Shown here: in pieces, positions 1-64,000 of the stretch
Layout: each line of letters starts with the position of its first letter
Position numbering within the stretch: the stretch's first letter is position 1
Source: an archaeon GW2011_AR20
GTDB taxonomy: Archaea > Nanobdellota > Nanobdellia > SCGC-AAA011-G17 > GW2011-AR20
Reading direction: 5' to 3'
NCBI GenBank assembly: GCA_000830315.1
Contig: CP010426.1
Location: forward strand, 199,156 to 263,155
Length of the DNA stretch: 64,000 nucleotides
Translations under genes and position numbers: made by a program
The notes under the pieces: generated by a model
The model's input: only the letters and a program-made list of their open reading frames with translations
What the model was told of the DNA's origin: nothing
Databases searched by the model: none

Positions 1-2
1 CA

Positions 3-179
3 TTAAAAATAGATTGCGAGGCAGAAGAATCAAGATGTGTTGAGCTTCCTTCGGAAATTGAATTGCAGGATTCATGCAAAAGCCCTGTTTTATACACTAA
101 TTCAGAAACCTTATATGATTTAGAATTAAAAAGAGAGAGTAATCTTTTTACAATAAAGACCTTATCAAAAACATTATAA
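3..179 (+). CDS. C-terminal fragment of an unknown protein
   Basis: The frame is open from the window edge to a TAA at 177-179 and gives 58 codons with no start, so the gene begins outside the window. The peptide is polar, holds three cysteines in its first half (IDCEAEESRC and later DSC) and ends in KTLSKTL. It lies 22 bases upstream of the pilin-like gene series in the same direction and is probably an earlier member of that operon. No family is recognisable from this fragment. Confidence 0.55.
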   Translation, partial: LKIDCEAEESRCVELPSEIELQDSCKSPVLYTNSETLYDLELKRESNLFTIKTLSKTL

Positions 180-201
180 ATTCTTTAAGATTTAGGTAAT
201 T

Positions 202-591
202 ATGCATAAAAAAGGTGATTTGTTAATTGAAAAGCAGCTGATATTTGCTTTCTATTTAATCTTGGCTGTTGTTGTTTATTTCATGATAGGAAGCATTGCC
301 TCTGAAAGATCTTATTTTGAGGATTATTTTGTCAGGGATTTGGGATTGACGATAGATATGTTACATAATTCTCCTGGAAAAGTAAGTATTGAGTATCATG
401 GATTAAGCAATTTTAATTTAGTTACAAAGGAAAATTTCGTCGAAGTTAGATCTTCCAAAAATATTCCTAAGATTTATGCTTTCACAAGGGATAAAAATTA
501 CGTGCAATTAGATTATAATTTTAATTTTTTAAATGATACATTAAAAATCAAGAAGGACAAGGCTATTTATTTAGAGATGGTAAAAAAATGA
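202..591 (+). CDS. Small single-membrane-segment protein, pilin-like N terminus
   Basis: A 129-residue protein starting MHKKGDLLIEKQ followed by one hydrophobic segment (about residues 13-32) and then a small extracytoplasmic domain. A positively charged tip, a KKG-type processing site and an adjacent hydrophobic helix is the layout of archaeal class III (type IV pilin-like) signal peptides, but the acidic residue at +1 to +2 and the short charged stretch before the helix are atypical. Its stop overlaps the next start by 4 bases. It could be a minor pilin or pseudopilin, or simply an anchored surface protein. Confidence 0.65.
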   Translation: MHKKGDLLIEKQLIFAFYLILAVVVYFMIGSIASERSYFEDYFVRDLGLTIDMLHNSPGKVSIEYHGLSNFNLVTKENFVEVRSSKNIPKIYAFTRDKNYVQLDYNFNFLNDTLKIKKDKAIYLEMVKK

Positions 592-1064
592 ATAAAAAGG
601 CGCAGTTTGAAACATCACATGAATTGATAATTTGGATACCACGAATTATTGCACTGGTTATTGTCGCTGGAATTGTATTCTTTCTAATTACATTGCCTGT
701 AAAACAAAGTTTCGAGATAGATAAACTACAGGAGACAATTTTAAGACAGAGATTTTTATACAGCGAAAATTGTCTGGCTCATAATGATGGTAAAGTAAAT
801 TCAGGAATAATAGATAAAAGTAAATTCAACCAAAAAAATTTGGATAAATGTTTTGAGGCAAATGATAAAATTGGTGTAAACTTGAATTTGATTACAGATA
901 AAATTGAAACAATAAATTTAAATCAAAAAATAGCCGAAAAACTTGATTTTTGCTTTGATAAAAAACATTTCACATGCACAAATTATACTTACTATGTTTT
1001 AATTCAGGATGAAAAAAAATTGGAAAGTGGATTATTAAATGTAGCTATGATTAAAATAAAATGA
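588..1064 (+). CDS. Type IV pilin-like or pseudopilin-like protein
   Basis: A 158-residue protein starting MNKKAQFETSHELIIW. KKA followed by Q and then a hydrophobic helix (about residues 14-34) is the classic archaeal prepilin cleavage context, common in DPANN genomes. The remaining domain is polar with four to five cysteines (NCLAHN, DKCFE, DFCFD, FTCTN), suggesting disulfides outside the membrane. ATG and the previous TGA share ATGA, so translation is coupled. A prepilin peptidase is encoded at 10410-11249. The exact filament or complex is unknown. Confidence 0.7.
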   Translation: MNKKAQFETSHELIIWIPRIIALVIVAGIVFFLITLPVKQSFEIDKLQETILRQRFLYSENCLAHNDGKVNSGIIDKSKFNQKNLDKCFEANDKIGVNLNLITDKIETINLNQKIAEKLDFCFDKKHFTCTNYTYYVLIQDEKKLESGLLNVAMIKIK

Positions 1065-1570
1065 AAAAAGGTGAAAGCGCGATAACATTCGTATTTTCTT
1101 TGATTTTTCTAGCAATAGTTATAACAATATTCTATGCATTATTCTTATTATCTTCTGTAAACAAAGCAAACTTTTCAATAAACCAGGTTAGCTTGTCAGA
1201 TGTCAACATTAATCTTATTAACTATCTGAGAACCCCTCTAAATACAACGACCGTTTATGATTTGATGATTAATTCATATTATAACAACGATTACAGAGAA
1301 CTAGAAACTTTAAGCGAAAATATTTTTAATAGAGTTTATGATAATGAAAGATGTCCTCTATGGAATATCAAGGGAGAAATTAACAATGAGAAGTTTTTCG
1401 AATTTGAATCGAAATTTGATGCAAGAAAGTATACTTTATCACAGAATCCGAGAAATTTTCTTAGAATATTCACGGATGACTACCTAGCAACAAGATCATC
1501 TTCTTTTGATATTGTGTTTCCAGATAATAAAAAGGCTAAAATAACTTTGTTGGAGGGGTGCGTAGAATGA
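1061..1570 (+). CDS. Pilin-like anchored protein
   Basis: A 169-residue protein starting MKKGESAITFVFSLIF. KKG then E and a hydrophobic helix (residues about 8-29) resembles a class III signal peptide with the conserved Glu close to +1. The outer domain has two cysteines (ERCPLW and EGCVE at the C terminus) that could pair. It overlaps both neighbours through ATGA junctions, so the four genes from 202 to 2280 form one translationally coupled unit. I cannot assign a finer role. Confidence 0.68.
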   Translation: MKKGESAITFVFSLIFLAIVITIFYALFLLSSVNKANFSINQVSLSDVNINLINYLRTPLNTTTVYDLMINSYYNNDYRELETLSENIFNRVYDNERCPLWNIKGEINNEKFFEFESKFDARKYTLSQNPRNFLRIFTDDYLATRSSSFDIVFPDNKKAKITLLEGCVE

Positions 1571-2280
1571 ATAAAAAAGCTATTTTTATGCCCTTACTTT
1601 CGTTTTTTGTATTAATTATCCTAACATATTCCTACTATGAATTAGTTGTTAAAGATGTAGAAGATAAATCAAGCACAATCGGATTGAACCAGGCAGAACT
1701 TGTCAATGCTTACAACAAGGGAATTGAAAACGAGTTTAATGCGGAAAAGGCGGTAAGTCATTCATTAAATAGCGCGATTAACGAGTTCTCAAAAAATGGC
1801 GGGGTTAATGGTAAATGCAATAATTTGTGGAAATTTAATTCCGATTGCGAGCCGGATTTAGAAAAGAATTTTATTAATGTTTTTACGAATGAATTGTTAA
1901 AATACGGCTATGATGCAAAAGAAATCAAAATAAATGATAATTCCATAACCATCATTCTAAACGATTTCACTTACAAGAAGGAATTGAAAAATTTTAACCT
2001 AGAATATTCTTTGCCAATAGCTGTAAGAAAAGAACTTGATATTGATTTAAATAAATTAAATTCTTTAAAAGATCAAGTTAAAAAATGTCTGGAAGAGGGA
2101 AAACCTTTAAATACTTGTACGAATGAAAAAACAGAAGTTCAGGAAAATCTTATGGTCTTCAGCATAGAAAACAATAAAAACATATTAATTTACACAGAAA
2201 AAATAGAAACAAAAAAGCCGGTTTTTGTTTTTAAGATAAATACAAGGGATACCGGAATTAAAAGGGAAACGGTGTTTTAA
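1567..2280 (+). CDS. Pilin-like anchored protein, larger
   Basis: A 237-residue protein. I chose ATG 1567 (MNKKAIFMPLLSFF) over an upstream GTG at 1558 because GGAGGGG lies just before it and ATGA overlaps the previous stop. One hydrophobic segment (about residues 8-22) follows KKA, then a 210-residue outer domain with four cysteines in two close pairs (GKCNNLW...DCEPD; KKCLEEG...NTCTN). The same layout is seen in the three genes before it. It is the last of the pilin-like set and sits one base ahead of RPA, so a DNA-replication gene may share its transcript. Confidence 0.68.
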   Translation: MNKKAIFMPLLSFFVLIILTYSYYELVVKDVEDKSSTIGLNQAELVNAYNKGIENEFNAEKAVSHSLNSAINEFSKNGGVNGKCNNLWKFNSDCEPDLEKNFINVFTNELLKYGYDAKEIKINDNSITIILNDFTYKKELKNFNLEYSLPIAVRKELDIDLNKLNSLKDQVKKCLEEGKPLNTCTNEKTEVQENLMVFSIENNKNILIYTEKIETKKPVFVFKINTRDTGIKRETVF

Positions 2281-2281
2281 A

Positions 2282-3268
2282 ATGATTGGATTAACATATC
2301 AACAAATAATAGAGAAAATACAAAAAGAAAAGGGTCTCTCTGTAAATGAAATAGAAATTAAAGTTAAATCGAAGTTAAGAGAGTTAAGCGATTTAATCAG
2401 CAAGGAAGGAGCGGCATATATCGTTGCTAATGAACTCGGAATAAAGGTATTCGAGGATTTTGGCAAGAAAACCTTAAAGATAAACCAGCTAATAGCCGGC
2501 ATAGGTTCATTAAATATTCTTGGAAAGATTGTTGATATTTATGATGTTCGGGAATTTAACACGAATAATAGAAAGGGAAAGGTTGCAAGCTTGTTAATCG
2601 GAGATGAAACCGGAACCTGCAGGGTTGTTTTATGGGATACTAATCATATTAAAGAAGTCGAAAATGGAAATATTGTAAAAGACAAAGTAATCAAGATAAA
2701 AAACGCCTATGTTAAGGATAATAATGGATTCAGGGAAATTCATTTGGGAAATCGTGCAAGTATTGACTTAAGTCCGGATGAAAAGATAACCGAAGTTAAA
2801 CTTGGTTCAATAAGAGAGGTGTTAAGAAAACAAATAAAAGATTTAAATCCGGGAGAATTTGCCTCTATTTCTGGGACAATTGTTCAGGCATTTGAGCCGA
2901 AATTTTATGATGCTTGTTCAGATTGCGGAAAAAAAGTAAATGGAGAAATGAAATGTGAAATGCATCCAAATGCCTCTTCAAGCAAAATGCCCATATTCAA
3001 TTTTTATTTAGATGACGGAAGCGATAATATAAGATTAGTTGCTTTTAGGGATCATGCTTATAAATTAGTCGAAAATCTGAATGATATGAGAGAAAATCCG
3101 GCTTTATTTGAAGAGACAAGGGTTAATTTGCTTGGCTCGCAATATGTGTTTACGGGAAAGGTCACAAAAAACGAGATGTTTGACAGAAATGAATTTTTAA
3201 TAAGTTCGATAGAACAGATAAATCCTGAGGAAGCTGCACAGGAGATTATAGAGCAAATTGATGTTTAA
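2282..3268 (+). CDS. rpa: Replication protein A, single-stranded DNA-binding
   Basis: A 328-residue archaeal RPA-like protein that would coat single-stranded DNA in replication and repair. A helical N-terminal region (1-65) precedes an OB fold (about 70-160, with GKVASLLIGDETGTCRVVLW typical of RPA). A second OB-fold region (about 185-305) contains a zinc cluster at about 211-229 (CSDC, then C and H in KCEMHPN). The start follows the previous stop by one base, so it is probably co-transcribed with the pilin-like genes. The family assignment is firm; subunit partners are not visible nearby. Confidence 0.9.
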   Translation: MIGLTYQQIIEKIQKEKGLSVNEIEIKVKSKLRELSDLISKEGAAYIVANELGIKVFEDFGKKTLKINQLIAGIGSLNILGKIVDIYDVREFNTNNRKGKVASLLIGDETGTCRVVLWDTNHIKEVENGNIVKDKVIKIKNAYVKDNNGFREIHLGNRASIDLSPDEKITEVKLGSIREVLRKQIKDLNPGEFASISGTIVQAFEPKFYDACSDCGKKVNGEMKCEMHPNASSSKMPIFNFYLDDGSDNIRLVAFRDHAYKLVENLNDMRENPALFEETRVNLLGSQYVFTGKVTKNEMFDRNEFLISSIEQINPEEAAQEIIEQIDV

Positions 3269-3731
3269 GACATAAGCTGATGATCTCTATCTTCTGCAAA
3301 TTTTTTTATTATTTTATCTACCTCTTTGATTGAAAATACAAAACTTTCATCTAGAACTTCATTAAAAACGCTTTCTATTAATAAATCCGCATCGCCAAAA
3401 CTTTTATTAATTGATTCTGCAAATTTTTTGGTATAATCTCAAGTGTAAAATTTACTTTGATTTTTTTAGAATCGCTCTCTTTTAAAATGTAATAATTAAT
3501 GTCTATGTGACATAAACTTTTCTTGTATTCTTCATCTGAAGTGTCTTCATAAATAACTGAAATCTCATAGATGTTTTTAGTACTTTGATCAACAAATCTT
3601 ATGCGCCTTCCTACCTCCCCAGCATAATGATTTTCTAGAAGTTTCCTTAATTGATATAAAAACTCTTTGCCGATATGTCCGTACTCAAGTTTTCTCTCTT
3701 GAAATTTTTGGTAAAATATTGAGATGGGCAT
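3265..3731 (-). pseudogene. Unknown gene with a -1 frame change at an A6 run
   Basis: The first frame starts at 3731 (MPISIFYQKFQERK) and gives 117 residues ending at 3378. After residues IPK the -1 frame continues without stop for about 53 more residues (KKFAESINKSFGDADLLIES and onward) to a TAA at 3265-3267 that touches the end of RPA. The switch point is a run of six A on the coding strand (3424-3429), reading A AAA AAT in the slippery heptamer register. The joined protein would be about 155 residues, soluble and charged. It may be a sequencing or assembly indel, a real pseudogene, or a -1 frameshifting site. No family is recognised. Confidence 0.7.
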
Positions 3732-3819
3732 AACAAAGATTAGATTCGTATATATTTAAAACTTATCTTTACAAATTGCTTTTATAAAAGTTTATAAGAT
3801 ACCTATCTTAATTAGTAGT

Positions 3820-4275
3820 ATGATGTTTAAAACCCACTTAATGTTTTCTTTGCTAGTTTCTTCATTAATTTTTAAATATTTTAGCTTAAATCCTTACTTA
3901 TTTGTGCTGATTTTAGTTTTAGCTGGAAGTTTACCCGACATTGATCATACAAAAAGCAGAATTGGAAGAAAATTATTTATTATTTCTTGGATTATTAATT
4001 TCTTTTTTGGACATCGTAGATTAATTCACAGCATAATTTTTGCAAGCATATTAAGTTTGGTGATTAAAATGGTCTTTAATGAATACTGGATTCCATTTTA
4101 TATTGGCTACCTTTCTCATTTATTTTTAGATGTATTAACAAAGCAGGGGTTGTACATATTCTACCCTTCTAATTTTAAATTAGATGGTTTTATCAAAACA
4201 AACGGCTTATTTGAGAAAGTGTTTTTATTTATTTTGTTTGTTTTGAATGTATATTTGATTATTAAGCTTCTCTAA
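3820..4275 (+). CDS. YdjM/DUF457-like membrane metal-dependent hydrolase
   Basis: A 151-residue membrane protein with about four hydrophobic segments. It carries the conserved polar motifs of the YdjM family: SLPDIDH (about 37-43), GHRRLIHS (about 66-73) and YLSHLFLDVLTKQG (about 93-106), whose His and Asp residues are thought to bind metal. A TATA-like stretch (AAAGTTTATAAGA) lies about 30 bases before the start. The last 4 bases overlap the convergent lipoprotein gene. The substrate is unknown for the family; some bacterial members respond to DNA damage. Confidence 0.85.
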   Translation: MMFKTHLMFSLLVSSLIFKYFSLNPYLFVLILVLAGSLPDIDHTKSRIGRKLFIISWIINFFFGHRRLIHSIIFASILSLVIKMVFNEYWIPFYIGYLSHLFLDVLTKQGLYIFYPSNFKLDGFIKTNGLFEKVFLFILFVLNVYLIIKLL

Positions 4276-4748
4276 ATTTCGAGACCATAACTACCTTTAC
4301 TAATATTTGTTTGGTTATTGCTTGTCTGATTACTAATATTTGTTTGGTTATTGCTTGTCTGATTACTTACTATTTGGGTAAGTGTGACATTTACATATGT
4401 AACTTTATCGGCATAAACGGATTTAACATCTTGATATGTGTAATAACCATTTTTAGTAACATAAACCATATGTGATCCTACACTTAATCCATCGATTCTT
4501 AAAGGAGTTAGACCACGACTTAAATTTAAATCGTCGATGTATAAATTTGCAACTGATGGGTTAGAAAATGCATAAATACTTCCGGTTGTCTTGGTTATAT
4601 TCGTTTGATTATAAATGGGAGCTTGATCCCTTATATCTGGTTGTCTATATCTAGATGGTTTTCTTCCAACAGCTTCATTACAAGCGCTTACTAAAAACAA
4701 GGCTAGAACTAAAAATACACTTAAATAAATTAGTTTTTTATTCAACAA
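4272..4748 (-). CDS. PEGA-domain lipoprotein
   Basis: A 158-residue exported lipoprotein. MLNKKLIYLSVFL is followed by a hydrophobic core and a lipobox-like VSAC (Cys about 23), so it should be lipid-anchored outside. Residues about 57-115 match a PEGA surface domain (GSIYAFSNPSVANLYIDD, GLTPLRIDGLSVGSH). The C-terminal tail is an Asn/Gln/Ser/Thr linker with several N-X-S/T sites made by a 33-base tandem duplication. PEGA domains bind or decorate the cell surface; no enzymatic role is implied. Confidence 0.82.
   Translation of the reverse strand: MLNKKLIYLSVFLVLALFLVSACNEAVGRKPSRYRQPDIRDQAPIYNQTNITKTTGSIYAFSNPSVANLYIDDLNLSRGLTPLRIDGLSVGSHMVYVTKNGYYTYQDVKSVYADKVTYVNVTLTQIVSNQTSNNQTNISNQTSNNQTNISKGSYGLEI
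4299..4367 (+). repeat. 33-bp tandem repeat inside the PEGA lipoprotein gene
   Basis: Two perfect 33-base units (4299-4331 and 4332-4364) sit inside the minus-strand gene and encode repeated NQTSNNQTNIS on that strand. The unit is a multiple of three, so copy change alters tail length without breaking the frame. Confidence 0.9.
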
Positions 4749-4854
4749 AGATCACCTAATGATTCTTTAATTAAAAGATATATATATAATTGTATTTTAA
4801 CATATATTTCCTAAAATAGATATTATTTCCCAACAACCCCAAGTGACAACCGCA

Positions 4855-4971
4855 CTGGTTATATTTATAAATAAGTATACCTTTATTATAATAAGTTAGC
4901 TGAAATAAAAACCGATAAGGAAGCTAATTTTCAATTGAAAAAAGAGCCGAAAGGAAAGGAGGAGATATAAA
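4855..4971 (+). promoter_or_regulatory. Promoter and long structured leader before the radA operon
   Basis: TATATTTATAAATAAG (about 4860-4875) is a good archaeal TATA region. Unlike the mostly leaderless genes here, the ATG is about 95 bases further on. The leader holds an inverted repeat (TTAGCT around 4899 and AGCTAA around 4922) and ends in a very strong ribosome site, AAAGGAGGAG, before ATG 4972. Just upstream is a small dyad, AACC-GCACT-GGTT (about 4848-4860), which could be an operator. Confidence 0.5.
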
Positions 4972-5238
4972 ATGGGAAATCGTCCAATAAAGAAATGGCG
5001 TTCTGGCAATATAGAAGTTGCTGTATGGAGCAATGAAAAGGAGTTTAATGGGGGTTTAGTTGAATTTAAAACAATCTCTTTAAGCAGGAGTTATAAGAAA
5101 AAAGACGAGGAGATTTGGAGAAATGAGGTTATAAATTTGCGTAGGGGAGACATTCCTAAAATCATGGTGGTTTTACAAAAGGCTCAGGAAGAATTATTAT
5201 TAAATCAAGAGCAAGCTGAAGAAGAGGGGGGTGAATAA
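4972..5238 (+). CDS. Small conserved archaeal protein paired with RadA
   Basis: An 88-residue soluble protein ([21 protein letters not shown]) with a beta-rich first half (residues 10-45), then [22 protein letters not shown], which looks helical, and an acidic tail. The pattern of Trp, basic beta strands and a C-terminal helix resembles small single-stranded nucleic acid binding proteins of the PC4/transcription-cofactor kind, but this is only an impression. It shares an operon with RadA: the stop is 1 base before the RadA ATG. A role in recombination or replication is an inference from context. Confidence 0.8.
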
Positions 5239-5239
5239 A

Positions 5240-7687
5240 ATGGTAGAAAAAGAGAAAAAAGATTTTAATATTACTGATTTACCGGGTGTTGGAGCAGCAA
5301 CAGCTGAAAAATTGGAAGAAGCTGGTTTTAACACTTTAATGTCAATAGCCGTAGCTAGCCCTGCCGATATGGTTGAAATCGCTGGTGTAACAGAAGCAAC
5401 TGCTAGAAAAATAATAAATGTTGCGAGAAATAAATTAGATATGGGTTTTGAAACAGGAATAGAAGCTTTAGAAAAAAGAGCAAATGTAATAAAGATAACA
5501 ACAAATAGCAAAGCATTAGACGGATTATTTGGCGGAGGAATAGAAACAAATGCAATTACAGAATGTTATGGCCAATATGGAAGTGGAAAATCCAGTTTAG
5601 CACATCAGCTGGCTGTAAATGTTCAGTTGCCAAAAGAAAAAGGCGGAGCAGAAGGAATTGCTGTTTGGTTAGATACTGAGTCAACATTCAGGCCTGAAAG
5701 AATAAAACAAATTGCAGAAAATAATGGATTAGATGCAAATGAAATCTTGAAAGGAATCAGAGTAGTAAGATGTTTTAATTCAGATCATCAAATGTTAGTT
5801 ACTGAAAAGGTTGAAGATTTAATAAAAAATGACAATCTTCCTATAAAATTATTAATTGTAGATTCTTTAATGAGCTTATTTAGAAGTGATTTTTCTGGAC
5901 GTGGACAATTAAGTGATAGGCAACAAAAATTAAATAAGCATATGCACACTTTACTTAAATTGGCAAATAATTATAGCATTGCTGTTTATGTGACAAATCA
6001 AGTTATGGCTAATCCGGCTGTATTTTTTGGAGATCCCACAACAGCGATTGGGGGCCATATAGTTGGACACAATTGTTTAACCGCAGATTCATTAGTACAA
6101 TTAGAAGACGGGACGATAATTCCTATAGGAGATATTAAAGAAGGACAAAAAGTTGTTGGAAATAAAATAAATTCTGATTTAAAAGTTTCTGGCGCGTCAA
6201 TTAATAAAAAAATTGTTAATTTGGATGCAAGAGAAATATTTGAAATTGATACTGGAAATAAAATTAGAGCATCTGCAAAGCATAGATTCTTTAAATTAAA
6301 TAACTTTGAAATAGAAGAAATTTATGCTGAAAATATTAAAAAAGGAGACTTTATTGCGAGGGTTAATTCCTTAGAATTTAAAGGTTCAGAACAAAAACTA
6401 CCTAAAATAGAACACACTGAAATGATAATCGTTAATAAAGAGGGTTCTAAATTTATCAAAAATCAATTAGAAAAATTAGGGTTTACCAGAAAAGAGATTT
6501 GTGAAGAACTAAAAGTAAAACCAAGGCAACTGCGTAGAGTGTTAAATCAAGAATATGCAACCAATAAAGAAAATGTTAATTTATTAATTCAAAATGGAGT
6601 TGGCGATAAATTATTTGGGTTTGCGCAACAATACACCTCTAATAAATACAGAAATATTATTCTACCAGATAATTTAACTACAGAAATGGCACAAATTTTA
6701 GGCTATTTAATAGGCGATGGCAATCTTTACGATACTTCAATAAGGTTTAGAGATGCGAGAGTTCAGGTTTTAGAGAGCTATAACAATTTATTTGAATATA
6801 CTTTTAATCTAAGGGGTTCAATTTCTAAGGTTAAAGATAAAAAATGTTATCAATTAGGAATTAATAGTGTTGAATTAAATAATTTGTTTTCTCTAATAAA
6901 ACAGAATACGTACCATTATATCTCAAGGTCTCCAAAAGAGCACATTGCAGCATTCATTAGAGGTTTTGCAGATGCAGAAGGACATGTCGATAAAAAAAGA
7001 AAAAGAGTTATCATTAGCCAAAAAGATGATATGGTTTTAAGATTTATACAACTTTTGCTTTACAGGTTCGATATTCAAGCATTCTTAGAAAAGACAACGA
7101 CCAAAGAAGGCAAGTTTTGTCATCGCCTTAGAATAGATGATATTGAGGGATTAAAGTTTGCTCAGAAAATTGGACTTACAGCAAGCGATAAATTTGAAAT
7201 TATTGAAAAATGGTCTGATTTTAAGATTAACGAAAGAAAAATTTTTCCAATTTCAAGAAAAGAAATTTGGAATCTAATTAAATCAGAAGGTTATTATCCG
7301 ACTCATTTTATGGCACCAAAATCTGATAAATTCCTAACGATAAAGAATCTAAAACAAACTTTAGAAAAATTTAAACTTGCTGGGGTAAAAAATGAATTGA
7401 CTAAAAAGAAAATAGCTTTCATAGAGCATCTAATTGATTCCAATATAACATGGTGTAAAGTCAAGAAGATAAATAAAATGGATAATAAGGAAATATTATA
7501 TGATATAAGTGTTCATGGGCAAGAAAACTATATTGCAAATGGTTTTTTGGTGCATAATTCAACTTACAGGGTTTATTTAAGAAGAGGAAAGAAAGATACA
7601 AGAGTAGCAAAAATGGTAGACGCGCCTCAAATTGCTGAGTTAGAAGTTGGGTTCAAAATTAGCGAAAAAGGAATTGAAGATATTTAA
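5240..7687 (+). CDS. radA: RadA recombinase precursor interrupted by an intein
   Basis: The precursor is 815 residues and yields a 320-residue RadA after splicing. RadA forms ATP-dependent filaments for strand exchange. Helix-hairpin-helix domain at about 10-65 ([16 protein letters not shown]). Walker [10 protein letters not shown] at about 110-118. Walker B LLIVDSL near 205. L2 and NQV region near 255. The intein sits between GGHIVGHN and [10 protein letters not shown], which join to a normal RadA C terminus. I chose ATG 5240 rather than GTG 5231 because GAGGGGGG is then correctly spaced. It is co-transcribed with the small gene at 4972. Without splicing the ATPase core would be interrupted near its C terminus. 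Confidence 0.97.
6074..7558 (+). mobile_element. RadA intein with LAGLIDADG homing endonuclease
   Basis: This is a 495-residue in-frame insertion. It starts with Cys ([13 protein letters not shown], block A) and ends IANGFLVHN, with the penultimate His and terminal Asn of block G. The first host residue after it is Ser. Block B is present as RASAKHRFF, with Ser-Ala-Lys-His in place of the usual Thr-x-x-His. Two dodecapeptide motifs, [10 protein letters not shown] (precursor about 487) and [11 protein letters not shown] (about 575), mark a LAGLIDADG endonuclease. Both have acidic residues intact, so homing may still be active. A helix-turn-helix-like piece ([19 protein letters not shown]) lies between the blocks. 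Confidence 0.96.
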
Positions 7688-7700
7688 TTTTCTTTTTTTA
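7688..7700 (+). terminator. T-rich terminator after radA
   Basis: TTTTCTTTTTTTA directly after the radA stop is the kind of pyrimidine-T run that ends archaeal transcripts. There is no hairpin. Confidence 0.45.
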
Positions 7701-7843
7701 TCTCAAAAAGTTTAATTTTTTGCGATATTAATTGGTGGGTGCACTAATTCTGTTTCTCCTAAACCGGAGGATATCAAAGATGGGCTGTTGTTAATGAAAC
7801 TAAAAAAATTGCATTGATTTAGAAGATTAGTATTCATAAGAAA

Positions 7844-7867
7844 CGCCCTTGCCAAGATTTGAACTGG
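7844..7867 (-). other. tRNA 3'-end-like fragment
   Basis: Read on the minus strand this is CCAGTTCAAATCTTGG followed by CAAGGGCG. It looks like a T arm (loop TTCAAAT; 4 of 5 stem pairs possible) plus the 3' half of an acceptor stem. No matching 5' half exists at the right distance, since the intact tRNA-Arg occupies that place. It could be a remnant of a tRNA left by integration or deletion, or chance. The rest of 7701-7877 holds a small CTCC/GGAG hairpin and no gene I can support. Confidence 0.35.
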
Positions 7868-7877
7868 AATTTTTAAG

Positions 7878-7965
7878 CGGGCAAGCGGGGATTTGAACCC
7901 CGATTACAGCCTTTCTGCTTTATTATTCGCGGGGCTGTGTACTATCCAGGTTATACGACTCGCCC
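7878..7965 (-). tRNA. tRNA-Arg(GCG), 14-base intron, C at position 33
   Basis: This is an 88-base tRNA gene. The acceptor GGGCGAG pairs with CTTGCCC, with G73. The D stem GTAT/GTAC flanks a 10-base loop with GG. The anticodon stem is CAGCC/GGCTG, and the T arm is CGGGG-TTCAAAT-CCCCG. The anticodon region is 14 bases too long. Removing 7913-7926 (standard 37/38 intron) leaves loop C-C-GCG-A-A. The intron fits a relaxed bulge-helix-bulge: bulges GA|A and AA|A flank a 4-base helix of CCGC against GCAG. Position 33 is C (genome 7931) instead of the near-universal T. That same C makes the only mismatch in the splicing helix. The anticodon reading is therefore likely, not certain. Confidence 0.82.
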
Positions 7966-8010
7966 ATAAACTTAAGGTAAATTTTTATATTATAAATATT
8001 TGCTATTTCC

Positions 8011-8691
8011 ATGAATAATTTCATGATAATTGGTCATCGTGGGGCTTGCTATTATAAACCAGAGAATACCTTGCCTAGTTTTCAACATGCATTAAAATTA
8101 AAATGCAAATTCATTGAGTGTGATGTTAGATTAAGCAAAGATAAAAAAATTGTGATAATCCATGATAAAGATCTGGAAAGAACTACAAATGGAAGGGGTT
8201 TGGTTAGTAAATATACATTAAAGGAATTAAAAAAATTTGATGCTGGTAAAGGAGAAAAGATACCTACTTTGCAAGAATACATTGATCTATTAAAGAACAA
8301 GGCGATAATGGTAATTGAACTCAAAAAGGGTAAAGGTATCGTGAAAGAAGTTTTTAGGATAATTAAGAAGAACAAAGTCGAGAATAAAGTTTTAATCGTT
8401 TCTTTTCATTGGGGTTATTTAAGGAAAATTAAAAAATTAAATAAAAACATTAAAACAGGCTTATTATCAGTAAGATCTCTATTATTAATTAAAAGAGCAA
8501 AATTATGTAAAGCCGATTTAATTGGAATTTATTATAAATTTCTAAATAAGAATTTAATTGATAAAGTACATAAAAATAAATTGAAAATATTTGTATACGA
8601 GAGGGTTACAGAAAATTTATCTAAGAAAAAAATTAAAAAATTAATTAAACTGAGATTAAACGGAATAGCGTTGAACAATCCTATCTTATAG
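8011..8691 (+). CDS. ugpQ: Glycerophosphodiester phosphodiesterase family protein
   Basis: A 226-residue TIM-barrel phosphodiesterase that would cleave glycerophosphodiesters to glycerol phosphate. Family motifs are present: GHRGA near the N terminus, PENTLPSF, the metal-binding IECDVR (about 36-41) and IIHDKDLERTTNGRG with its catalytic His (about 51). Length is normal for the family. A TATA-like run (TTTTTATATTATAAATA, about 7980-7996) precedes the ATG with almost no leader. It converges with the glycosyltransferase gene with an 11-base overlap. In archaea the natural substrate may be an ether-lipid head group. Confidence 0.92.
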   Translation: MNNFMIIGHRGACYYKPENTLPSFQHALKLKCKFIECDVRLSKDKKIVIIHDKDLERTTNGRGLVSKYTLKELKKFDAGKGEKIPTLQEYIDLLKNKAIMVIELKKGKGIVKEVFRIIKKNKVENKVLIVSFHWGYLRKIKKLNKNIKTGLLSVRSLLLIKRAKLCKADLIGIYYKFLNKNLIDKVHKNKLKIFVYERVTENLSKKKIKKLIKLRLNGIALNNPIL

Positions 8692-9316
8692 AAGGATATT
8701 CTTTATTCCCAATCAGCATTTCCTTTATCCAGTATAATAATATCTTCATGTATCCTAATTTTTCATATCTTCTTGCAGAGGTTACGACATAATTTCTTGA
8801 ATAATAATAAGCACCATGTTTCTTAGCTCTTTCGGTAAACTCATGATTTTCATGCTTGATTGAGTTTTCATTAAATCCTCCGGAAAGATCAAAAATTTTC
8901 CTGCTGCAAAAAATTACCCCGGATGCATTATGCAACTTAAAGTAAGGAAAAATATTTTTTATCATGCTATAAAAATTAGAAGAAAATGTATTTTTATTAA
9001 ATTTGACTTTAAATGTCCCCACAACATTTTTTTCTTTTAACCTTAATAAACTTTCATAAGCTTTCTTACTTAACCTAGTATCTGCATCCAAAAACACAAG
9101 AAAATTATTTTTCGCAACCATGGCCCCCAAGTTTCTTGCTTTTGATACGTTTTTCTCGCTAAGATTTAAGACGCGGGCGTATTTTTTTGCGAGATTATAT
9201 GTTGAATCGGTACAGCCATTGCATACAACAATCTTTTCAAATTCGTCTGGGATGTAAGCTAATGTCTTCCCTATATATCTTTCTTCATCATATGCCGGAA
9301 TAATAAAGGAAATCAT
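8681..9316 (-). CDS. Family 2 glycosyltransferase
   Basis: A 211-residue GT-A fold glycosyltransferase. It has the opening SFIIPAYDEERYIGKTL, the nucleotide-sugar region VVCNGCTDST, and the metal-binding LDADTRLS (about 75-82) that corresponds to the DXD motif. There is no obvious transmembrane anchor, though the C-terminal KILLYWIKEMLI may be membrane-associated. It likely transfers a sugar in cell-surface glycan or glycolipid synthesis, which fits the many Asn-rich surface proteins in this window. Donor and acceptor cannot be told from sequence. Confidence 0.9.
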   Translation of the reverse strand: MISFIIPAYDEERYIGKTLAYIPDEFEKIVVCNGCTDSTYNLAKKYARVLNLSEKNVSKARNLGAMVAKNNFLVFLDADTRLSKKAYESLLRLKEKNVVGTFKVKFNKNTFSSNFYSMIKNIFPYFKLHNASGVIFCSRKIFDLSGGFNENSIKHENHEFTERAKKHGAYYYSRNYVVTSARRYEKLGYMKILLYWIKEMLIGNKEYPSIR

Positions 9317-9367
9317 AATATTATTTAATACAAAACCTTTATAAATATTTATTCAAGCTAACTGGCT

Positions 9368-9538
9368 ATGGATAAAAAATTAGTTTGTACATCGTGCAAG
9401 AAAGAAATTGATAAATCGGGAGGAATTGTTTTCAAGTGTCCTAATTGCCTGAAGCAAGATATTGTAAGATGCAGGCATTGCAGGGAAATAGCTTCCAGAT
9501 ACATGTGTGCCAGCTGCTCATTCTCAGGACCAAATTAA
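9368..9538 (+). CDS. Small archaeal double zinc-ribbon protein
   Basis: A 56-residue protein, MDKKLVCTSCKKEIDKSG, with four CxxC pairs (CTSC, CPNC, CRHC, CASC) forming two zinc ribbons. This is the conserved archaeal zinc-finger protein (HVO_2753-like) commonly encoded directly before EF-1 beta. Here it ends 1 base before the EF-1 beta ATG. RNA or ribosome association is plausible from that neighbourhood but not shown by the sequence. Confidence 0.88.
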   Translation: MDKKLVCTSCKKEIDKSGGIVFKCPNCLKQDIVRCRHCREIASRYMCASCSFSGPN

Positions 9539-9539
9539 A

Positions 9540-9818
9540 ATGGCCAATGTAATAATAACATTAAAAATAATGCCAGAGTCTCCAGAAATTGACTTAAATG
9601 AACTGCAAAAAAAGGCTATAGATGAGATTAAAGAATTTACGGGTGAAACAGAGACAAAAAGTACAATTGAGCCCGTGGCATTTGGCTTAAAAGCATTAAA
9701 AATAACTTTTGTCATGGATGAAAACAGGGGTGGCACCGAAGAATTGGAAAATAACATCTCTGGATTGGATGGTGTTAACTCAGTTGAAGTTATTGATGTG
9801 AGGAGAGCAATTGGATAA
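9540..9818 (+). CDS. ef1b: Elongation factor 1-beta
   Basis: A 92-residue archaeal EF-1B guanine nucleotide exchange domain, which reloads EF-1 alpha with GTP. Family features are the start MANVIITLKIMPESPEIDL, the central EPVAFGLKALKITFVMDE and the end VNSVEVIDVRRAIG. I chose ATG 9540 because upstream codons in frame belong to the overlapping zinc-ribbon gene and residues before MANV do not fit the family. It forms an operon with the zinc-ribbon gene before it and the HIT gene after it. Confidence 0.95.
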   Translation: MANVIITLKIMPESPEIDLNELQKKAIDEIKEFTGETETKSTIEPVAFGLKALKITFVMDENRGGTEELENNISGLDGVNSVEVIDVRRAIG

Positions 9819-10413
9819 TCCTTTAACAAATGAGCAGATAGAAGAGTTAAATGAAATAATTAAACTGCCGAGGGGAGAACAGGCAAAAAAGCTACAGGCC
9901 TTTCTTAAAACATTAAATAAAGAGCAAGTCGAATTCTTGAAGCAGCATCAAACCCAACAATGCTTGTTTTGCGGAATTGTTCTTGGAAATATTCAAAGCT
10001 ATAAAATTTATGAGGATAAGGAGTTTCTGGCTGTCTTGGACATAAACCCCGCTAATTTAGGTCATGTTATAATAATCCCTAGAGTGCATGTTAAAAGTAG
10101 TTTTGAGGTAAACTCGAGGATTTTTGAAGTAGCTAATTCAATTGCCAAAAAGATGAAGGAAAAGCTGGATGCTGATTCAAATATTTTTGTATCTAATGGA
10201 GAAAATGCAGGCCAGAAATTAGACCATTTCATTGTACACATCATCCCCCGTTATAAAGATGATGACATTAGTTTAACTTGGAATCCTAAAAAAGCTCCTC
10301 AGGAAAAATTGCAGGAAATTATGACTATTTTAGAGCTAAAAGAGGAAAAAAAGGAAATCAAAAAAGAAAAGATTATTATAAAAACTGAAAAAAGAAAGGA
10401 AAGAATACCTTAA
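9811..10413 (+). CDS. HIT-family protein lacking the central histidine
   Basis: A 200-residue protein starting at TTG 9811, overlapping EF-1 beta by 8 bases. An N-terminal helical region (1-48) is followed by a HIT domain: CLFCGIVLGNIQSYKIYED, then LDINPANLGHVIIIPRVH. The active-site triad reads D-H139-F-I141-V-H143-IIPR. The usual pattern is H-x-H-x-H, and the middle residue is the nucleophile, so Ile141 replaces the catalytic His. A Lys/Glu-rich tail (about 165-200) is unusual. It may bind nucleotides without hydrolysing them. Confidence 0.88.
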   Translation: MDNPLTNEQIEELNEIIKLPRGEQAKKLQAFLKTLNKEQVEFLKQHQTQQCLFCGIVLGNIQSYKIYEDKEFLAVLDINPANLGHVIIIPRVHVKSSFEVNSRIFEVANSIAKKMKEKLDADSNIFVSNGENAGQKLDHFIVHIIPRYKDDDISLTWNPKKAPQEKLQEIMTILELKEEKKEIKKEKIIIKTEKRKERIP

Positions 10414-11249
10414 GTAAATAAACTTCCAAAAATAAAACTAAATATCAGGGATAATAAAAAACTGGGAATAAAGGGTAAACCTTCTTTGATTAAAACATTT
10501 TTTATTCTGTATTTATGAAACAATTTTATTTCATTATTACTAACCCCGGGGTTGTTTTTATTATAGATTAATTTTTCTTTATAATAAATATTTTCTAAAA
10601 TCCAGTCTCCTTCTGTTAATTCGCTTGCGGGAATTCTTTTCTTCATAATTTTATCCTCGATAACCCGGATGTAATTCTTAAGGTACGGGTAAATTAGGAT
10701 AATTAACGCTAAAAACAAAAAAAGTAATTTACTTATTAAGTCATAACTGAAAAATTGAATAATAACAAATAAAATCGCAATTATAGAATAGATTTTATTG
10801 ATTTTAAAACTAAACTTTATTTTTTTCCTATTCTTCAAGACTAAATAAAAACTGAATATCAAACTGTATAAGGCTCCAAAAATTACTAAATTTAAAATTA
10901 GTATTAATAAAAATGGCAAATTTAAATTTGGATTAAAATAGTTTAATAGTTCTTTGGGGTAAACTGGAAATAATGCTCCTAATGCGCTTAGTAATTTAAC
11001 GTCACCGCCCCCCCATTGTCTCGTATAATACATTAAGCTTCCGGTTAAATAAAAAATCAGCAACCCAAATGATGATTGCAGGATAAAGCCAGAATCTTTT
11101 AATGCAAAACTCTTGATTAAATAAAATGCCGATGCTATTATAATTAAACTGTAGCTTATCCAGTCCGGAACTTCCCTAGTTTTAAAATCCTGATAAGAAG
11201 CGTAAATCAGCCAAAGCAATGATATTATTACCACAATCAAATCAATCAT
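10410..11249 (-). CDS. Prepilin peptidase, A24 family
   Basis: A 279-residue polytopic membrane aspartate protease that would cleave class III signal peptides. The two catalytic Asp sites are visible: YQDFKTREVPDW (Asp21) and the GxGD site QWGGGDVKLL (Asp83). About six to seven hydrophobic segments are seen, with a soluble stretch at about 200-255 absent from short FlaK/PibD enzymes. It is the likely processing enzyme for the pilin-like proteins at 202-2280, though these are not adjacent. It converges with the HIT gene with a 4-base overlap. Confidence 0.9.
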   Translation of the reverse strand: MIDLIVVIISLLWLIYASYQDFKTREVPDWISYSLIIIASAFYLIKSFALKDSGFILQSSFGLLIFYLTGSLMYYTRQWGGGDVKLLSALGALFPVYPKELLNYFNPNLNLPFLLILILNLVIFGALYSLIFSFYLVLKNRKKIKFSFKINKIYSIIAILFVIIQFFSYDLISKLLFLFLALIILIYPYLKNYIRVIEDKIMKKRIPASELTEGDWILENIYYKEKLIYNKNNPGVSNNEIKLFHKYRIKNVLIKEGLPFIPSFLLSLIFSFIFGSLFT

Positions 11250-11280
11250 ATCTTTTTTAAATTTAACTTTATTTATAAAT

Positions 11281-12381
11281 ATGATGATAGCGATTATCGG
11301 AGGAGGACCAAGTGGAAGTTATTTGGCCAGTTTATTGGCTAAAGAAGAGGATGTTACAATATTTGAAGAGCACCCTGAAATAGGTAATCCGATACAGTGC
11401 ACGGGCATACTGTCTAGTTCAAGCTCTGCTCTGCAGGTTAAAATCCCCGAGGAGATAATTGTCAATAAAATAAAGAAGATTGAGTTAATCTCACCTGATA
11501 ATAATTCAATAACATTTAATCTAAAAGAGCCTGATTTAATAACAAACAGGATGGAGTTAGATAGGTTCCTAGCCAACGAAGCTGTCAATAATGGGGCAAA
11601 AATTGAGTTGAACCATCGTTTTGTAAATTATGAAAACGGAAAAATTTCGGTAAGGCATAAAGGCGAATTAAAGAATTATAATGTCGGGGCTTTAATAGGA
11701 GCGGACGGACCAAATTCTCAGGTTGCAAAAAGTGTGAATTTATATGGAGAAAGAAAGTTTTGGGTAGCTAGGCAATGCAGGGTAAAAATAAAAAACGATC
11801 CTGAATTATTCAAGGTTTACTTTGGCTCCCAGATAAGCAATGATTTCTTTGGATGGGTTGTTCCAGAAAATGAAAATATTGCGAGAGTCGGAATTGGAGC
11901 AGGAAAAAAAGCTGAATTTTATTTTAAATCATTTTTAAATAAACTTGGAAATCCTGAAATTATAGATTATCAGGCCGGTTTAATCCCAATTTATGACCCT
12001 AAGCCAAGGAGAAGCAATGATAATGTTTATTTAATTGGGGACAGTGCATTACAGGTTAAAGCTATTTCCGGAGGAGGGATAATAAAGGGGATGCTTGCAG
12101 CAGAAGAATTAAGCAAGGCTATTTTAAAAAATTTGGATTATGAAAAACTATGGAGAAAAAAAATCGGATTTGATTTATGGCTTAATCTAAAAATAAGGCA
12201 GATGCTAAATAATTTTGATGATGGGGATTATAATAAATTAATAAGTTTTGCAAATGAAAATTCATTGAGTTCTTTTAACAGGGAATTTCCAAAAAAGACT
12301 TTGCTTAACAGTTTGATTAAAAATCCAGAACTTGGCTTTTTCTTATTCTGGAAGTTCGCGAAAGTTTTATATAGCCGATGA
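11281..12381 (+). CDS. Geranylgeranyl reductase family flavoprotein
   Basis: A 366-residue FAD-dependent oxidoreductase. It has a Rossmann start AIIGGGPSGSYLASLLAKEE, an FAD-contact region IQCTGILSS, the NRMELDRFLA segment, GADGPNSQVAK (about 139-149) and the second FAD motif VYLIGDSALQ (about 250). These match the geranylgeranyl reductase family, whose archaeal members saturate the isoprenoid chains of ether lipids. A TATA-like element lies just upstream with almost no leader. The alternative is another flavin monooxygenase-like reductase, but the family is clear. Confidence 0.88.
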   Translation: MMIAIIGGGPSGSYLASLLAKEEDVTIFEEHPEIGNPIQCTGILSSSSSALQVKIPEEIIVNKIKKIELISPDNNSITFNLKEPDLITNRMELDRFLANEAVNNGAKIELNHRFVNYENGKISVRHKGELKNYNVGALIGADGPNSQVAKSVNLYGERKFWVARQCRVKIKNDPELFKVYFGSQISNDFFGWVVPENENIARVGIGAGKKAEFYFKSFLNKLGNPEIIDYQAGLIPIYDPKPRRSNDNVYLIGDSALQVKAISGGGIIKGMLAAEELSKAILKNLDYEKLWRKKIGFDLWLNLKIRQMLNNFDDGDYNKLISFANENSLSSFNREFPKKTLLNSLIKNPELGFFLFWKFAKVLYSR

Positions 12382-12417
12382 CTTACTTTAAAATAGCAAA
12401 AAACAGAGGGAATCAGC

Positions 12418-15400
12418 TTGAACTTAAAGAAATTTTATGAAAACATAAAAAAAGAGCATTTGTTTGTTTTTTTGGTAATATTAGCCTCTTTGGTCTTATT
12501 TAATTATTTCAATTTTGAATATACTGGTTTAACTGTAAGTTATGATTCGTGTTATAATAAAGGATATTCTTGTTGCTCTTCTGGTTCAGGGCAGGGAGAT
12601 TATTATTTTAGCTTGGAAAATACATGTTCTCAAGGCCAGGAATGCTGGGATTATTGTCAAAATAGTGAACAGAAGCAGGGTGGCTTAATAACAACAAGGG
12701 CGACATTTCAAGAATCAGTAAATGATTTTTTTGATGAGTTTAAAAAAGTGTTTACTGGAATTTTTAAAGGAGGGGCTGTTGGTTCTGGGGGCAAATGTAT
12801 TTCAAAACCAGGTAAACAAAGTCCAATAGGTAGAGAATGTCCAAATGATTGTGATTCTTATATTTCGGTTGTATGCCAAGGTATTTGTAATTCTCATAGA
12901 CCTATATGTGAATGGGATGAAGGATCCTGTTTTGCCACAGGTTATACGTGCGAAGCTGCTTCAACCCAATCAGAATGTGAGGACTCTGGATATTCTTTAC
13001 TTTGTGATTGGCAAATAGCAAGGGGAACAGAGACATGTGGAAATAATATTAAAGAAGGTGATGAAGAATGTGATGGTTCTGCTTTGGGTGATAATGGAAA
13101 TTGTTATGATCAAGGCTATGATTATGGTGCTTTATCTTGTAATGAAGACTGTACATATGACCGTTCTCAATGTTATCCTCAACAATCAGGAGGGGGAACA
13201 GAGACATGTGGTGATGGAATCATTCAGGAAGCTCTGGGAGAAGAATGTGATGGCGGGAATACGCGAAATAGTGATGGTTGCAGTTCCGTTTGTACTTTTG
13301 AAAGATTACAAGCACCATCATTTACAAATATAGAGTTAAAAGATGATGGGATCTTACTAACTTGGGACACTAGCTCTATAAATTATATCTCAGGATTAGT
13401 TACTCTAGAAAGAAATAAAATTACTGGTAATACAATTAAAGATACTTTTGATAATATAATAAATTTCTTTAAAAGATTATTTGGATTTCAAGTTGTTGGT
13501 ATTAACTTAAGTGAAATAAAAGGATTTAAAATTTATAGAATTACGGAATCAAATTTATTTCCTGATGATCCAATTTATTTGAATAAAGAAAATGCCAACT
13601 GTAATAACCAAGGAGAATGTAGTTATTTAGATACTCGAACTTTAATTAATGGTGTGACTTATTATTATAAAATAAGTGCTGTTGATAATAATGATGTTGA
13701 GGGAGAATCTTCCCAACAAATCGAAATAAATTACCAGACAACATCTACATCTTCGATATCAGAGATTCCAGTCGCTCCGAGTAATTTAGAGGCTACAACA
13801 GTTTCTCAGACAGATATACGACTGCAGTGGCAAGATAATTCAGATGATGAGCAGGGTTTCAAGATAGAAAGATCACCAAGTTCAACTTTCATACCAATAC
13901 TAGAGACCTTAACAACAAGGCCAAGTATAAGTGCTTATGGAAGTTACGGCTTAACACCGGCTTCAACTCACTGGTATCGTGTAAAAGCATTTAATGCAGA
14001 AGGAGAATCTTCATATTCAAATTCCGTGAGTGCAACAACACGAACACAAACAACAGACACACAGAGCCCTACCTCAGACATTTCTTATCCTCAAAATAAT
14101 AAGTATTACAACTCTTCTCAGATTGGGGGAGTTATTTTAGGATCGGCTTCTGATGATGTGGGGGTATCAAAAGTAGAAATCTATGTGAAGAATTTAAATA
14201 CAAGCGATTACTGGAATGGTAATGTGTTTAGTTCTCAGCAGGTATTTTTATTAACAATGGGTGATACATCAAATTCTGCACAGTATGGTTGGTATTATAA
14301 TTTACAAATGCAAGAATTATTTACAGAAAATAATGCGTACCAGATATGTAGCAAGGCAACTGACAGCAGCAATAATGTCCAACTGCAATTGAGCTGCATC
14401 AGTTTTACATATGCAACAACAATAATTCCTCCGCCGCCAGAAACACCGTCATTAAAAGAAAATGATTATAGCAACGGCTGTAATAACAATGATGATGATG
14501 ATGGAGACGGGATTTATGATGGTTTGGATAGAGATTGTGCAGTAGGGGAAAAGGTTACGATACAGTCAATTACATTGCAGGATACAAAACCATTTGAAGA
14601 ATCTGAGTTCGAGATACAGTGCAAGATTGCAATCCAAGATAACACACAGACAACGCCGGATTCAGTAGTATCTTTGTTCAGGGCACAACCATGTGTATTT
14701 GCAAATTTAAGCACCAAGACAACCTCTCAATTATGTGAATTCCAAAAAAGAACAAATGACATTTTAAGATTCAAATGTGATGCTGGCAACATTGGAAATA
14801 AATTGACATCATGCCAAGTTGACCTATCAAGATGTAATGGGGAAATTGTTGATTTAAGAAAGAATAAGGCTGAAAAATACATTAATATCACGACTCCAAA
14901 TTTATGTGGAACAGAGGTTGGAAAGGAAAGATTAAGTATAAACAACATTGATTTTGATGATAAAGAGTACAAAGTTAATGAAAAAATAAAGCTAGAGGTT
15001 GAAATTGAAAATTTGGATAATGAAGATTTGGATGTTGTCGTGGAATCCTATTTATATGACTTAAATACAAAAAAGGAATTAACGAAAACTACACAAAATA
15101 AAATCGTTGAGGAAGGATTAAGTTCTGAGGAATTTAAATCAGAATTAATCACACCAGGGGTTCCTGAAAGCAAATATAAGTTGTACTTTAAAGCATATTT
15201 AAAGAACGAAGAGGATGAAATTTGCATAGTTTCTAGCAGGGAAGTCAGAATAAAGGCCTCAACCACGACAAGCGGAAGTGTTTGCGGCGATGGTGTTTTA
15301 GGAGGAAACGAAAAATGTGATGATGGAAATACGCGAAATAATGATGGTTGTAGTTCCGTTTGTGACTTAGAAGACAATACAACAATAACTTGCACTTCTG

Positions 15401-16053
15401 GTCAGACAAGGGAATGTGGTTTGAATATAGGTGTTTGCAAAAAGGGTGTGCAAACATGCACCAATAGTTCATGGAAGTCGTGTATTGGAGAAGTTCCGCC
15501 AAGCCAGGAAATTTGTAATGATTTGCTTGATAATAATTGTAATGGATTAACAGACTGCTCAGACTCTGCTTGTTCAACTTCACAAACTTGTACTGGAACG
15601 TCTGCTTCAGAAGATTCTGACAGAGACGGATTATTGGATGAGTGGGAGTTGAATTACTTTGACAATTTAAATGCGCAAAGCGGAGAGGATGATTTTGACA
15701 ACGACGGGTTTACAAACGCGCAGGAATATGCAAAAAGCACAGATCCAACAGACCCCTCGAGTGCTCCGAAAGAATCTTCAACATTAATCATTGTAATCGT
15801 TGTGGTTTTGATATTAATTATTGCGGGCGTGCTGGTGTGGTTATTTGCATTAAGACCGAAAAAACCTGTGGCTGGTTTACCTCCAACACGCACAAACATC
15901 AAAATAGCCCCTTCGAGCAAAGTTAATCCTGCTTTATCTGGTTATATCAAAACATCCTTGCAGAAAGGTTATACAAGACAACAGATTAAAAATGCTTTAT
16001 TAGTAAAGGGATGGGGTGAAAAGGAGATAGATGATGCATTTAAATATTTTTGA
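12418..16053 (+). CDS. Large Cys-rich multidomain surface protein
   Basis: A 1211-residue protein from TTG 12418 (AGAGGGAA upstream). A signal-anchor segment is at about 14-32. A Cys-rich region (40-200) follows. CGNNIKEGDEECDG-type modules lie at about 206 and 262-290 and again at about 955-980 (CGDG...DGCSSVC, DUF4215-like). FnIII-like domains occur at about 296-440 and 452-540, then an Ig-like region. Later come a MopE-like ICNDLLDNNCNG motif, a calcium-binding DSDRDGLLDEWE stretch (about 1064), a membrane helix (about 1122-1145) and a C-terminal helical domain (SGYIKTSLQKGYTRQQ to the end) that should face the cytoplasm. Adhesion or sensing at the cell surface is likely; the function is unproven. 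Confidence 0.88.
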   Translation: MNLKKFYENIKKEHLFVFLVILASLVLFNYFNFEYTGLTVSYDSCYNKGYSCCSSGSGQGDYYFSLENTCSQGQECWDYCQNSEQKQGGLITTRATFQESVNDFFDEFKKVFTGIFKGGAVGSGGKCISKPGKQSPIGRECPNDCDSYISVVCQGICNSHRPICEWDEGSCFATGYTCEAASTQSECEDSGYSLLCDWQIARGTETCGNNIKEGDEECDGSALGDNGNCYDQGYDYGALSCNEDCTYDRSQCYPQQSGGGTETCGDGIIQEALGEECDGGNTRNSDGCSSVCTFERLQAPSFTNIELKDDGILLTWDTSSINYISGLVTLERNKITGNTIKDTFDNIINFFKRLFGFQVVGINLSEIKGFKIYRITESNLFPDDPIYLNKENANCNNQGECSYLDTRTLINGVTYYYKISAVDNNDVEGESSQQIEINYQTTSTSSISEIPVAPSNLEATTVSQTDIRLQWQDNSDDEQGFKIERSPSSTFIPILETLTTRPSISAYGSYGLTPASTHWYRVKAFNAEGESSYSNSVSATTRTQTTDTQSPTSDISYPQNNKYYNSSQIGGVILGSASDDVGVSKVEIYVKNLNTSDYWNGNVFSSQQVFLLTMGDTSNSAQYGWYYNLQMQELFTENNAYQICSKATDSSNNVQLQLSCISFTYATTIIPPPPETPSLKENDYSNGCNNNDDDDGDGIYDGLDRDCAVGEKVTIQSITLQDTKPFEESEFEIQCKIAIQDNTQTTPDSVVSLFRAQPCVFANLSTKTTSQLCEFQKRTNDILRFKCDAGNIGNKLTSCQVDLSRCNGEIVDLRKNKAEKYINITTPNLCGTEVGKERLSINNIDFDDKEYKVNEKIKLEVEIENLDNEDLDVVVESYLYDLNTKKELTKTTQNKIVEEGLSSEEFKSELITPGVPESKYKLYFKAYLKNEEDEICIVSSREVRIKASTTTSGSVCGDGVLGGNEKCDDGNTRNNDGCSSVCDLEDNTTITCTSGQTRECGLNIGVCKKGVQTCTNSSWKSCIGEVPPSQEICNDLLDNNCNGLTDCSDSACSTSQTCTGTSASEDSDRDGLLDEWELNYFDNLNAQSGEDDFDNDGFTNAQEYAKSTDPTDPSSAPKESSTLIIVIVVVLILIIAGVLVWLFALRPKKPVAGLPPTRTNIKIAPSSKVNPALSGYIKTSLQKGYTRQQIKNALLVKGWGEKEIDDAFKYF
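13251..13294 (+). repeat. Near-identical module repeat (copy 1)
   Basis: This segment matches 15319-15363 at about 45 of 50 bases, including many silent sites. It encodes the ECDGGNTRNSDGCSSVC module, and the pair looks recently duplicated or gene-converted. A separate 19-base repeat, GGGGAACAGAGACATGTGG, occurs at 13022-13040 and 13193-13211. Confidence 0.8.
15319..15363 (+). repeat. Near-identical module repeat (copy 2)
   Basis: Second copy of the Cys-module DNA repeat, encoding KCDDGNTRNNDGCSSVC, about 2 kb downstream of copy 1 in the same gene. Confidence 0.8.
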
Positions 16054-16103
16054 TAAAGTTCAAAAGGTTTAAATATTATATGCTATCATGTTAGCTTATT
16101 ACT

Positions 16104-17270
16104 ATGAAGAAATCACAAACCCAGGCAGGAAGTGTAGCTGTTTTAGTTATATTAATTGCTTTATTCATGGCGCTTTACCTTTTATTTTTGCCAGCGAAAG
16201 AAAGATCTTCGCTACTTGGACAAAACCTTACTACAGAAACGAATGCAACAGGAACAACTACGCTTAGTGAGGACGTCTTGTTATCACAAACTCCGGGTTT
16301 ATTAAAAAATTTTGATAAAGATACTGAAAAGCATGAGGTTGATGCTGTAAATTTATTCTTGCGCGATGAACCTGAAACAAGTGATTTAGCCGCCAGCATC
16401 ACAATTACAAAAAGTTTGTTCAAAGAAGGCCTACAGGAATTGAAGTTTAACGTTGATGATTTGGAAAATTTGCAAAGGGTAACTTTATTTTTCTTGGTAA
16501 GTGAGGGAAGGGGTAATTTGATCATAACTTTAAATGGGATACAGATATTTAATGAGAAGGTTAATGGATTGCAGAATGTGGTTTTACCCAAGGACTTACT
16601 GCAGGAAACAAATAAATTAACTTTTAAGGCAAGTAGCCCGGGAATAAATATATTTGGCAAAAATATTTACGCCTTAACAAGCTTAAAAATAAGACAGAGT
16701 TTCCAGCTGACAAACACAAAGGAATCAAGAACATTTGTACTAAGTTCTGGTGAGATAGAAGAAAATGCGAAGTTAAGTTTCTTTTTATTCTGCAATAAAG
16801 CGGCTACATCAAGATTAAGGGTTTTCTTAAATGAAGAAGAAATAGCGAATGAATTATTAGCATGCCAAAGCTCAATCAGGAGCATTGATTTAGATAAAGA
16901 ATTGTTAAACGAGGGAAGAAATGCATTAATTTTTGAGATAGACAAGGGAGACTACTTATTAAATGATATTTTAGTCGAGACAAAATTGCAGGAGGGTGGC
17001 GCAAAAACCTATAAGTTCTCTATAAGTGGAAAACAATTTGACAAAATCCTGGATGACCGTGAAGTAATGTTGAAAATGTCATTCAGTAGCACAGATGATA
17101 TTAAAAAAGCCACAATAAATGTTAATGGTAATGAATTTACAATGGAGACCGATGAGAATGATTTTGAAAGGCCAATAACAAGCCTGGTAGATGAAGGAAA
17201 TAATTTCATTAAAATAACCCCTGAATCGGAATTTGATTTAGAATTTCTAGAAATCATAATAGAAGAGTAA
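16104..17270 (+). CDS. Anchored extracytoplasmic beta-rich protein
   Basis: A 388-residue protein. MKKSQTQAGSVAVLVILIAL begins a single N-terminal membrane helix (about 10-29). The rest is a long outer region with repeated beta-rich segments: LQELKFNVDDLENLQRVTLF is echoed by related stretches near 200 and 310. These look like two or three copies of one jelly-roll-like domain. It is the second of five envelope genes on this strand. The TATA-like sequence near 16080 suggests its own promoter. No enzymatic motif is visible; a structural or pilus-accessory role is possible. Confidence 0.75.
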   Translation: MKKSQTQAGSVAVLVILIALFMALYLLFLPAKERSSLLGQNLTTETNATGTTTLSEDVLLSQTPGLLKNFDKDTEKHEVDAVNLFLRDEPETSDLAASITITKSLFKEGLQELKFNVDDLENLQRVTLFFLVSEGRGNLIITLNGIQIFNEKVNGLQNVVLPKDLLQETNKLTFKASSPGINIFGKNIYALTSLKIRQSFQLTNTKESRTFVLSSGEIEENAKLSFFLFCNKAATSRLRVFLNEEEIANELLACQSSIRSIDLDKELLNEGRNALIFEIDKGDYLLNDILVETKLQEGGAKTYKFSISGKQFDKILDDREVMLKMSFSSTDDIKKATINVNGNEFTMETDENDFERPITSLVDEGNNFIKITPESEFDLEFLEIIIEE

Positions 17271-17298
17271 AATGGCAGATAAAAGAGGTGATATTTAA

Positions 17299-18579
17299 TT
17301 GGTTAGTCCAGGAAGGGCTTATGAAAGATTCATGGAGGGTCCGAAAAGAAACCCCTTTCAGGTAGTTTTTGGTTTTTTTGGCGCATTGATAAGGTGGCTT
17401 ATATTCATTGCCGCAATACTTCTATTGATAATGATTTTTACAGCCGGTTTTAATGCAACAAGCAAAGGCTTAACACAAACATATGCAACGAGGTTAGAGG
17501 TTGCAATCACGAATAATGAACTTTTAGCTCCAGTTTATACTGGAATAAAGGATGTTTTAAAATTTACCAAAGATCCGACATTAATAGAGAGGCAATATGG
17601 ATGGAGAACATCTGTTGATGATAATAAAGATAATTTGAAACTCGGGTTAAGATTCATCCGGCAGTTTGCTCCTGAGCAGCCGCGTTACGAAACAAGGGAC
17701 GAAATATTATTGTCAGCGGGCGTGGAAATAAGCTCTTTAAAGGATAATTCATACGTTAAATTTTCATGCAATGCAGATGAAATTCCCAAAGAAAAAATTT
17801 CAATAAATTATAATCAGCCTGTTTTAATACAAAAGAATGAGATAAAAGTCCTTGATGTTGTTTGTAGAATTCCTGCCTCTACTCTGAAGATACCTGAAGG
17901 CAGAGAATTATCCTCGCAAAAAGTTAAATTAAGTGCGGTCTATGATTTTGAAACAACTTCCACCTTGGGGGTTTACACTATGCAGCAGGCTTACTTCGAT
18001 AATTTAATGAACAAAGGCATTAATCCTCTCGAAAATATAAATGATCCAAATTTAGATAAAAATGCAAGGCAAACAATTCCGGAGGCAACTTATGGGCCGA
18101 TGCAGGCTGTCTTGGGCTTAAGTTATTCGCAACCATTAACAGAAAGAAATTCAGCCGAGGACGACACCTATAATTTAAGATTAAAAATACAAAAAAGCAG
18201 TTCTTCCTGGTTGGGAAGATTGAGTAAAATCAATCAAGTTTATATTTATCTGCCTACAAATTTTGAGTTGGTCGATGAAAATTTTAAAGAAGTTCAGGAT
18301 TTAAGTGTTGAGGAATTAGCGGAAATTTCGGGATCAAAAAAATATAGATTAGACGATGAAAAAATAAATGGCCTTAATAATCAGTGCAATCTTTATTATA
18401 AATCCGACCCGCAAGGATGTAAGGATTTATTTGAGAGGGGTTTTATCATAACAACAACCAAATTCAGGGCAAACAGTTTAGAGCCATCGTTGGTTTATGA
18501 TTTCATTGGCGCGGAAATTGATTATGATTTTGAAACAGAAACCTTTGCATCCTTCACACTGGTCAGCCAGTTTGTATAG
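17299..18579 (+). CDS. Membrane-anchored protein of unknown function
   Basis: A 426-residue protein from TTG 17299, with AAAGAGGTG upstream. A cytoplasmic tip (MVSPGRAYERFMEGPKRNPF) precedes a membrane helix at about 30-51. The outer domain is about 370 residues long, with a few cysteines (KFSCNADE, VVCRIP, NNQCNLYY, QGCKDLF) and an interior YTMQQAYFDNLMNKG segment. It follows the 16104 gene by 28 bases and is probably in the same operon. It is not recognisable as a known family; the run of anchored proteins and lipoproteins suggests one envelope complex. Confidence 0.75.
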   Translation: MVSPGRAYERFMEGPKRNPFQVVFGFFGALIRWLIFIAAILLLIMIFTAGFNATSKGLTQTYATRLEVAITNNELLAPVYTGIKDVLKFTKDPTLIERQYGWRTSVDDNKDNLKLGLRFIRQFAPEQPRYETRDEILLSAGVEISSLKDNSYVKFSCNADEIPKEKISINYNQPVLIQKNEIKVLDVVCRIPASTLKIPEGRELSSQKVKLSAVYDFETTSTLGVYTMQQAYFDNLMNKGINPLENINDPNLDKNARQTIPEATYGPMQAVLGLSYSQPLTERNSAEDDTYNLRLKIQKSSSSWLGRLSKINQVYIYLPTNFELVDENFKEVQDLSVEELAEISGSKKYRLDDEKINGLNNQCNLYYKSDPQGCKDLFERGFIITTTKFRANSLEPSLVYDFIGAEIDYDFETETFASFTLVSQFV

Positions 18580-18613
18580 CAAAATTTTTAAATAACCATT
18601 GATTGATTATACC

Positions 18614-19540
18614 ATGAAAAAACATTATTTAATTTTAACTTTCTTTGTTTTGTTAATTATAAATGGGTGCGCAGGTTTAACATCACGAACAGGCTCCGAC
18701 GGACCATTAACAGGTTCTCCAAACGGGGTTGAGATAAAATTTTTGCCTGAACAACCTCCTTTAGAATTATTTGAGGGAAGCGATGTTATTGTTGGACTAG
18801 AACTTGAAAATAATGCGGCGTGTGATGCGATAGGAAGCGTATGCATAAACGACTTGGCCCCCAGCTCAAGAGGCGGTGTTATCGAGCCAATTTGCAATAG
18901 TTTAAATATCGCGGGGGCCAGAACTGAAAATAACAAACCGAGCATAGAAAAAGATGAATTTTATACTAGAATACCTTCATATACTGGAATAGATAGGCCA
19001 GAAGGATTGCCGGTAACGCTTGAGGCAATCGCAACATATAATTGTAAAATTATTGCGGGGCCTCAATTATGTGTTAAAAGTACAATTGGTCAAGACACTT
19101 CTTGTCCAAACGCAGAAACAATCACAGGCACAAGGCTAAGAGCAAGCGTCGGACCAATAACAATAACAGAAATTAAGAAGACCTTTGCTCCGGAAAGCGG
19201 TGGTGTAAGATTAGTTACAGATATTACCTTGTCTAAAATGAACCAAGGTTATATATCTAACCAAGAATCTATTCAAAATCCCCTGGCAATTTCTCAGGAA
19301 GATCCGATTAGCATATTAGTTGACTTTGAAGGTAACCAAATGAGCTGCTCTGGAAACGATTTTAGAGATAATAAACTATATTGGAAGGTAACTGATAAAA
19401 ATAAAAAGACAATAAAATGCAACACTTTAATAGGTATTGTGGATAGGGTTGATGGATATTTAAACATTAATTTGGATTATGTTTATAAGACAACCGAATC
19501 AAAAAGTATAAAAATAACCAAATTAACTCAAAATGCATAA
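18614..19540 (+). CDS. Lipoprotein of the envelope cluster
   Basis: A 308-residue lipoprotein. I chose ATG 18614 (MKKHYLILTFFVLL) because it gives a clean signal peptide ending IINGC, where Cys (about 18) is the lipid site. The mature part opens with a Gly/Ser/Thr linker, then NGVEIKFLPEQPPLELFEGS, a beta-sandwich-like start shared with the next gene. Several cysteines may pair. It lies 34 bases after the 17299 gene and 15 bases before its paralog. Confidence 0.78.
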   Translation: MKKHYLILTFFVLLIINGCAGLTSRTGSDGPLTGSPNGVEIKFLPEQPPLELFEGSDVIVGLELENNAACDAIGSVCINDLAPSSRGGVIEPICNSLNIAGARTENNKPSIEKDEFYTRIPSYTGIDRPEGLPVTLEAIATYNCKIIAGPQLCVKSTIGQDTSCPNAETITGTRLRASVGPITITEIKKTFAPESGGVRLVTDITLSKMNQGYISNQESIQNPLAISQEDPISILVDFEGNQMSCSGNDFRDNKLYWKVTDKNKKTIKCNTLIGIVDRVDGYLNINLDYVYKTTESKSIKITKLTQNA

Positions 19541-19555
19541 AATGGAGGGAAATTA

Positions 19556-20476
19556 ATGAAAAAATATTTCATATTTATTTTTTTATCATTATTGTTAGCT
19601 TTATCTGGCTGTAAACAGCAAGATACAGGAAGCACGGGAACGTTCATTGGCGGAACAGACGGCGTTTCTGTAGAATTTGTTAATTTAGCCCCGTCGAGTC
19701 AGTTTAATCAAAACGATTCTGTAAGAGTGAAGGTACTATTAAAGAATAAGGGTGAAACAAGGGTAGCAACGGGAAATGCAAAGGCTAGAATTTTTGGAGT
19801 AACTTTAGAGAATTTCGGCTTGACTCAAGATTATAAAACAAATTTAGGACCTATAGAAGCAAGGGGTGAATTCACAAGCGATGGTGGAGAACAGGAAGTG
19901 GAGCTTGGAACCATCAAGTATAAACTCCCGGTAATCAATTCCGAGGATTATACTTTGCGTGCAAGATTATGTTATCCTTATCAAACAAAGGCATTGGTTG
20001 ATGTTTGTATTAAATCAACCTTGAGCCAGGAGTCGGGAGAAGAGATATGCAACATCGGCGGGGAGAAGGTAGTTTCTGGAAGTGTCTCAAGCGCTCCTGT
20101 ACAAATTACATCGATAACAGAACAAACACGTGGAAGCGACCAGATAAGATTTGATGTTGTTATAGAAAACAAAGGCGTTGGGGAAGTTTATCCGGTTAAT
20201 TCAAAATGTGAAGATTTGGACAATGAAATTAAACGCGTTGAAAACCGGAATAAGATAAATGTAAAAGTAAACAGCCCTGTTGGTGTTGTGTGCAGTTTCA
20301 GAAGCGGTGAACCAAGCGCAGAAGGGACAATAACATTAGACAGCACAGGGAAGGATACATTAAGCTGCTGGAAAAACGTTGAAGAGACTGTTGTTGATAA
20401 GTTAAGTTTAACGTTAAGTTATGTGTATAGGGACCAAATAACAAAACAAATAACAATATATCAAAGCAGAAGATAA
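19556..20476 (+). CDS. Lipoprotein, paralog of the preceding gene
   Basis: A 306-residue lipoprotein with signal MKKYFIFIFLSLLLALSGC (Cys19), a linker, then DGVSVEFVNLAPSSQFNQND. That region aligns in spirit with NGVEIKFLPEQPPLELFEGS of the previous gene. Cysteine spacing and order (CYPYQTKALVDVCIKST against CKIIAGPQLCVKST) also match, so the two are tandem paralogs. GGAGGGAAATTA precedes the ATG. They probably form one outer-face complex with the anchored proteins upstream. The ligand is unknown. Confidence 0.8.
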   Translation: MKKYFIFIFLSLLLALSGCKQQDTGSTGTFIGGTDGVSVEFVNLAPSSQFNQNDSVRVKVLLKNKGETRVATGNAKARIFGVTLENFGLTQDYKTNLGPIEARGEFTSDGGEQEVELGTIKYKLPVINSEDYTLRARLCYPYQTKALVDVCIKSTLSQESGEEICNIGGEKVVSGSVSSAPVQITSITEQTRGSDQIRFDVVIENKGVGEVYPVNSKCEDLDNEIKRVENRNKINVKVNSPVGVVCSFRSGEPSAEGTITLDSTGKDTLSCWKNVEETVVDKLSLTLSYVYRDQITKQITIYQSRR

Positions 20477-20506
20477 ATTTATTAATTTTCTTTATTTTTG
20501 ATATTC

Positions 20507-21736
20507 ATGATAATTGCAGACTTACAAATCCATTCCAGATATGCGAGAGCATGTAGTTCTCAGATTACAATAGATAATCTGGAAAAATGGGCCAGAGTCA
20601 AGGGAATAAATTTGCTTGGAACCGGCGATTTTCAGCACCCATTATGGAACAAAGAAATTAAGGAAAAATTAACAGAAGATGAGAATGGAATTTTATGGAG
20701 TAAAACAGGGTTCCCTTTTTTATGGCAGACAGAAGTTTCATTAATGTATTCTCAGGGCGGAAAGGGCAGAAGAGTTCATCATTTAATTTTTTCACCAAAT
20801 AAAGAGATTGCAGATCAGATAATTGCTGCCTTGGGAAAAAGAGGGAGGCTTGATTATGACGGCAGGCCAATATTTGGTTTTTCAAGCATAGAATTAGTTG
20901 ATATGATGCTAAGCATAAGTAAAAACATCGAAATAATTCCCGCGCATTGTATGACTCCATGGTTCGGATTGTTTGGGTCCAAATCCGGGTTTGATTCCAT
21001 TAAGGAGTGCTTTGAAGATAAAGCCAAGCACATACATGCGGTAGAAACTGGCATGTCAGCAGATCCTCCGATGTTATGGAGATTAAACGAAAATGTAAAT
21101 TTAGTGAGTTTTTCGGATGCGCATTCTTTCTGGCCATGGAGAATTGGCAGGGAATGCGCAATATTTGAAACAGAGTTAGAATACAATAAAATTTTAAATG
21201 CAATCAGAACAGGCGATAAGTTACGGGGGACAATAGAAACAGACCCAAGATACGGAAAATATCATTATGATGGGCATAGAAATTGTAATGTAACTTTAAG
21301 TCCTAAGGAAACCCGTGCATTAAACGGAATTTGTCCTGTTTGTAAGCAAAAACTAACTATCGGCGTAGAATATAGGATAGAAGAGTTGGCAAAACATGAA
21401 AATGACTATAAGCCGGAAAACGCCAAACCGTTTTATTCTCTAATCCCGTTATCAGAATTAATTTCAATTGTTTATAATTATAAACAACTTTATGGAAAAA
21501 ACGTCTGGGGAATTTATAATAAACTTATTAATAAATTTGGGAATGAATTTAATGTTCTATTAAATGCAAGCGAAAAGGATTTGCTTGAATTTGTTAATAA
21601 GAAATTAGTTGATGTTATTTTGTTAAACAGATTGGGTAAATTAAAAATTTCTCCGGGATTTGACGGAGTCTATGGAAAAATTATTTTAAATAATGATGAA
21701 ACAATACAAAAACAAAAATCACTAACAGAATTTTAA
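20507..21736 (+). CDS. endoQ: Endonuclease Q (PHP-domain DNA repair nuclease)
   Basis: A 409-residue protein from ATG 20507; an in-frame TTG at 20498 is less likely. The PHP phosphoesterase domain is marked by ADLQIHSRYARACS, GTGDFQHP, PAHCMTPWFG and SFSDAHSFWPWRIGRE. A zinc-binding part follows (RNCNVTLSP, CPVCKQKL) and then a helical C terminus. This is the archaeal EndoQ arrangement. EndoQ cuts DNA 5' of deaminated bases such as uracil and hypoxanthine. Metal-binding His and Asp residues all look intact. It converges with the PAC2 gene with a 4-base overlap. Confidence 0.93.
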   Translation: MIIADLQIHSRYARACSSQITIDNLEKWARVKGINLLGTGDFQHPLWNKEIKEKLTEDENGILWSKTGFPFLWQTEVSLMYSQGGKGRRVHHLIFSPNKEIADQIIAALGKRGRLDYDGRPIFGFSSIELVDMMLSISKNIEIIPAHCMTPWFGLFGSKSGFDSIKECFEDKAKHIHAVETGMSADPPMLWRLNENVNLVSFSDAHSFWPWRIGRECAIFETELEYNKILNAIRTGDKLRGTIETDPRYGKYHYDGHRNCNVTLSPKETRALNGICPVCKQKLTIGVEYRIEELAKHENDYKPENAKPFYSLIPLSELISIVYNYKQLYGKNVWGIYNKLINKFGNEFNVLLNASEKDLLEFVNKKLVDVILLNRLGKLKISPGFDGVYGKIILNNDETIQKQKSLTEF

Positions 21737-22497
21737 CCAATATAAGTTGTCTCTTTCTCAACGTCTGCTATAGAAACTTTTGGCTGCGGTAATTTCGGTA
21801 GTTTCTCCTTCATTTCCCTTTCTATATTATTTATTTCTTTGTCTAATCTGTTCAAATCCAATTTAAGATTCAATTTCGCGTCTAAAATTTTTAATATTTC
21901 CCTTGCACCTTTAATCCCAAAATAATTCGGATGCCCTAAGGTTTGCGCCAATAAAGTTATGGCGGAGATGTTCTTTTTGCCAGATAATCCGACGAGCAGT
22001 CCCGTAACCCCTATAATCGGGCCGACGACACCAAAAATTTCAGAATTAAGGGCTTTTGTTTTATATTTTTTAATTATATTCTGATTATTTGCAGTACAAT
22101 AAACAGAAGGGTTTTTCGGAACCCTACTCATCCCTATGCCGCCCAATGTAATGATTTCCTTACCATGATATTTCTGAAATAATTCCAGAATTAAATTACA
22201 AAATTCGTAACACGCCTCTTCATTTAATGGCTGCACATCCCCCACAAGAAAAATAAAATCCTGTTTGCCTTTTTTATAATACATTTCAATTCTTGGCATG
22301 TCTATCAAATTTTTTTCGTTTACAAAGACAGAATGTGGAAATGTAGTTGAGTGGATTTCTAGGAATTTCTTGGCCTTCAGGTTATCAACTATAAAATCTG
22401 CCGCAATCTTTCCGACGTTTCCTATTCCTGGCAAGCCTTCTATTAAAACCGGTCTCTTTAAGTCCGGCTTTGATATTTGCTTAATTTCGAAGCGCAT
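21733..22497 (-). CDS. PAC2-family protein (proteasome assembly chaperone-like)
   Basis: A 254-residue protein with the PAC2 signature LIEGLPGIGNVGKIAADFI, then FLVGDVQPLNEEACYEFCN, TLGGIGMSRVPKNPSVYC and the Gly-rich ISGATGLLVGLSG-like core, ending in a Lys/Glu helix. Archaeal PAC2 proteins are related to proteasome assembly chaperones and are often found, as here, downstream of aIF2-alpha and Nop10. Its start overlaps the Nop10 end by 17 bases. Confidence 0.9.
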   Translation of the reverse strand: MRFEIKQISKPDLKRPVLIEGLPGIGNVGKIAADFIVDNLKAKKFLEIHSTTFPHSVFVNEKNLIDMPRIEMYYKKGKQDFIFLVGDVQPLNEEACYEFCNLILELFQKYHGKEIITLGGIGMSRVPKNPSVYCTANNQNIIKKYKTKALNSEIFGVVGPIIGVTGLLVGLSGKKNISAITLLAQTLGHPNYFGIKGAREILKILDAKLNLKLDLNRLDKEINNIEREMKEKLPKLPQPKVSIADVEKETTYIG

Positions 22498-22648
22498 TTT
22501 CTTTTGCTTTTAACCTGTATTTTAGATATTTATCTTCGATGCTGAATTTTGCCGGTTTTGATGAAAACACCTTGTTCCCGCATTCCGGACAATTTTCTTT
22601 TAAAGTATAGATATGGCAATTATTACATGATAAAATGGATTTTTTCAT
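22481..22648 (-). CDS. nop10: Nop10, H/ACA ribonucleoprotein subunit
   Basis: A 55-residue zinc-ribbon protein, MKKSILSCNNCHIYTLKENC, with CNNC and CPEC pairs. It then has KFSIEDKYLKYRLKAK, the basic tail that binds Cbf5. It serves RNA-guided pseudouridylation. It overlaps aIF2-alpha by 4 bases and PAC2 by 17 bases, the usual archaeal gene order. Confidence 0.93.
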   Translation of the reverse strand: MKKSILSCNNCHIYTLKENCPECGNKVFSSKPAKFSIEDKYLKYRLKAKENALRN

Positions 22649-23415
22649 GTCCTTATAAACTCTGCTCTGCCTTTAAGTTTTTTCATATTTTCAATGACGT
22701 TGGACGTTATGTTTTTCATCAAGGATTCGGCTGTCTTATAGTCATTTGACTTAATAACAAGCCTGTAATTGGGGGCGCTAAGATAATTCACTTTTATATT
22801 TTCATCTCTTTTTATTTGATTTAAAACTTTTTTAATAACATCGATTCCGTCCGAGGCATCGGATTCCAGTTTTAATGTTCCCGATATCGTAACTTCCGGG
22901 GGCTTTATCTTTTCCTTTACAATATTGTTTATTTTCTCTGCAATATTTTTCTCGATTCCGAGCTGCTTTAAATCAAAATTCATATTAACAATCTCGTTAA
23001 AACAGTCTGTTAAACTACCGTATTTTTCTATAATCTTATTACCTGCTTCTTCGTAAATTGCTTTTAAGTTACTCTTCAATAATTTAGCTGCATCTTCCAA
23101 AATTTTTTCTGCTCTTTGTTCTTGCTTATACTGATTATTTTTGGCTAATCTTTGCGTATGAGTTACCCTTCTTAATGACAAATCAATGTAGCCCTTGCTT
23201 TTATCCAAGCTTAATATTTTACAAATAACTTTTTTTCCTTCCCTTACATAATCCCTTATGTTCCTGATTCTTCCTGGTGCAACTTCAGAAATATGAATCA
23301 TGGCTTCTTTTCCATATTCGTCCAAATCTACAAAAACTGCGTGAGGCAAGACCTTTTTCACAGTACAGATAACTACTTCTCCCGCATCCGGAAATCCTTG
23401 TTTTTTGTAGAACAT
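22645..23415 (-). CDS. eif2a: Translation initiation factor aIF2 alpha subunit
   Basis: A 256-residue protein. Residues 9-82 form an S1 RNA-binding domain (PDAGEVVICTVKKVLPHAVF, HISEVAPGRIRNIRDYVREG). A helical middle and the C-terminal alpha/beta domain (about 165-250) follow. It is part of the trimeric aIF2 that brings initiator tRNA to the ribosome. It lies 35 bases after the S27e gene, in the typical archaeal cluster L44e, S27e, aIF2-alpha, Nop10, PAC2. Confidence 0.95.
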   Translation of the reverse strand: MFYKKQGFPDAGEVVICTVKKVLPHAVFVDLDEYGKEAMIHISEVAPGRIRNIRDYVREGKKVICKILSLDKSKGYIDLSLRRVTHTQRLAKNNQYKQEQRAEKILEDAAKLLKSNLKAIYEEAGNKIIEKYGSLTDCFNEIVNMNFDLKQLGIEKNIAEKINNIVKEKIKPPEVTISGTLKLESDASDGIDVIKKVLNQIKRDENIKVNYLSAPNYRLVIKSNDYKTAESLMKNITSNVIENMKKLKGRAEFIRT

Positions 23416-23449
23416 AATCTTGATTAATTTAAAAGATTTATAAAGATAT

Positions 23450-23635
23450 TTATTCTAAAATCTCGAGAATTCTGGCTTTTATCTTGGCTTTTCCGCCGCT
23501 TGGACTAGCAATAATCTGGTTGCAGACTAAACATTTAACTTCTGTGGTTGCTTTTCCAAAAATTATCTGCTCATTCTTGCATTTCTGGCATCTTAATTTT
23601 ACGAATCTTGAGCTTGGTTCTTTTATTAATTCCAT
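23450..23635 (-). CDS. rps27e: Ribosomal protein S27e
   Basis: A 61-residue zinc-ribbon protein of the small subunit. CQKC and CLVC pairs are separated by the conserved NEQIIFGKATTEVK stretch, and it ends in a basic helix (KIKARILEILE). Its start lies 1 base after the L44e stop. Full normal length. Confidence 0.96.
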   Translation of the reverse strand: MELIKEPSSRFVKLRCQKCKNEQIIFGKATTEVKCLVCNQIIASPSGGKAKIKARILEILE

Positions 23636-23636
23636 T

Positions 23637-23948
23637 TTATTCCAACACGACCTTTTTTGTTCTTATGCCGTGGCTCTGGATGCTTGATTTCTTGCAAACT
23701 TCGCATGTGAATTTTAAATTTGTTTTTTTGCTTGTTTTTGCACCAGTCATCTTAAACTGCGAGATTGCTGGCTTTGATCCCCATTTGCCTTTATTTCCAT
23801 AGCCCTGACCGCGTCCTCGTTTCCTAGCTCTTGCTATACTAAATTTTTTTAATGATCCTCTCTCCTTACCTTTAACTATTGAAATCTTATGTTCTGTGTG
23901 TTTTTTGCAATGTTTACAATATCTTGAAACACTTTTTGGTATTTTCAT
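23637..23948 (-). CDS. rpl44e: Ribosomal protein L44e
   Basis: A 103-residue large-subunit protein with two zinc-binding pairs (YCKHCKKHTEHK and FTCEVCKKS) around the Gly/Arg/Lys-rich RNA-binding core (RKRGRGQGYGNKGKWGSK). Its start overlaps the Gins51 stop by 4 bases. Normal length for the family. Confidence 0.97.
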   Translation of the reverse strand: MKIPKSVSRYCKHCKKHTEHKISIVKGKERGSLKKFSIARARKRGRGQGYGNKGKWGSKPAISQFKMTGAKTSKKTNLKFTCEVCKKSSIQSHGIRTKKVVLE

Positions 23949-24529
23949 ATTTCCTCTGCTTTGTTATTCTTAATTAATAATTCTGCTGTTTTTGCAGGCA
24001 AAAACGCAATATATTCCTCTTCAAATGGCCCGTATTCATTCAGATCGTCGCCGATAAACTCCGGCACGGGCTGTAATATTCTTATGGTTTTTATTTCGGG
24101 GTTGCTTTTTATTACTTTCGGTTTATTATTTTCAAGCAATTTTGAAAGCAATTCCTGCCTAATCTCTTTTAGGAACTTAACAATGCCGTCAAAAATTAGT
24201 CTTTCTTCTTCAAGCAGATTGTTTATATCTTGGTTTTTATTCGTTATCGCAGACGACAAAGCCAATTGAACTATTTTTGCCTCGCGTTTTTCATAAACTT
24301 CCCTAATTATTTTCTTGATATTATTCAGCTCTTTTTCTGTTTTTTCAATTTCTTTCTGCGCGAAAATACTCGATTTAGATTTTAAATCATCGAGGATTGC
24401 AGTTTTCTCATTCAGATACTTGTTGATATCCTGAAAGAAGTTTAGCTCAATTTTTTGCAATTCCTGTCTTGTTTTCTCTCTTCTTAAAATATCATACAGA
24501 ATTTCGTAAGTAATTATTCCTTCCGTCAT
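23945..24529 (-). CDS. gins51: Archaeal GINS subunit, Gins51
   Basis: A 194-residue protein. The long helical A domain is at about 1-130. The small B domain is at the C terminus (TIRILQPVPEFIGDDLNEYG, FLPAKTAELLIKNNKAEEI), which is the Gins51 order (A then B). GINS joins MCM and the GAN/RecJ-type Cdc45 in the replicative helicase complex. It is the first gene of the L44e/S27e/aIF2 cluster. No Gins23 is in this window, so a Gins51 homotetramer is possible, as in several archaea. Confidence 0.9.
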   Translation of the reverse strand: MTEGIITYEILYDILRREKTRQELQKIELNFFQDINKYLNEKTAILDDLKSKSSIFAQKEIEKTEKELNNIKKIIREVYEKREAKIVQLALSSAITNKNQDINNLLEEERLIFDGIVKFLKEIRQELLSKLLENNKPKVIKSNPEIKTIRILQPVPEFIGDDLNEYGPFEEEYIAFLPAKTAELLIKNNKAEEI

Positions 24530-24626
24530 AGTATCCTCAATATAGCAAGATTATTAAGCTTTTTTAATACCAGCCTGTCTAAATAGAAAAAAATAAACTT
24601 ATAAATACTATTTTCTAATTAAAATC

Positions 24627-25784
24627 ATGTTTGGATTTTTAAAGAATAAATTAAAGGACGCAATAAATAAGTTTTCAAAAAAAGCCGAGGAAGAGGCCGA
24701 GATAGAGAAGCCTATAAGAGCTGATGAAGAAAATCCCGAAATGAAAAAGGTGAGGGTTGCAGAAGAAAGCAAGGGTTTTTTGGGGTTATTTAAAAAAAAG
24801 AAAACAATAGAAGAAGAGATTAAAGGGTCCGAAGTTAAAACAGAAGGGGTAGGTTCTGAAAAAGAAGAAGCGGTTAAAGAAGAGTCTGAATTAAAGCGGC
24901 CGGAAGAAAAGGGGAGTTTTTTCTCCAAATTAACTGAAAAAATAACGACGAAAAAGATTTCTGAGGAAAAATTTAACGAACTGTTTGAAGATCTGGAGAT
25001 GGTTCTGCTTGAAAACAATGTTGCGGTTGAAGTTATTGATAAGATTAAAGAAGATTTAAAAGTTGATTTGGTAAATGTTCCGTTGAAGGGTAAATTAAAT
25101 GATCTGATCAAAAACTCATTAAAAGAGAGTTTAGAAAGTGTTTTGCGGGAGACTAAATTTGATTTAATAAATGAAATTAAAAATAAACAGGAAAAGCCTT
25201 ACGTAATCGTCTTTGTGGGTATTAATGGGGGCGGTAAAACAACAACAATCGCCAAACTCGCTAATTTATTGATAAAAAATGATTTGAAATGCGTTCTTGT
25301 CGCAGGAGATACTTTTCGTGCAGCTTCAATACAGCAATTGGAAGAATATGCGAATAATCTAAAAGTGAAGTTGATTAAACACGATTATAATTCGGATCCG
25401 GCAGCGGTTGCATTTGATGGGGTAAAATACGCAAAGTCGCATAGCTTAGATGTTGTTTTAATTGATACGGCGGGTAGGCAGCACAGCAATAAAAATTTAA
25501 TGGAAGAAATGAAGAAAATAGTCAAGGTTGTCCGTCCGGATTTGAAGATATTCGTTGGGGAGAGCATTACAGGAAATGATGCAATAGAACAAGTCAGGGA
25601 ATTTAATAAAGCAATATCAATAGACTCAATAATCCTCTCTAAAGCAGATATAGATGAAAAGGGGGGAACGGCCATTTCAATAACGTATGTTTCTGGCAAG
25701 CCGATTCTTTATATCGGAACAGGCCAGGAGTATAATAATCTGGAAAAATTTGACAAAGAAAAGATAATCAAAACAATATTCTAG
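24627..25784 (+). CDS. ftsY: FtsY, signal recognition particle receptor
   Basis: A 385-residue SRP GTPase. A highly charged N-terminal A region (about 1-105) is followed by the N domain and the G domain. G motifs are G1 GINGGGKTTTIAKL (about 198), DTFRAASIQQLEEYA, G3 DTAGRQHSNKNL, G4 SKADIDEKGGTA and YIGTGQEYNNLEKF at the end. G4 has Ser in place of the usual Thr, and G1 has Gly where Ser or Val is common; both look functional. It docks ribosome-SRP complexes to the membrane. SRP54 is two genes downstream. Confidence 0.96.
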   Translation: MFGFLKNKLKDAINKFSKKAEEEAEIEKPIRADEENPEMKKVRVAEESKGFLGLFKKKKTIEEEIKGSEVKTEGVGSEKEEAVKEESELKRPEEKGSFFSKLTEKITTKKISEEKFNELFEDLEMVLLENNVAVEVIDKIKEDLKVDLVNVPLKGKLNDLIKNSLKESLESVLRETKFDLINEIKNKQEKPYVIVFVGINGGGKTTTIAKLANLLIKNDLKCVLVAGDTFRAASIQQLEEYANNLKVKLIKHDYNSDPAAVAFDGVKYAKSHSLDVVLIDTAGRQHSNKNLMEEMKKIVKVVRPDLKIFVGESITGNDAIEQVREFNKAISIDSIILSKADIDEKGGTAISITYVSGKPILYIGTGQEYNNLEKFDKEKIIKTIF

Positions 25785-25863
25785 ATTGAACAGAAAGATT
25801 TAATAAGGGTTGAAATTAAGGCTAATTTAACGTAGTTTGATAATAATTAACGGAGGGTTTTAA

Positions 25864-26037
25864 ATGGCAAAACAAAAAATAAGTTTTTATGATGTGAAAA
25901 CTAAAAAGAAATTTGAAACTGAAAACTATAAAATTGTGGATAAGAGCGGAAGAAAATTCGCGGTTTCCAAATCTCCTGCTGGCACTCATGAATGCTGGAG
26001 AGTCGTTTCCAAGGAATTTGCAGATAAAAATAAGTAA
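25864..26037 (+). CDS. Small conserved basic protein between ftsY and srp54
   Basis: A 57-residue protein, MAKQKISFYDVKTKKKFETE, beta-rich and basic, ending ECWRVVSKEFADKNK, preceded by the strong site AACGGAGGG. Small proteins of this type with an SFYDVKTKKKF start are, to my knowledge, common in DPANN genomes but uncharacterised. It lies between two SRP pathway genes, so a translation or nucleic acid-related role is possible but unproven. Confidence 0.82.
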   Translation: MAKQKISFYDVKTKKKFETENYKIVDKSGRKFAVSKSPAGTHECWRVVSKEFADKNK

Positions 26038-26090
26038 ATTTTACTTTATCTTTAAAAAAGCTTAAATAGCTTCCTTCTTCTTTATTTTTT

Positions 26091-27440
26091 ATGATACTTG
26101 AAAAATTAAGTGGCTCATTGAAGGCTACGTTAAGCAAAATAGCCAAAGCAATATTCGTTGATGATAAGCTAGTAAATGAATTAGTTAAAGAAATACAACG
26201 GGCATTATTGCAGGCAGATGTAAATGTAAATCTGGTTTTTGAGCTAAGCAATAAAATCAAGGAAAGATTTCTGAAGGAAAAACAAATTCCTGGAATAAGT
26301 CCAAGAGAAAAATTAGTCAAAATAGTTTATGAAGAACTTGCCAGGTTCCTTGGGGAAGAAAAAGCAGAGATTAAGATTACTAAAAAACCGTTTAAAATAA
26401 TGATGGTTGGTTTGTTTGGCAGCGGTAAAACAACAACGATAGGAAAACTGGCCAAATATTATTCTAAAAGGGGTTATAAGGTAGCTGCGCTTGGTTTGGA
26501 TGTTCATAGACCCGCTGCACCAGATCAACTAGAACAAATATGCAAACAAATTGGTACGCCTTGTTTTATAGATAAAAAAGAAAAAAATCCTTTAAAAATT
26601 TACAAAGAATTTGAAAATCTCTACAATAAATACGATGTTTTGCTGATTGATACTGCTGGAAGGTCTGCTATAGACAACGATTTAATCAATGAAATTAAAA
26701 ACTTAAATCAGGAAATAAAACCCGATGAGAACTTGCTTGTTATTTCTGCTGATATCGGACAGGCTGCATTTAGTCAGGCAAAGACATTCCATGAAATGTG
26801 CAATGTTACGGGAATAATAATTACTAAATTAGATGGAACAGCAAAGGCAGGTGGAAGTTTATCAGCATGCGCGGCTACAAACGCGAAGGTTAAGTTTATC
26901 GGGGTTGGAGAAAAAGCAGACGATATTGAGATATTTAATCCGCAGGGCTTTGTTTCAAGGTTGCTTGGGATGGGAGATTTAGAAGCTTTGCTTGAAAAAG
27001 CTAAGGAAGCAATTACTGAAGAAGAAACAGAGGATATACAGGAAAGGCTGCAGAAAGGAGAATTATCATTAATTGATTTGTACGAACAAATGAAAGCCAT
27101 GAGAAAAATGGGGCCTTTATCAAAGGTTCTCGAAATGGTTCCGGGATTTGGACAGGTTAAAATGCCAAAAGAAATGTTAGAGGTTCAGGAAGAAAAACTA
27201 GAGAAATGGAAATTTATAATTGACAGCATGACCAAGAAAGAATTGGAAAATCCAGACTCGATTGATGTTCCCAGAATTGAAAGGATTGCTAAAGGTGCTG
27301 GTGTTTCTACTGGCGATGTAAGAGATTTATTAAAACAATATAAGCAAAGCAAAAAATTATTAAAAATGTTAAAAGGCGGAAACCCTGAACAAATAATAAA
27401 AAAATTTAAGGGAAATCTACCAAAGGGATTTAAATTTTAA
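26091..27440 (+). CDS. srp54: SRP54, signal recognition particle GTPase
   Basis: A 449-residue protein with the N domain (1-90) and the G domain. G motifs are GLFGSGKTTTIGKLAKYY, DVHRPAAPDQL, DTAGRSAIDNDL, TKLDGTAKAGGSLS and the GVGEKADDIEIF closing motif. The Met-rich M domain (about 300-449) binds signal peptides and 7S RNA (GDLEALLEKAKEAI, MRKMGPLSKVLEMVPG). Full length. The SRP RNA gene is not visible in this window. A Bud32-like gene follows 2 bases after the stop. Confidence 0.97.
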   Translation: MILEKLSGSLKATLSKIAKAIFVDDKLVNELVKEIQRALLQADVNVNLVFELSNKIKERFLKEKQIPGISPREKLVKIVYEELARFLGEEKAEIKITKKPFKIMMVGLFGSGKTTTIGKLAKYYSKRGYKVAALGLDVHRPAAPDQLEQICKQIGTPCFIDKKEKNPLKIYKEFENLYNKYDVLLIDTAGRSAIDNDLINEIKNLNQEIKPDENLLVISADIGQAAFSQAKTFHEMCNVTGIIITKLDGTAKAGGSLSACAATNAKVKFIGVGEKADDIEIFNPQGFVSRLLGMGDLEALLEKAKEAITEEETEDIQERLQKGELSLIDLYEQMKAMRKMGPLSKVLEMVPGFGQVKMPKEMLEVQEEKLEKWKFIIDSMTKKELENPDSIDVPRIERIAKGAGVSTGDVRDLLKQYKQSKKLLKMLKGGNPEQIIKKFKGNLPKGFKF

Positions 27441-27442
27441 AA

Positions 27443-28030
27443 ATGAAGGTAATTAAACAGGGTGCGGAAGCTGTTCTAAAATTAGATAAAAATAAGATTA
27501 TTAAGGAACGGGTTGTAAAAAATTACAGGATTAAAGAGATTGATGGAAGATTGAGAAAATTCCGAACAAAAAGAGAGTCTAACTTGCTAAAAAAAATCAA
27601 TTTTCTTAATGTTCCGAGGGTTTTCAGGGTTGATGAAAAAAATATGTTAATTGAGATGGAATTCATTAACGGAAAATTATTGAAAGATTTTTTAAAAAAT
27701 AGTAAAAATTTTAAGTTCGATTTAATTGGCAAAGAAGTAGCTAAAATGCATGATAATAACATCATTCATGGTGATTTGACAACAACAAACATAATAATTA
27801 GAAATAAGGTCCCTTACTTTATTGATTTTGGTTTGGGATTCATATCTCATAAAATCGAGGACAAAGCAGTCGACTTATACTTACTAAAACAGGCTTTGAC
27901 AAGCAGTTTCCCCCTTCTTTCTAAAGATGTCTTTAATAAAATTTTAGATGGTTATAAAGAAAGTAAAAATTATAATGAGGTTATAGAAAGGTTAAAGAAA
28001 GTTGAAAAACGGGGGCATTATAAAGAGTAA
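27443..28030 (+). CDS. bud32: Bud32-like kinase of the KEOPS complex
   Basis: A 195-residue small RIO-like kinase. It begins KQGAEAVLKLD, keeps the Lys region (IIKERVVKNYR), RTKRESNLLKKI, and the catalytic loop HGDLTTTNIII (about 108-118) with metal-binding IDFGLGFIS (about 128). It ends KRGHYKE, close to the usual Bud32 ending. It supports Kae1 in making t6A on tRNAs. Kae1 is not in the window. It is co-directional with SRP54 with a 2-base gap. Confidence 0.93.
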   Translation: MKVIKQGAEAVLKLDKNKIIKERVVKNYRIKEIDGRLRKFRTKRESNLLKKINFLNVPRVFRVDEKNMLIEMEFINGKLLKDFLKNSKNFKFDLIGKEVAKMHDNNIIHGDLTTTNIIIRNKVPYFIDFGLGFISHKIEDKAVDLYLLKQALTSSFPLLSKDVFNKILDGYKESKNYNEVIERLKKVEKRGHYKE

Positions 28031-29881
28031 CTATTTTCTATAAGTAACCACTAATTTTGGTTTTCCGATTCCGGAAACATCGCTGCTGAAAAATGTACAT
28101 CTCTGGTCTCCTGTTTCTTGAGTAAGTACAACCCCCACACCATAATTCGTTTCAGTTCCGTTCAGCCATTTTGTTGCCGTCGGGGTTATATCAAATTCAT
28201 ACCATCCAGGTCCCCCTATTGCTTTGCTCGATAATGTCTCTCCAAAGATAGGCTGATTGTTCCAGTTAATGCTTTGTTCCTGCCATGATGAATTAACTTT
28301 TTTAATCGAAACATCGGCCGGGTTTACATTTGGGTCAGTAGTATGCCATGAGATGCCGTTTAAATAAAGTTTCGCACTTTTTATTTGCGAATAACTGGGC
28401 ATAGATGAAAGATCAAATTTTATAAAACTACGCATTAAAAACATATTTGGTTGATCCCATACGAATAGTGAAGGGTCGTTTCCGAAATTTGATGTCTGAT
28501 GGTATTTCTCGACAAATGCATCAAGTCCTTCCGATCCCGGCTGAAACGTTTTTGTCTCTTCACTAACAGTAGTTGATTGTTCCAATTGAAAATTTAGTTT
28601 CGTTGAGGTATAATATGGTGATGTTGCGGCAATTATATTTACATATTTTGTCTGTTCTTGATAACCTGTAGCTGCTGCAGTGACTGTATAAGATGATGGA
28701 AAAATTAACTTAACGACATAATCTCCGTTAGAATCTGCATCATCATGGTCTATCCCGCTCCCGAGGGTTATTCTTGCGTTATTAATCGGCTGGTTGTTGG
28801 AATTTGTAATTTTTCCTTTTAAAGTACAATAATTTGTTTCGCTTACATCATGCACAAGAATTCCTAGGTTCTTATGAATATAAACATCAAAGTAATAAGC
28901 ATCTGTGTCATATTCTTGCCCGAAGTAAGAGGCAACCGTATTAATTATCTTTCCTACATTACTTGCATTATTTATAATCTCTTCCCTAAACTTCGCTGCC
29001 TGAAGCGCAAAGGTAAACGAATCATTAACGATATTGCCTGCTCCTGAATTCTTAACTATAAATTCCAAAAAACTCATGCTATTAAATATCGAATCGTATT
29101 TTTTATAAAACTCGTGTAAATCAGACAACGACGTTGTACCCTTGAATTGAAGGATTCCTTTATTTTTTCTGTAATTGAATAATTTTTCCTTTCTAATGCG
29201 GTTATTTTCTTTTGCTTTGGCGAAAATGCTTATTTCTGGATTTGTTACAGTGCCTGTTTTATTTAAACCTCCGCCATAATGGGCGACTTCTGTTAAATAA
29301 TTGCCAGAGAAATCTTCTGCTAAAAATCCGTACATCTCACTTAAATAAGTATAGCCAGAAACTTTTATATTATTTAATGGCTGATTAGACAAATTTTTTA
29401 CGTAGACATCAAAAACATTTTGTCCAATCTCTATTTTTGCATATCCTGCTGAGTTTGTATTGTCTATCTGGCCGATAGTTTCTGTTTTAACTGTAAAACT
29501 GACATGCGCAGGGGTTAAATCATTCTGCCCCTTGTCATCTCGTGAAGCAACTTCAAGGGAATGCAAGCCTTCGCTTAAATTATTAAAACTTTTAGATGTG
29601 CCCTCTTGATAAATTTTTATAGCATTGTCCAAAGAGAAAAGATAGCCAACAACACTTCCGTCGCTGTCATAACCGGACCATTCGGCAATAACTGTTTTTG
29701 AGTTAATGGTCGAGTTGTTTTGCGGACTTTTGATGGTTGTTTCTGGCGACTTATTCGGGGTTTGTGTTTGTTGCACCGGGTTTCCAGATTCATTATTACC
29801 GCAACTTAAGCTAAAAAATAAGATTGGATAAACAAGATTTTTCGATTTAAATTTTTTAATTATACTTTCTAAATTTGGCAT
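28031..29881 (-). CDS. DNRLRE-domain surface lipoprotein
   Basis: A 616-residue exported protein. The N terminus has a hydrophobic run ending FFSLSCGN, a lipobox-like site at about Cys27. A Thr/Pro/Ser linker precedes a beta domain (about 45-135) with FSLDN and AEWSGYDSDGSVVGYLF. A carboxypeptidase regulatory-like domain lies at about 360-420 (LKGKITNSNNQPINNARITLG). The last about 170 residues form a DNRLRE/disaggregatase-like domain (FIKFDLSSMPSYSQIKSAKL, INWNNQP, KLVVTYRK). Likely a carbohydrate-binding or matrix protein. It abuts Bud32 convergently with no gap. Confidence 0.82.
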   Translation of the reverse strand: MPNLESIIKKFKSKNLVYPILFFSLSCGNNESGNPVQQTQTPNKSPETTIKSPQNNSTINSKTVIAEWSGYDSDGSVVGYLFSLDNAIKIYQEGTSKSFNNLSEGLHSLEVASRDDKGQNDLTPAHVSFTVKTETIGQIDNTNSAGYAKIEIGQNVFDVYVKNLSNQPLNNIKVSGYTYLSEMYGFLAEDFSGNYLTEVAHYGGGLNKTGTVTNPEISIFAKAKENNRIRKEKLFNYRKNKGILQFKGTTSLSDLHEFYKKYDSIFNSMSFLEFIVKNSGAGNIVNDSFTFALQAAKFREEIINNASNVGKIINTVASYFGQEYDTDAYYFDVYIHKNLGILVHDVSETNYCTLKGKITNSNNQPINNARITLGSGIDHDDADSNGDYVVKLIFPSSYTVTAAATGYQEQTKYVNIIAATSPYYTSTKLNFQLEQSTTVSEETKTFQPGSEGLDAFVEKYHQTSNFGNDPSLFVWDQPNMFLMRSFIKFDLSSMPSYSQIKSAKLYLNGISWHTTDPNVNPADVSIKKVNSSWQEQSINWNNQPIFGETLSSKAIGGPGWYEFDITPTATKWLNGTETNYGVGVVLTQETGDQRCTFFSSDVSGIGKPKLVVTYRK

Positions 29882-29915
29882 AATTTTAGATTATAGGATG
29901 ATTTAATAAGCTTTT

Positions 29916-30113
29916 TTATAGTTCAATGATAAGAACCAGAACTAAGATTAACAGAATAATTAAAATCAGCTTCCAATAATAGACTTTTTTCTCTCTTCTT
30001 TTAATCAAGCATTCTTTACAAATTGGTTTTTTGTTAACTTCGATTAATTTAGTTTCATTGCAGATTAAGCATCTTCTTTTCATCGGGTGAGAAATTTCAA
30101 AGCTCAAAACCAT
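29916..30113 (-). CDS. Small zinc-finger membrane protein
   Basis: A 65-residue protein with CLIC and CKEC pairs in the first half and one C-terminal hydrophobic helix (KLILIILLILVLVLIIEL). It starts inside the end of PolD large subunit (10-base overlap); an internal ATG at 30083 (MKRRCLICNETK) is an alternative start and would be the tidier protein. The function is unknown. Confidence 0.6.
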   Translation of the reverse strand: MVLSFEISHPMKRRCLICNETKLIEVNKKPICKECLIKRREKKVYYWKLILIILLILVLVLIIEL

Positions 30114-33100
30114 TTTCCTAAATTTTCCTGGGTCTCTTTTTCCTTCCCGAACATACTTTCTATTCTCAATCTTGTTAAATCAAGACTTTGTTTTAAATAA
30201 GGCGGCAGGTCAAACTTATCTGCCAAATCCAAGGTTGGTTGTAAATATTTTATAATAAATCCTTCAGAAACTGTAAAAACGATTCTACCGCCACATTTGC
30301 TGCACTCTCCTTTTAACGGAGGCCTCCTATATTTCTCGTTGCAGTTAACACACCTAAATTGCTGTGTACTAAACTTTCTTAAGTTTCCCCTGATATCGCG
30401 GATAAAATGCCTCTCAATTATTAATCTCGCGACATCTTTCTGATCCACCGCCCTTATTTTTTCAGCCAGTTGCATTTGTCCCAGAACTTTTTCCTGCATA
30501 CTGGGCAGATATTTGTATGCTGAACACCTTACACCAGTATTAAAATCGCCTACATCATGTGTAAATCTTATTCCGGAATATTCATTATCTCCTCCAAGTC
30601 TTCCGCGAAGCTGCTCTATTTTAATTTCCCAGGGCCATTTATATTCCTTGGCTGCTTCATATAACTCAAGAGGATACCTTGAGCATATGTCGAGATCAAA
30701 AACCATATCATCAACCTCACTTGGTATCAATAATGATGTAATAACCAACGGGGCATCTTGTGTCGCTCCCCGATGTGCTGGTAAATATTTTCTTGAGAAA
30801 TTCATCAAGCAATCTAATAATAACATCACACAATTTTCATCGCCCTCGCAATCTCTTCTTTGCGCAGCATGCCACATTGGATGAGCAAAACATCCTTGAG
30901 TTTTGCTGAATCCGATGATTCTTCCGCAAACAGCGGCGGATGTGTGCGGTGCCAATCCTAAAATAATATGTCCGATTAAATCATCTCTTGTTTTTGTATT
31001 ATAATATCTCGGCAAGTTGTAGAAATTCTCCAATAAATCATCTGTAAATTTTGCTGTTCTTAATAAAACTAGATCAGACCCCTCATCCGGGGATTCTTCA
31101 CATGCGGGTAAAATAACATCAGAAGGTAATATCTCAATTAATTGCTCCTCATTAATAATGGGCTTGTCATAAATGTCATACTCATAGCCAAGTTCCTTTA
31201 ATTTTTCTATTTTAGTTCCTATTTCTTTTGGCTTAAAGGCAGTTATAGGCATTTCAGTCATATCATATCTTATTGTGCCGTCTTTATTCACATACAAATC
31301 ATGAATCGCTCTTAGCAATCCCTTTGCTAAATTTTCTGGAGTATGGTCTGCATTGCTCGTTCCCCTTACGCCCTTAATTAATTCGGGATATTCTTTCAAG
31401 TTAATTTTCTTGAGTGCTTTTTCAAAATAATGGCTTATCGGCAGGATTTTTGTCATAAATGAACTTGCCTTTCCGTGCCTTTCGCATGTTTCTTCATTGA
31501 TTGCCTTGTCGCAGCCACGGCAGTAATATTTTTTCTGGGTAAGACTATCGCATGTTTCGCATTTTGGATAAATTGTATCTAAGTTACACTTATCACAAAA
31601 ATATAGCGGAAATTGTGCAATAACTTTTCCTTTTTCCAAACAAGATTGAAAGCTTCTCATTCTTCCGCCTTCATCTCCAACAGGAAATAAAACATGCGGG
31701 CTGCCTGTAAGTTTACGCAGTTTGGCTTTTTCTGGTCTGCCCATTCTTGCACCAATAAATGTTCCGGATTTATCCCTTATCTCGGTTTTTGAGCTTTTAT
31801 TTAATATTTCCAGGACGCTTTCATAATTTAAATTAAGATTAAAATAATTTAGAGTAAAAAGCAACGAGCGCGCGTCATCATCCTCAATAACAACATTTTC
31901 ATTTAAAACCAATTTATGAGGTATCCCGATTAATTCAAGAACCCTTTTCGGATCGGTTTCTTTTAAACTATAATCTATATTGTATTCATATGGCAGGATG
32001 ATTTTATTTTCAACGACCTTTCCTTTTTCCATCCAGGATAATAAGTTCATAAGCTGCTCTTTATTAATATCATTCCAATGGTAAGTCCATCTTGGATGCA
32101 ATGGAACATTATACAATAATGAAATTTCTTTTGCTACGTCAAAATTAATCTTTGTGTCGGGCTTATGCAATAATTTCTCCAAAAACTCTGAATCAATACC
32201 TAAATCATTCGAGACTTTATCCAAATCAAATTTGCCATATTTTTTAACGACACTATTCTCAAATTCAATCAGCCACCATTCTTCATTATAACCGCATGGG
32301 ACGAGAACATGTGCGCGATTATAAAATTCTCCGTAATTAACTAAAAAATCTCCTAAAAATAATATTTCCTCAACTTCATCCTTGATTTTTTTAGCCTGCT
32401 CTTCATTTTCAACAAACGCAACGCTTTGGTCTTTCAACTTAACGATCGGGCCTTCAATTGTGTCGCATAGTGCCATGGCACTTGATTTTCCGGGTCGCTC
32501 GTATCTTAATTGAGTTCCGGTTCCAATGTAATCCATTAATAAGTGCATTGTTGCGGGATGCATGCTCATTGAACTATAGCCGGATACTCTGCTCCGTCCA
32601 TATCTTAGTCTAAAACCTCCGATTCTCAGAGGATGTGTTAAGACCGGTCTTCCTGCAACAAGGTCCTTAATGTATGTAAAGTCCGGTTTTAATTTTGCTT
32701 CGGTTTTTATTTCTTTTACTTCTCTTGCCTTGATTTTTTTCTGCAGAGAAATAAATTTCTCCAAAAATTCCCATTCTTCTAGATTAAACTCCTTATACCA
32801 TTTGCTGATTTTCCCCCAGACTTTTTGGGCTTTCTGGCATAATGCTTCTCCTGTAACTAAGCAAACGCCGTTTCTTAACTTATTGGTTTCGATTCTGTCC
32901 ATGTCCTTATGATTGCTGACATCTAGTTTTTCGCTTGGATCTCCGTCTATCTGCATCGGCAAATTGGATATCATAAATTCTATTTCTGCCTCGCTTGGCA
33001 AATATTGTAAATTATTTATTCTCTCATGGAAATCGTATACCTCGACGATTATTCTTTTTGCCTCTTCTATGCTCGGGTCATAAACAGAGTAGCCCATGTT

Positions 33101-33616
33101 TTTTCTTATGTAATCTGCAACAATGATGCTACCGCAGGTTACGGTTGTTCCGGCACTTCTAATCGGGCCAGAGAACATTAATGCGAAATATTCTTTCCCG
33201 TCTCTTCTTTTTTTAATTTTAAGATTTGTGAATCCTTCTAATGGACTTGAAACAACACCGTTAGATAAATATGCCAATCCGACCCTTATGCCAACTTCCA
33301 TCGACTCGTGCTTGTCTTTAAATTTGCAAAATTTTTCCTGTGCGACTTCCAAGCTAATAATCAGTGCCACTCTCCAATCTAATTTTCCATATTTCCCTTC
33401 AAGTTCGTCTATTCTTTGTACAACCCCAGAACCTTTTATTTGGGGCGCTACTGTACTAATTAATCCTTCTACCCTTTCTGCCATATTTCTAGCAAGAGGA
33501 ATTTCAACATGATTTACCGGATCGTATCCCAGTGCGCGGGTTTTTGCTGCAACATCATAAACTATCTGAACTTTTTTTTCAATCTCGTTGTAGTAATCTC
33601 TTATTCTTTCATTCAT
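30104..33616 (-). CDS. polC: DNA polymerase D large subunit (DP2)
   Basis: An 1170-residue catalytic subunit of the archaeal replicative polymerase D. Conserved segments include GSGVVQRIDELEGKYGKLDW, MFSGPIRSAGTT, GRPVLTHPLRIGGFRLRYGR, KLTGSPHVLFPVGDEGGR, a zinc region (YFCDKCNLDTIYPKCETC and YCRGCDKAI) and a C-terminal zinc pair (CVNCNEKYRRPP, CSKCGGRI). The catalytic motif, usually N-x-D-G-D, reads D922-C-E924-G-D926, so two of three positions carry conservative changes. The start overlaps the small subunit stop by 8 bases. There is no intein, although this gene often carries one. Confidence 0.96.
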   Translation of the reverse strand: MNERIRDYYNEIEKKVQIVYDVAAKTRALGYDPVNHVEIPLARNMAERVEGLISTVAPQIKGSGVVQRIDELEGKYGKLDWRVALIISLEVAQEKFCKFKDKHESMEVGIRVGLAYLSNGVVSSPLEGFTNLKIKKRRDGKEYFALMFSGPIRSAGTTVTCGSIIVADYIRKNMGYSVYDPSIEEAKRIIVEVYDFHERINNLQYLPSEAEIEFMISNLPMQIDGDPSEKLDVSNHKDMDRIETNKLRNGVCLVTGEALCQKAQKVWGKISKWYKEFNLEEWEFLEKFISLQKKIKAREVKEIKTEAKLKPDFTYIKDLVAGRPVLTHPLRIGGFRLRYGRSRVSGYSSMSMHPATMHLLMDYIGTGTQLRYERPGKSSAMALCDTIEGPIVKLKDQSVAFVENEEQAKKIKDEVEEILFLGDFLVNYGEFYNRAHVLVPCGYNEEWWLIEFENSVVKKYGKFDLDKVSNDLGIDSEFLEKLLHKPDTKINFDVAKEISLLYNVPLHPRWTYHWNDINKEQLMNLLSWMEKGKVVENKIILPYEYNIDYSLKETDPKRVLELIGIPHKLVLNENVVIEDDDARSLLFTLNYFNLNLNYESVLEILNKSSKTEIRDKSGTFIGARMGRPEKAKLRKLTGSPHVLFPVGDEGGRMRSFQSCLEKGKVIAQFPLYFCDKCNLDTIYPKCETCDSLTQKKYYCRGCDKAINEETCERHGKASSFMTKILPISHYFEKALKKINLKEYPELIKGVRGTSNADHTPENLAKGLLRAIHDLYVNKDGTIRYDMTEMPITAFKPKEIGTKIEKLKELGYEYDIYDKPIINEEQLIEILPSDVILPACEESPDEGSDLVLLRTAKFTDDLLENFYNLPRYYNTKTRDDLIGHIILGLAPHTSAAVCGRIIGFSKTQGCFAHPMWHAAQRRDCEGDENCVMLLLDCLMNFSRKYLPAHRGATQDAPLVITSLLIPSEVDDMVFDLDICSRYPLELYEAAKEYKWPWEIKIEQLRGRLGGDNEYSGIRFTHDVGDFNTGVRCSAYKYLPSMQEKVLGQMQLAEKIRAVDQKDVARLIIERHFIRDIRGNLRKFSTQQFRCVNCNEKYRRPPLKGECSKCGGRIVFTVSEGFIIKYLQPTLDLADKFDLPPYLKQSLDLTRLRIESMFGKEKETQENLGKWF

Positions 33617-35234
33617 TTTCCTTAAAATTTAAGATTTTTATGTCCCTTGTCTTTAAATTAACCAGAATAACCTTGCACGGGTCTGGAATTACTCCTCTTC
33701 GTTCCTGATCTTCTGTGCTATCAATCCAGCAACTACAGTTAACTGTTGTAACACCTTTGTAATTTGCGGCAATGGATTTATGCAGGTGTCCCGAAATAAA
33801 AAAATCCGGGACTTTATCAATGATTAATGAATCTTCTTTTGCATTGGGCAGGTATAACGTCGATGTGTGGCTTGGTGCGAGATGCCTTTTTTGCAGTAAA
33901 AATTTCATTATTAAGTCGGGTCTTTCTAATCTTCCTAATTTTCTTATGGTATCGACATTTTCCGCTACATGAATAAAGCTAAATCCGTGATACATTAAAA
34001 TATTAAATCCGGAAAAATCTTTTGTTGAGCATATGTTGACTAAACTGGGGTTTGTTGTAATATAAACATTCGGCAATTCGTGCAATGCAGGCGCTAAATT
34101 TTTATCAAAGGCTGGCTGCGGTTCTGCTATTTGTATGGCATCGTGATTTCCCGGGCTTATAACAATCTTGATATCCTTTCTTATCTTACCGATATATTCG
34201 GCAAATTTGTCATATTGTTTATAAATGTCCTGTATCAGCAAATCTTCTTCTTGACCCGGATAAACGCCTACGCCTTCAACAATGTCCCCGGGAATAAAAA
34301 GATATTTAACTTTCTTTGCGAGTTCCTTTTGTCTTTCGTCGCCACGATCCATGTTAAGCCAGTCAATAAATTTAAGAAAGTTTTTTTCAAAAAATAACTT
34401 ATTTCCAACCTGCATGTCTGATGTAAATGCTATATAAATCTCCTCATCAAATTTTTTTAATTGGTTGTTGCTCGGTACGTCTGGAAAATATAAGTTGTCT
34501 GCAAAAATGATTTTATCCCCGTTTAATCCGGTAACCCCGATTACTTCATCAAGTAAAACGTCGTTTGCGTTGCTAAAAAAGGGTTTGTTTTTGCTAAAAA
34601 CAACGCTAATCGTACCTGTCGAATCCTCTAAAACAAAAAGAAGGTTGCCGTTTTTTGTTAATCTTTTGTCGCTTACTAATCCGATAATGACCACCTTTTC
34701 GTGTCCGGATTTATTTTGTAGTCTGTTTATAGAAATTGCGTTTTGTAATTCTGGTCTGCTAATAAGAATATTTTTCAATGCGGCGTACCTCTGCCTAAAA
34801 TAATTTGTAAATGTTTCGACGTCTCTTTTTTTTTCCAGATCATTATAATCCTTGAGGATGATGACATTTGAATTGTTTTCGTCTTTTATATTTTCCTGTA
34901 TTTGTTCTTCATTCAAATTAAGGTCATCCGTATTCGTTAAGTTAACCGGCTTAAAATCTTTGTTTAAAATATTTAGAAACAGGTTATAAACTTTTTTTCC
35001 TTTTTGCTTTTCGAATAAAACTCTGGCCTTATCAAATTCATCCCAGTTCACGTTTGCGAGTTCTTTCCTGTCTTCTAAAACTTTTTTTAAATCGTTGTTT
35101 AGTATGAACGGTTTGTTTTTTTCTTTATTAATTTTATTTAAAAAATCGATGTAATCTATTTTTTCTAATTCTTTTGCCAACCCCGGGCTAAGTAAATAAC
35201 CTTTTTCCATGAACTTATGAACAATTTCATTCAT
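33609..35234 (-). CDS. polB: DNA polymerase D small subunit (DP1)
   Basis: A 541-residue proofreading subunit. A helical N-terminal region precedes an OB fold (about 175-255: KVVIIGLVSDKRLTKNGNLL, LEDSTGTISVVFSK) and a calcineurin-like phosphoesterase domain. The phosphoesterase motifs are FTSDMQVG (about 271-277), PGDIVEGVG, SPGNHDAIQIAEPQPA and ISGHLHKS. The first motif should be D-x-H; here it is D273-M-Q275, so a metal-binding His is replaced. Other metal ligands look intact. It overlaps both neighbours (8 and 4 bases), forming one operon with Orc1 and DP2. Confidence 0.95.
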   Translation of the reverse strand: MNEIVHKFMEKGYLLSPGLAKELEKIDYIDFLNKINKEKNKPFILNNDLKKVLEDRKELANVNWDEFDKARVLFEKQKGKKVYNLFLNILNKDFKPVNLTNTDDLNLNEEQIQENIKDENNSNVIILKDYNDLEKKRDVETFTNYFRQRYAALKNILISRPELQNAISINRLQNKSGHEKVVIIGLVSDKRLTKNGNLLFVLEDSTGTISVVFSKNKPFFSNANDVLLDEVIGVTGLNGDKIIFADNLYFPDVPSNNQLKKFDEEIYIAFTSDMQVGNKLFFEKNFLKFIDWLNMDRGDERQKELAKKVKYLFIPGDIVEGVGVYPGQEEDLLIQDIYKQYDKFAEYIGKIRKDIKIVISPGNHDAIQIAEPQPAFDKNLAPALHELPNVYITTNPSLVNICSTKDFSGFNILMYHGFSFIHVAENVDTIRKLGRLERPDLIMKFLLQKRHLAPSHTSTLYLPNAKEDSLIIDKVPDFFISGHLHKSIAANYKGVTTVNCSCWIDSTEDQERRGVIPDPCKVILVNLKTRDIKILNFKENE

Positions 35235-36436
35235 AATCCCAGCCCTTCTTGTAAGATTTCTTCTATTTTTGGAAACGTCGACGGGTGTACTGCTACCGTA
35301 ATCTCTCTTGTTCTGCCATAACGCCCTTTTGAGATAACCCTTGCATTAATAATTCCAAGCATGTCAAACTCTGCGATGATGTCGGAAAGTCTCCTTTGGG
35401 TTAATGGCTTAAGATTGATTTTATTGCAAATTCTTCTATAATAATCATAGACATCTCCTGTAAATATTTTCCCGTCTTTATCACACACCTTCAAAATGCT
35501 GTAGAGGGCGATCTGGAACTGTTTTGGCTGCGTTCTCACAACATCTAAAATCCTGTCTCGTTCTATCTTTTCTTCTGCCTCATCTAAATGTGCTATTCTT
35601 ATTCTATTTTCGCCGTTGCGTTCTGCGAGTTCTCCGGCAACCCTTAATAATTCGAGGGCTCTTCTCGCATCTCCATGTTCGCGCGCGGCATAGGCTGCAC
35701 ATTTCTCAATTACGCCTTCTTCGACAGATTCTTTTTTAAATGCCAGTTGTGCGCGTTGTCTTAAAATATCCTGCAGTTGAATTGCGTTATACGGCGGGAA
35801 AACAAGTTCTTCTTCCGATAAGCTCGATCTTATCCTTGGGTCAAGGTTGTCTGTGAACATCAAGTCATTTGATATCCCAATTATTGAAAACTCGCATTTT
35901 TTTAATTCTGAATTTAACCTTGTTAAGTTATATAAGATTCCGTCCCCCGCCTTTGTGACAAGCTGGTCAATTTCGTCAAGAACCAAAACAATTAATTGTT
36001 TTTTATCATCTATGGCTTCGATAAATATCCTGTAAATTTCTTCTGTTGGCAGGCCTGTTGCCGGAACTTCTTTTCCAAATGCCCGGCATAATTGTGCCAT
36101 TAATCTGTACTCCGTATCTGCGATTTTTTTTAATTTGCAGTTTAAATAATAATATTTTAGTTCGAGATTTTTTTCTTTGCTAACATTAATGATCTGATTC
36201 ATAACATATTGCGTGACGCATGTTTTTCCCGTACCTGTCTTTCCATAAACAAAGACGTTGCTTGGTTTCTCCATCCTTAATGACGGTGCTAAAATGCCCG
36301 CCATTTGTTCTATCTGATCGTCCCTATGAGGAATTGTTTCGGGGGTATAATTGCTTTGCAAAGATTTTTTATTTTCAAAAATTAATGTTTTATTAAGATA
36401 ATTTTCAAAAAATTTAGATAAGTCTTTGCCCCCCAT
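35231..36436 (-). CDS. orc1: Orc1/Cdc6 replication initiator
   Basis: A 401-residue AAA+ initiator. Walker A is VYGKTGTGKTCVTQYVM (about 62), Walker B is VLVLDEIDQLV (about 145), sensor 1 is IIGISNDLMF, followed by an arginine region DPRIRSSLSEEE and sensor 2 AREHGDARRALELLR. The C-terminal winged helix (about 310-395) ends FPKIEEILQEGLGL. It binds origins and helps load MCM. It is the first gene of the Orc1-DP1-DP2 operon, and its start faces the AT-rich gene-free region at 36437-37188, the usual position of an archaeal origin. Confidence 0.96.
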   Translation of the reverse strand: MGGKDLSKFFENYLNKTLIFENKKSLQSNYTPETIPHRDDQIEQMAGILAPSLRMEKPSNVFVYGKTGTGKTCVTQYVMNQIINVSKEKNLELKYYYLNCKLKKIADTEYRLMAQLCRAFGKEVPATGLPTEEIYRIFIEAIDDKKQLIVLVLDEIDQLVTKAGDGILYNLTRLNSELKKCEFSIIGISNDLMFTDNLDPRIRSSLSEEELVFPPYNAIQLQDILRQRAQLAFKKESVEEGVIEKCAAYAAREHGDARRALELLRVAGELAERNGENRIRIAHLDEAEEKIERDRILDVVRTQPKQFQIALYSILKVCDKDGKIFTGDVYDYYRRICNKINLKPLTQRRLSDIIAEFDMLGIINARVISKGRYGRTREITVAVHPSTFPKIEEILQEGLGL

Positions 36437-36505
36437 TTTAATTTGTTAAAGCTTTATCTTATATTTAAATATTCATATACTAAAAAATACAGACCATGAC
36501 CTATA

Positions 36506-36529
36506 TTTCGTGTGGAACAATTATTTTTG
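36506..36529 (+). promoter_or_regulatory. ORB-like dyad, left of the AT-rich element
   Basis: TTTCGTGTGGAACAATTATT contains the dyad TTC-GTGTG-GAA followed by CAA, similar to the TTCC/GGAA core of archaeal origin recognition boxes. No G-string follows it, so it would be a half or mini site. Confidence 0.3.
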
Positions 36530-36827
36530 ATTTAAAAACCTCTATTTCAAGTAGAATTAATATAATTATATAATATAATAAATAATAAAATATAAATATT
36601 TTAATATATATTATATTAAATAGAAAAATTTAAAAATAAATAAAATAAAATAAAAAATATAAAACCACAAAATTTTAAAGAATTAAAGCTCAAAAGATTA
36701 AAATTCGATTTTTAAATTATATTTCTAAGAGCATATTAACACTAAAAAAGAAAATTAAAAAAAATACGACCTTCTTTCTTTTAAAAAAAGCTCAAAATAA
36801 ACTCCATTAGAAGTTTAGGATTTATTT

Positions 36828-36858
36828 TGTTTCCAGAAGCAATAGGGGTGTGGGTGTT
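36828..36858 (+). promoter_or_regulatory. ORB-like element with G-string
   Basis: GTTTCCAGAAGCAATAGGGG followed by TGTGGGTG has TTCCAG and AAGCAATAGGGGT in the order of an origin box (dyad half, AAAC-A tract, G-string), but about four bases of the dyad are missing. It is the only G-rich run in the gene-free region, so it stands out. Confidence 0.4.
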
Positions 36859-37188
36859 TCATCATAAATTTCTTTTAATTTTGATTCAATTTTTACTGTC
36901 TTCTTACCGGCAAAAACATTTTTTAAATTAAGTCTAAAATTGAAGTCTAAACAACAACATAAAACACCCGAAACAATACATAAATAAAACACGACTTAAG
37001 ATTATTCAAAAACTAAAGTCAAATTTTATTTTGAACCAAACTCTTACTAAAAAGAATATCATTTATGCGCAAAAATAACAACAAAAACTAAAAATTACAT
37101 GAAAAGTGTTGCAATACCAAAATCCCTCGAAAAAACACAAAGTTTATAAATAAGTTGTTACTTTAAGATTAATAAGAGGCAAAAAAGA

Positions 37189-37455
37189 ATGGCGGAAGAC
37201 GATAAAAAATATAATTCTAGGCAGATTCTGGGCAAATTAATCGTTACAAGATCAGGAAAAAGGTTCGGAGAAGTCGGCGACTTAACATTTGAAACAAGAA
37301 CAGGCGAATTAATACACGTCGTTGTTAAAAATCCAACAGGTTATTGTGAGGGACTAGAATTAGAGAAAGATAAGATGGGAAGCCCGTTAATACCATTTAC
37401 AGCTATTGTTGCTGTGGGCGACTTTGTTGTTGTAGCAGAAGAAGAAATAATTTAG
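37189..37455 (+). CDS. PRC-barrel domain protein
   Basis: An 88-residue small beta-barrel protein with RQILGKLIVTRSGKRFGEVG and a hydrophobic end (PFTAIVAVGDFVVVAEEEII), the archaeal stand-alone PRC-barrel type. Such proteins take part in RNA processing or cell division in some archaea (CdpB-type); which applies here is open. AAAGTTTATAAATAAG at 37138-37153 is a good TATA box and GAGGC a weak ribosome site. It is divergent from Orc1 across the presumed origin and 51 bases ahead of LonB. Confidence 0.88.
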   Translation: MAEDDKKYNSRQILGKLIVTRSGKRFGEVGDLTFETRTGELIHVVVKNPTGYCEGLELEKDKMGSPLIPFTAIVAVGDFVVVAEEEII

Positions 37456-37506
37456 TTCCGGATTATTCTAAAAGTATTTAAAGTTTGATTTTTTAATATA
37501 AATGCT

Positions 37507-39378
37507 ATGGAAATAATGAATTTTAAAACAACCGCAGAAATTAAAGTTCCGACAAAGATTATTGATCAAATTATCGGACAAGAAAATGCAGTAGATATAG
37601 TTAGAAAAGTAGCAAGACAAAGAAGGCATCTGCTTTTAATAGGTCCTCCCGGCGTCGGAAAGTCTTTGGTCGGACAAGGACTTGCAGAATTATTACCAAG
37701 AGAAAAATTAGCCGATGTTTTAGCATTTTCAAATCCCGCAGACGAAAATATTCCTTTAATCAGGGTCGTGCCAAGAGGCCAGGGGAAAAAACTTGTTGCA
37801 AAATCAAGGCTGCAGGAGATGTCTTCATTGAAAAACCAAAATTTGATTTTCTTCATCCTTTTGATCATAACAATGATTGCACCATGGTGGGTAAGAAAAT
37901 TTTACGGAGACATCATGGCCGCAGCATCTTTAATCGGAAGCATGATTTTTTTGGGAGCCTTTGTTATTTTTATAAATTTAAACAAGAGGGTTGTAATGAG
38001 GGCAGGAGAAACTTCTTCCCCGAGATTGATTATTGATAATTCAAGCACCGATAAAGCGCCATTCATAGATGCAACAGGTGCTCACTCGGGTGCATTACTG
38101 GGAGATGTTTTGCATGACCCATTGCAATCCGGCGGCTTTGGCACACCCGCTCACGAGCGTTTAATTCCAGGGATGGTTCATAGGGCAAGCGGAGGGGTTT
38201 TGTTCATCGATGAAATTGCTAACTTAACCCCCAAATCGCAGCAGGAATTACTTACAGCCTTGCAGGAAAAAAAATATTCAATTACAGGCCAGAGCGAAAG
38301 AAGTTCCGGTGCAATGACTAGAAGCGAGCCTGTTCCATGCGACTTTGTTCTGGTTGCAGCAGGAAATCCGGAAACAATAAGAAACATGCATCCTGCCTTG
38401 CGTTCAAGGATCAGGGGATACGGGTATGAAGTATATATGGATCATGAAATAGAAGATAGTTACGAAAACAGGAATTTTTTTGCACAATTTATTGCACAAG
38501 AAGTCACTAAAGACGGTAAAATACCGCATTTTGGTAAAGATGCTGTATTAAAAATAATCGAGGAAGCGAGAAGAAGAAGCAATACAACAGGAAAATTGAC
38601 GTTAAGGTTGCGTGAACTAGGAGGATTAATAAGAGCAGCAGGGGATTTAGCTTTAGAAGAAAAAGCAAAATACGTTTATGTATCTCATATTGAAAAGGCC
38701 ATGAAGCTTGCAAGAACGCTGGAACAACAGATGGCTGATAAATACATTGAACAGAAAAAGCGTTATCAGGTTATTATAACCCGGGGGTCTTTGGTAGGAA
38801 AGGTAAATGGCCTGGCTGTTATGGGCGGAGAAGATCATTTCTCAGGAATTGTTTTGCCAATTGAATCAGAGGTAACACCGGGCGGAAGAAAAACAGAATT
38901 CATCGCAACAGGTCAGCTTGGAAAAATAGCAAAAGAAGCAATTAAAAACGTCTCGGCAATAATTCTGAAGTATTTTGGAGAAGACCTTAAGGAAAAATAT
39001 GATGTATTTGTGCAATTTTTACAGACAGCAGACACAGGCGTTGAAGGAGACAGTGCCAGTATTTCTGTCGCAACTGCAATAATTTCTGCCTTGAAGAAAA
39101 TCCCGGTTAAACAAGATGTTGCCCTTACAGGCAGTTTAAGCGTAAGGGGAGAAGTTTTGGCTGTAGGGGGCGTAACAGCAAAGACAGAAGCTGCGATAGA
39201 GGCAGGGATTAAAACAGTCATTATACCAAAAGCAAATGAAAAAGATGTTATATTGAGCAAGGAAAACAAGAATAAAATCAAAATAATTCCTGTAAGCACA
39301 ATTCAGGAAGCACTAAAGCACGCGTTAGACTGGAGAGGCAGGCAAGATATCTTAAGAAAATTAAACAGAAGAAGATAA
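37507..39378 (+). CDS. lonB: Archaeal LonB membrane protease
   Basis: A 623-residue ATP-dependent protease. Walker A is [18 protein letters not shown] (about 47). Two membrane helices are inserted in the AAA domain (about 118-135 and 140-160), which is typical of LonB. Walker B is [12 protein letters not shown] (about 234). The protease domain has Ser518 in VEGDSASIS and Lys559 in GGVTAKTEA. It degrades membrane and damaged proteins and is the main membrane-bound protease in archaea. Length is near normal. The 3' end overlaps a convergent small gene by 18 bases. Confidence 0.96.
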
Positions 39379-39630
39379 TTCTTTATATTTTTCATAAACC
39401 TCTTTTTTCAGACCCCATTTCCTTTTTATATTTCTCCCGCCACTTTCTTCTAAGCATGTAATGAGATCGTTATTTTTTAATTCCTTCAACAAGTTCAGGA
39501 TAAACTCATCATCCCTTATTAGCTGTTCGGCAATCTGATAAGTATAAAGAAAAGCAGGATGGTTTTCATAGGCTATCCTTAAAATTTCCTCCTTTAGCCT
39601 CTCTTTTTTTATCTGAGAAATATTAGACAT
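39361..39630 (-). CDS. Small winged-helix-like protein
   Basis: An 89-residue helical protein ([20 protein letters not shown], then [54 protein letters not shown]) with the helix order and basic wing of a winged helix. Probably a DNA-binding regulator. TATA-like bases (ATATATAAAAAC) lie about 20 bases upstream. The family and target are unknown. Confidence 0.72.
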
Positions 39631-39724
39631 ACAAAAATTTATTGAGAAGTATATATAAAAACTATTCGGTTAACCACAAAACACAATGTTTATATATCTT
39701 TATCAAACAAAAATATTGATTAAA

Positions 39725-40159
39725 ATGCCATTCATAGGATTTAATTTTGACAAAATTTCGGCTGAAAGAGAAGTGGACGAAGTTAAAGGAAACATTAATG
39801 TCAAGCACAGCTTTAACATCAAAGACGTAAGAGAAGAAAAAGTCAACCTGGACAAGAAGCAGGATGTTCTAAAATTTACATTTGAATTTTCATTAAATTA
39901 TGAGCCTGGACTCGGAAGTATTAAGATAGAAGGGCATTTGCTTTACATAGATGAACAGAAGAAAATGAATGAAATGGTAAAGGGCTGGAAGAAAGAGAAG
40001 AAGATTTCTCCGGAGATAATACAGGGCCTGTTTAATACAATAATCGCAAGATCTAATATTAAGGCCCTGCAATTAGAGCAGGATCTTAATCTGCCACCAC
40101 ATTTACCAATGCCAAAACTCACAAGGGAAAAGAAAAGTGTCAGAGAATATATTGGTTAA
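39725..40159 (+). CDS. Conserved archaeal protein of unknown function
   Basis: A 144-residue soluble protein. I chose ATG 39725 (MPFIGFNFDKISAERE); an upstream start at 39686 adds an unlikely hydrophobic tip and overlaps the TATA region. The middle is beta-rich (FTFEFSLNYEPGLGSIKIEG, HLLYIDEQKK), then a helical end with LNLPPHLPMPKL. The beta core followed by a Pro-rich tail faintly recalls SecB-like folds, but I cannot assign a family. TTTATATATCTTTATC precedes the start. Confidence 0.78.
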   Translation: MPFIGFNFDKISAEREVDEVKGNINVKHSFNIKDVREEKVNLDKKQDVLKFTFEFSLNYEPGLGSIKIEGHLLYIDEQKKMNEMVKGWKKEKKISPEIIQGLFNTIIARSNIKALQLEQDLNLPPHLPMPKLTREKKSVREYIG

Positions 40160-40263
40160 ATAAACTCTTTTAATGTCTTAATCTGTTTCTGTTTTTTCTC
40201 AGCTTCAACCCAATTAAGCCCCTCTTTTTTCATTATCTTCAGAATTTTCAGTTCATTATTCAT
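40156..40263 (-). CDS. Possible 35-residue peptide gene
   Basis: MNNELKILKIMKKEGLNWVE continues as AEKKQKQIKTLKEFI, a basic amphipathic helix. It is too short for ORF statistics, but a clean promoter (TATATAAA at 40291-40298 on the minus strand) and a perfect palindrome sit at the right distance for a leaderless message. It overlaps the end of the 39725 gene by 4 bases. It could be a small protein or chance. Confidence 0.42.
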   Translation of the reverse strand: MNNELKILKIMKKEGLNWVEAEKKQKQIKTLKEFI

Positions 40264-40277
40264 TTCAAACAGTCTAA

Positions 40278-40298
40278 AAACAACGTTGTTTATATACT
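40278..40298 (-). promoter_or_regulatory. TATA box with adjacent 14-bp palindrome
   Basis: AAACAACGTTGTTT (40278-40291) is a perfect palindrome. It directly abuts TATATAAA on the minus strand and lies about 15 bases before ATG 40263. That is where an archaeal repressor would block TBP/TFB or polymerase. Confidence 0.55.
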
Positions 40299-40373
40299 TT
40301 CTTAGCCTTTATCATGAATATTATAACATATGTAAAAAAAGAAATTAAGCTTATAAATACACCCACTGCAAAA

Positions 40374-40796
40374 TCATAATCTCCTGTAATTCCTTAACCC
40401 CTCCCTTACAGTTGCTTGTTCTTGCATATTTAATCTTAATCCCTTAACCATTATGGCCCCCGCAATAATCAAGATTACCCCGACAACTGCTTCGGTTGTT
40501 TTTATTGATAACGGAGCCTGATGATTTGGATCAAATAAACCCGTGATTATAACAATTAAACCAAGAGTCATCGATGAATACGAGACCATAATTAACCTGT
40601 CCGGCTTTAGGGTCGATATTATTACCATAAAAATCGAGATTAATATAAATGCAATTAATTGTATTTCACTTCCTAAAATCGTCTTTTCTCCTCCAATGGC
40701 GTTGCTTAAAGCAGCACCTTCTATAAACGCAAGGATAATTATGCTTAATAGCACTAGAAAAAAACTAATATTTGTTTTTATATTTATAACAGCCAA
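40374..40796 (-). CDS. Four-helix membrane protein of unknown function
   Basis: A 140-residue integral membrane protein with four hydrophobic segments (about 11-31, 44-62, 70-88, 101-118) and a short basic cytoplasmic tail (MQEQATVREGLRNYRRL). There are no catalytic motifs. GGTGAT lies just before the ATG as a ribosome site. It is flanked by regulators, but no link can be drawn. Confidence 0.72.
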   Translation of the reverse strand: MAVINIKTNISFFLVLLSIIILAFIEGAALSNAIGGEKTILGSEIQLIAFILISIFMVIISTLKPDRLIMVSYSSMTLGLIVIITGLFDPNHQAPLSIKTTEAVVGVILIIAGAIMVKGLRLNMQEQATVREGLRNYRRL

Positions 40797-40891
40797 GATA
40801 TCACCTCAAAACTAATAAATTCTAGGCATATATATTGTTTTTGTTTTTGGGAATTGAAAATATTTTTATACTTATCCAATATTTTACATTT

Positions 40892-41506
40892 ATGATCGCT
40901 AATTTTCAAGGCAGTGTAGCAAATTCCTTCAAAAAAGTCAAGGAAGATATGGATTTTTTGAGAGTAGAACTAGAAAAGGTTAAAAAATACTTATTATTTA
41001 AAAATAATGAAATTTTAAGCCTAAAAACCGAAATTAGGGCTTTAAATGAGATTGTTTCTAAATTAAGAGAACAAAACAATAGTAGTTCCATCGGAAATGA
41101 GCGGGTCATCAATCATCATCAACAATCATCAACAATCATCAACAATGATTTCACGACGGAAGCCATTTCCTATGGAAAAGGCCAGAAACCAATTAGGTTG
41201 TTGCTGGAAAACAAATTTAGATCATTGACAGATATGGAATTCTCTGTCTTTATGACCATTTATCATCTTGAAGAGGAGCTTGGGAAGGTTACTTATAAGA
41301 ATATTGCCAATAAGTTTAACCTTACAGAGGCTACGGTAAGAAACCATATAACAAATTTGATGAATAAAGACATCCCAATAGATAAAGAACGTCTGTTTAA
41401 TAAGAAAATCCTTCTTTATATCAAGAAGGATTTTAGAGAGTTAAACATGGCTTCCAGGCTTTTAGAGATAAGGCAAATTCCTAAAAATACCGTCGACAAA
41501 AGTTAG
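40892..41506 (+). CDS. Coiled-coil plus winged-helix regulator
   Basis: A 204-residue protein from ATG 40892 (MIANFQGSVANSFKKVKEDM); the upstream start at 40835 covers the TATA region (TATTTTTATACTTATCC). A long coiled coil (about 15-65) is followed by a polar linker rich in His, Gln, Asn and Ser (about 68-90). A helix-turn-helix domain follows (about 105-175: LTDMEFSVFMTIYHLEEELG, YKNIANKFNLTEATVRNHIT). The linker is encoded by 10-base repeats. It shares this layout with the gene at 41770-42348. Likely a dimeric transcription factor; the target is unknown. Confidence 0.8.
   Translation: MIANFQGSVANSFKKVKEDMDFLRVELEKVKKYLLFKNNEILSLKTEIRALNEIVSKLREQNNSSSIGNERVINHHQQSSTIINNDFTTEAISYGKGQKPIRLLLENKFRSLTDMEFSVFMTIYHLEEELGKVTYKNIANKFNLTEATVRNHITNLMNKDIPIDKERLFNKKILLYIKKDFRELNMASRLLEIRQIPKNTVDKS
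41108..41150 (+). repeat. 10-bp tandem repeat in the regulator linker
   Basis: AACAATCATC is repeated at 41121-41130 and 41131-41140, with partial copies on both sides. The unit is not a multiple of three, so slippage by one unit would shift the frame ahead of the DNA-binding domain. Confidence 0.75.
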
Positions 41507-41769
41507 AATTTGACTATTTTTATTACCTTTCTTTTAACCGAATGAACCTTTCTTTTACGCAGAACTCTCACTTAAAGTTTTTAAGCCTATTTTACCCCCA
41601 TCAATTACCGATCAATGTTTTTTTATCGTCGCTATTTTAGCCTCATTTTATTAAATTAAATCTACAATTTCCCAACAAATTATGATGTTTGCTTATTAAG
41701 TCTACTAAATTTTATTTATGAACTCTCACTTTTTTTAATTAGATATACCTCTTTTCTCTTCAAGAACCT
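41507..41769. repeat. Gene-free gap with short direct repeats
   Basis: This 263-base gap between convergent regulators holds two perfect copies of GAACTCTCACTT (41562-41573 and 41720-41731), 158 bases apart. It also has a repeated ACCTTTCTTTTA stretch (about 41525 and 41547). No gene or RNA is recognisable. Confidence 0.5.
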
Positions 41770-42348
41770 TCATTTCCTATGTTTTATCGCCTTAATTGCT
41801 CTTTTAATGTCTTTTTCTAGGTAAAAAACCTTTCTTTTTGCATCGACGTTAATCTTTTCTTTAATCTGAAAGCCCATCTTCTTTATATCATTTACATGTC
41901 TCCTGACCGTTACAATACTAATTCCCAATTCCCTTGCAATATCTTCATATTCTATGGGCATTTCGGCCATATCTAACACCTGGATTATTCTTTTTTGGGC
42001 AGGGGTTAACCTTTCTTTTAGATTATCTAGTGATTGAACGTTCATGAACGATTGATTTGAACGCTTGAACGATTGAACGCGTTCATGAACGATTGAACGC
42101 TCAGGCTTACGACGGTCCAATTCTTCTAAAATTTCATGAATCCTCGATATTTCATCTTCAAGTTTTTCAAATTTTTCGCTATGCAGGCCGTGTTTTTCGT
42201 CATGTTCTTCATGTTTTTGCTTAAAATGTTTAAGAACATTATGAATCGATTGAATATCGTTCTTTATATTCGAGAAAGAATGTTTTAAATTATCCCTTAT
42301 TTTATCCACATCATCATCTTTTTTTCTACCAAAAATCCAAAACCCCAT
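41770..42348 (-). CDS. Coiled-coil plus winged-helix regulator
   Basis: A 192-residue protein. A short head (MGFWIFGRKKDDD) precedes a coiled coil (about 15-78, with a His-rich stretch KQKHEEHDEKHGLHSEK). A basic, Ser/Arg-rich linker (about 80-108) and a helix-turn-helix domain follow (about 113-165: LTPAQKRIIQVLDMAE, YEDIARELGISIVTVRRHVN). The HTH resembles sigma-4/MarR-like DNA-binding units used in many archaeal regulators. The linker is encoded by GATTGAACG repeats and palindromes. It converges with a regulator of the same build. Confidence 0.8.
   Translation of the reverse strand: MGFWIFGRKKDDDVDKIRDNLKHSFSNIKNDIQSIHNVLKHFKQKHEEHDEKHGLHSEKFEKLEDEISRIHEILEELDRRKPERSIVHERVQSFKRSNQSFMNVQSLDNLKERLTPAQKRIIQVLDMAEMPIEYEDIARELGISIVTVRRHVNDIKKMGFQIKEKINVDAKRKVFYLEKDIKRAIKAIKHRK
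42032..42100 (-). repeat. Interspersed 9-mer and 12-bp palindromes inside the regulator gene
   Basis: On the + strand GATTGAACG occurs at 42032, 42071 and 42091, with a GATTTGAACG variant at 42054. The palindrome CGTTCATGAACG occurs twice (42039-42050 and 42080-42091). They fall in the linker codons and could double as protein-binding sites. Confidence 0.8.
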
Positions 42349-42428
42349 AATACCAATGACTTTATTTATTATTTAAATGTTTCTAAACAATAAGCTTAAA
42401 TATTTCAATCAATTCTTAAATATCAAAT

Positions 42429-42965
42429 ATGTATGAAGAACTAAAAATAACTCCCCTAACACACGAGATTGCCCTCACACATGTTGTTTCTTACATAAAT
42501 ACAAGGCTAGAAAAAATATCCAGGCAGCAAACAGCAGACGTGATTAAAGAGCTTATCTTATTATCAAACTATGCGCGTCATACTGCATACTTAAAAGGGG
42601 ATCACATTTCAAAAATTCTGGCAACATTATTCGGATTAATTAAAGAACGTGCTGGAGAAGGAGAGTGGTGGCTTAATAAGAATTTAGCATCCGAGGTGTT
42701 AACTTGCCATAAAGAAATAATGGAAAATGATATTGCTAGGAAAATTCCGGAATATAAAAATAACAAACCAAGTTTTTATGTTTTGGATGCTTATTTCCCA
42801 TCGTATAAAAAGAATATGTGCGTTGGACTGGTCGAAAAAAGCTATTATTATGCAGCCAGGAAGGTAAGAGAAAGATTTGGAGAGTTTCATAAAAAAACTT
42901 TCCAGAAATTCAAATCAAATAGCGAACCTTCGAAAAACAATCTTGAGCTTATTTTAATATTGTGA
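42429..42965 (+). CDS. Helical protein of unknown function
   Basis: A 178-residue, mostly helical soluble protein (THEIALTHVVSYINTRLEKI, QTADVIKELILLSNYARH, YYYAARKVRERFGEFHKKTF) with two Cys and many Trp/Tyr. A promoter is likely just upstream (TTAAATATTTCAATC is AT-rich but weak). It is divergent from the regulator at 41770. No motif is recognised. Confidence 0.68.
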   Translation: MYEELKITPLTHEIALTHVVSYINTRLEKISRQQTADVIKELILLSNYARHTAYLKGDHISKILATLFGLIKERAGEGEWWLNKNLASEVLTCHKEIMENDIARKIPEYKNNKPSFYVLDAYFPSYKKNMCVGLVEKSYYYAARKVRERFGEFHKKTFQKFKSNSEPSKNNLELILIL

Positions 42966-43033
42966 TGCTAAAAACTTTTAATCAATTCTGAAAATTTTTA
43001 TCAAATATAAAAAAAGAAAAAAGAAGAAAAAAA

Positions 43034-43228
43034 TTATTCTTTAAATGCAAAGAAAAGCGCATATATTGCAGAAACCCCCACAAGCACATAAACAATACGT
43101 GCAACGACAGAGCCTGCTCCAAATACGGTGTCTACAACATTAAAACTAAAAGCTCCAAACAAACCCCAATTTAGACCACCAACAACGAGAAGAACTAAAG
43201 CTACTATCTCCCATGTATTTCTAGCCAT
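43034..43228 (-). CDS. DUF378 small membrane protein
   Basis: A 64-residue protein with two membrane helices and the DUF378 signature ALVLLVVGGLNWGLFGAFSF, then VARIVYVLVGVSAIYALFFA. I chose ATG 43228 because AAAAGGAGGTG is correctly spaced before it. The family is widespread with unknown function. Confidence 0.9.
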   Translation of the reverse strand: MARNTWEIVALVLLVVGGLNWGLFGAFSFNVVDTVFGAGSVVARIVYVLVGVSAIYALFFAFKE

Positions 43229-43345
43229 CAAAACACCTCCTTTTGATTAAAATATGTTGCTTATTTAATATATAAATGTAATGCTTAGAGGTTTTAATCA
43301 TTGATAAAAGATAAATTTATAAATTCTTTCATCGTTTTATATTAA

Positions 43346-43723
43346 ATGGGAATTAAAACAATATTAACCGGCGGTTTGTTAGTAGTTACAGGTTTAATGT
43401 ACTCAATGATGGATTTGACAGTTCATAATTCATTTCGTGAGGGGCTTAAATTTAAAGTTCAAGAAACTGCAGATAAAGATAAAAACGGAATTTTAAATAT
43501 AGAAGAAATGATTTCTGTTTTTGATATAGTTCATGCAGATGCAAATAAGAGGTTGCACGATTCAGGATTCTATTTAACTGAAGTTGAAATGCAACAATAC
43601 TTAAAAACGAGGGGTAATTATGATCCAAATACAGACTTAGGTTATAATATTTTTAGCAAAGACCACACTTATTTTACTAAGGCATTGGTAGAGGGTAAGC
43701 CGGTACATCGTGTTCAATTTTAG
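43346..43723 (+). CDS. Anchored EF-hand-like protein
   Basis: A 125-residue protein. A short N-terminal hydrophobic helix (about 5-23) is followed by a single canonical calcium loop, DKDKNGILNIEE (about 44-55), with Asp, Asp, Asn and Glu at loop positions 1, 3, 5 and 12. A helical tail (EVEMQQYLKTRGNYDPNTD) has a second, weaker acidic loop. EF-hands are uncommon in such small genomes. Calcium binding is likely; the role is unknown. TTTATAAATTC lies about 30 bases upstream. Confidence 0.7.
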   Translation: MGIKTILTGGLLVVTGLMYSMMDLTVHNSFREGLKFKVQETADKDKNGILNIEEMISVFDIVHADANKRLHDSGFYLTEVEMQQYLKTRGNYDPNTDLGYNIFSKDHTYFTKALVEGKPVHRVQF

Positions 43724-43799
43724 TTGAATAATTTCGCTTAAAACTTTTAATCGGTTCTTAAAGGTTAGGTTTATATTATTTTCTAATGCAATAAGAGAT

Positions 43800-44051
43800 A
43801 TGGCAGTTTTAAATGGTTCAGAAACCCTAGATAAAATTTCAGAAGATGTAAAAATTGAACAAATTGTTAACAGTCTAGAAGAGCATTTACATAAAAATCT
43901 TTCCGCAACCAGAGACATTCTACAAAATCTTTCAACAGAAGAAAGAAATAGTATAATTGATTGGTGTAAAGCATATCATCAACTTACTTTGGATAAGGTT
44001 TCTGAGTTAATCAAAAAATATAGCGCAGAAACATTTTATGATGGGCTTTAA
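43800..44051 (+). CDS. Small helical protein of unknown function
   Basis: An 83-residue helical, acidic protein (KIEQIVNSLEEHLHKNLSAT, LSTEERNSIIDWCKAYHQLT). A TATA-like ATATTATTTT lies about 30 bases before the ATG. No family is recognised. A small regulator or adaptor is possible. Confidence 0.62.
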   Translation: MAVLNGSETLDKISEDVKIEQIVNSLEEHLHKNLSATRDILQNLSTEERNSIIDWCKAYHQLTLDKVSELIKKYSAETFYDGL

Positions 44052-44160
44052 AAATATATTGAGAATAACCGGCCTCCTTTCTAATTTTAGCTAAAAATCT
44101 TCAATTATGTACTTTACTCATAAGAACTTCGCCTAAGCTACACTATACGAATGGGGCGTT

Positions 44161-44325
44161 TTAATCTACTTTTTTTAGAATGATCTTATGTTTCTCTGTT
44201 TCAATATCTAATTTATCGCCCTCTTTTAATTGAGCCTTTCTAATTTCTTCTTCAGGAATATTAACCTGATACTTGTAATATTCTTTATCTTTATACTTGC
44301 TTGAAAATCTTTTTTGTAATCTCAT
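44161..44325 (-). CDS. Short AbrB-like looped-hinge protein
   Basis: A 54-residue protein, MRLQKRFSSKYKDKEYYKYQ. It has VNIPEEEIRKAQLKEGDKLD (the pattern of SpoVT/AbrB domains) and ends IETEKHKIILKKVD. It probably binds DNA as a dimer. It is divergent from the HNH gene, and the 77-base gap between them contains two palindromes, so it may control that gene. Antitoxin-like use of this fold is common, but no toxin is obvious. Confidence 0.72.
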   Translation of the reverse strand: MRLQKRFSSKYKDKEYYKYQVNIPEEEIRKAQLKEGDKLDIETEKHKIILKKVD

Positions 44326-44356
44326 ATAAATCTTAAAGGTCTTAATCTTTATAAAT

Positions 44357-44396
44357 TTTTGGGAACCAAAAGGTTTATATACTTTGGGCGCCCAAA
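44357..44396. promoter_or_regulatory. Two operator-like palindromes around a TATA box
   Basis: TTTTGG-GAA-CCAAAA (44357-44371) and the perfect 14-mer TTTGGGCGCCCAAA (44383-44396) flank GGTTTATATAC. The second ends 6 bases before the HNH start codon. Both share a TTTGG/CCAAA core and are natural sites for the adjacent AbrB-like protein. Confidence 0.65.
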
Positions 44397-44402
44397 TATA
44401 TT

Positions 44403-44858
44403 ATGGTAAAAATGGATATTTGTCCAAGGTGCATGAAAAAACCTTATAGGGTAACTGCTGGGGTTTGTCATAATTGTTATAGAAAATACATCTGGAAAAG
44501 AAAAAAGGCTGAATGTAAAAATTGTAAAAGAAGAATGTTTATCCAGGCTTGGGGATTTTGTACGAATTGTTACAATAAACTTAATCATTATGATAGAATA
44601 AAAAGTCACAATTACAGGAAATGGCACAACATAGACTTAGAAACTTACCGTAAAATAACAAAACAATGCGTAATGTGCGGATTTGACAAAATAGTTGACT
44701 TACATCATTTGGATCATGATCATAAAAATAATTCTCAAGAAAATCTTATTGGTTTGTGTCCAAATCATCATCGAATGGTTCATATAATCCAATACAGGGA
44801 CGAACTTACCAAAATTTTAGAAGAGAAAGGCTACAAAATTCCAGAGAAGCACCTTTAG
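44403..44858 (+). CDS. HNH endonuclease with N-terminal zinc ribbons
   Basis: A 151-residue protein. Two zinc-ribbon-like units come first (CPRCMKKPYRVTAGVCHNCY and CKNCKRRMFIQAWGFCTNCY), then an HNH nuclease module (about 93-130). In it CVMCGFDKIVDLHHLDHD and GLCPNHHRMVH provide the metal-binding His, Asn and structural Cys. Free-standing HNH genes are typical homing or restriction nucleases. The promoter is loaded with palindromes, suggesting tight control by the divergent AbrB-like gene. Confidence 0.88.
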   Translation: MVKMDICPRCMKKPYRVTAGVCHNCYRKYIWKRKKAECKNCKRRMFIQAWGFCTNCYNKLNHYDRIKSHNYRKWHNIDLETYRKITKQCVMCGFDKIVDLHHLDHDHKNNSQENLIGLCPNHHRMVHIIQYRDELTKILEEKGYKIPEKHL

Positions 44859-44943
44859 TACTGATTAAGAGAATGGTGTATTAGCGGACGTAAAGCATAC
44901 CCCAACAACACGAACTTTCTTAAGAATTTTTTTAAAATAAGAT

Positions 44944-45699
44944 TTATACAATTTTTTTACTACTTTTCCACATTCCTTCATATATCTCTCTTAATTTATT
45001 TGGATTTCTTAATTTTATTAAATATGTTGGTTTATTTTTAGCACCGTCTTTTATTGATTGCCCCATTACCCAACCCTCATTGCTATCTATAAAGATTCCC
45101 CGATCATGAATATATAGACTTTCTCTAACTTCAAAAGTTCCTTTCTGTTGTCCTTTAAACATACGCCCTAACTTAATAAAATTTCCACTAAATTTCATGT
45201 TATTGGAATTTGTTATTACCCTTATGTTTAGGGAATTATCCGCCCCCTTTAAAGTGATTTCTAGAAGGTGATCTTCTACGTATGGTTCAATTATAAATAA
45301 CTCTCTTTTAGTAGCTTTAATTATATCTTTTATATCAATATGGAAATCAAATCTACTGCCTTTATCATAAATTCTTTCTTCTAAAAAATTTTGTTCTATA
45401 TTTAATTCTATATCTTGAATTTTTCGATCAATATCACCAATTAATTCTTCACAGTCTCCCTTTGAAGGCTTTTCCTTACTGAGGAAAATTGACAAAAAAT
45501 TATTCAATTCTTTTAATATTTCTGTTTTTTTAGTGATTTCTAGCTTAATGCAAATACCTCGAATTTTTAATTTTAATTTTTTCAGATTTTGTTTATAATG
45601 TTGATGTCCAGGAGGATATTTCTTAGATATCAATTCAAAATTTTGAATATTTTCTTTCAACTCTTTTAACAATCTTAAAATTTCAGCATCAGTTGCCAT
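44944..45699 (-). CDS. PLD-like domain protein
   Basis: A 251-residue protein. The N-terminal helical part is about 1-105. The second part (about 108-251) resembles one phospholipase D-like half: RELFIIEPYVEDHLLEITLK, RESLYIHDRGIFIDSNEGWV, MGQSIKDGAKNK. The HxD of IHDR sits where the HKD His lies, and SIKDG is the conserved follow-on. Single-domain PLD-like proteins of this kind can be nucleases or nucleic acid binders. It is the last gene of a four-gene operon with an 11-base coupled overlap. Confidence 0.75.
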   Translation of the reverse strand: MATDAEILRLLKELKENIQNFELISKKYPPGHQHYKQNLKKLKLKIRGICIKLEITKKTEILKELNNFLSIFLSKEKPSKGDCEELIGDIDRKIQDIELNIEQNFLEERIYDKGSRFDFHIDIKDIIKATKRELFIIEPYVEDHLLEITLKGADNSLNIRVITNSNNMKFSGNFIKLGRMFKGQQKGTFEVRESLYIHDRGIFIDSNEGWVMGQSIKDGAKNKPTYLIKLRNPNKLREIYEGMWKSSKKIV

Positions 45700-46084
45700 T
45701 TTCTATTAAGTTTTTGATTTTCTTTAAATTATGATTTGGAATAACATATCCTTCTTTTTCCTTTAAAACCAATTTTTTATAATTGGTACAAAGGGCGTTT
45801 TTTACATCACTTTTGCTTATAAAAGCGCCTTTACTAACTTCTGGAATTTTCGAAGGCTCTGTTATACTTTTTATTCCTTTAAGAATCATAGCTTTTTTGC
45901 TTATTAGATAAATTAAGGCCTTATGTTGATTATTTATTTTCTCAAAGTTTTCTGAAAAGGAAATATTTCCAATTAAATCAATGGTAACATAGGGTTTTAG
46001 AATCTCTACAACCAACCTTTTATCAGCTGGCTCATTTTTATCCACAAAAATTTCATCTAACTCATCTTGTTTATGTTCAGACAT
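45689..46084 (-). CDS. Small winged-helix-like protein, operon gene 3
   Basis: A 131-residue protein. I chose ATG 46084 (MSEHKQDELDEIF) since it overlaps the previous TGA by 8 bases, like the other junctions. It reads ADKRLVVEILKPYVTIDLIG, ALIYLISKKAMILKGIK, and then an HTH-like stretch (ISKSDVKNALCTNYKKLVLK, GYVIPNHNLKKIKNLIE). A DNA-binding or adaptor role is likely. The family is not one I can name. Confidence 0.7.
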   Translation of the reverse strand: MSEHKQDELDEIFVDKNEPADKRLVVEILKPYVTIDLIGNISFSENFEKINNQHKALIYLISKKAMILKGIKSITEPSKIPEVSKGAFISKSDVKNALCTNYKKLVLKEKEGYVIPNHNLKKIKNLIENGN

Positions 46085-46484
46085 TTTTCTTGAAATCTCC
46101 ATCTATTTTTTCTTGTCCACTAATTGTAATGTAAAAAGTTTTTTTACCGTCTCTTTTCTCCTTATTTTCAGCTACCCATCCTTTTTTAATACATTGATTT
46201 ACTTTATCAGTTACATTTTGCGGAATCTTTAACTTGGCTTTTCTGAACCCTTCTTCTATCTCTTTCGAAGTAAAGAATTCCACCCCTTCTTTTTGTTCCA
46301 AAAATGATCCAATACAAAGTGTTATTTGAAGATCATCTGTAGGATTTTTTTCTTTTACAAACTCTACAAGGGAAATTTCTTTTGGTTTTCCGGGTAAACT
46401 TTGAGTATGATCTTCTACCACTTCCAATTTCTTTATTCTTTCCTCATGATCTTTTAAGATTTCAATTATTTTCTTTTCATCCAT
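46077..46484 (-). CDS. Small winged-helix-like protein, operon gene 2
   Basis: A 135-residue protein with a short N-terminal coiled coil (MDEKKIIEILKDHEERIKKL), a linker, and a domain with TLCIGSFLEQKEGVEFFTSK, EIEEGFRKAKLKIPQNVTDK, CIKKGWVAENKEKRDGKKTF. That reads as a winged helix with an RDGKKTFYIT wing. Its ATG overlaps the preceding stop as ATGGATGA. It may form a complex with the other small proteins of the operon. Confidence 0.72.
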   Translation of the reverse strand: MDEKKIIEILKDHEERIKKLEVVEDHTQSLPGKPKEISLVEFVKEKNPTDDLQITLCIGSFLEQKEGVEFFTSKEIEEGFRKAKLKIPQNVTDKVNQCIKKGWVAENKEKRDGKKTFYITISGQEKIDGDFKKNV

Positions 46485-46710
46485 TTTTTATTTTAAAATA
46501 CATCCATTCCCCTCCTGAATTCTTCTTTCTTTCTAAAACATGCTCCTGACATAAAAAGGTTAAAAGTTGGGATGCTAAACTTATTTTTTTTCCCGAAATT
46601 GAAAATCCCTTTTGATCAAGTCTTTCAACAACTTCTTTAATTGATTTCTGAGCATCAAAAAAACCCTCATCCACTAACCTCTTAAATAGATCTTTACTAA
46701 TCGTTGCCAT
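46477..46710 (-). CDS. Small winged-helix-like protein, operon gene 1
   Basis: A 77-residue protein. LFKRLVDEGFFDAQKSIKEV, VERLDQKGFSISGKKISLAS and QLLTFLCQEHVLERKKNSGG form the three-helix-plus-wing pattern, ending EWMYFKIKNG. It opens the operon with a leaderless-type promoter (TTTATAAATACA on the minus strand, about 46729-46740). It resembles gene 2 in build. Confidence 0.72.
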   Translation of the reverse strand: MATISKDLFKRLVDEGFFDAQKSIKEVVERLDQKGFSISGKKISLASQLLTFLCQEHVLERKKNSGGEWMYFKIKNG

Positions 46711-46971
46711 GGATATTTCAAATTAAATGTATTTATAAAAGTTTCTATTTAAAAAATTAAGGGTACCTTTATACATCTCGTTACTAAAATTAAGAATTTT
46801 TTACCAATTTACTTGTTAAATAGTATTTTTTATAGAAATCATGATATAAAACATCTTTTTTATTTGAATACCCTTTTGGTAAATTTTTATCATACTTTCT
46901 ATTTTATTTTATAAATCAACCATAGAACATTTGATGTGACCAATAATTAAAAATCTTTCTTAAATCAAATT
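46711..46971. other. AT-rich gap between two minus-strand operons
   Basis: These 261 bases contain the promoter of the small winged-helix operon next to 46710. Beyond that they are AT-rich, with no gene, tRNA or clear repeat that I can see. Confidence 0.5.
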
Positions 46972-47772
46972 TTATTTTATTACCTCTAACCTAGATTCTT
47001 CAAATAACTTTCTTTGCTCGGGTTTCAATCTTTTTTTGATTATTGATAAATATTTCTTCTCTTTTTCAATGCCAATAGAGTTTCTTCCTAACATATTTGC
47101 GACGACAGAAGTAGTTCCAGAACCCAAAAAAGGGTCTAAAACAATATCTTCTTTATTTGTACAAGATAATATAACTCTTCTTAATAATTCCATTGGTTTT
47201 TGTGTAGGATGTACTCCCGCAAATTTTTCACTTTTTGGAGTTAAAGGAATTACCCACACATTTCTAGTTTGCTTTCCCATTGGATTTAAAGAATCTTCAA
47301 TTAGATTTTTTGTATCTTCATAATTAAATTTCCATTTTTTACCATTCCCATTTTTACTAGCCCAGATTAAATGCTCCGTGCTTTCTGTGAACATCCTGCA
47401 AGATATATTTGGTTGTGCATTAGGTTTAAACCATACAACGCTATTATTAATTTTCATATCTGTATAATGTTGTAAAATAAAACCAATTTGATATATATTA
47501 TGAAAAGAACCACTAACCCATAAACTTCCACCATGTTTTAAAATTCTTATGCATTCTCTAATCCATTGTTGATTAAACTGAAAAAATTCATCTTTAGAAA
47601 ACATATCCCATTCTTCCTGCATTGTTATATGTTTACTATACTTCCACCCCAAACCTTTCTTTTTTGACATATTATAAGGAGGATCAGCAAAAACTAAATC
47701 AACCGACTTATCTGGAATTTCTTTTAATTTTTCCAAACAATCTCCAAGTATTACTTTATGCGTTGTTTTCAT
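46972..47772 (-). CDS. Beta-class DNA methyltransferase (N6-A or N4-C)
   Basis: A 266-residue enzyme with motif IV FADPPYNMS (about 29-37) near the N terminus and the SAM-binding motif I LDPFLGSGTTSVVANMLGR (about 208-226) near the C terminus. This order defines class beta. Target-recognition residues lie between them (about 60-190). VHPTQKPMELLRR is the usual motif X. Length is typical. It is translated as the last gene of a three-gene overlapping cassette. No restriction enzyme is recognisable, so it may be an orphan or have an unknown partner, possibly the divergent gene at 48125. The recognition site cannot be told. Confidence 0.93.
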   Translation of the reverse strand: MKTTHKVILGDCLEKLKEIPDKSVDLVFADPPYNMSKKKGLGWKYSKHITMQEEWDMFSKDEFFQFNQQWIRECIRILKHGGSLWVSGSFHNIYQIGFILQHYTDMKINNSVVWFKPNAQPNISCRMFTESTEHLIWASKNGNGKKWKFNYEDTKNLIEDSLNPMGKQTRNVWVIPLTPKSEKFAGVHPTQKPMELLRRVILSCTNKEDIVLDPFLGSGTTSVVANMLGRNSIGIEKEKKYLSIIKKRLKPEQRKLFEESRLEVIK

Positions 47773-47929
47773 TTTTCTTTAATTCTTCAACCATTTGCAA
47801 AAATTTTCGTTTATCTTCTTCGCTTTTTTCTTTTTTAACTTCTTCTTGCTTATTTTTTGTTTCTTTTCTCCATTGTCTGTTGTTATATCTTAAAGCTTTG
47901 TAATTTTTTTTACCACTACCCATTTTCAT
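47756..47929 (-). CDS. Small basic coiled-coil protein in the MTase cassette
   Basis: A 57-residue, very basic, helical protein (MKMGSGKKNYKALRYNNRQW, then a Lys/Glu-rich helix). It overlaps the upstream RHH gene by 14 bases and the methyltransferase by 17 bases, so it should be made with both. It has no known motif. A DNA-binding accessory or a recruiting peptide is plausible. Confidence 0.62.
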   Translation of the reverse strand: MKMGSGKKNYKALRYNNRQWRKETKNKQEEVKKEKSEEDKRKFLQMVEELKKNENNA

Positions 47930-48053
47930 TACACCATTCTTTCATTAATGTATTTATCTTAGTAGAAGTTTTAATATCCTTTTCCTTACAAGATTTTTTA
48001 AATTTTTCTAGAAGATCTTTATCTACAGTTATAGTTAAAGGAATTTTCCTCAA
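47916..48053 (-). CDS. Ribbon-helix-helix-type small regulator
   Basis: A 45-residue protein from TTG 48053 with AAGGGGG correctly placed before it. MRKIPLTITVDKDLLEKFKK has the alternating beta strand and following helix of RHH/CopG proteins, then a second helix (SCKEKDIKTSTKINTLMKEW). It would bind DNA as a dimer and could control this cassette, like a C protein or an antitoxin. It precedes the basic protein and methyltransferase. Confidence 0.65.
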   Translation of the reverse strand: MRKIPLTITVDKDLLEKFKKSCKEKDIKTSTKINTLMKEWCNENG

Positions 48054-48124
48054 TTTAGCCCCCTTATTATTTCTATGTATTTCTTAGTATAATCCTTATA
48101 TATAAATATTCTCTTTAATTTATT

Positions 48125-48616
48125 ATGACTAAAAAAGCAGAATGCGATTTAATTTACACTTGCGAAGATAGAACCCAGATATATGTGGCTAAAGGTAATT
48201 TAAGCAAGTGGGATTTTAGAGTGGGTTTTTTGAAGGAGGGAATGAAAGGGACTCCTAGATTTGCTAAACATTTGCACATTGCAACCGAATTCTATATTAA
48301 ACACGCTCATAATCCGGAGCTTGCAAAGAAATTCAAGGAATATTTTGTTGGACTTTTAGACAAAGTTGAGCCTATAGATTATTACCCACCAAAAATAAAA
48401 TTTTTTGATCAAAATAAATTAGAAGAATTTGAAGATTTAAATGAAGTTGGTGAATTTTCTGTAGAGTTTTTGATGGTTTATATAGAACTACTTATGACTC
48501 AAGAAAAAACAAATTATGCACCAATGTTTTTTAATAGGAAATTATTCAATGATTTATTTGTAAAAAATAGATACTCGGTAATGAATACGGCATCACAGAG
48601 GGGCAAAAAGAAATAA
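48125..48616 (+). CDS. Unknown protein divergent from the MTase cassette
   Basis: A 163-residue soluble protein, MTKKAECDLIYTCEDRTQIY. It has a compact first half (VGFLKEGMKGTPRFAKHLHI, ATEFYIKHAHNPELAKKFKE) and a basic tail (NTASQRGKKK). No catalytic motif is recognised, though the several Glu, Asp and Lys residues leave a nuclease fold possible. It starts 71 bases from the RHH gene on the other strand, so the two may share a controlled promoter. It is a candidate partner of the methyltransferase. Confidence 0.72.
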   Translation: MTKKAECDLIYTCEDRTQIYVAKGNLSKWDFRVGFLKEGMKGTPRFAKHLHIATEFYIKHAHNPELAKKFKEYFVGLLDKVEPIDYYPPKIKFFDQNKLEEFEDLNEVGEFSVEFLMVYIELLMTQEKTNYAPMFFNRKLFNDLFVKNRYSVMNTASQRGKKK

Positions 48617-48664
48617 ATTTTTTCTCACAATAACATTTAAATAACACATTCGCTTAATCCAAGT

Positions 48665-49471
48665 ATGAATTATCTAGAAAAAGTAAGAACTGAATTAAAA
48701 TTAAAGGGAAATTCAGAAAAAACAATCTCATCATACTCATTCTTCATCAATAAATTTATAAAAAATATAAATCCAGAAACAGCTTCTTTAGATGATATAA
48801 AAACATTCTTAGCATCCCAAATAGATAATTATTCAAGAAAATCCCAGTCATTATTAATTTCAAGCTTAAGATTCTTTTACACAAACATAATAGACAAGCC
48901 AGAGATTGTAATAAAATTAAAGACACCAAAAAAAGAAAAAAAAATACCAATAGTATTAACAAAAGAAGAAGTAAAATTATTAATAGACAATGCAGACTAT
49001 GAAAAAACAAAATTAATGGTAAAAACTCTTTATTCAACAGGATTACGTGTATCTGAATTAACTAATCTAACACCGAAAGATTTGGATTTAAACAACAATA
49101 ACGGATGGGTAAGGAAAGGTAAAGGAAGCAAAGATAGAATGTTTTATTTCTCACCATCATTAAGCAAGGAATTAAAGAAATACTTAGAAAATAATCCAAA
49201 TAACAAATACTTATTCTCTGAAGAAAAACCATTAACGCCCAGGAATATACAGACAATAATGAAAAGATTAAGCAAAAAAGCAAACATAAACAAAAAAATA
49301 ACTCCACATACTTTAAGACATTCTTTTGCAACACATTTACTAGAAAACGGAGCTAATTTGGCAGAGATACAGCAGTTGCTCGGTCATGAAAATTTAGAAA
49401 CAACCAGAATTTATACGCATATTAGTCAAGAACAATTAAAGAAAATTAAAAACCCGTTGGATAATTTATAA
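48665..49471 (+). CDS. xerA: XerA-type tyrosine recombinase
   Basis: A 268-residue recombinase. A SAM-like N-terminal domain (1-85) is followed by the catalytic domain with all expected residues: Arg in STGLRVSELT, Lys in GKGSKDRMF, His and Arg in HTLRHSFATH, His in LLGHENLETT and the nucleophile Tyr in RIYTH. It ends KKIKNPLDNL, the usual archaeal XerA tail. It probably resolves chromosome dimers at a dif site or acts as an integrase. It is related to the weaker copy at 54058. Confidence 0.93.
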   Translation: MNYLEKVRTELKLKGNSEKTISSYSFFINKFIKNINPETASLDDIKTFLASQIDNYSRKSQSLLISSLRFFYTNIIDKPEIVIKLKTPKKEKKIPIVLTKEEVKLLIDNADYEKTKLMVKTLYSTGLRVSELTNLTPKDLDLNNNNGWVRKGKGSKDRMFYFSPSLSKELKKYLENNPNNKYLFSEEKPLTPRNIQTIMKRLSKKANINKKITPHTLRHSFATHLLENGANLAEIQQLLGHENLETTRIYTHISQEQLKKIKNPLDNL

Positions 49472-49477
49472 TAATAT

Positions 49478-51823
49478 CTATTTATATTTCTTTTTCAAAA
49501 TCCAGAATATAGCTACTAGAATCGCGATTAAGATTACCAAATAATACTTATTAGCAATTTCTTTAACTTGTTCTTTAGATATTACATTTTCTTTTCCAGT
49601 TTCTTCCCCGGTAACTTCCCCGACAGGTTTTTCTCCTTCAACTAATTTTCTTAAACTAAACTTAGCAAATACCCCGTTTTTAATTTCATCGAGTTTAATG
49701 GCTAAATCATTAATATTGTCATCATCTAAATCAACTTCTTTCTCTTCATTCACCCCCAATTCCAATTCAATAGAATTAGAACTAATATTTATTTTAACAG
49801 AATTATTACTGATTTCTAATACGGTTAAGGTATGATTTTCCTTTTTATCTAATGTAAACTTGTATGATTCTCCAGTAGCCAAGAATGATGTTGAAATAAC
49901 ATTTTGGGTAATCTCATTAACACTTAAACTTCCACCCCCCGCCGTAGTACTACTTGTACCAGACCCGCTGCTAGATGTGCTGCTAGATGAGGCTGGAACA
50001 GTATAACTCACGCTTATTGTATGCGTACTTGAACTTAAACTGCCTTTTGTGCTTATGCTTCCAATTGTGTAATTTAAAGCTGGAATCTCCTTGCCATCTA
50101 TTGTGATATTAATGTTGCATGCTGCTGCTGTAGGGCAATTAGTTGGAGTTAAACCATCTAATTTAGAAGTTGGAATTGTTAATGTGCTTTCTGTACTCAT
50201 TGACACAGTTACATTATAGCTATTGCTAGAACCAGCTGCACCACTAGCATTATCTACCTCATTTATGGCAGGAAATGTTAGTGTAGAGTTTAGGTATAAT
50301 GTTAAATTAGAAGTATTTCCAGGATTCCAAAAATTATAATCAGAGGAATTTAAAGCAACATCTATAATTTGGAAAAAAACAGTTATGTTGCTTCCATTGC
50401 TTGAAGATCCAGGAACATTATCGTTAAAATTAGCTTTTAATGTAGAATAAAATAAATTACTTCTATTAGTTAAAGTTCCATTAGCTTCACGCCATAAAAC
50501 AATTAAATCCTTAGTTAAATTAAAATCTTTAATTGTATTTGTAATATTTATTGTAACATTTAATGGTTGTACAAAATGAATTAATAAATTAGTCAAAGTA
50601 AAATTAGTCAAATTGTTTTTTAAACTTATTACATAGCTGTTATTTATGCTTTCTCCTAAATCCGGAGGATCACTAACAGGATTAAAACCAGTAATATTTT
50701 GAGACTCAATTAATAAAGGCGTACATGTAGAACCGGCTGCAGAAACTAAAGTAAATGCAACACTTAAATTTATAGTTGTAAAGTTCAAAGGCACGGTTAT
50801 ATTTAATATGGTATTTGCACCAGCTTCACTAGAATCATAACTTAAATTAATTCCATAATCTAAAGTTAAATTACTTGCATTGTATTTTAATCCATTATAA
50901 TAAACATCAAATGTCCCAAATGGAAAAGTAGGAATAGCAATGCTTTGATTATAGCTGGTATTACTCACCGGATCTGTAAAACTATTTTTTATTGTTTGCA
51001 AAGGTATTAAAATTTGGCAATTTTTATCATAGTTAGCTGTCTTAATTTGGAAAGATCCCGGTCTTTCATTTCCCGAGCCTGTTGAATTGTATATTGTAAA
51101 ATTTAATCTATAAGACATTAGCTCAAAATAAGTTGGGAAATCAAAAAACGATTTATCAGCATAAATTATATCTGCATAAGAATTAGATGCTAAATTTGTT
51201 CTATTGGAACTTGTATTGTATGCGTATAAAGGAACCCAAGCTTCATATTTACTCCAAGATTGACTCCAACTAACAAATTTTAATGTAGCATTAGTTACAC
51301 TATTATTTATAGCATAAGGCCTTGGATTAATCCAGTAATTAAAACCATATATTCCAGAAGGATTTAATATTGTTGTTGAGGTAGTAGAAGAATTTCCGCT
51401 TGTTACATTTATTATTATATACTCTCTTGCATCTATTAATCTGGTAAATGCAGAATTTGTTGCAGTTATGTTAATATTGGTTATGTTTTGTTGACCAGCC
51501 GCAATCGCTACATTCATAGTACATGCTTCAAATGTTAAGTTGATGTTTCTAAAACCATTATTGCCGTTACATGCACTTAAATTTCTCATTCCATACGGTA
51601 AAAAGAATGTTACATTATACCCGGTTGGTTCTTGCGCTAAAGGAGTTATACCAACATATAAACTGTAATTTTGTGAATATGATATTCCAGGATCAACAAC
51701 AGTTACATTAAAAAATGCGTTAAATGTTGAAGTATTATCTGTAAGCGTTAATGCACCCGTATTACCACTTAAAGAAATAAACAGAGTAAATACTAATAAA
51801 AATATCACCTCTTTTTTTAACAT
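49478..51823 (-). CDS. Large Asn/Ser/Thr-rich surface protein
   Basis: A 781-residue exported protein. The signal peptide is MLKKEVIFLLVFTLFISLSG. A very long beta-rich region follows, with dozens of N-X-S/T glycosylation sites. A Ser/Gly/Thr linker (about 635-655) and a C-terminal membrane helix (about 757-775) with a KKKYK stop-transfer end come last. This is an S-layer- or adhesin-type architecture. Its 3' end nearly touches the XerA gene. The heavy sequon content fits the glycosyltransferase elsewhere in the window. No known domain is firm. Confidence 0.82.
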   Translation of the reverse strand: MLKKEVIFLLVFTLFISLSGNTGALTLTDNTSTFNAFFNVTVVDPGISYSQNYSLYVGITPLAQEPTGYNVTFFLPYGMRNLSACNGNNGFRNINLTFEACTMNVAIAAGQQNITNINITATNSAFTRLIDAREYIIINVTSGNSSTTSTTILNPSGIYGFNYWINPRPYAINNSVTNATLKFVSWSQSWSKYEAWVPLYAYNTSSNRTNLASNSYADIIYADKSFFDFPTYFELMSYRLNFTIYNSTGSGNERPGSFQIKTANYDKNCQILIPLQTIKNSFTDPVSNTSYNQSIAIPTFPFGTFDVYYNGLKYNASNLTLDYGINLSYDSSEAGANTILNITVPLNFTTINLSVAFTLVSAAGSTCTPLLIESQNITGFNPVSDPPDLGESINNSYVISLKNNLTNFTLTNLLIHFVQPLNVTINITNTIKDFNLTKDLIVLWREANGTLTNRSNLFYSTLKANFNDNVPGSSSNGSNITVFFQIIDVALNSSDYNFWNPGNTSNLTLYLNSTLTFPAINEVDNASGAAGSSNSYNVTVSMSTESTLTIPTSKLDGLTPTNCPTAAACNINITIDGKEIPALNYTIGSISTKGSLSSSTHTISVSYTVPASSSSTSSSGSGTSSTTAGGGSLSVNEITQNVISTSFLATGESYKFTLDKKENHTLTVLEISNNSVKINISSNSIELELGVNEEKEVDLDDDNINDLAIKLDEIKNGVFAKFSLRKLVEGEKPVGEVTGEETGKENVISKEQVKEIANKYYLVILIAILVAIFWILKKKYK

Positions 51824-51897
51824 TTTCTTTAATCATATTAATAGTAAGCCCCTATATAAACCTATTTTTTGCTATTTCAAAAAATTCTTTAGATAAT

Positions 51898-52422
51898 TCA
51901 TAACTTAAGCTGTTCCTTATAAGCATTCATTAAATTTAGATAAGAACTGATTAAAAACTCAAAAGAATCAAAAACTAAAAACCCGCCGTTTTTGGAATAA
52001 AATATTATATCTTTAATTCCGGAAAAATAAATTTCTTTGGCACAATTTGTACAATATGGTTTTCCTCTCGTAGGCTTTATTTCACCATTCTTTCTCTTAC
52101 CAACGTAAATCTTGGCATCTTTTAAATTAACTCTGGGATGATTCTTTTTTGCATCATGAACAGCATTTCTTTCTGCATGCAAAGCATAACATAAATCAGA
52201 AGCTACACCAAAATGCACATCTAAAGTTCTTCTCGGACATTTATTGCAGGCAAGGTTATCTTCAATTGTATGGTTAAAACCAGTTCCTAATACTAAATCA
52301 TTTTTAACAACAATAGCACCATAATTTGCCTCATTGCAATTGCTAAGCTTGGCATATTCCCAAGCTATTTCCATGAACTTGATTTCATTTCTCGTTAAGC
52401 TTTCTCTTGGGATTTCTTTCAT
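51898..52422 (-). CDS. Cytidine/deoxycytidylate deaminase-like protein
   Basis: A 174-residue zinc-dependent deaminase. The zinc site has His and the proton-shuttling Glu in ALHAERNAVHD and two Cys in KPYCTNCAKEI (YCxxC in place of PCxxC). An extra CNKC pair (about 48-51) precedes the active site. It could be a dCMP, cytosine or nucleic acid deaminase; sequence alone does not decide. In the same region EndoQ, which removes deaminated bases, is encoded 30 kb away. No close partner genes. Confidence 0.86.
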   Translation of the reverse strand: MKEIPRESLTRNEIKFMEIAWEYAKLSNCNEANYGAIVVKNDLVLGTGFNHTIEDNLACNKCPRRTLDVHFGVASDLCYALHAERNAVHDAKKNHPRVNLKDAKIYVGKRKNGEIKPTRGKPYCTNCAKEIYFSGIKDIIFYSKNGGFLVFDSFEFLISSYLNLMNAYKEQLKL

Positions 52423-52453
52423 GTCATTATATTTTAAAGAAAATTATTTAAAG

Positions 52454-53074
52454 TTAACTTAAGAATCCCTTGAATATATTTTTTATTTTTCCATTTTTAT
52501 CACAAGTATAAAATCTATCTTCTTTATTTCTGGGAAACAATCTTCTATATTTCATTTTCCATAAATAATCCTCGATAAAATTTAAATCTTCTTCGGCAGT
52601 AATCCAGTCTTGCTTAAATATTCTTAAATCAACTTTAGCATAGCCTCTTAAAGTTAAATCCTCATTGTCATTAGTCCAATAATTCCAGTAATAAGGATAA
52701 TAACTCATAACCAAATCTTTGATGTCTCTAAATTTAGCAGGCCTCCCCCTTAAAAATTCATCCCTAGATATTGCTACGGAACCAAGTTTTCCATTTAAAT
52801 TATAAATAAAAATATTATGATCTATATCTCTTGCCTCTAAACTAACCATTAGTGGAGGATAATTATGCTGCATTAAAACAGCTGCTGCGAATAAAACCCC
52901 TTCTATACAATGTGCTTTTTTATCACGTAAAACTCTTCTAAATGAACGATTAGTATCTTTATCATCATTAAAATCGTATTCGATTTCATTTAATAAAAAT
53001 TCCTGAACTTTCTGGGGACTATTCAGGTGTTCTATTAATCTTATTTCTTCTTGGTTTAAATCTAGTTTATTCAT
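52454..53074 (-). CDS. Transglutaminase-like protein
   Basis: A 206-residue soluble protein with a possible Cys-His-Asp catalytic set: KAHCIEGVLFAAAVL (Cys about 58), ARDIDHNIFIYNLNGKLGSV (His about 85) and a following acidic residue. That is the transglutaminase/peptidase core layout. The rest is rich in Tyr/Trp (MSYYPYYWNYW). It may cut or crosslink peptides. It sits 31 bases upstream of the deaminase gene, so the two may share a transcript. Confidence in the fold is moderate. Confidence 0.68.
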   Translation of the reverse strand: MNKLDLNQEEIRLIEHLNSPQKVQEFLLNEIEYDFNDDKDTNRSFRRVLRDKKAHCIEGVLFAAAVLMQHNYPPLMVSLEARDIDHNIFIYNLNGKLGSVAISRDEFLRGRPAKFRDIKDLVMSYYPYYWNYWTNDNEDLTLRGYAKVDLRIFKQDWITAEEDLNFIEDYLWKMKYRRLFPRNKEDRFYTCDKNGKIKNIFKGFLS

Positions 53075-53111
53075 GATATTGACCCATTAAAGAAAATTAT
53101 ATAAGATTAAC

Positions 53112-53327
53112 TTATAAAATCTTAACAACTTTATTTCTTGATTTTAATCCACGAACAATTTTAATCTCGCTTTTTCTTTTGTTATAATGCTCGGACAATA
53201 ATTCAATCAAGGATTTATTGGCTTCGTTATTTATTGCTTTAGCCTTTAAATGAATTTTTAGTTTTTCTCCGTCTATAACAATATCCTCTTTTTTAGAATT
53301 TGGAATTACCCTTACATTCACTTTCAT
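53112..53327 (-). CDS. DUF167 (YggU) family protein
   Basis: A 71-residue protein matching the DUF167 pattern: MKVNVRVIPNSKKEDIVIDG, LKIHLKAKAINNEANKSLIE, then a basic helix and KIVRGLKSRNKVVKIL. The family is small, widespread and uncharacterised. It precedes the transglutaminase-like and deaminase genes on the same strand. Confidence 0.92.
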   Translation of the reverse strand: MKVNVRVIPNSKKEDIVIDGEKLKIHLKAKAINNEANKSLIELLSEHYNKRKSEIKIVRGLKSRNKVVKIL

Positions 53328-53403
53328 GTTATTTATCTAAGATATAACCAAATCTAATTTCGCAATAAATAACTTTATAAATTTTTTCTATAATAAATAT
53401 AAT

Positions 53404-53739
53404 ATGGCGGCTGAAAACTTAGAAGAAATATTTATCGGCAAAATAAAGAATAATGGGTCTCCGGAAGTTGTATACGGAAAACCAGGACAATATGCCATTT
53501 TTCATACCATTAATGGTGCTACAAGCCCGATCCTTGGCATAAACTTTGAACACATGCAGGGTTATCTCAGGGGTGCAGTCTACGGCAAAGATAAGAACAC
53601 TATTACAATATACCACGGAATTACCGAAGAAGGTAGAAACGGATATTACCCAAAAGTCAAATATAACTTTCTTTCACCAGATGAAATAGGCAAGTTACTT
53701 CAGATAGATAATTTGAAAGATTTCTTTAGAGAAGTTTAA
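53404..53739 (+). CDS. Small protein of unknown function
   Basis: A 111-residue soluble, beta-rich protein (EEIFIGKIKNNGSPEVVYGK, FHTINGATSPILGINFEHMQ, ITIYHGITEEGRNGYYPKVK) ending in a helix. TTTATAAATTTTTTC lies about 30 bases upstream. It is not recognised. It is divergent from DUF167 and converges with the gene at 53744. Confidence 0.65.
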   Translation: MAAENLEEIFIGKIKNNGSPEVVYGKPGQYAIFHTINGATSPILGINFEHMQGYLRGAVYGKDKNTITIYHGITEEGRNGYYPKVKYNFLSPDEIGKLLQIDNLKDFFREV

Positions 53740-53743
53740 GAAC

Positions 53744-53968
53744 TTATTTCCCGCTTTTATAAAGATTAAATAATTTTTCTGCAAGATCTTCTCTTAATTT
53801 TTTATCTTCATTATTTAAAATTAGCTCAATATTTTCCCATTTAATTCCCATGGGCAAGTTTTCCAATACTTTGTTTTCTTTCCAGCCCCCATTATAAATG
53901 TCAATAATCCTGCTTCCTGTATTTAATACAAACTTATACGGCTCATGCATTAAAGTATAGATTGCCAT
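53744..53968 (-). CDS. Small protein of unknown function
   Basis: A 74-residue protein: MAIYTLMHEPYKFVLNTGSR, then IIDIYNGGWKENKVLENLPM and a Lys/Glu helix. It starts 4 bases from the convergent gene end. No motif is recognised. TAATGTATTTCTTATGC upstream contains no strong TATA. Confidence 0.5.
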   Translation of the reverse strand: MAIYTLMHEPYKFVLNTGSRIIDIYNGGWKENKVLENLPMGIKWENIELILNNEDKKLREDLAEKLFNLYKSGK

Positions 53969-54033
53969 GAAATAAGCATAAGAAATACATTAATAAACCT
54001 TGCCCCAATCCGTAATATTAGCAAAATGTTTTT

Positions 54034-54043
54034 ATATTACCGA
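54034..54043 (+). repeat. ATATTACCGA, left copy beside the recombinase
   Basis: This 10-mer precedes the recombinase start by 14 bases. It follows GTAATAT at 54012-54018, making an imperfect dyad over the promoter. A second copy lies 901 bases downstream. Confidence 0.4.
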
Positions 54044-54057
54044 ATTTCTTATATTCT

Positions 54058-54870
54058 ATGCTTGATAAATTAGAGGGTGAGTTAAAAACAAAGGGGTTCA
54101 GTCAAAAAACCATTGAGTCGTATTTATTCCATAATCAGGAGTTTTTGAAATTTGCAAACAAGAAAGCAGAGGAAATTTCTGAGTCAGACATCAAAAACTA
54201 TTTCTATTATCTGGCTTCTGAAAAAAAATACAAACCAAGGAGCATAAACCTGGCATACTCATCATTGAAATTTCTTTATTATAACTTGCTGAATAAGAAA
54301 GTTATGGAAAATGTGAAAATCCCAAAACTCGACAAGAAAGAGCCGGTGATATTAAGCAAGGAGGAAATTAAATCATTATTAAACGCGATTGAAAATCCAA
54401 AGCATAAATTACTGATTAACATAATGCTACAGTCTGGTTTAAGAATAAGCGAGGCAGTTTCAATTAAAGTGGAAGATGTAAACTTAAATGACGGGTTATT
54501 GAGGGTAAGGTCAAGCAAGGGAAACAAAGACAGGCTGACAATGCTTTCAGGCAAGTTAGTTGATGACATAAAACAGTTCCTGCTTAACAGAAAAGATACT
54601 AACCCTTACTTATTTTCTGTAAGGGACTCCCACATTACAATTAAATTGCCCCAGAAAATAATAAAGCAGGCTGCAAAAAAAGCCAATTTAAGCAAAAGGG
54701 TTTTCTGTCATGCATTGAGATCAACATTCGCCAAATACCTGTCAGACAACGATGTTGACCAGCTCACAGTAAAAGAGCTCCTCGGAAATAATATCTTTAA
54801 CACAAATATTTATTCCCAGCCATACATAGAAAAGATAAAGAAAATCAAAAATCCCTTCGATAATTTTTAG
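54058..54870 (+). CDS. XerA-like recombinase with an altered active site
   Basis: A 270-residue tyrosine recombinase related to the one at 48665 (same length, same KIKNPFDNF ending). It keeps Arg129 (SGLRISEA), Lys in SSKGNKDRL, His218 and Arg221 (HALRSTFAK) and Tyr252 (NIYSQ). The second His of the LLGH motif is Asn244 (LLGNNIFNT). That His normally positions the phosphate, so activity may be reduced or specialised. The 10-mer ATATTACCGA occurs on each side of the gene (54034-54043 and 54935-54944). Confidence 0.88.
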   Translation: MLDKLEGELKTKGFSQKTIESYLFHNQEFLKFANKKAEEISESDIKNYFYYLASEKKYKPRSINLAYSSLKFLYYNLLNKKVMENVKIPKLDKKEPVILSKEEIKSLLNAIENPKHKLLINIMLQSGLRISEAVSIKVEDVNLNDGLLRVRSSKGNKDRLTMLSGKLVDDIKQFLLNRKDTNPYLFSVRDSHITIKLPQKIIKQAAKKANLSKRVFCHALRSTFAKYLSDNDVDQLTVKELLGNNIFNTNIYSQPYIEKIKKIKNPFDNF

Positions 54871-54879
54871 CCTTCTGGA

Positions 54880-54950
54880 GCGATTACGACGGTAAATCTT
54901 TAAATTCAATAGATTTATATACTAGTTAATTATAATATTACCGACGATAA
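54880..54950 (+). promoter_or_regulatory. Promoter region of the TGA-interrupted small gene, with dyads
   Basis: TTTATATACTAG (54914-54925) is a TATA-like box. TTAC-GACG-GTAA (54884-54895) and TTACCGACGATAA (54938-54950) are related in inverted order, with 8 of 9 bases of CGACGGTAA repeated. ATATTACCGA at 54935-54944 matches the copy before the recombinase. Confidence 0.4.
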
Positions 54951-54972
54951 CCTAAATTGGAGGTGCATTTCA

Positions 54973-55125
54973 ATGGGAAAAGTAATCCTAAAGAATGCCA
55001 TTAAGCGTCGTAAAGGCTATCTATATTATGTGGATGGCAAAGGAAATTCTATTTGAGAACCATCAAATAGAACCAGAGATGTTTGCGAGGCTATGATGGC
55101 TCGTGGAAAAAGAAGGAGAAGATAA
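54973..55125 (+). pseudogene. Small basic protein gene with in-frame TGA
   Basis: A strong ribosome site (TTGGAGGTG) precedes ATG 54973. The frame reads MGKVILKNAIKRRKGYLYYV, DGKGNSI, then TGA at 55054-55056. It continues EPSNRTRDVCEAMMARGKRR RR (written with a gap) to TAA. The start LKNAxKRRKGYLYYVD and the tail VCEAxMARGxxxxx resemble, as I recall, a short basic protein common in DPANN archaea that has no material between GN and VCEA. Here 33 bases are extra or changed and contain the TGA. Possible readings are a nonsense mutation, an insertion, or a recoding or splicing event. Confidence 0.62.
55047..55072 (+). repeat. Perfect 10-bp hairpin around the in-frame TGA
   Basis: TTCTATTTGA (55047-55056), loop GAACCA, then TCAAATAGAA (55063-55072). 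The TGA is the top of the 5' arm. A stem this perfect is unusual within coding sequence. Confidence 0.9.
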
Positions 55126-55181
55126 ACTCCTTCATTTTCTTTTTTAAAATTAATTCTTAAATCAGTTTTCACGTCGGGAAA

Positions 55182-55577
55182 CTAGAATCTCTGAGAAAAT
55201 CCGTCTACTGTTTTATATGTCATTAAATAATTCTCACTATAGCCCCTGTTTTTGAAACTATTAACGAGATCATTGAATTTCTTGAAGAACTTTACCAGTT
55301 TTTCCTCAAGCTCCTCAAGATCATCCGCAAATCTCACAACAACAACCCCGCCCAGAACATCATAACCATCTTCTGCTTTGTTGTCTGTTTTTACATGCTC
55401 CCTCATAAAATTAATCAGATCATGAACAATCTCGTCGTATTTTCCAAGTTTTAATTCTCTTTTCAAGAAACTTTTTTCACCGTTTACATCCAAGACAATA
55501 TGGAGAATAAAGCTGTTATTTTTCCTGTCGTAGTTATTTATCTTAAGTTCATTTAGTTTTATCATCAGGTTTTTCAT
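55182..55577 (-). CDS. Protein of unknown function
   Basis: A 131-residue soluble protein. Beta-rich start (KINNYDRKNNSFILHIVLDV), then helices including YDEIVHDLINFMREHVKTDN and the coiled-coil-like DDLEELEEKLVKFFKKFNDL. The start overlaps the transporter stop by 4 bases, so it is translationally coupled to it. No family is recognised. Confidence 0.7.
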   Translation of the reverse strand: MKNLMIKLNELKINNYDRKNNSFILHIVLDVNGEKSFLKRELKLGKYDEIVHDLINFMREHVKTDNKAEDGYDVLGGVVVVRFADDLEELEEKLVKFFKKFNDLVNSFKNRGYSENYLMTYKTVDGFSQRF

Positions 55578-56446
55578 ATTATTATCAGATAAACTCCCGC
55601 CAGCATTATCAAAGATGCGATAAACTTCTTAAATATATGTTTTTCGTGGAACAGGGCTCCCCCAAACAGCACAACGAAAAGCACACTTGTTCTTTTTATG
55701 GGTTCGACAAGAAATGCAGAAGTCTGGGTGAATGCCTGGAATAATGCCAGCCTGCCCATTATTATCAAAGCAGCCATTATTAATATCAAAAATCCGCTTA
55801 TTTTAAATCCTTTATTTATTTCTTTAAAACCGCCGTGCAAAACCGTAATCAAAATGCTATAGTTAATTGCCAGGAAAATGCTCATCAGAAATAAATAAGA
55901 CACAGAGTCTAATAAAAATCCGTCTTTCAGAAAATACCTATCCAGCGTCGCAGAAAACCCGTTTAATATTAATGCAATAAAAATGAAGTGTATATATTTT
56001 GATTTGATTATTGCCCTTATTGGGGCAAAATAATCATTTTCTTTGCTTTGCAGCACGTACGCCCCGAAGACAACTAGGAATATTCCGAAAAGATGCATGT
56101 TAGTTATATGTTCTTTCAAAAATAATAATGAAAAGATTAAGACAAAAATTGGTCCAAAAGAAAGGAAAGGACTTACTGTGCTCACTTCCATGTGCCTTAT
56201 TGCTCTGCTTACCAAAAGAAACGCAACAGCGCCAAGCCACGAGTTCAGATAAATTAACAGCAATTGCGTTAGTGATAAATTATCAAAATTTAAATAAGGC
56301 AGAAAGACCAGTGATAAAACAACAACAGAAATGGTTACAACAGATGAAAATTGCAATGCGTGCTCTTTTTTTAATATTTCTTTCTCTATTATGGTTTCTA
56401 TAGAGATAAAGGCGGCAGAAATTAATGCAAACCAAAACCAGTCCAT
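55574..56446 (-). CDS. EamA-family (DMT) transporter
   Basis: A 290-residue membrane protein with ten hydrophobic segments in two five-helix repeats. It starts with MDWFWFALISAAFISIETII; repeat 1 has FGPIFVLIFSLLFLKEH and repeat 2 has RTSVLFVVLFGGALFHEK, the EamA end motif in both halves. It is likely a metabolite or amino acid exporter; the substrate is unknown. It is coupled to the unknown gene at 55182. Confidence 0.9.
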   Translation of the reverse strand: MDWFWFALISAAFISIETIIEKEILKKEHALQFSSVVTISVVVLSLVFLPYLNFDNLSLTQLLLIYLNSWLGAVAFLLVSRAIRHMEVSTVSPFLSFGPIFVLIFSLLFLKEHITNMHLFGIFLVVFGAYVLQSKENDYFAPIRAIIKSKYIHFIFIALILNGFSATLDRYFLKDGFLLDSVSYLFLMSIFLAINYSILITVLHGGFKEINKGFKISGFLILIMAALIIMGRLALFQAFTQTSAFLVEPIKRTSVLFVVLFGGALFHEKHIFKKFIASLIMLAGVYLIII

Positions 56447-56520
56447 ATTGTTAAGGTTTTTTAATATTATATAAAATTTTCCAATAGGTTTTTAAATATT
56501 ATAAAGAGAGTTTAAATTAC

Positions 56521-56628
56521 GGGCTCGTAGCTCAGACTGGTTAGAGCACTTGGCTCTTAACCAAGGGGTCGGGGGAAGACTTTAGCGAATAATGTTAGGT
56601 CTCTCGAATTCAAATCCCCTCGAGCCCG
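56521..56628 (+). tRNA. tRNA-Lys(CTT) with a 33-base intron in the T arm
   Basis: Acceptor GGGCTCG/CGAGCCC, G73. D stem GCTC/GAGC. Anticodon arm CTTGG-CTCTTAA-CCAAG gives anticodon CTT. Variable loop GGGTC. The T stem GGGGG pairs with CCCCT around loop TTCAAAT, but 33 bases (56576-56608) separate stem and loop at position 53/54. The insertion fits an archaeal splicing motif. A central helix of CGGG against CTCG is flanked by bulges GG|A and AA|T, and AGACT pairs with GGTCT inside. No outer helix forms. Without the intron the tRNA is 75 bases. Confidence 0.92.
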
Positions 56629-56675
56629 CTCATTTTTTCATAAGATTTATATTCTGATTAATATTTCCATAATCA

Positions 56676-57032
56676 ATGCAAAGTATAGATAACTGGGTGA
56701 ATCAAATATTGCAAGATGATAGTTCTTTGATACTTGTCGAGGGCAAAAGAGACGTAAAGGCTCTGAATAAATTAGGGATAATGAATGTTAGCACAATAGA
56801 CAAGCCGATATATTTAATGATAGAAAATATTGTGAGAAAGAACAAAGAAGTCGCAATACTCACTGATTTCGACAGGACAGGAAAAATTCTTTATTCCGGG
56901 TTGAAACACGAGTTACAGAGAAACGGGATTCGGGTAAACGATAAGTACAGGAAATTTTTATCTCGTTGTAAAATTACCCACATAGAAGGAATCTATACTT
57001 ATTATAAAAATAATTCTAAAGAAGTTCTTTAA
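56676..57032 (+). CDS. Toprim-domain protein
   Basis: A 118-residue stand-alone Toprim domain (UPF0292-like): the acidic first motif LILVEGKRDVKALNKLG (Glu about 21) and the DxD motif AILTDFDRTGKIL (about 66-78) are intact. Such proteins resemble the nuclease domain of RNase M5 and could cut structured RNA; it lies 48 bases after tRNA-Lys. The function is inferred. Confidence 0.86.
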   Translation: MQSIDNWVNQILQDDSSLILVEGKRDVKALNKLGIMNVSTIDKPIYLMIENIVRKNKEVAILTDFDRTGKILYSGLKHELQRNGIRVNDKYRKFLSRCKITHIEGIYTYYKNNSKEVL

Positions 57033-57291
57033 TTTTCTCAATATGTTCCGCAACCTTGTTTCCCTGATCTGTCAGCGCGATGTTCTTTATTCTTCCGTGT
57101 TTTTCAAAGCTTACCAGTTTTGCCTTTTCCATATCCTGCAGAATCTTTACGGCATGAGAATACGTGCAGTCAACTTCCTTGGCCAGATTGCTTCCGTATC
57201 TGTTTTTTGTATTTCTTCTTAACGCTACAAGAATTAAAGCCGGTTTTTTTCTGAAGAAAACCTCAAACATTGTTTCCTGTTTTTTAACCAA
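57016..57291 (-). CDS. Winged-helix transcription regulator
   Basis: A 91-residue MarR/ArsR-like winged helix: KKPALILVALRRNTKNRYGS, NLAKEVDCTYSHAVKILQDM (recognition helix), KAKLVSFEKHGRIKNIALTD (wing) and a C-terminal helix. It overlaps the Toprim gene end by 17 bases. It probably binds DNA as a dimer; the target is unknown. Serine tRNA synthetase runs the other way from about 110 bases upstream. Confidence 0.88.
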   Translation of the reverse strand: MVKKQETMFEVFFRKKPALILVALRRNTKNRYGSNLAKEVDCTYSHAVKILQDMEKAKLVSFEKHGRIKNIALTDQGNKVAEHIEKIKELL

Positions 57292-57375
57292 TTTTCAAAC
57301 CCCAATCAACACAAAAATACACTTATTTATAAATGTTTCTTTTAAAATATATTTTGCATGATAATATACCATAAT

Positions 57376-57387
57376 CTTTATATAAAG
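57376..57387 (+). promoter_or_regulatory. TATA box of serS
   Basis: CTTTATATAAAG lies 15 to 27 bases before ATG 57403, matching the archaeal TATA position for a leaderless message. Confidence 0.6.
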
Positions 57388-57402
57388 TGCTTTATTCATT
57401 AA

Positions 57403-58674
57403 ATGATGCTTGATATAAACCTAATTAGGAATAATTTAAGCCTGGTTAAAAAGAATCTTGACAGGAGATTTCAGTCTGAGAAAAAAGAAATAGCAGACCA
57501 TATCTTTAATTCAGACAAGAAATACCGCGAGAACCTGCAGGAATTAGAAAAATTAAGGCACGAAAAGAATGTTATTTCTCAGAACATAAATGACTTAAGA
57601 AAACAAAACAAGCCCTTTCATAAAGAACTTGAAAGAGCACAGTCTTTGCCCCAAGAAATCTCGAAACTTGAGCAGGAAACCAATTTGCTTAAGGAAAGAA
57701 TTAATCAGGGCTTATACAAATTGCCAAATATGCTTCACGCAAAAGTTCCTCTTGGACGAGATGCTACTAAAAACAAATTCGTCAGAAAATGGGGCAGGCC
57801 AAAAAAATCAACCAAATTGAAAAATCATGTTGAATTGGCAGAATCATTAAATGTAGCAGATTTTGATCAGGGAAGAGAGGTTTCAGGAAAAGGATTTAAT
57901 TACCTGAAAGGAAAGCTTGCGCAGTTAGACTTTGCATTACAAAGGTACGGGGTTGATTTTTTATTAAAGAAAGGATTTACTTTGGTTAATCCCCCGATAA
58001 TGCTAAGACGAGATACATTATTGGGCGCGGTTGATTTAGAAGCTTTTGAAAACGTGATTTATAAAGTCGAGAATGAAGATTTGTATTTAATAGGAACAGC
58101 AGAACATTCTTTGGTCTCATATCTAAAAAATAAAACCATAAAGAAAGAAGAACTTCCTATTAAAATATGTGCATTAACACCGTGCTTCAGAAAAGAAATC
58201 GGAGGACATGGCGTTGATATGAAAGGATTATTCAGAATGCATCAGTTTAACAAGGTGGAACAGGTTGTTTTTACAACGCAGGAAAATTCATATAAAATTC
58301 TTGAGGAACTGCAAAAGATTACCGAGGAATTTTTCAAGGGTTTGAAGATTCCCTATCGCGTAATTGAGATTTGCTCCGGGGATTTGGGGGGAAAATTTGC
58401 AAAGCAGTATGATATTGAAGCATGGATGCCAAGACAAGGAGAATATGCAGAAGTCACGTCTGCAGGAAACTGCACAGACTACCAAGCCAGAAGATTAAAC
58501 ATAAAATACCTGGAGAATGGAGAGAAAAAATATTGTCACATCTTAAATAATACAATGGTTGCAACATCTCGAGCAATGGTTGCCATCCTTGAAAATTATC
58601 AGGAAAAAAACGGAAATGTAAAAATTCCAAAAGTCTTGTGGAAATATACCGGATTTAAGGAAATTAAGCACTAG
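57403..58674 (+). CDS. serS: Seryl-tRNA synthetase
   Basis: A 423-residue class II synthetase that charges tRNA-Ser. A coiled-coil N-terminal arm (about 30-100) is followed by the catalytic domain with motif 1 near 190 (FTLVNPPIMLRRDTLLG). Motif 2 is YLIGTAEHSLVSYL and LTPCFRKEIGGHGVDMKGLF, and motif 3 is NNTMVATSRAMVAILENYQE. Full length; ordinary bacterial/archaeal SerRS type, not the rare methanogen form. The start is the first of two ATG codons. The 3' end overlaps a convergent zinc-finger gene by 11 bases. Confidence 0.95.
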   Translation: MMLDINLIRNNLSLVKKNLDRRFQSEKKEIADHIFNSDKKYRENLQELEKLRHEKNVISQNINDLRKQNKPFHKELERAQSLPQEISKLEQETNLLKERINQGLYKLPNMLHAKVPLGRDATKNKFVRKWGRPKKSTKLKNHVELAESLNVADFDQGREVSGKGFNYLKGKLAQLDFALQRYGVDFLLKKGFTLVNPPIMLRRDTLLGAVDLEAFENVIYKVENEDLYLIGTAEHSLVSYLKNKTIKKEELPIKICALTPCFRKEIGGHGVDMKGLFRMHQFNKVEQVVFTTQENSYKILEELQKITEEFFKGLKIPYRVIEICSGDLGGKFAKQYDIEAWMPRQGEYAEVTSAGNCTDYQARRLNIKYLENGEKKYCHILNNTMVATSRAMVAILENYQEKNGNVKIPKVLWKYTGFKEIKH

Positions 58675-58795
58675 GAAGACATTTCTTGCAAATATCTTTA
58701 ACAGAACAATTCATGCATACATTATTCCCGCAGAATTTGCATGTCCTGTCAGACAAATTGGTTTTGCAGACCCAGCAAACCTCGAATTTCTCCAT
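58664..58795 (-). CDS. Small zinc-finger protein
   Basis: A 43-residue protein MEKFEVCWVCKTNLSDRTCK with cysteine pairs CWVC, CKFC, CMNC and CKKC, spaced to hold two zinc ions in a cross-brace (B-box/HIT-like). It overlaps serS convergently. Cysteine density makes it credible despite its size. A protein or nucleic acid binder is likely. Confidence 0.62.
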   Translation of the reverse strand: MEKFEVCWVCKTNLSDRTCKFCGNNVCMNCSVKDICKKCLPSA

Positions 58796-58846
58796 AAGAA
58801 TTACAAGTAATATAACTTTATAAACCTTTTTTACAATAACATAATT

Positions 58847-59455
58847 ATGAAAATCTTAGCAGCAGGAGACATACACGGGGATGTCTCGACAGCAAAAAAA
58901 CTTGCAAACAAAGCAGAAAAGGAAAAAGTTGATCTGGTTGTATTAGCCGGAGATATCGTCGGAGATGACGAATTGCTTCCTGGGGTAATAGGCCCGTTTT
59001 TAAATAAAAAGAAAAAAGTTTTGTTTGTACCCGGGAATCATGAAAGTCTGGCAACTGCCGATTTTATCGCAGATTTTTACGGAATTACAAATTTACACGG
59101 CTATTCTGTTAAATATGAAAATATAGGGATATTCGGATGCTCTGGAAATAATCTCGGAATACATCAGATATCAGAAGATGAAATATTCTCCTTATTGAAA
59201 AAAGGGTTCGAAAAAATAAAGGACTCAAAGAAAAAGATAATGGTGACACATGTTCATCCTAAAGACACAAAGATGGGAGCCTTCGGACACCCCCTGGTTA
59301 AAGAAGGAAGCGACGGTGTCAAAAAGGCGGTAAGAAAATTTCAGCCAGATATATTAATCTGCAGCCATATACATGAAGCATCTGGAATAGAAGAAAAAGT
59401 CGGAAAAACCAGGGTAATTAATGTTGGAACAGAAGGAAAGATAATTGAAATTTGA
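58847..59455 (+). CDS. Calcineurin-like metallophosphoesterase
   Basis: A 202-residue metallophosphoesterase with all motifs: AGDIHGDVSTAKK (about 7), VLAGDIVGDDE (about 32), VPGNHESLA (about 61), VTHVHP (about 129) and CSHIHEASG (about 171). The small archaeal type; it could act on nucleotides or phosphoproteins. The substrate is unknown. It lies 41 bases before the topoisomerase gene on the same strand. Confidence 0.93.
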   Translation: MKILAAGDIHGDVSTAKKLANKAEKEKVDLVVLAGDIVGDDELLPGVIGPFLNKKKKVLFVPGNHESLATADFIADFYGITNLHGYSVKYENIGIFGCSGNNLGIHQISEDEIFSLLKKGFEKIKDSKKKIMVTHVHPKDTKMGAFGHPLVKEGSDGVKKAVRKFQPDILICSHIHEASGIEEKVGKTRVINVGTEGKIIEI

Positions 59456-59496
59456 CATAAAAAGATTTTTATAGCTTGTTTTTAATTTTAACTTAA

Positions 59497-61557
59497 ATGG
59501 TGGAACTCTTGATAAGTGAGAAGCCGCAGTCGGCGCTTAAAATAGCAACAGCATTAGCAGACGATAAAGTAATTAAAAAAGAAAATAAAAAAATACCTTA
59601 TTATGAGGTAAAACACAAGGGAAAGAAGATTATTGTCGGATGCGCCGTGGGCCATTTATTCGGGTTAAAGGAAATCGATGGAAAGGGATGGACATATCCG
59701 ACCTTCAATTATGACTGGATTCCAATATACGAAGTTAATAAGGCAGCAAAACACACCAAGCCTTACATCGAGACATTAAAGAAACTAGTAAAGGAAGCGG
59801 ACGAATTCACGATTTGCACAGATTTTGATGACGAAGGAAGCCTTCTCGGATATAATGTTTTAAGATTTATTGCAAAGAAAAATGACGCAGCTAGGATGAA
59901 GTTCAGCACGTTAACAAAGAAAGACCTGGTTAGTTCTTATGAAAACAAATTTAAGACACTTGATTTCGGACAGATATTTGCAGGCGAAACAAGGCATACA
60001 TTGGACTGGGCATGGGGAATTAATTTATCAAGGGCTTTAACCTTGTCTGTAAAAAATGCAAAAGGAGGTTTTAAAATACTCTCGATAGGAAGGGTTCAGG
60101 GACCGACATTAAATTTAATTGTTAACAAGGAGAAAGAAATTTTATCATTCAAACCTGTTCCATACTGGCAGGTTTCTCTGGTATTTAATCATGATGGAAA
60201 AGATTTTACAGCAGAGCATAAGAAAAATCCTTTCTGGAAAAAGAACGAAGCTGAAAAAGCATTGCAAAATACAAAAAACAGCAAAGCGATCATAAGCAAG
60301 ATAAAGAAATCAGAAATCATCCAGGCGCCACCGACACCATTTGATTTGACAACATTACAGCTAGAGGCTTACAGAACCCTGGGAATAAATCCAAAAGAAA
60401 CATTGTCATTAGCGCAAAATCTTTATGTAAATGGTTTAATCAGTTATCCAAGAACAAGCTCGCAGCAAATCCCGCCTTCAATAGATTTAAGGGAAATATT
60501 AACCAAATTATTTAAATCCGATTATGCAGATTTAGTTAAGGAATTGTTAAAAAAACAACTTCAGCCAAATAACGGAAAAAAAACAGATCCTGCGCACCCA
60601 GCAATTATTCCGACAGGGGAAATTCCTGAGAAATTAACAGACAGGGAATTTAAGCTGTATGACTTAATTACAAGAAGAACACTTGCGACATTGGCAGAAC
60701 CTGCAAAAAGAGAATCACTTCAAATTGAGATTAATATTAACAAGGAATTATTCGCCTTAAATGGAATTAAAACAATTTATCCGGGGTGGCATAAGTATTA
60801 TGGGCATTTTTTGATGTTAAAGGAGACAGAGCTTCCTGAATTCAGGGGAGGACAGGAAATCAAAAATTATAGAACAGATATGTATGAAAAAGAAACACAG
60901 CCGCCTAAAAGATATTCTCCGGCATCTCTGGTAAAAGAATTGGAAAAAAAGCATCTTGGAACAAAAGCAACAAGATCCAATATCATCGATACCTTGTATG
61001 AAAGGCAGTACATCCATGAGCAAAGCATCCAGGCAACACACCTTGGAATCAGGGTAATAGAGACATTAGAGAAATATTCTCCTGAAATCATAGACGAGAA
61101 ATTAACGAAGCATTTTGAAAAAGAAACAGATTTGATTGAGCAGAATAAAAAACCAAAGGAGAAGGTTATTGAAGAAAGCAAAAATGTTTTAATAAAAATA
61201 CTTGAGAAGTTTAAGAAAAATGAATTAAACATCGGAAATGAGTTAGCAGAGGCAAACAAGCAGACGCGGGATAAGGCAAGCATAATCGGAAAATGTCCCA
61301 AATGCAAGGAAGGAGATTTAAGGATATTATACAATAGAAACAGCAAAAATTATTTTGTTGCGTGCAATAAATATCCTGAATGCAAGACAACTTTCTCAAT
61401 GCCAAAATATGCCCTGCCAAAACCGAATGATGTTTGCAAAGAATGCAATTATCCCAGGCTAAAGATGATCAGAAAAGCAAGGCGTCCTTATGACTTCTGC
61501 ATTAATCCGGAATGCTCCTCAAGAAAAAGATATGAAGAAGAAAGAAATTCAGCTTAG
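59497..61557 (+). CDS. topA: DNA topoisomerase I (type IA)
   Basis: A 686-residue topoisomerase. The Toprim part is VELLISEKPQSALKIATALA and ICTDFDDEGSLLG (about 104-117), where the usual DxDxEG is D-x-D-D-EG. Then come the cap/gate domains, catalytic Tyr317 in GLISYPRTSSQ, and C-terminal zinc ribbons (CPKC, CNKYPEC, CKEC, CINPEC). It relaxes negative supercoils. Length and order are as in archaeal topo IA, close to topo III type. The 3' end overlaps radB convergently by 9 bases. Confidence 0.95.
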   Translation: MVELLISEKPQSALKIATALADDKVIKKENKKIPYYEVKHKGKKIIVGCAVGHLFGLKEIDGKGWTYPTFNYDWIPIYEVNKAAKHTKPYIETLKKLVKEADEFTICTDFDDEGSLLGYNVLRFIAKKNDAARMKFSTLTKKDLVSSYENKFKTLDFGQIFAGETRHTLDWAWGINLSRALTLSVKNAKGGFKILSIGRVQGPTLNLIVNKEKEILSFKPVPYWQVSLVFNHDGKDFTAEHKKNPFWKKNEAEKALQNTKNSKAIISKIKKSEIIQAPPTPFDLTTLQLEAYRTLGINPKETLSLAQNLYVNGLISYPRTSSQQIPPSIDLREILTKLFKSDYADLVKELLKKQLQPNNGKKTDPAHPAIIPTGEIPEKLTDREFKLYDLITRRTLATLAEPAKRESLQIEININKELFALNGIKTIYPGWHKYYGHFLMLKETELPEFRGGQEIKNYRTDMYEKETQPPKRYSPASLVKELEKKHLGTKATRSNIIDTLYERQYIHEQSIQATHLGIRVIETLEKYSPEIIDEKLTKHFEKETDLIEQNKKPKEKVIEESKNVLIKILEKFKKNELNIGNELAEANKQTRDKASIIGKCPKCKEGDLRILYNRNSKNYFVACNKYPECKTTFSMPKYALPKPNDVCKECNYPRLKMIRKARRPYDFCINPECSSRKRYEEERNSA

Positions 61558-62142
61558 AATAATTCCCTCGTTCTTAATATCGAATGAATATTCAAACTTA
61601 TTTGGCTTTTCAATCGTCATTTTTCTTGGATTTTTCTCCAGTTTTAAAATAAATTTGCAGAATTTCTTTACCATCTCGCCGCCAACACTCTTAATCTCAT
61701 TGTTAAAATTGTAGACCTGGTTCGTAATTAATATATTAATCCCGGATTTACTTAATAATCTTAATTTTGCCAGAATGTCCCCCATCTTTTTATTTACTTC
61801 CTTGACATTATTCTTTAATTCTACCCTATAATTAGAGCCGATGGTGTCAATTACAATTAAAGAGACCTTCTTTGTATTCTCGAGATTATTTATAACCCTG
61901 CATTGCTCATCAAAGTCCCTGGTTTTAATCAATAAAATATTTCTTAAACAACTTTCATAATGTTCCTGGGAAATTTGCTTAAATCTCTCGAAATTAAATC
62001 CATTCTCGGTATCTATAAAAATTACCTTGTTGAATTTGCTAAAATCCCTTGCTAGCATTAATGCCAGGGTTGTTTTTCCCGTTCCTCCCTCGCCATAAAT
62101 TAAATTTATCCCCGATTTAAGATTCAATAATTCATTTAACAT
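61549..62142 (-). CDS. radB: RadB, RadA paralog
   Basis: A 197-residue RecA-fold ATPase that lacks the RadA N-terminal helix-hairpin-helix. Walker A is YGEGGTGKTTLALML, a helper DTENGFNFERFKQIS follows, and Walker B is LIVIDTIGS with ITNQVYNFN (L2-like end). I chose ATG 62142; an in-frame TTG at 62160 adds little. RadB assists RadA. The gene diverges from a zinc-ribbon regulator with a perfect palindrome in the gap. Confidence 0.9.
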   Translation of the reverse strand: MLNELLNLKSGINLIYGEGGTGKTTLALMLARDFSKFNKVIFIDTENGFNFERFKQISQEHYESCLRNILLIKTRDFDEQCRVINNLENTKKVSLIVIDTIGSNYRVELKNNVKEVNKKMGDILAKLRLLSKSGINILITNQVYNFNNEIKSVGGEMVKKFCKFILKLEKNPRKMTIEKPNKFEYSFDIKNEGIILS

Positions 62143-62176
62143 ATAAAAAACAGGACCCAAACATTTATATACCTGT

Positions 62177-62199
62177 TGTATACACTAAAAGTGTATACA
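62177..62199. promoter_or_regulatory. Perfect operator-like inverted repeat
   Basis: TGTATACAC-TAAAA-GTGTATACA, arms of 9 with a 5-base spacer, sits 35 bases before RadB and 4 bases before the ATG of the regulator at 62204, inside the shared promoter. It is the cleanest dyad in the window. Confidence 0.75.
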
Positions 62200-62203
62200 C
62201 AAA

Positions 62204-62578
62204 ATGGCAGACATATTTGAAACCACGGTATTGTGCGAAGATTGCAATAAAAAGACGACAAAGCACGAATTATTCCGAGACGGATTTAGGATAAGAACCT
62301 GGGAATGTCCTTCATGCGGCAGAGTCTGGCATCATCCAGGAGACAAGCAGTCTTATGATGAATTTCAGAAACTCAAGGAAAAGCAATTTCAGGTTAAATT
62401 AAGAATGGTCGGCAATTCATACGCAATCTCAATTCCAAGGGAGATAATAGAATTTGAGGAAGAATCCCATCGTGAATTAAATAAATTAATTTCATTGAAT
62501 GTAGAAGAGCCTGGAAAGGTATCATTGTTTTTGCATAAAAGAATTACAAAAGTTTTTAAAAACAACAGACCAAGGTAA
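62204..62578 (+). CDS. Zinc-ribbon plus AbrB-like DNA-binding protein
   Basis: A 124-residue protein. The N-terminal zinc ribbon ([21 protein letters not shown]; about 11-46) is followed by an AbrB/SpoVT-like looped hinge (about 65-115: [20 protein letters not shown]). It probably binds the palindrome just before its start and so may regulate itself and radB. Divergent from radB; it precedes the Cdc48 gene by 5 bases, so may be in its operon. Confidence 0.86.
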
Positions 62579-62583
62579 GAAAA

Positions 62584-64000
62584 ATGAAAGACCCAAAAGA
62601 TGTTAAACTAAAAGTAATGGAAGCATTGCAGGAAGAAGCTTACAAAGGAATTGTAAGAATTGATTCAGAGACAATGCATTTAATTGGAGTTCATCCAGGA
62701 GATGTTGTCCAGATTACAGGCGGAAGAGAAACAGTTGCTATTGTAGATCGGGCTTATCCTACAGATGTTGGACAAAATGTTATAAGAATGGATGGAATAA
62801 TGAGAAGAAATGCAAAAACTTCTATAGGCGAATTTATTACAGTCAAGAAAGCAGAAGTAAAAGAAGCTAAAGATGTTGTCATAGCACCCGCGCAAAAAGG
62901 AGTTATGGTAAAAGCAGATCCCAGGATTTTCAAGAAGGCTTTACTAGGAAGGGCAGTTGTTAAAGGAGATATTGTTGCACCCGGCGGAACAAGAACAAGG
63001 CACAGGACAATGTCTGAATCCCCATTTTTTGAAGAAGTATTCAGCATGTTTGAAGAAAGTTTTACAGCAGGTTTCGGACTGGCTGGATTAAGATTTATAA
63101 TTGCAAATACAAATCCAAAAACACCTGTAATAATTACAGAAAATACTGAATTAACATTAAATCCCAAGGCAGTCGAGGTTTCAGAGGAGAAAGTCCCAGA
63201 AGTTACTTATGAAGACATCGGCGGATTAAAGGAAGAGATATCAAAGATAAGAGAAATGGTCGAGTTGCCATTGAAACATCCGAATTTATTTTCTAAATTA
63301 GGAATTGAGCCTCCTAAGGGGGTTTTATTACACGGGCCGCCAGGAACAGGAAAAACTTTATTGGCTAAGGCAGTTGCAAATGAAAGTGAAGCTAACTTTA
63401 TTTTAGTCAATGGGCCAGAGATTATGAATAAATTTTACGGCGAATCCGAAAAACGCATCAGAGATATATTTGAAGAAGCTGAGAAAAACGCACCAAGCAT
63501 AATTTTTATTGATGAAATAGATGCAATTGCTCCAAAAAGAGACGAAAGTTATGGAGAATTAGAAAGAAGACTTGTTTCCCAATTGTTAACTATGATGGAT
63601 GGCTTAAAGGGAAGAGGAAAGGTTGTTGTTATTGGTGCTACTAACAGGCCAAATGCAGTTGACCCCGCCTTAAGACGCCCAGGAAGATTTGACAGGGAAA
63701 TATCAATTGGCGTTCCAAATAAATTAGGAAGGTTAAATATTTTAAAAATACATACAAGAAATATGCCCTTGGCAAAGGATGTTAATTTAAATAGATTAGC
63801 TGAGATTACCCATGGATTTGTTGGAGCAGATGTTGCTGCATTATCAAGAGAAGCTGCAATGAGTGTTTTAAGAAGGATTTTGCCAGAGATTAAATTAGGA
63901 GAAAAAGAAGATATTCCAGATGAGATATTGCAAAAATTGACAGTAACTGATTTGGATTTTAGGGAAGCTTTGAAATTAGTAAGGCCAAGTGCTATGAGGG
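62584..64000 (+). CDS. cdc48: Cdc48/VCP-type AAA ATPase, 5' part
   Basis: The frame is open from ATG 62584 to the window end; 472 residues are visible. N-domain: double-psi barrel ([20 protein letters not shown]) and following Cdc48-N region. The first AAA module has Walker [19 protein letters not shown] (about 262), Walker [29 protein letters not shown] and the [10 protein letters not shown] arginine-finger region. The second module must lie beyond the edge. It unfolds proteins for degradation. It is probably co-transcribed with the regulator upstream. Confidence 0.93.

Follow-up and report, generated by a model that had tools for sequence, protein, structure and literature searches.

A compact archaeal operon of small winged-helix-type proteins and a PLD-fold protein belongs to a modular, effector-swapping system with a candidate role in defence or toxin-antitoxin biology

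Small winged-helix (wH) proteins coupled to an enzyme of toxic type are known from type II toxin-antitoxin and AbiE systems, and wHTH domains combined with exchangeable HEPN or PLD effectors from the type III CoCoNuT systems, which are built on a McrB-type GTPase and the CnuH helicase and are reported to be nearly absent in archaea (PMC11090510). Effectors of the HEPN superfamily, of the Abi and Ymh types, have been found near or inside restriction-modification operons, and accessory domains, the AbiJ-NTDs, are common to HEPN, PLD and other effectors, being fused to the effector in the systems covered by the sections of that survey considered here (Anantharaman et al. 2013, PMC3710099). Among defence candidates, the PADLOC family PDC-S05 is a single gene that joins an N-terminal ORF6N DNA-binding domain to a C-terminal PLD-like domain, and the two copies that we tested were indeed ORF6N and PLD-like fusions. 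Here we describe an operon from a 64,000-nucleotide stretch of the genome of the archaeon GW2011_AR20 (contig CP010426.1, positions 199,156 to 263,155), hereafter the window, that resembles each of these systems in part.

Four coupled genes lie on the minus strand, where a preliminary description of the window had placed them: gene A (46477-46710; 77 aa, first in the operon and of a winged-helix-like family), gene B (46077-46484; 135 aa, an N-terminal coil followed by a winged helix), gene C (45689-46102; also of a winged-helix-like family) and, in last place, the gene of a 251-aa PLD-fold protein, the putative effector (44944-45699). C measures 137 aa from its first ATG at 46102 and 131 aa from the ATG at 46084; either start fits, the starts of its relatives vary and we regard the two as equally possible. 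Genes A and B overlap by 8 bp and genes C and PLD by 11 bp, while B and C overlap by 8 bp with the shorter form of C or by 26 bp with the longer one, so that the overlaps of 8, 8 and 11 bases first reported hold when C is read from 46084. An AAAATG context, said to precede every start, is present at the three internal ones, whereas gene A begins in the context TCCATGG. A TATA-like box read from the sequence (TTTATAAATA, 46730-46739, minus strand) lies about 25 bp upstream of the ATG of gene A, a spacing that suggests a leaderless archaeal transcript, and it is plausible that this single promoter serves the whole four-gene operon.

Searches of Pfam, NCBIfam and PADLOC gave no convincing match for A, B or C, and those in PHROGs were weak. 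Profiles built without the window recovered all three proteins (A at E 1.4e-18, B at E 4.8e-41, C at E 9e-24), which establishes them as families; as the seeds of the A and C profiles were picked from B-bearing operons, by position and look, these E-values express family membership rather than the result of an unbiased search. Used alone as a query of genomes, C led to matches adjoining B in G281, G280 and G283. Only matches with E <1e-15 were counted as C, and the matches in 47 of 236 genomes were mostly short, generic wH similarities (region 71-133, E >1e-6) that were discarded. For B the pattern scan used a four-row subset of the alignment, the nine-row alignment being too divergent, and distant matches (L074-L076, and L033/L043 in G008) were left out as members. 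Pairwise similarity was absent between A and a 73-aa protein of G002 and between C and a 148-aa protein of the same genome. All three had been described as winged-helix-like, and this holds to different degrees. The AF2 model of B (pLDDT ~90) has a coil at residues 3-24 and then a winged helix, with MarR-type proteins as the top fold matches in a structure search with the model; the profile comparison of C with the PDB yields weak wH similarity (E 0.04 and up), and for A the sign is a sequence pattern.

The fourth protein is PLD-like, as proposed. Its closest solved structure by sequence is MITD1 (4a5z, E 4e-4), and its AF2 model (pLDDT 75) consists of four N-terminal helices (residues ~1-102, confidence ~65) and a PLD fold (~108-250) that Foldseek matches to MITD1 (1.1e-7), TrmBL2 and, as expected of the fold of canonical HKD/PLD nucleases, NucT, Nuc and Zucchini; E-values run from 1e-7 to 2e-5 for MITD1, TrmBL2, NucT and Nuc, and from 2e-6 to 3e-5 for the three nucleases NucT, Nuc and Zucchini. 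In Pfam, PLDc_2 and MIT_C fall below the cut-off (MIT_C reaches 18.7 bits where 25 are required). The putative active site is an HDRx-hI ... GxSxKD motif at residues 198-218 (45046-45108, minus strand), and in an alignment of ten PLD effectors H198, D199, R200, I204, G213, S215, K217 and D218 are invariant. This is not the canonical HxK(x)4D(x)6GSxN of the HKD nucleases: HxR is present in 10 of 10 sequences, the motif Asp is variable and GxSxKD takes the place of the final element. We nevertheless consider that the protein may act as a nuclease through this non-canonical motif. The active site of Nuc is formed in a dimer and, by analogy, the single motif per chain suggests that the active site here would also need a dimer. 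Two further PLD matches (L017, L018) contained stops and lay among unrelated genes, and were rejected as chance.

Set against the described systems, the protein shares its C-terminal PLD-like domain type with PDC-S05, whose profile matches residues 80-243 (E 8.1e-15; profile positions 150-300 of 306), that is, the second half only; Pfam found no ORF6N domain in it, the helical N-terminus is different and its wH partners are encoded by separate genes. Full-length matches to PDC-S05 occur in L003 and L004, and ORF6N-PLD proteins of this kind were also seen in G129, G051 and other genomes of the class, some with two to four copies of the PLD domain. MITD1 has the HDR motif in common with the window protein and a PLD-like fold in its MIT_C domain; it is a eukaryotic ESCRT cytokinesis factor without wH operon partners, and one that has been described as lacking catalytic activity. 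No fusion of a TrmB wH domain to the PLD fold was seen here, the N-terminal half being modelled as long helices and having no TrmB match in Pfam. The operon encodes neither of the CoCoNuT foundations, and A, B, C and the PLD protein match no McrB-type GTPase family. It is coupled like a two-gene toxin-antitoxin locus, yet it has four genes and an effector outside the curated toxin families, and it differs from type II toxin-antitoxin and AbiE systems in having several distinct wH proteins behind which unrelated effectors are exchanged. The Abi/Ymh systems resemble the HEPN-bearing relatives of the operon in superfamily and placement, but carry their accessory domains as fusions to the effector, whereas the small wH proteins here are separate genes, and the sections of PMC3710099 considered make no mention of operons of separate small wH proteins. 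That no named system has this composition was a claim of the preliminary description, and it agrees with our searches of family and defence libraries; searches of open-licence PMC papers likewise turned up no account of operons of this kind, which, given their restricted scope, is a weak absence. So far as these libraries and the open literature show, this real, effector-swapping module is undescribed.

In the loci that we read, B and/or C belong to short series of genes on one strand that overlap or leave small gaps, and most of these series end in a PLD or HEPN gene of 200-270 aa. The last gene encodes a PLD-fold protein in the window and in L035, L037, L038, L040, L045, L047-L050, L056, L077 and L080, and across loci these PLD effectors carry at least three different N-terminal halves. 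It encodes an Abi-type HEPN protein of about 255 aa in L039, L042, L052, L081, L082 and L093, a Ymh-HEPN protein (PF09509) in L036 (3.7e-32) and L096 (5.3e-20), and a wH plus DUF4145-like HEPN protein in L041, L053 and L092; in the DUF4145-like effectors the Arg normally found upstream at the H motif is missing, and L052 has an atypical motif. The window operon itself is, by its closest matches, a mosaic of three different loci: A (56% over 77 aa) and B (45%) are nearest to L036 (G267), which has a Ymh-HEPN effector, C is nearest to L092 (G091; 62% over 124 aa), which has a DUF4145-like one, and the PLD protein is nearest to L040 (G280; 57% over 168 aa). A tree of B would need six changes between PLD and HEPN, of which its well-supported branches force only one; being poorly resolved, it is compatible with exchange but falls short of proof, and the claim of exchange rests on the pairwise matches and the comparison of loci, which demonstrate the modularity of the system at the level of sequence. 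In one locus (L079:4710-5689, G756) C and B lie a short way upstream of a mutS2-like gene, unaccompanied by an effector. The preliminary description had held that finding the genes apart in other genomes would count against a module, and had proposed to look for four families in the same order. The families A, B and C are in fact found together at other loci, contrary to that refutation; their order varies (B-A-C-A-PLD in L040, C-B-A-PLD in L056, C-B-A-HEPN in L052), and the PLD protein is one of several last genes.

The surroundings of the operon are those of an accessory region. A CcrM-like DNA N6/N4 methyltransferase (46972-47772, minus strand; PF01555, 1.2e-60) is encoded on the strand of the operon, 262 bp upstream of it, confirming the methyltransferase neighbour first noted; a zinc-ribbon/HNH-like protein (44403-44858, plus strand) is convergent with the module, with a match to a PHROG HNH endonuclease (6.2e-6) and Pfam matches all below cut-off; and a tyrosine recombinase (48665-49471; PF00589, 8.1e-47) about 2 kb away suggests that the region may be mobile. 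Elsewhere the module adjoins two methyltransferases (L035), Dcm and Vsr (L039), a ResIII protein (L040), an Eco57I/TaqI-type methylase and HSDR_N (L042) or a methylase and an MvaI/BcnI-type nuclease (L048), and in L053 it sits between hsdM and hsdS of a type I operon, with a 4-bp overlap between the HEPN gene of the module and hsdS. Restriction genes are absent nearby in several loci (L037, L041, L049). For the one methyltransferase family considered, PF01555, a gene lies within 5 kb of the module in 4 of 16 module-bearing genomes against 0.34 expected, an excess whose P value of 2e-4 is indicative, as the 5 kb cut-off was chosen once the loci were known and genome sizes were rounded.

The distribution of the module is patchy. 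A profile made from B and the first relative identified detected B in 10 of the 371 genomes of the phylum; B-family loci were present in 7 of 245 genomes in the class of a Dehalococcoidia locus and in 4 of 287 in the phylum of an Uhrbacteria locus. Relatives of B and/or C occur in similarly packed operons of other archaea of the Woesearchaeota/Pacearchaeota class, and the system reaches beyond DPANN genomes: B-family loci are carried on Halobacterium and Haloarcula plasmids and in bacterial MAGs labelled Dehalococcoidia, Aminicenantes, Uhrbacteria, Liptonbacteria and Proteobacteria (relatives that include Patescibacteria), where binning may misplace single contigs. On two haloarchaeal plasmids (L086:4556-6731, L087:4529-6502) we observed C-B-C'-AAA_assoc_C operons and, converging on them, a DUF87 ATPase gene.

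We favour the reading of a modular system in which wH-type proteins accompany one exchangeable effector, probably an abortive-infection-type defence or a toxin-antitoxin-like module. B and C would form its usual core, with an A-type protein as a frequent third. The small wH proteins, made in lockstep with the effector (PLD here, HEPN elsewhere), would bind nucleic acid and the effector, perhaps in a complex, repress the operon and restrain the effector until infection, the arrival of foreign DNA or a disturbance of the adjoining restriction system set it free; the effector would then damage nucleic acid and halt the cell. Points against this reading are the HxR motif with its variable Asp, the HDR motif shared with MITD1, the unusual motifs of the DUF4145-like and L052 HEPN effectors, the loci with no restriction genes close by, the locus that lacks an effector (L079), the weak wH similarity of C and the poor resolution of the B tree. 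That C acts on an effector is best indicated by its fusions: a HEPN protein of Natronomonas pharaonis (L085) has a C-type domain at its C-terminus (residues 167-287, 1.3e-8), and C-fused wH proteins in L095 (1486-2666) and L097 (698-1896) are directly followed, with a 4-bp overlap, by a YoeB/ParE-like protein, the YoeB-like matches being below the Pfam cut-off.

These last gene pairs are possibly archaeal toxin-antitoxin pairs, and they speak for taking the module mainly as an addiction system, in which the wH proteins would be antitoxins and autorepressors and the last gene a toxin, and whose role would be to stabilise mobile DNA and not to defend the cell. The weak resemblance of the C protein of L045 to the AbiEi antitoxin, the haloarchaeal plasmid operons and the patchy distribution would suit such a role. 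Three or four separate wH genes, however, exceed what a minimal antitoxin needs, the insertion between hsdM and hsdS and the other restriction genes nearby fit defence better, and the viral contigs and phage records that we searched yielded no relative of B, the PLD protein or the HEPN proteins, so that we consider a mainly addictive function unlikely, though deserving of attention. A regulatory role for the PLD protein itself seems to us more doubtful still. It would then be a sensor with a TrmB/MITD1-type ligand-binding fold that works with wH transcription factors, for example on the neighbouring methyltransferase, and is not a nuclease; MITD1 and TrmBL2 as best folds and the non-canonical motif speak for it, but unrelated HEPN families occupy the same operon position, ten diverse PLD effectors all keep the HDR/GxSxKD residues, and the defence candidate PDC-S05 contains this PLD domain too. 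That the genes are unlinked small regulators, neighbours by chance in an accessory region, is very improbable: wH proteins abound and the loci differ in the order of their genes, yet the same families are found together across archaea and bacteria, C as the sole query landed beside B, and fusions exist.

Returning to the modular reading, we advance more tentatively, and with slightly more doubt than conviction, the idea that A, B and C represent an immune architecture, unnamed so far and common to archaea and bacteria, whose conserved complex of separate wH proteins would sense invasion or the inactivation of a neighbouring restriction system and could be refitted by gene replacement with unrelated killing enzymes (PLD, several HEPN families, YoeB-like). 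The module recurs near restriction genes, yet it is missing from Pfam, NCBIfam and PADLOC. The occurrence of the same wH set with different effectors lets the function of the wH proteins be tested directly by comparison, and the haloarchaeal plasmids and bacterial relatives make the module open to laboratory study.
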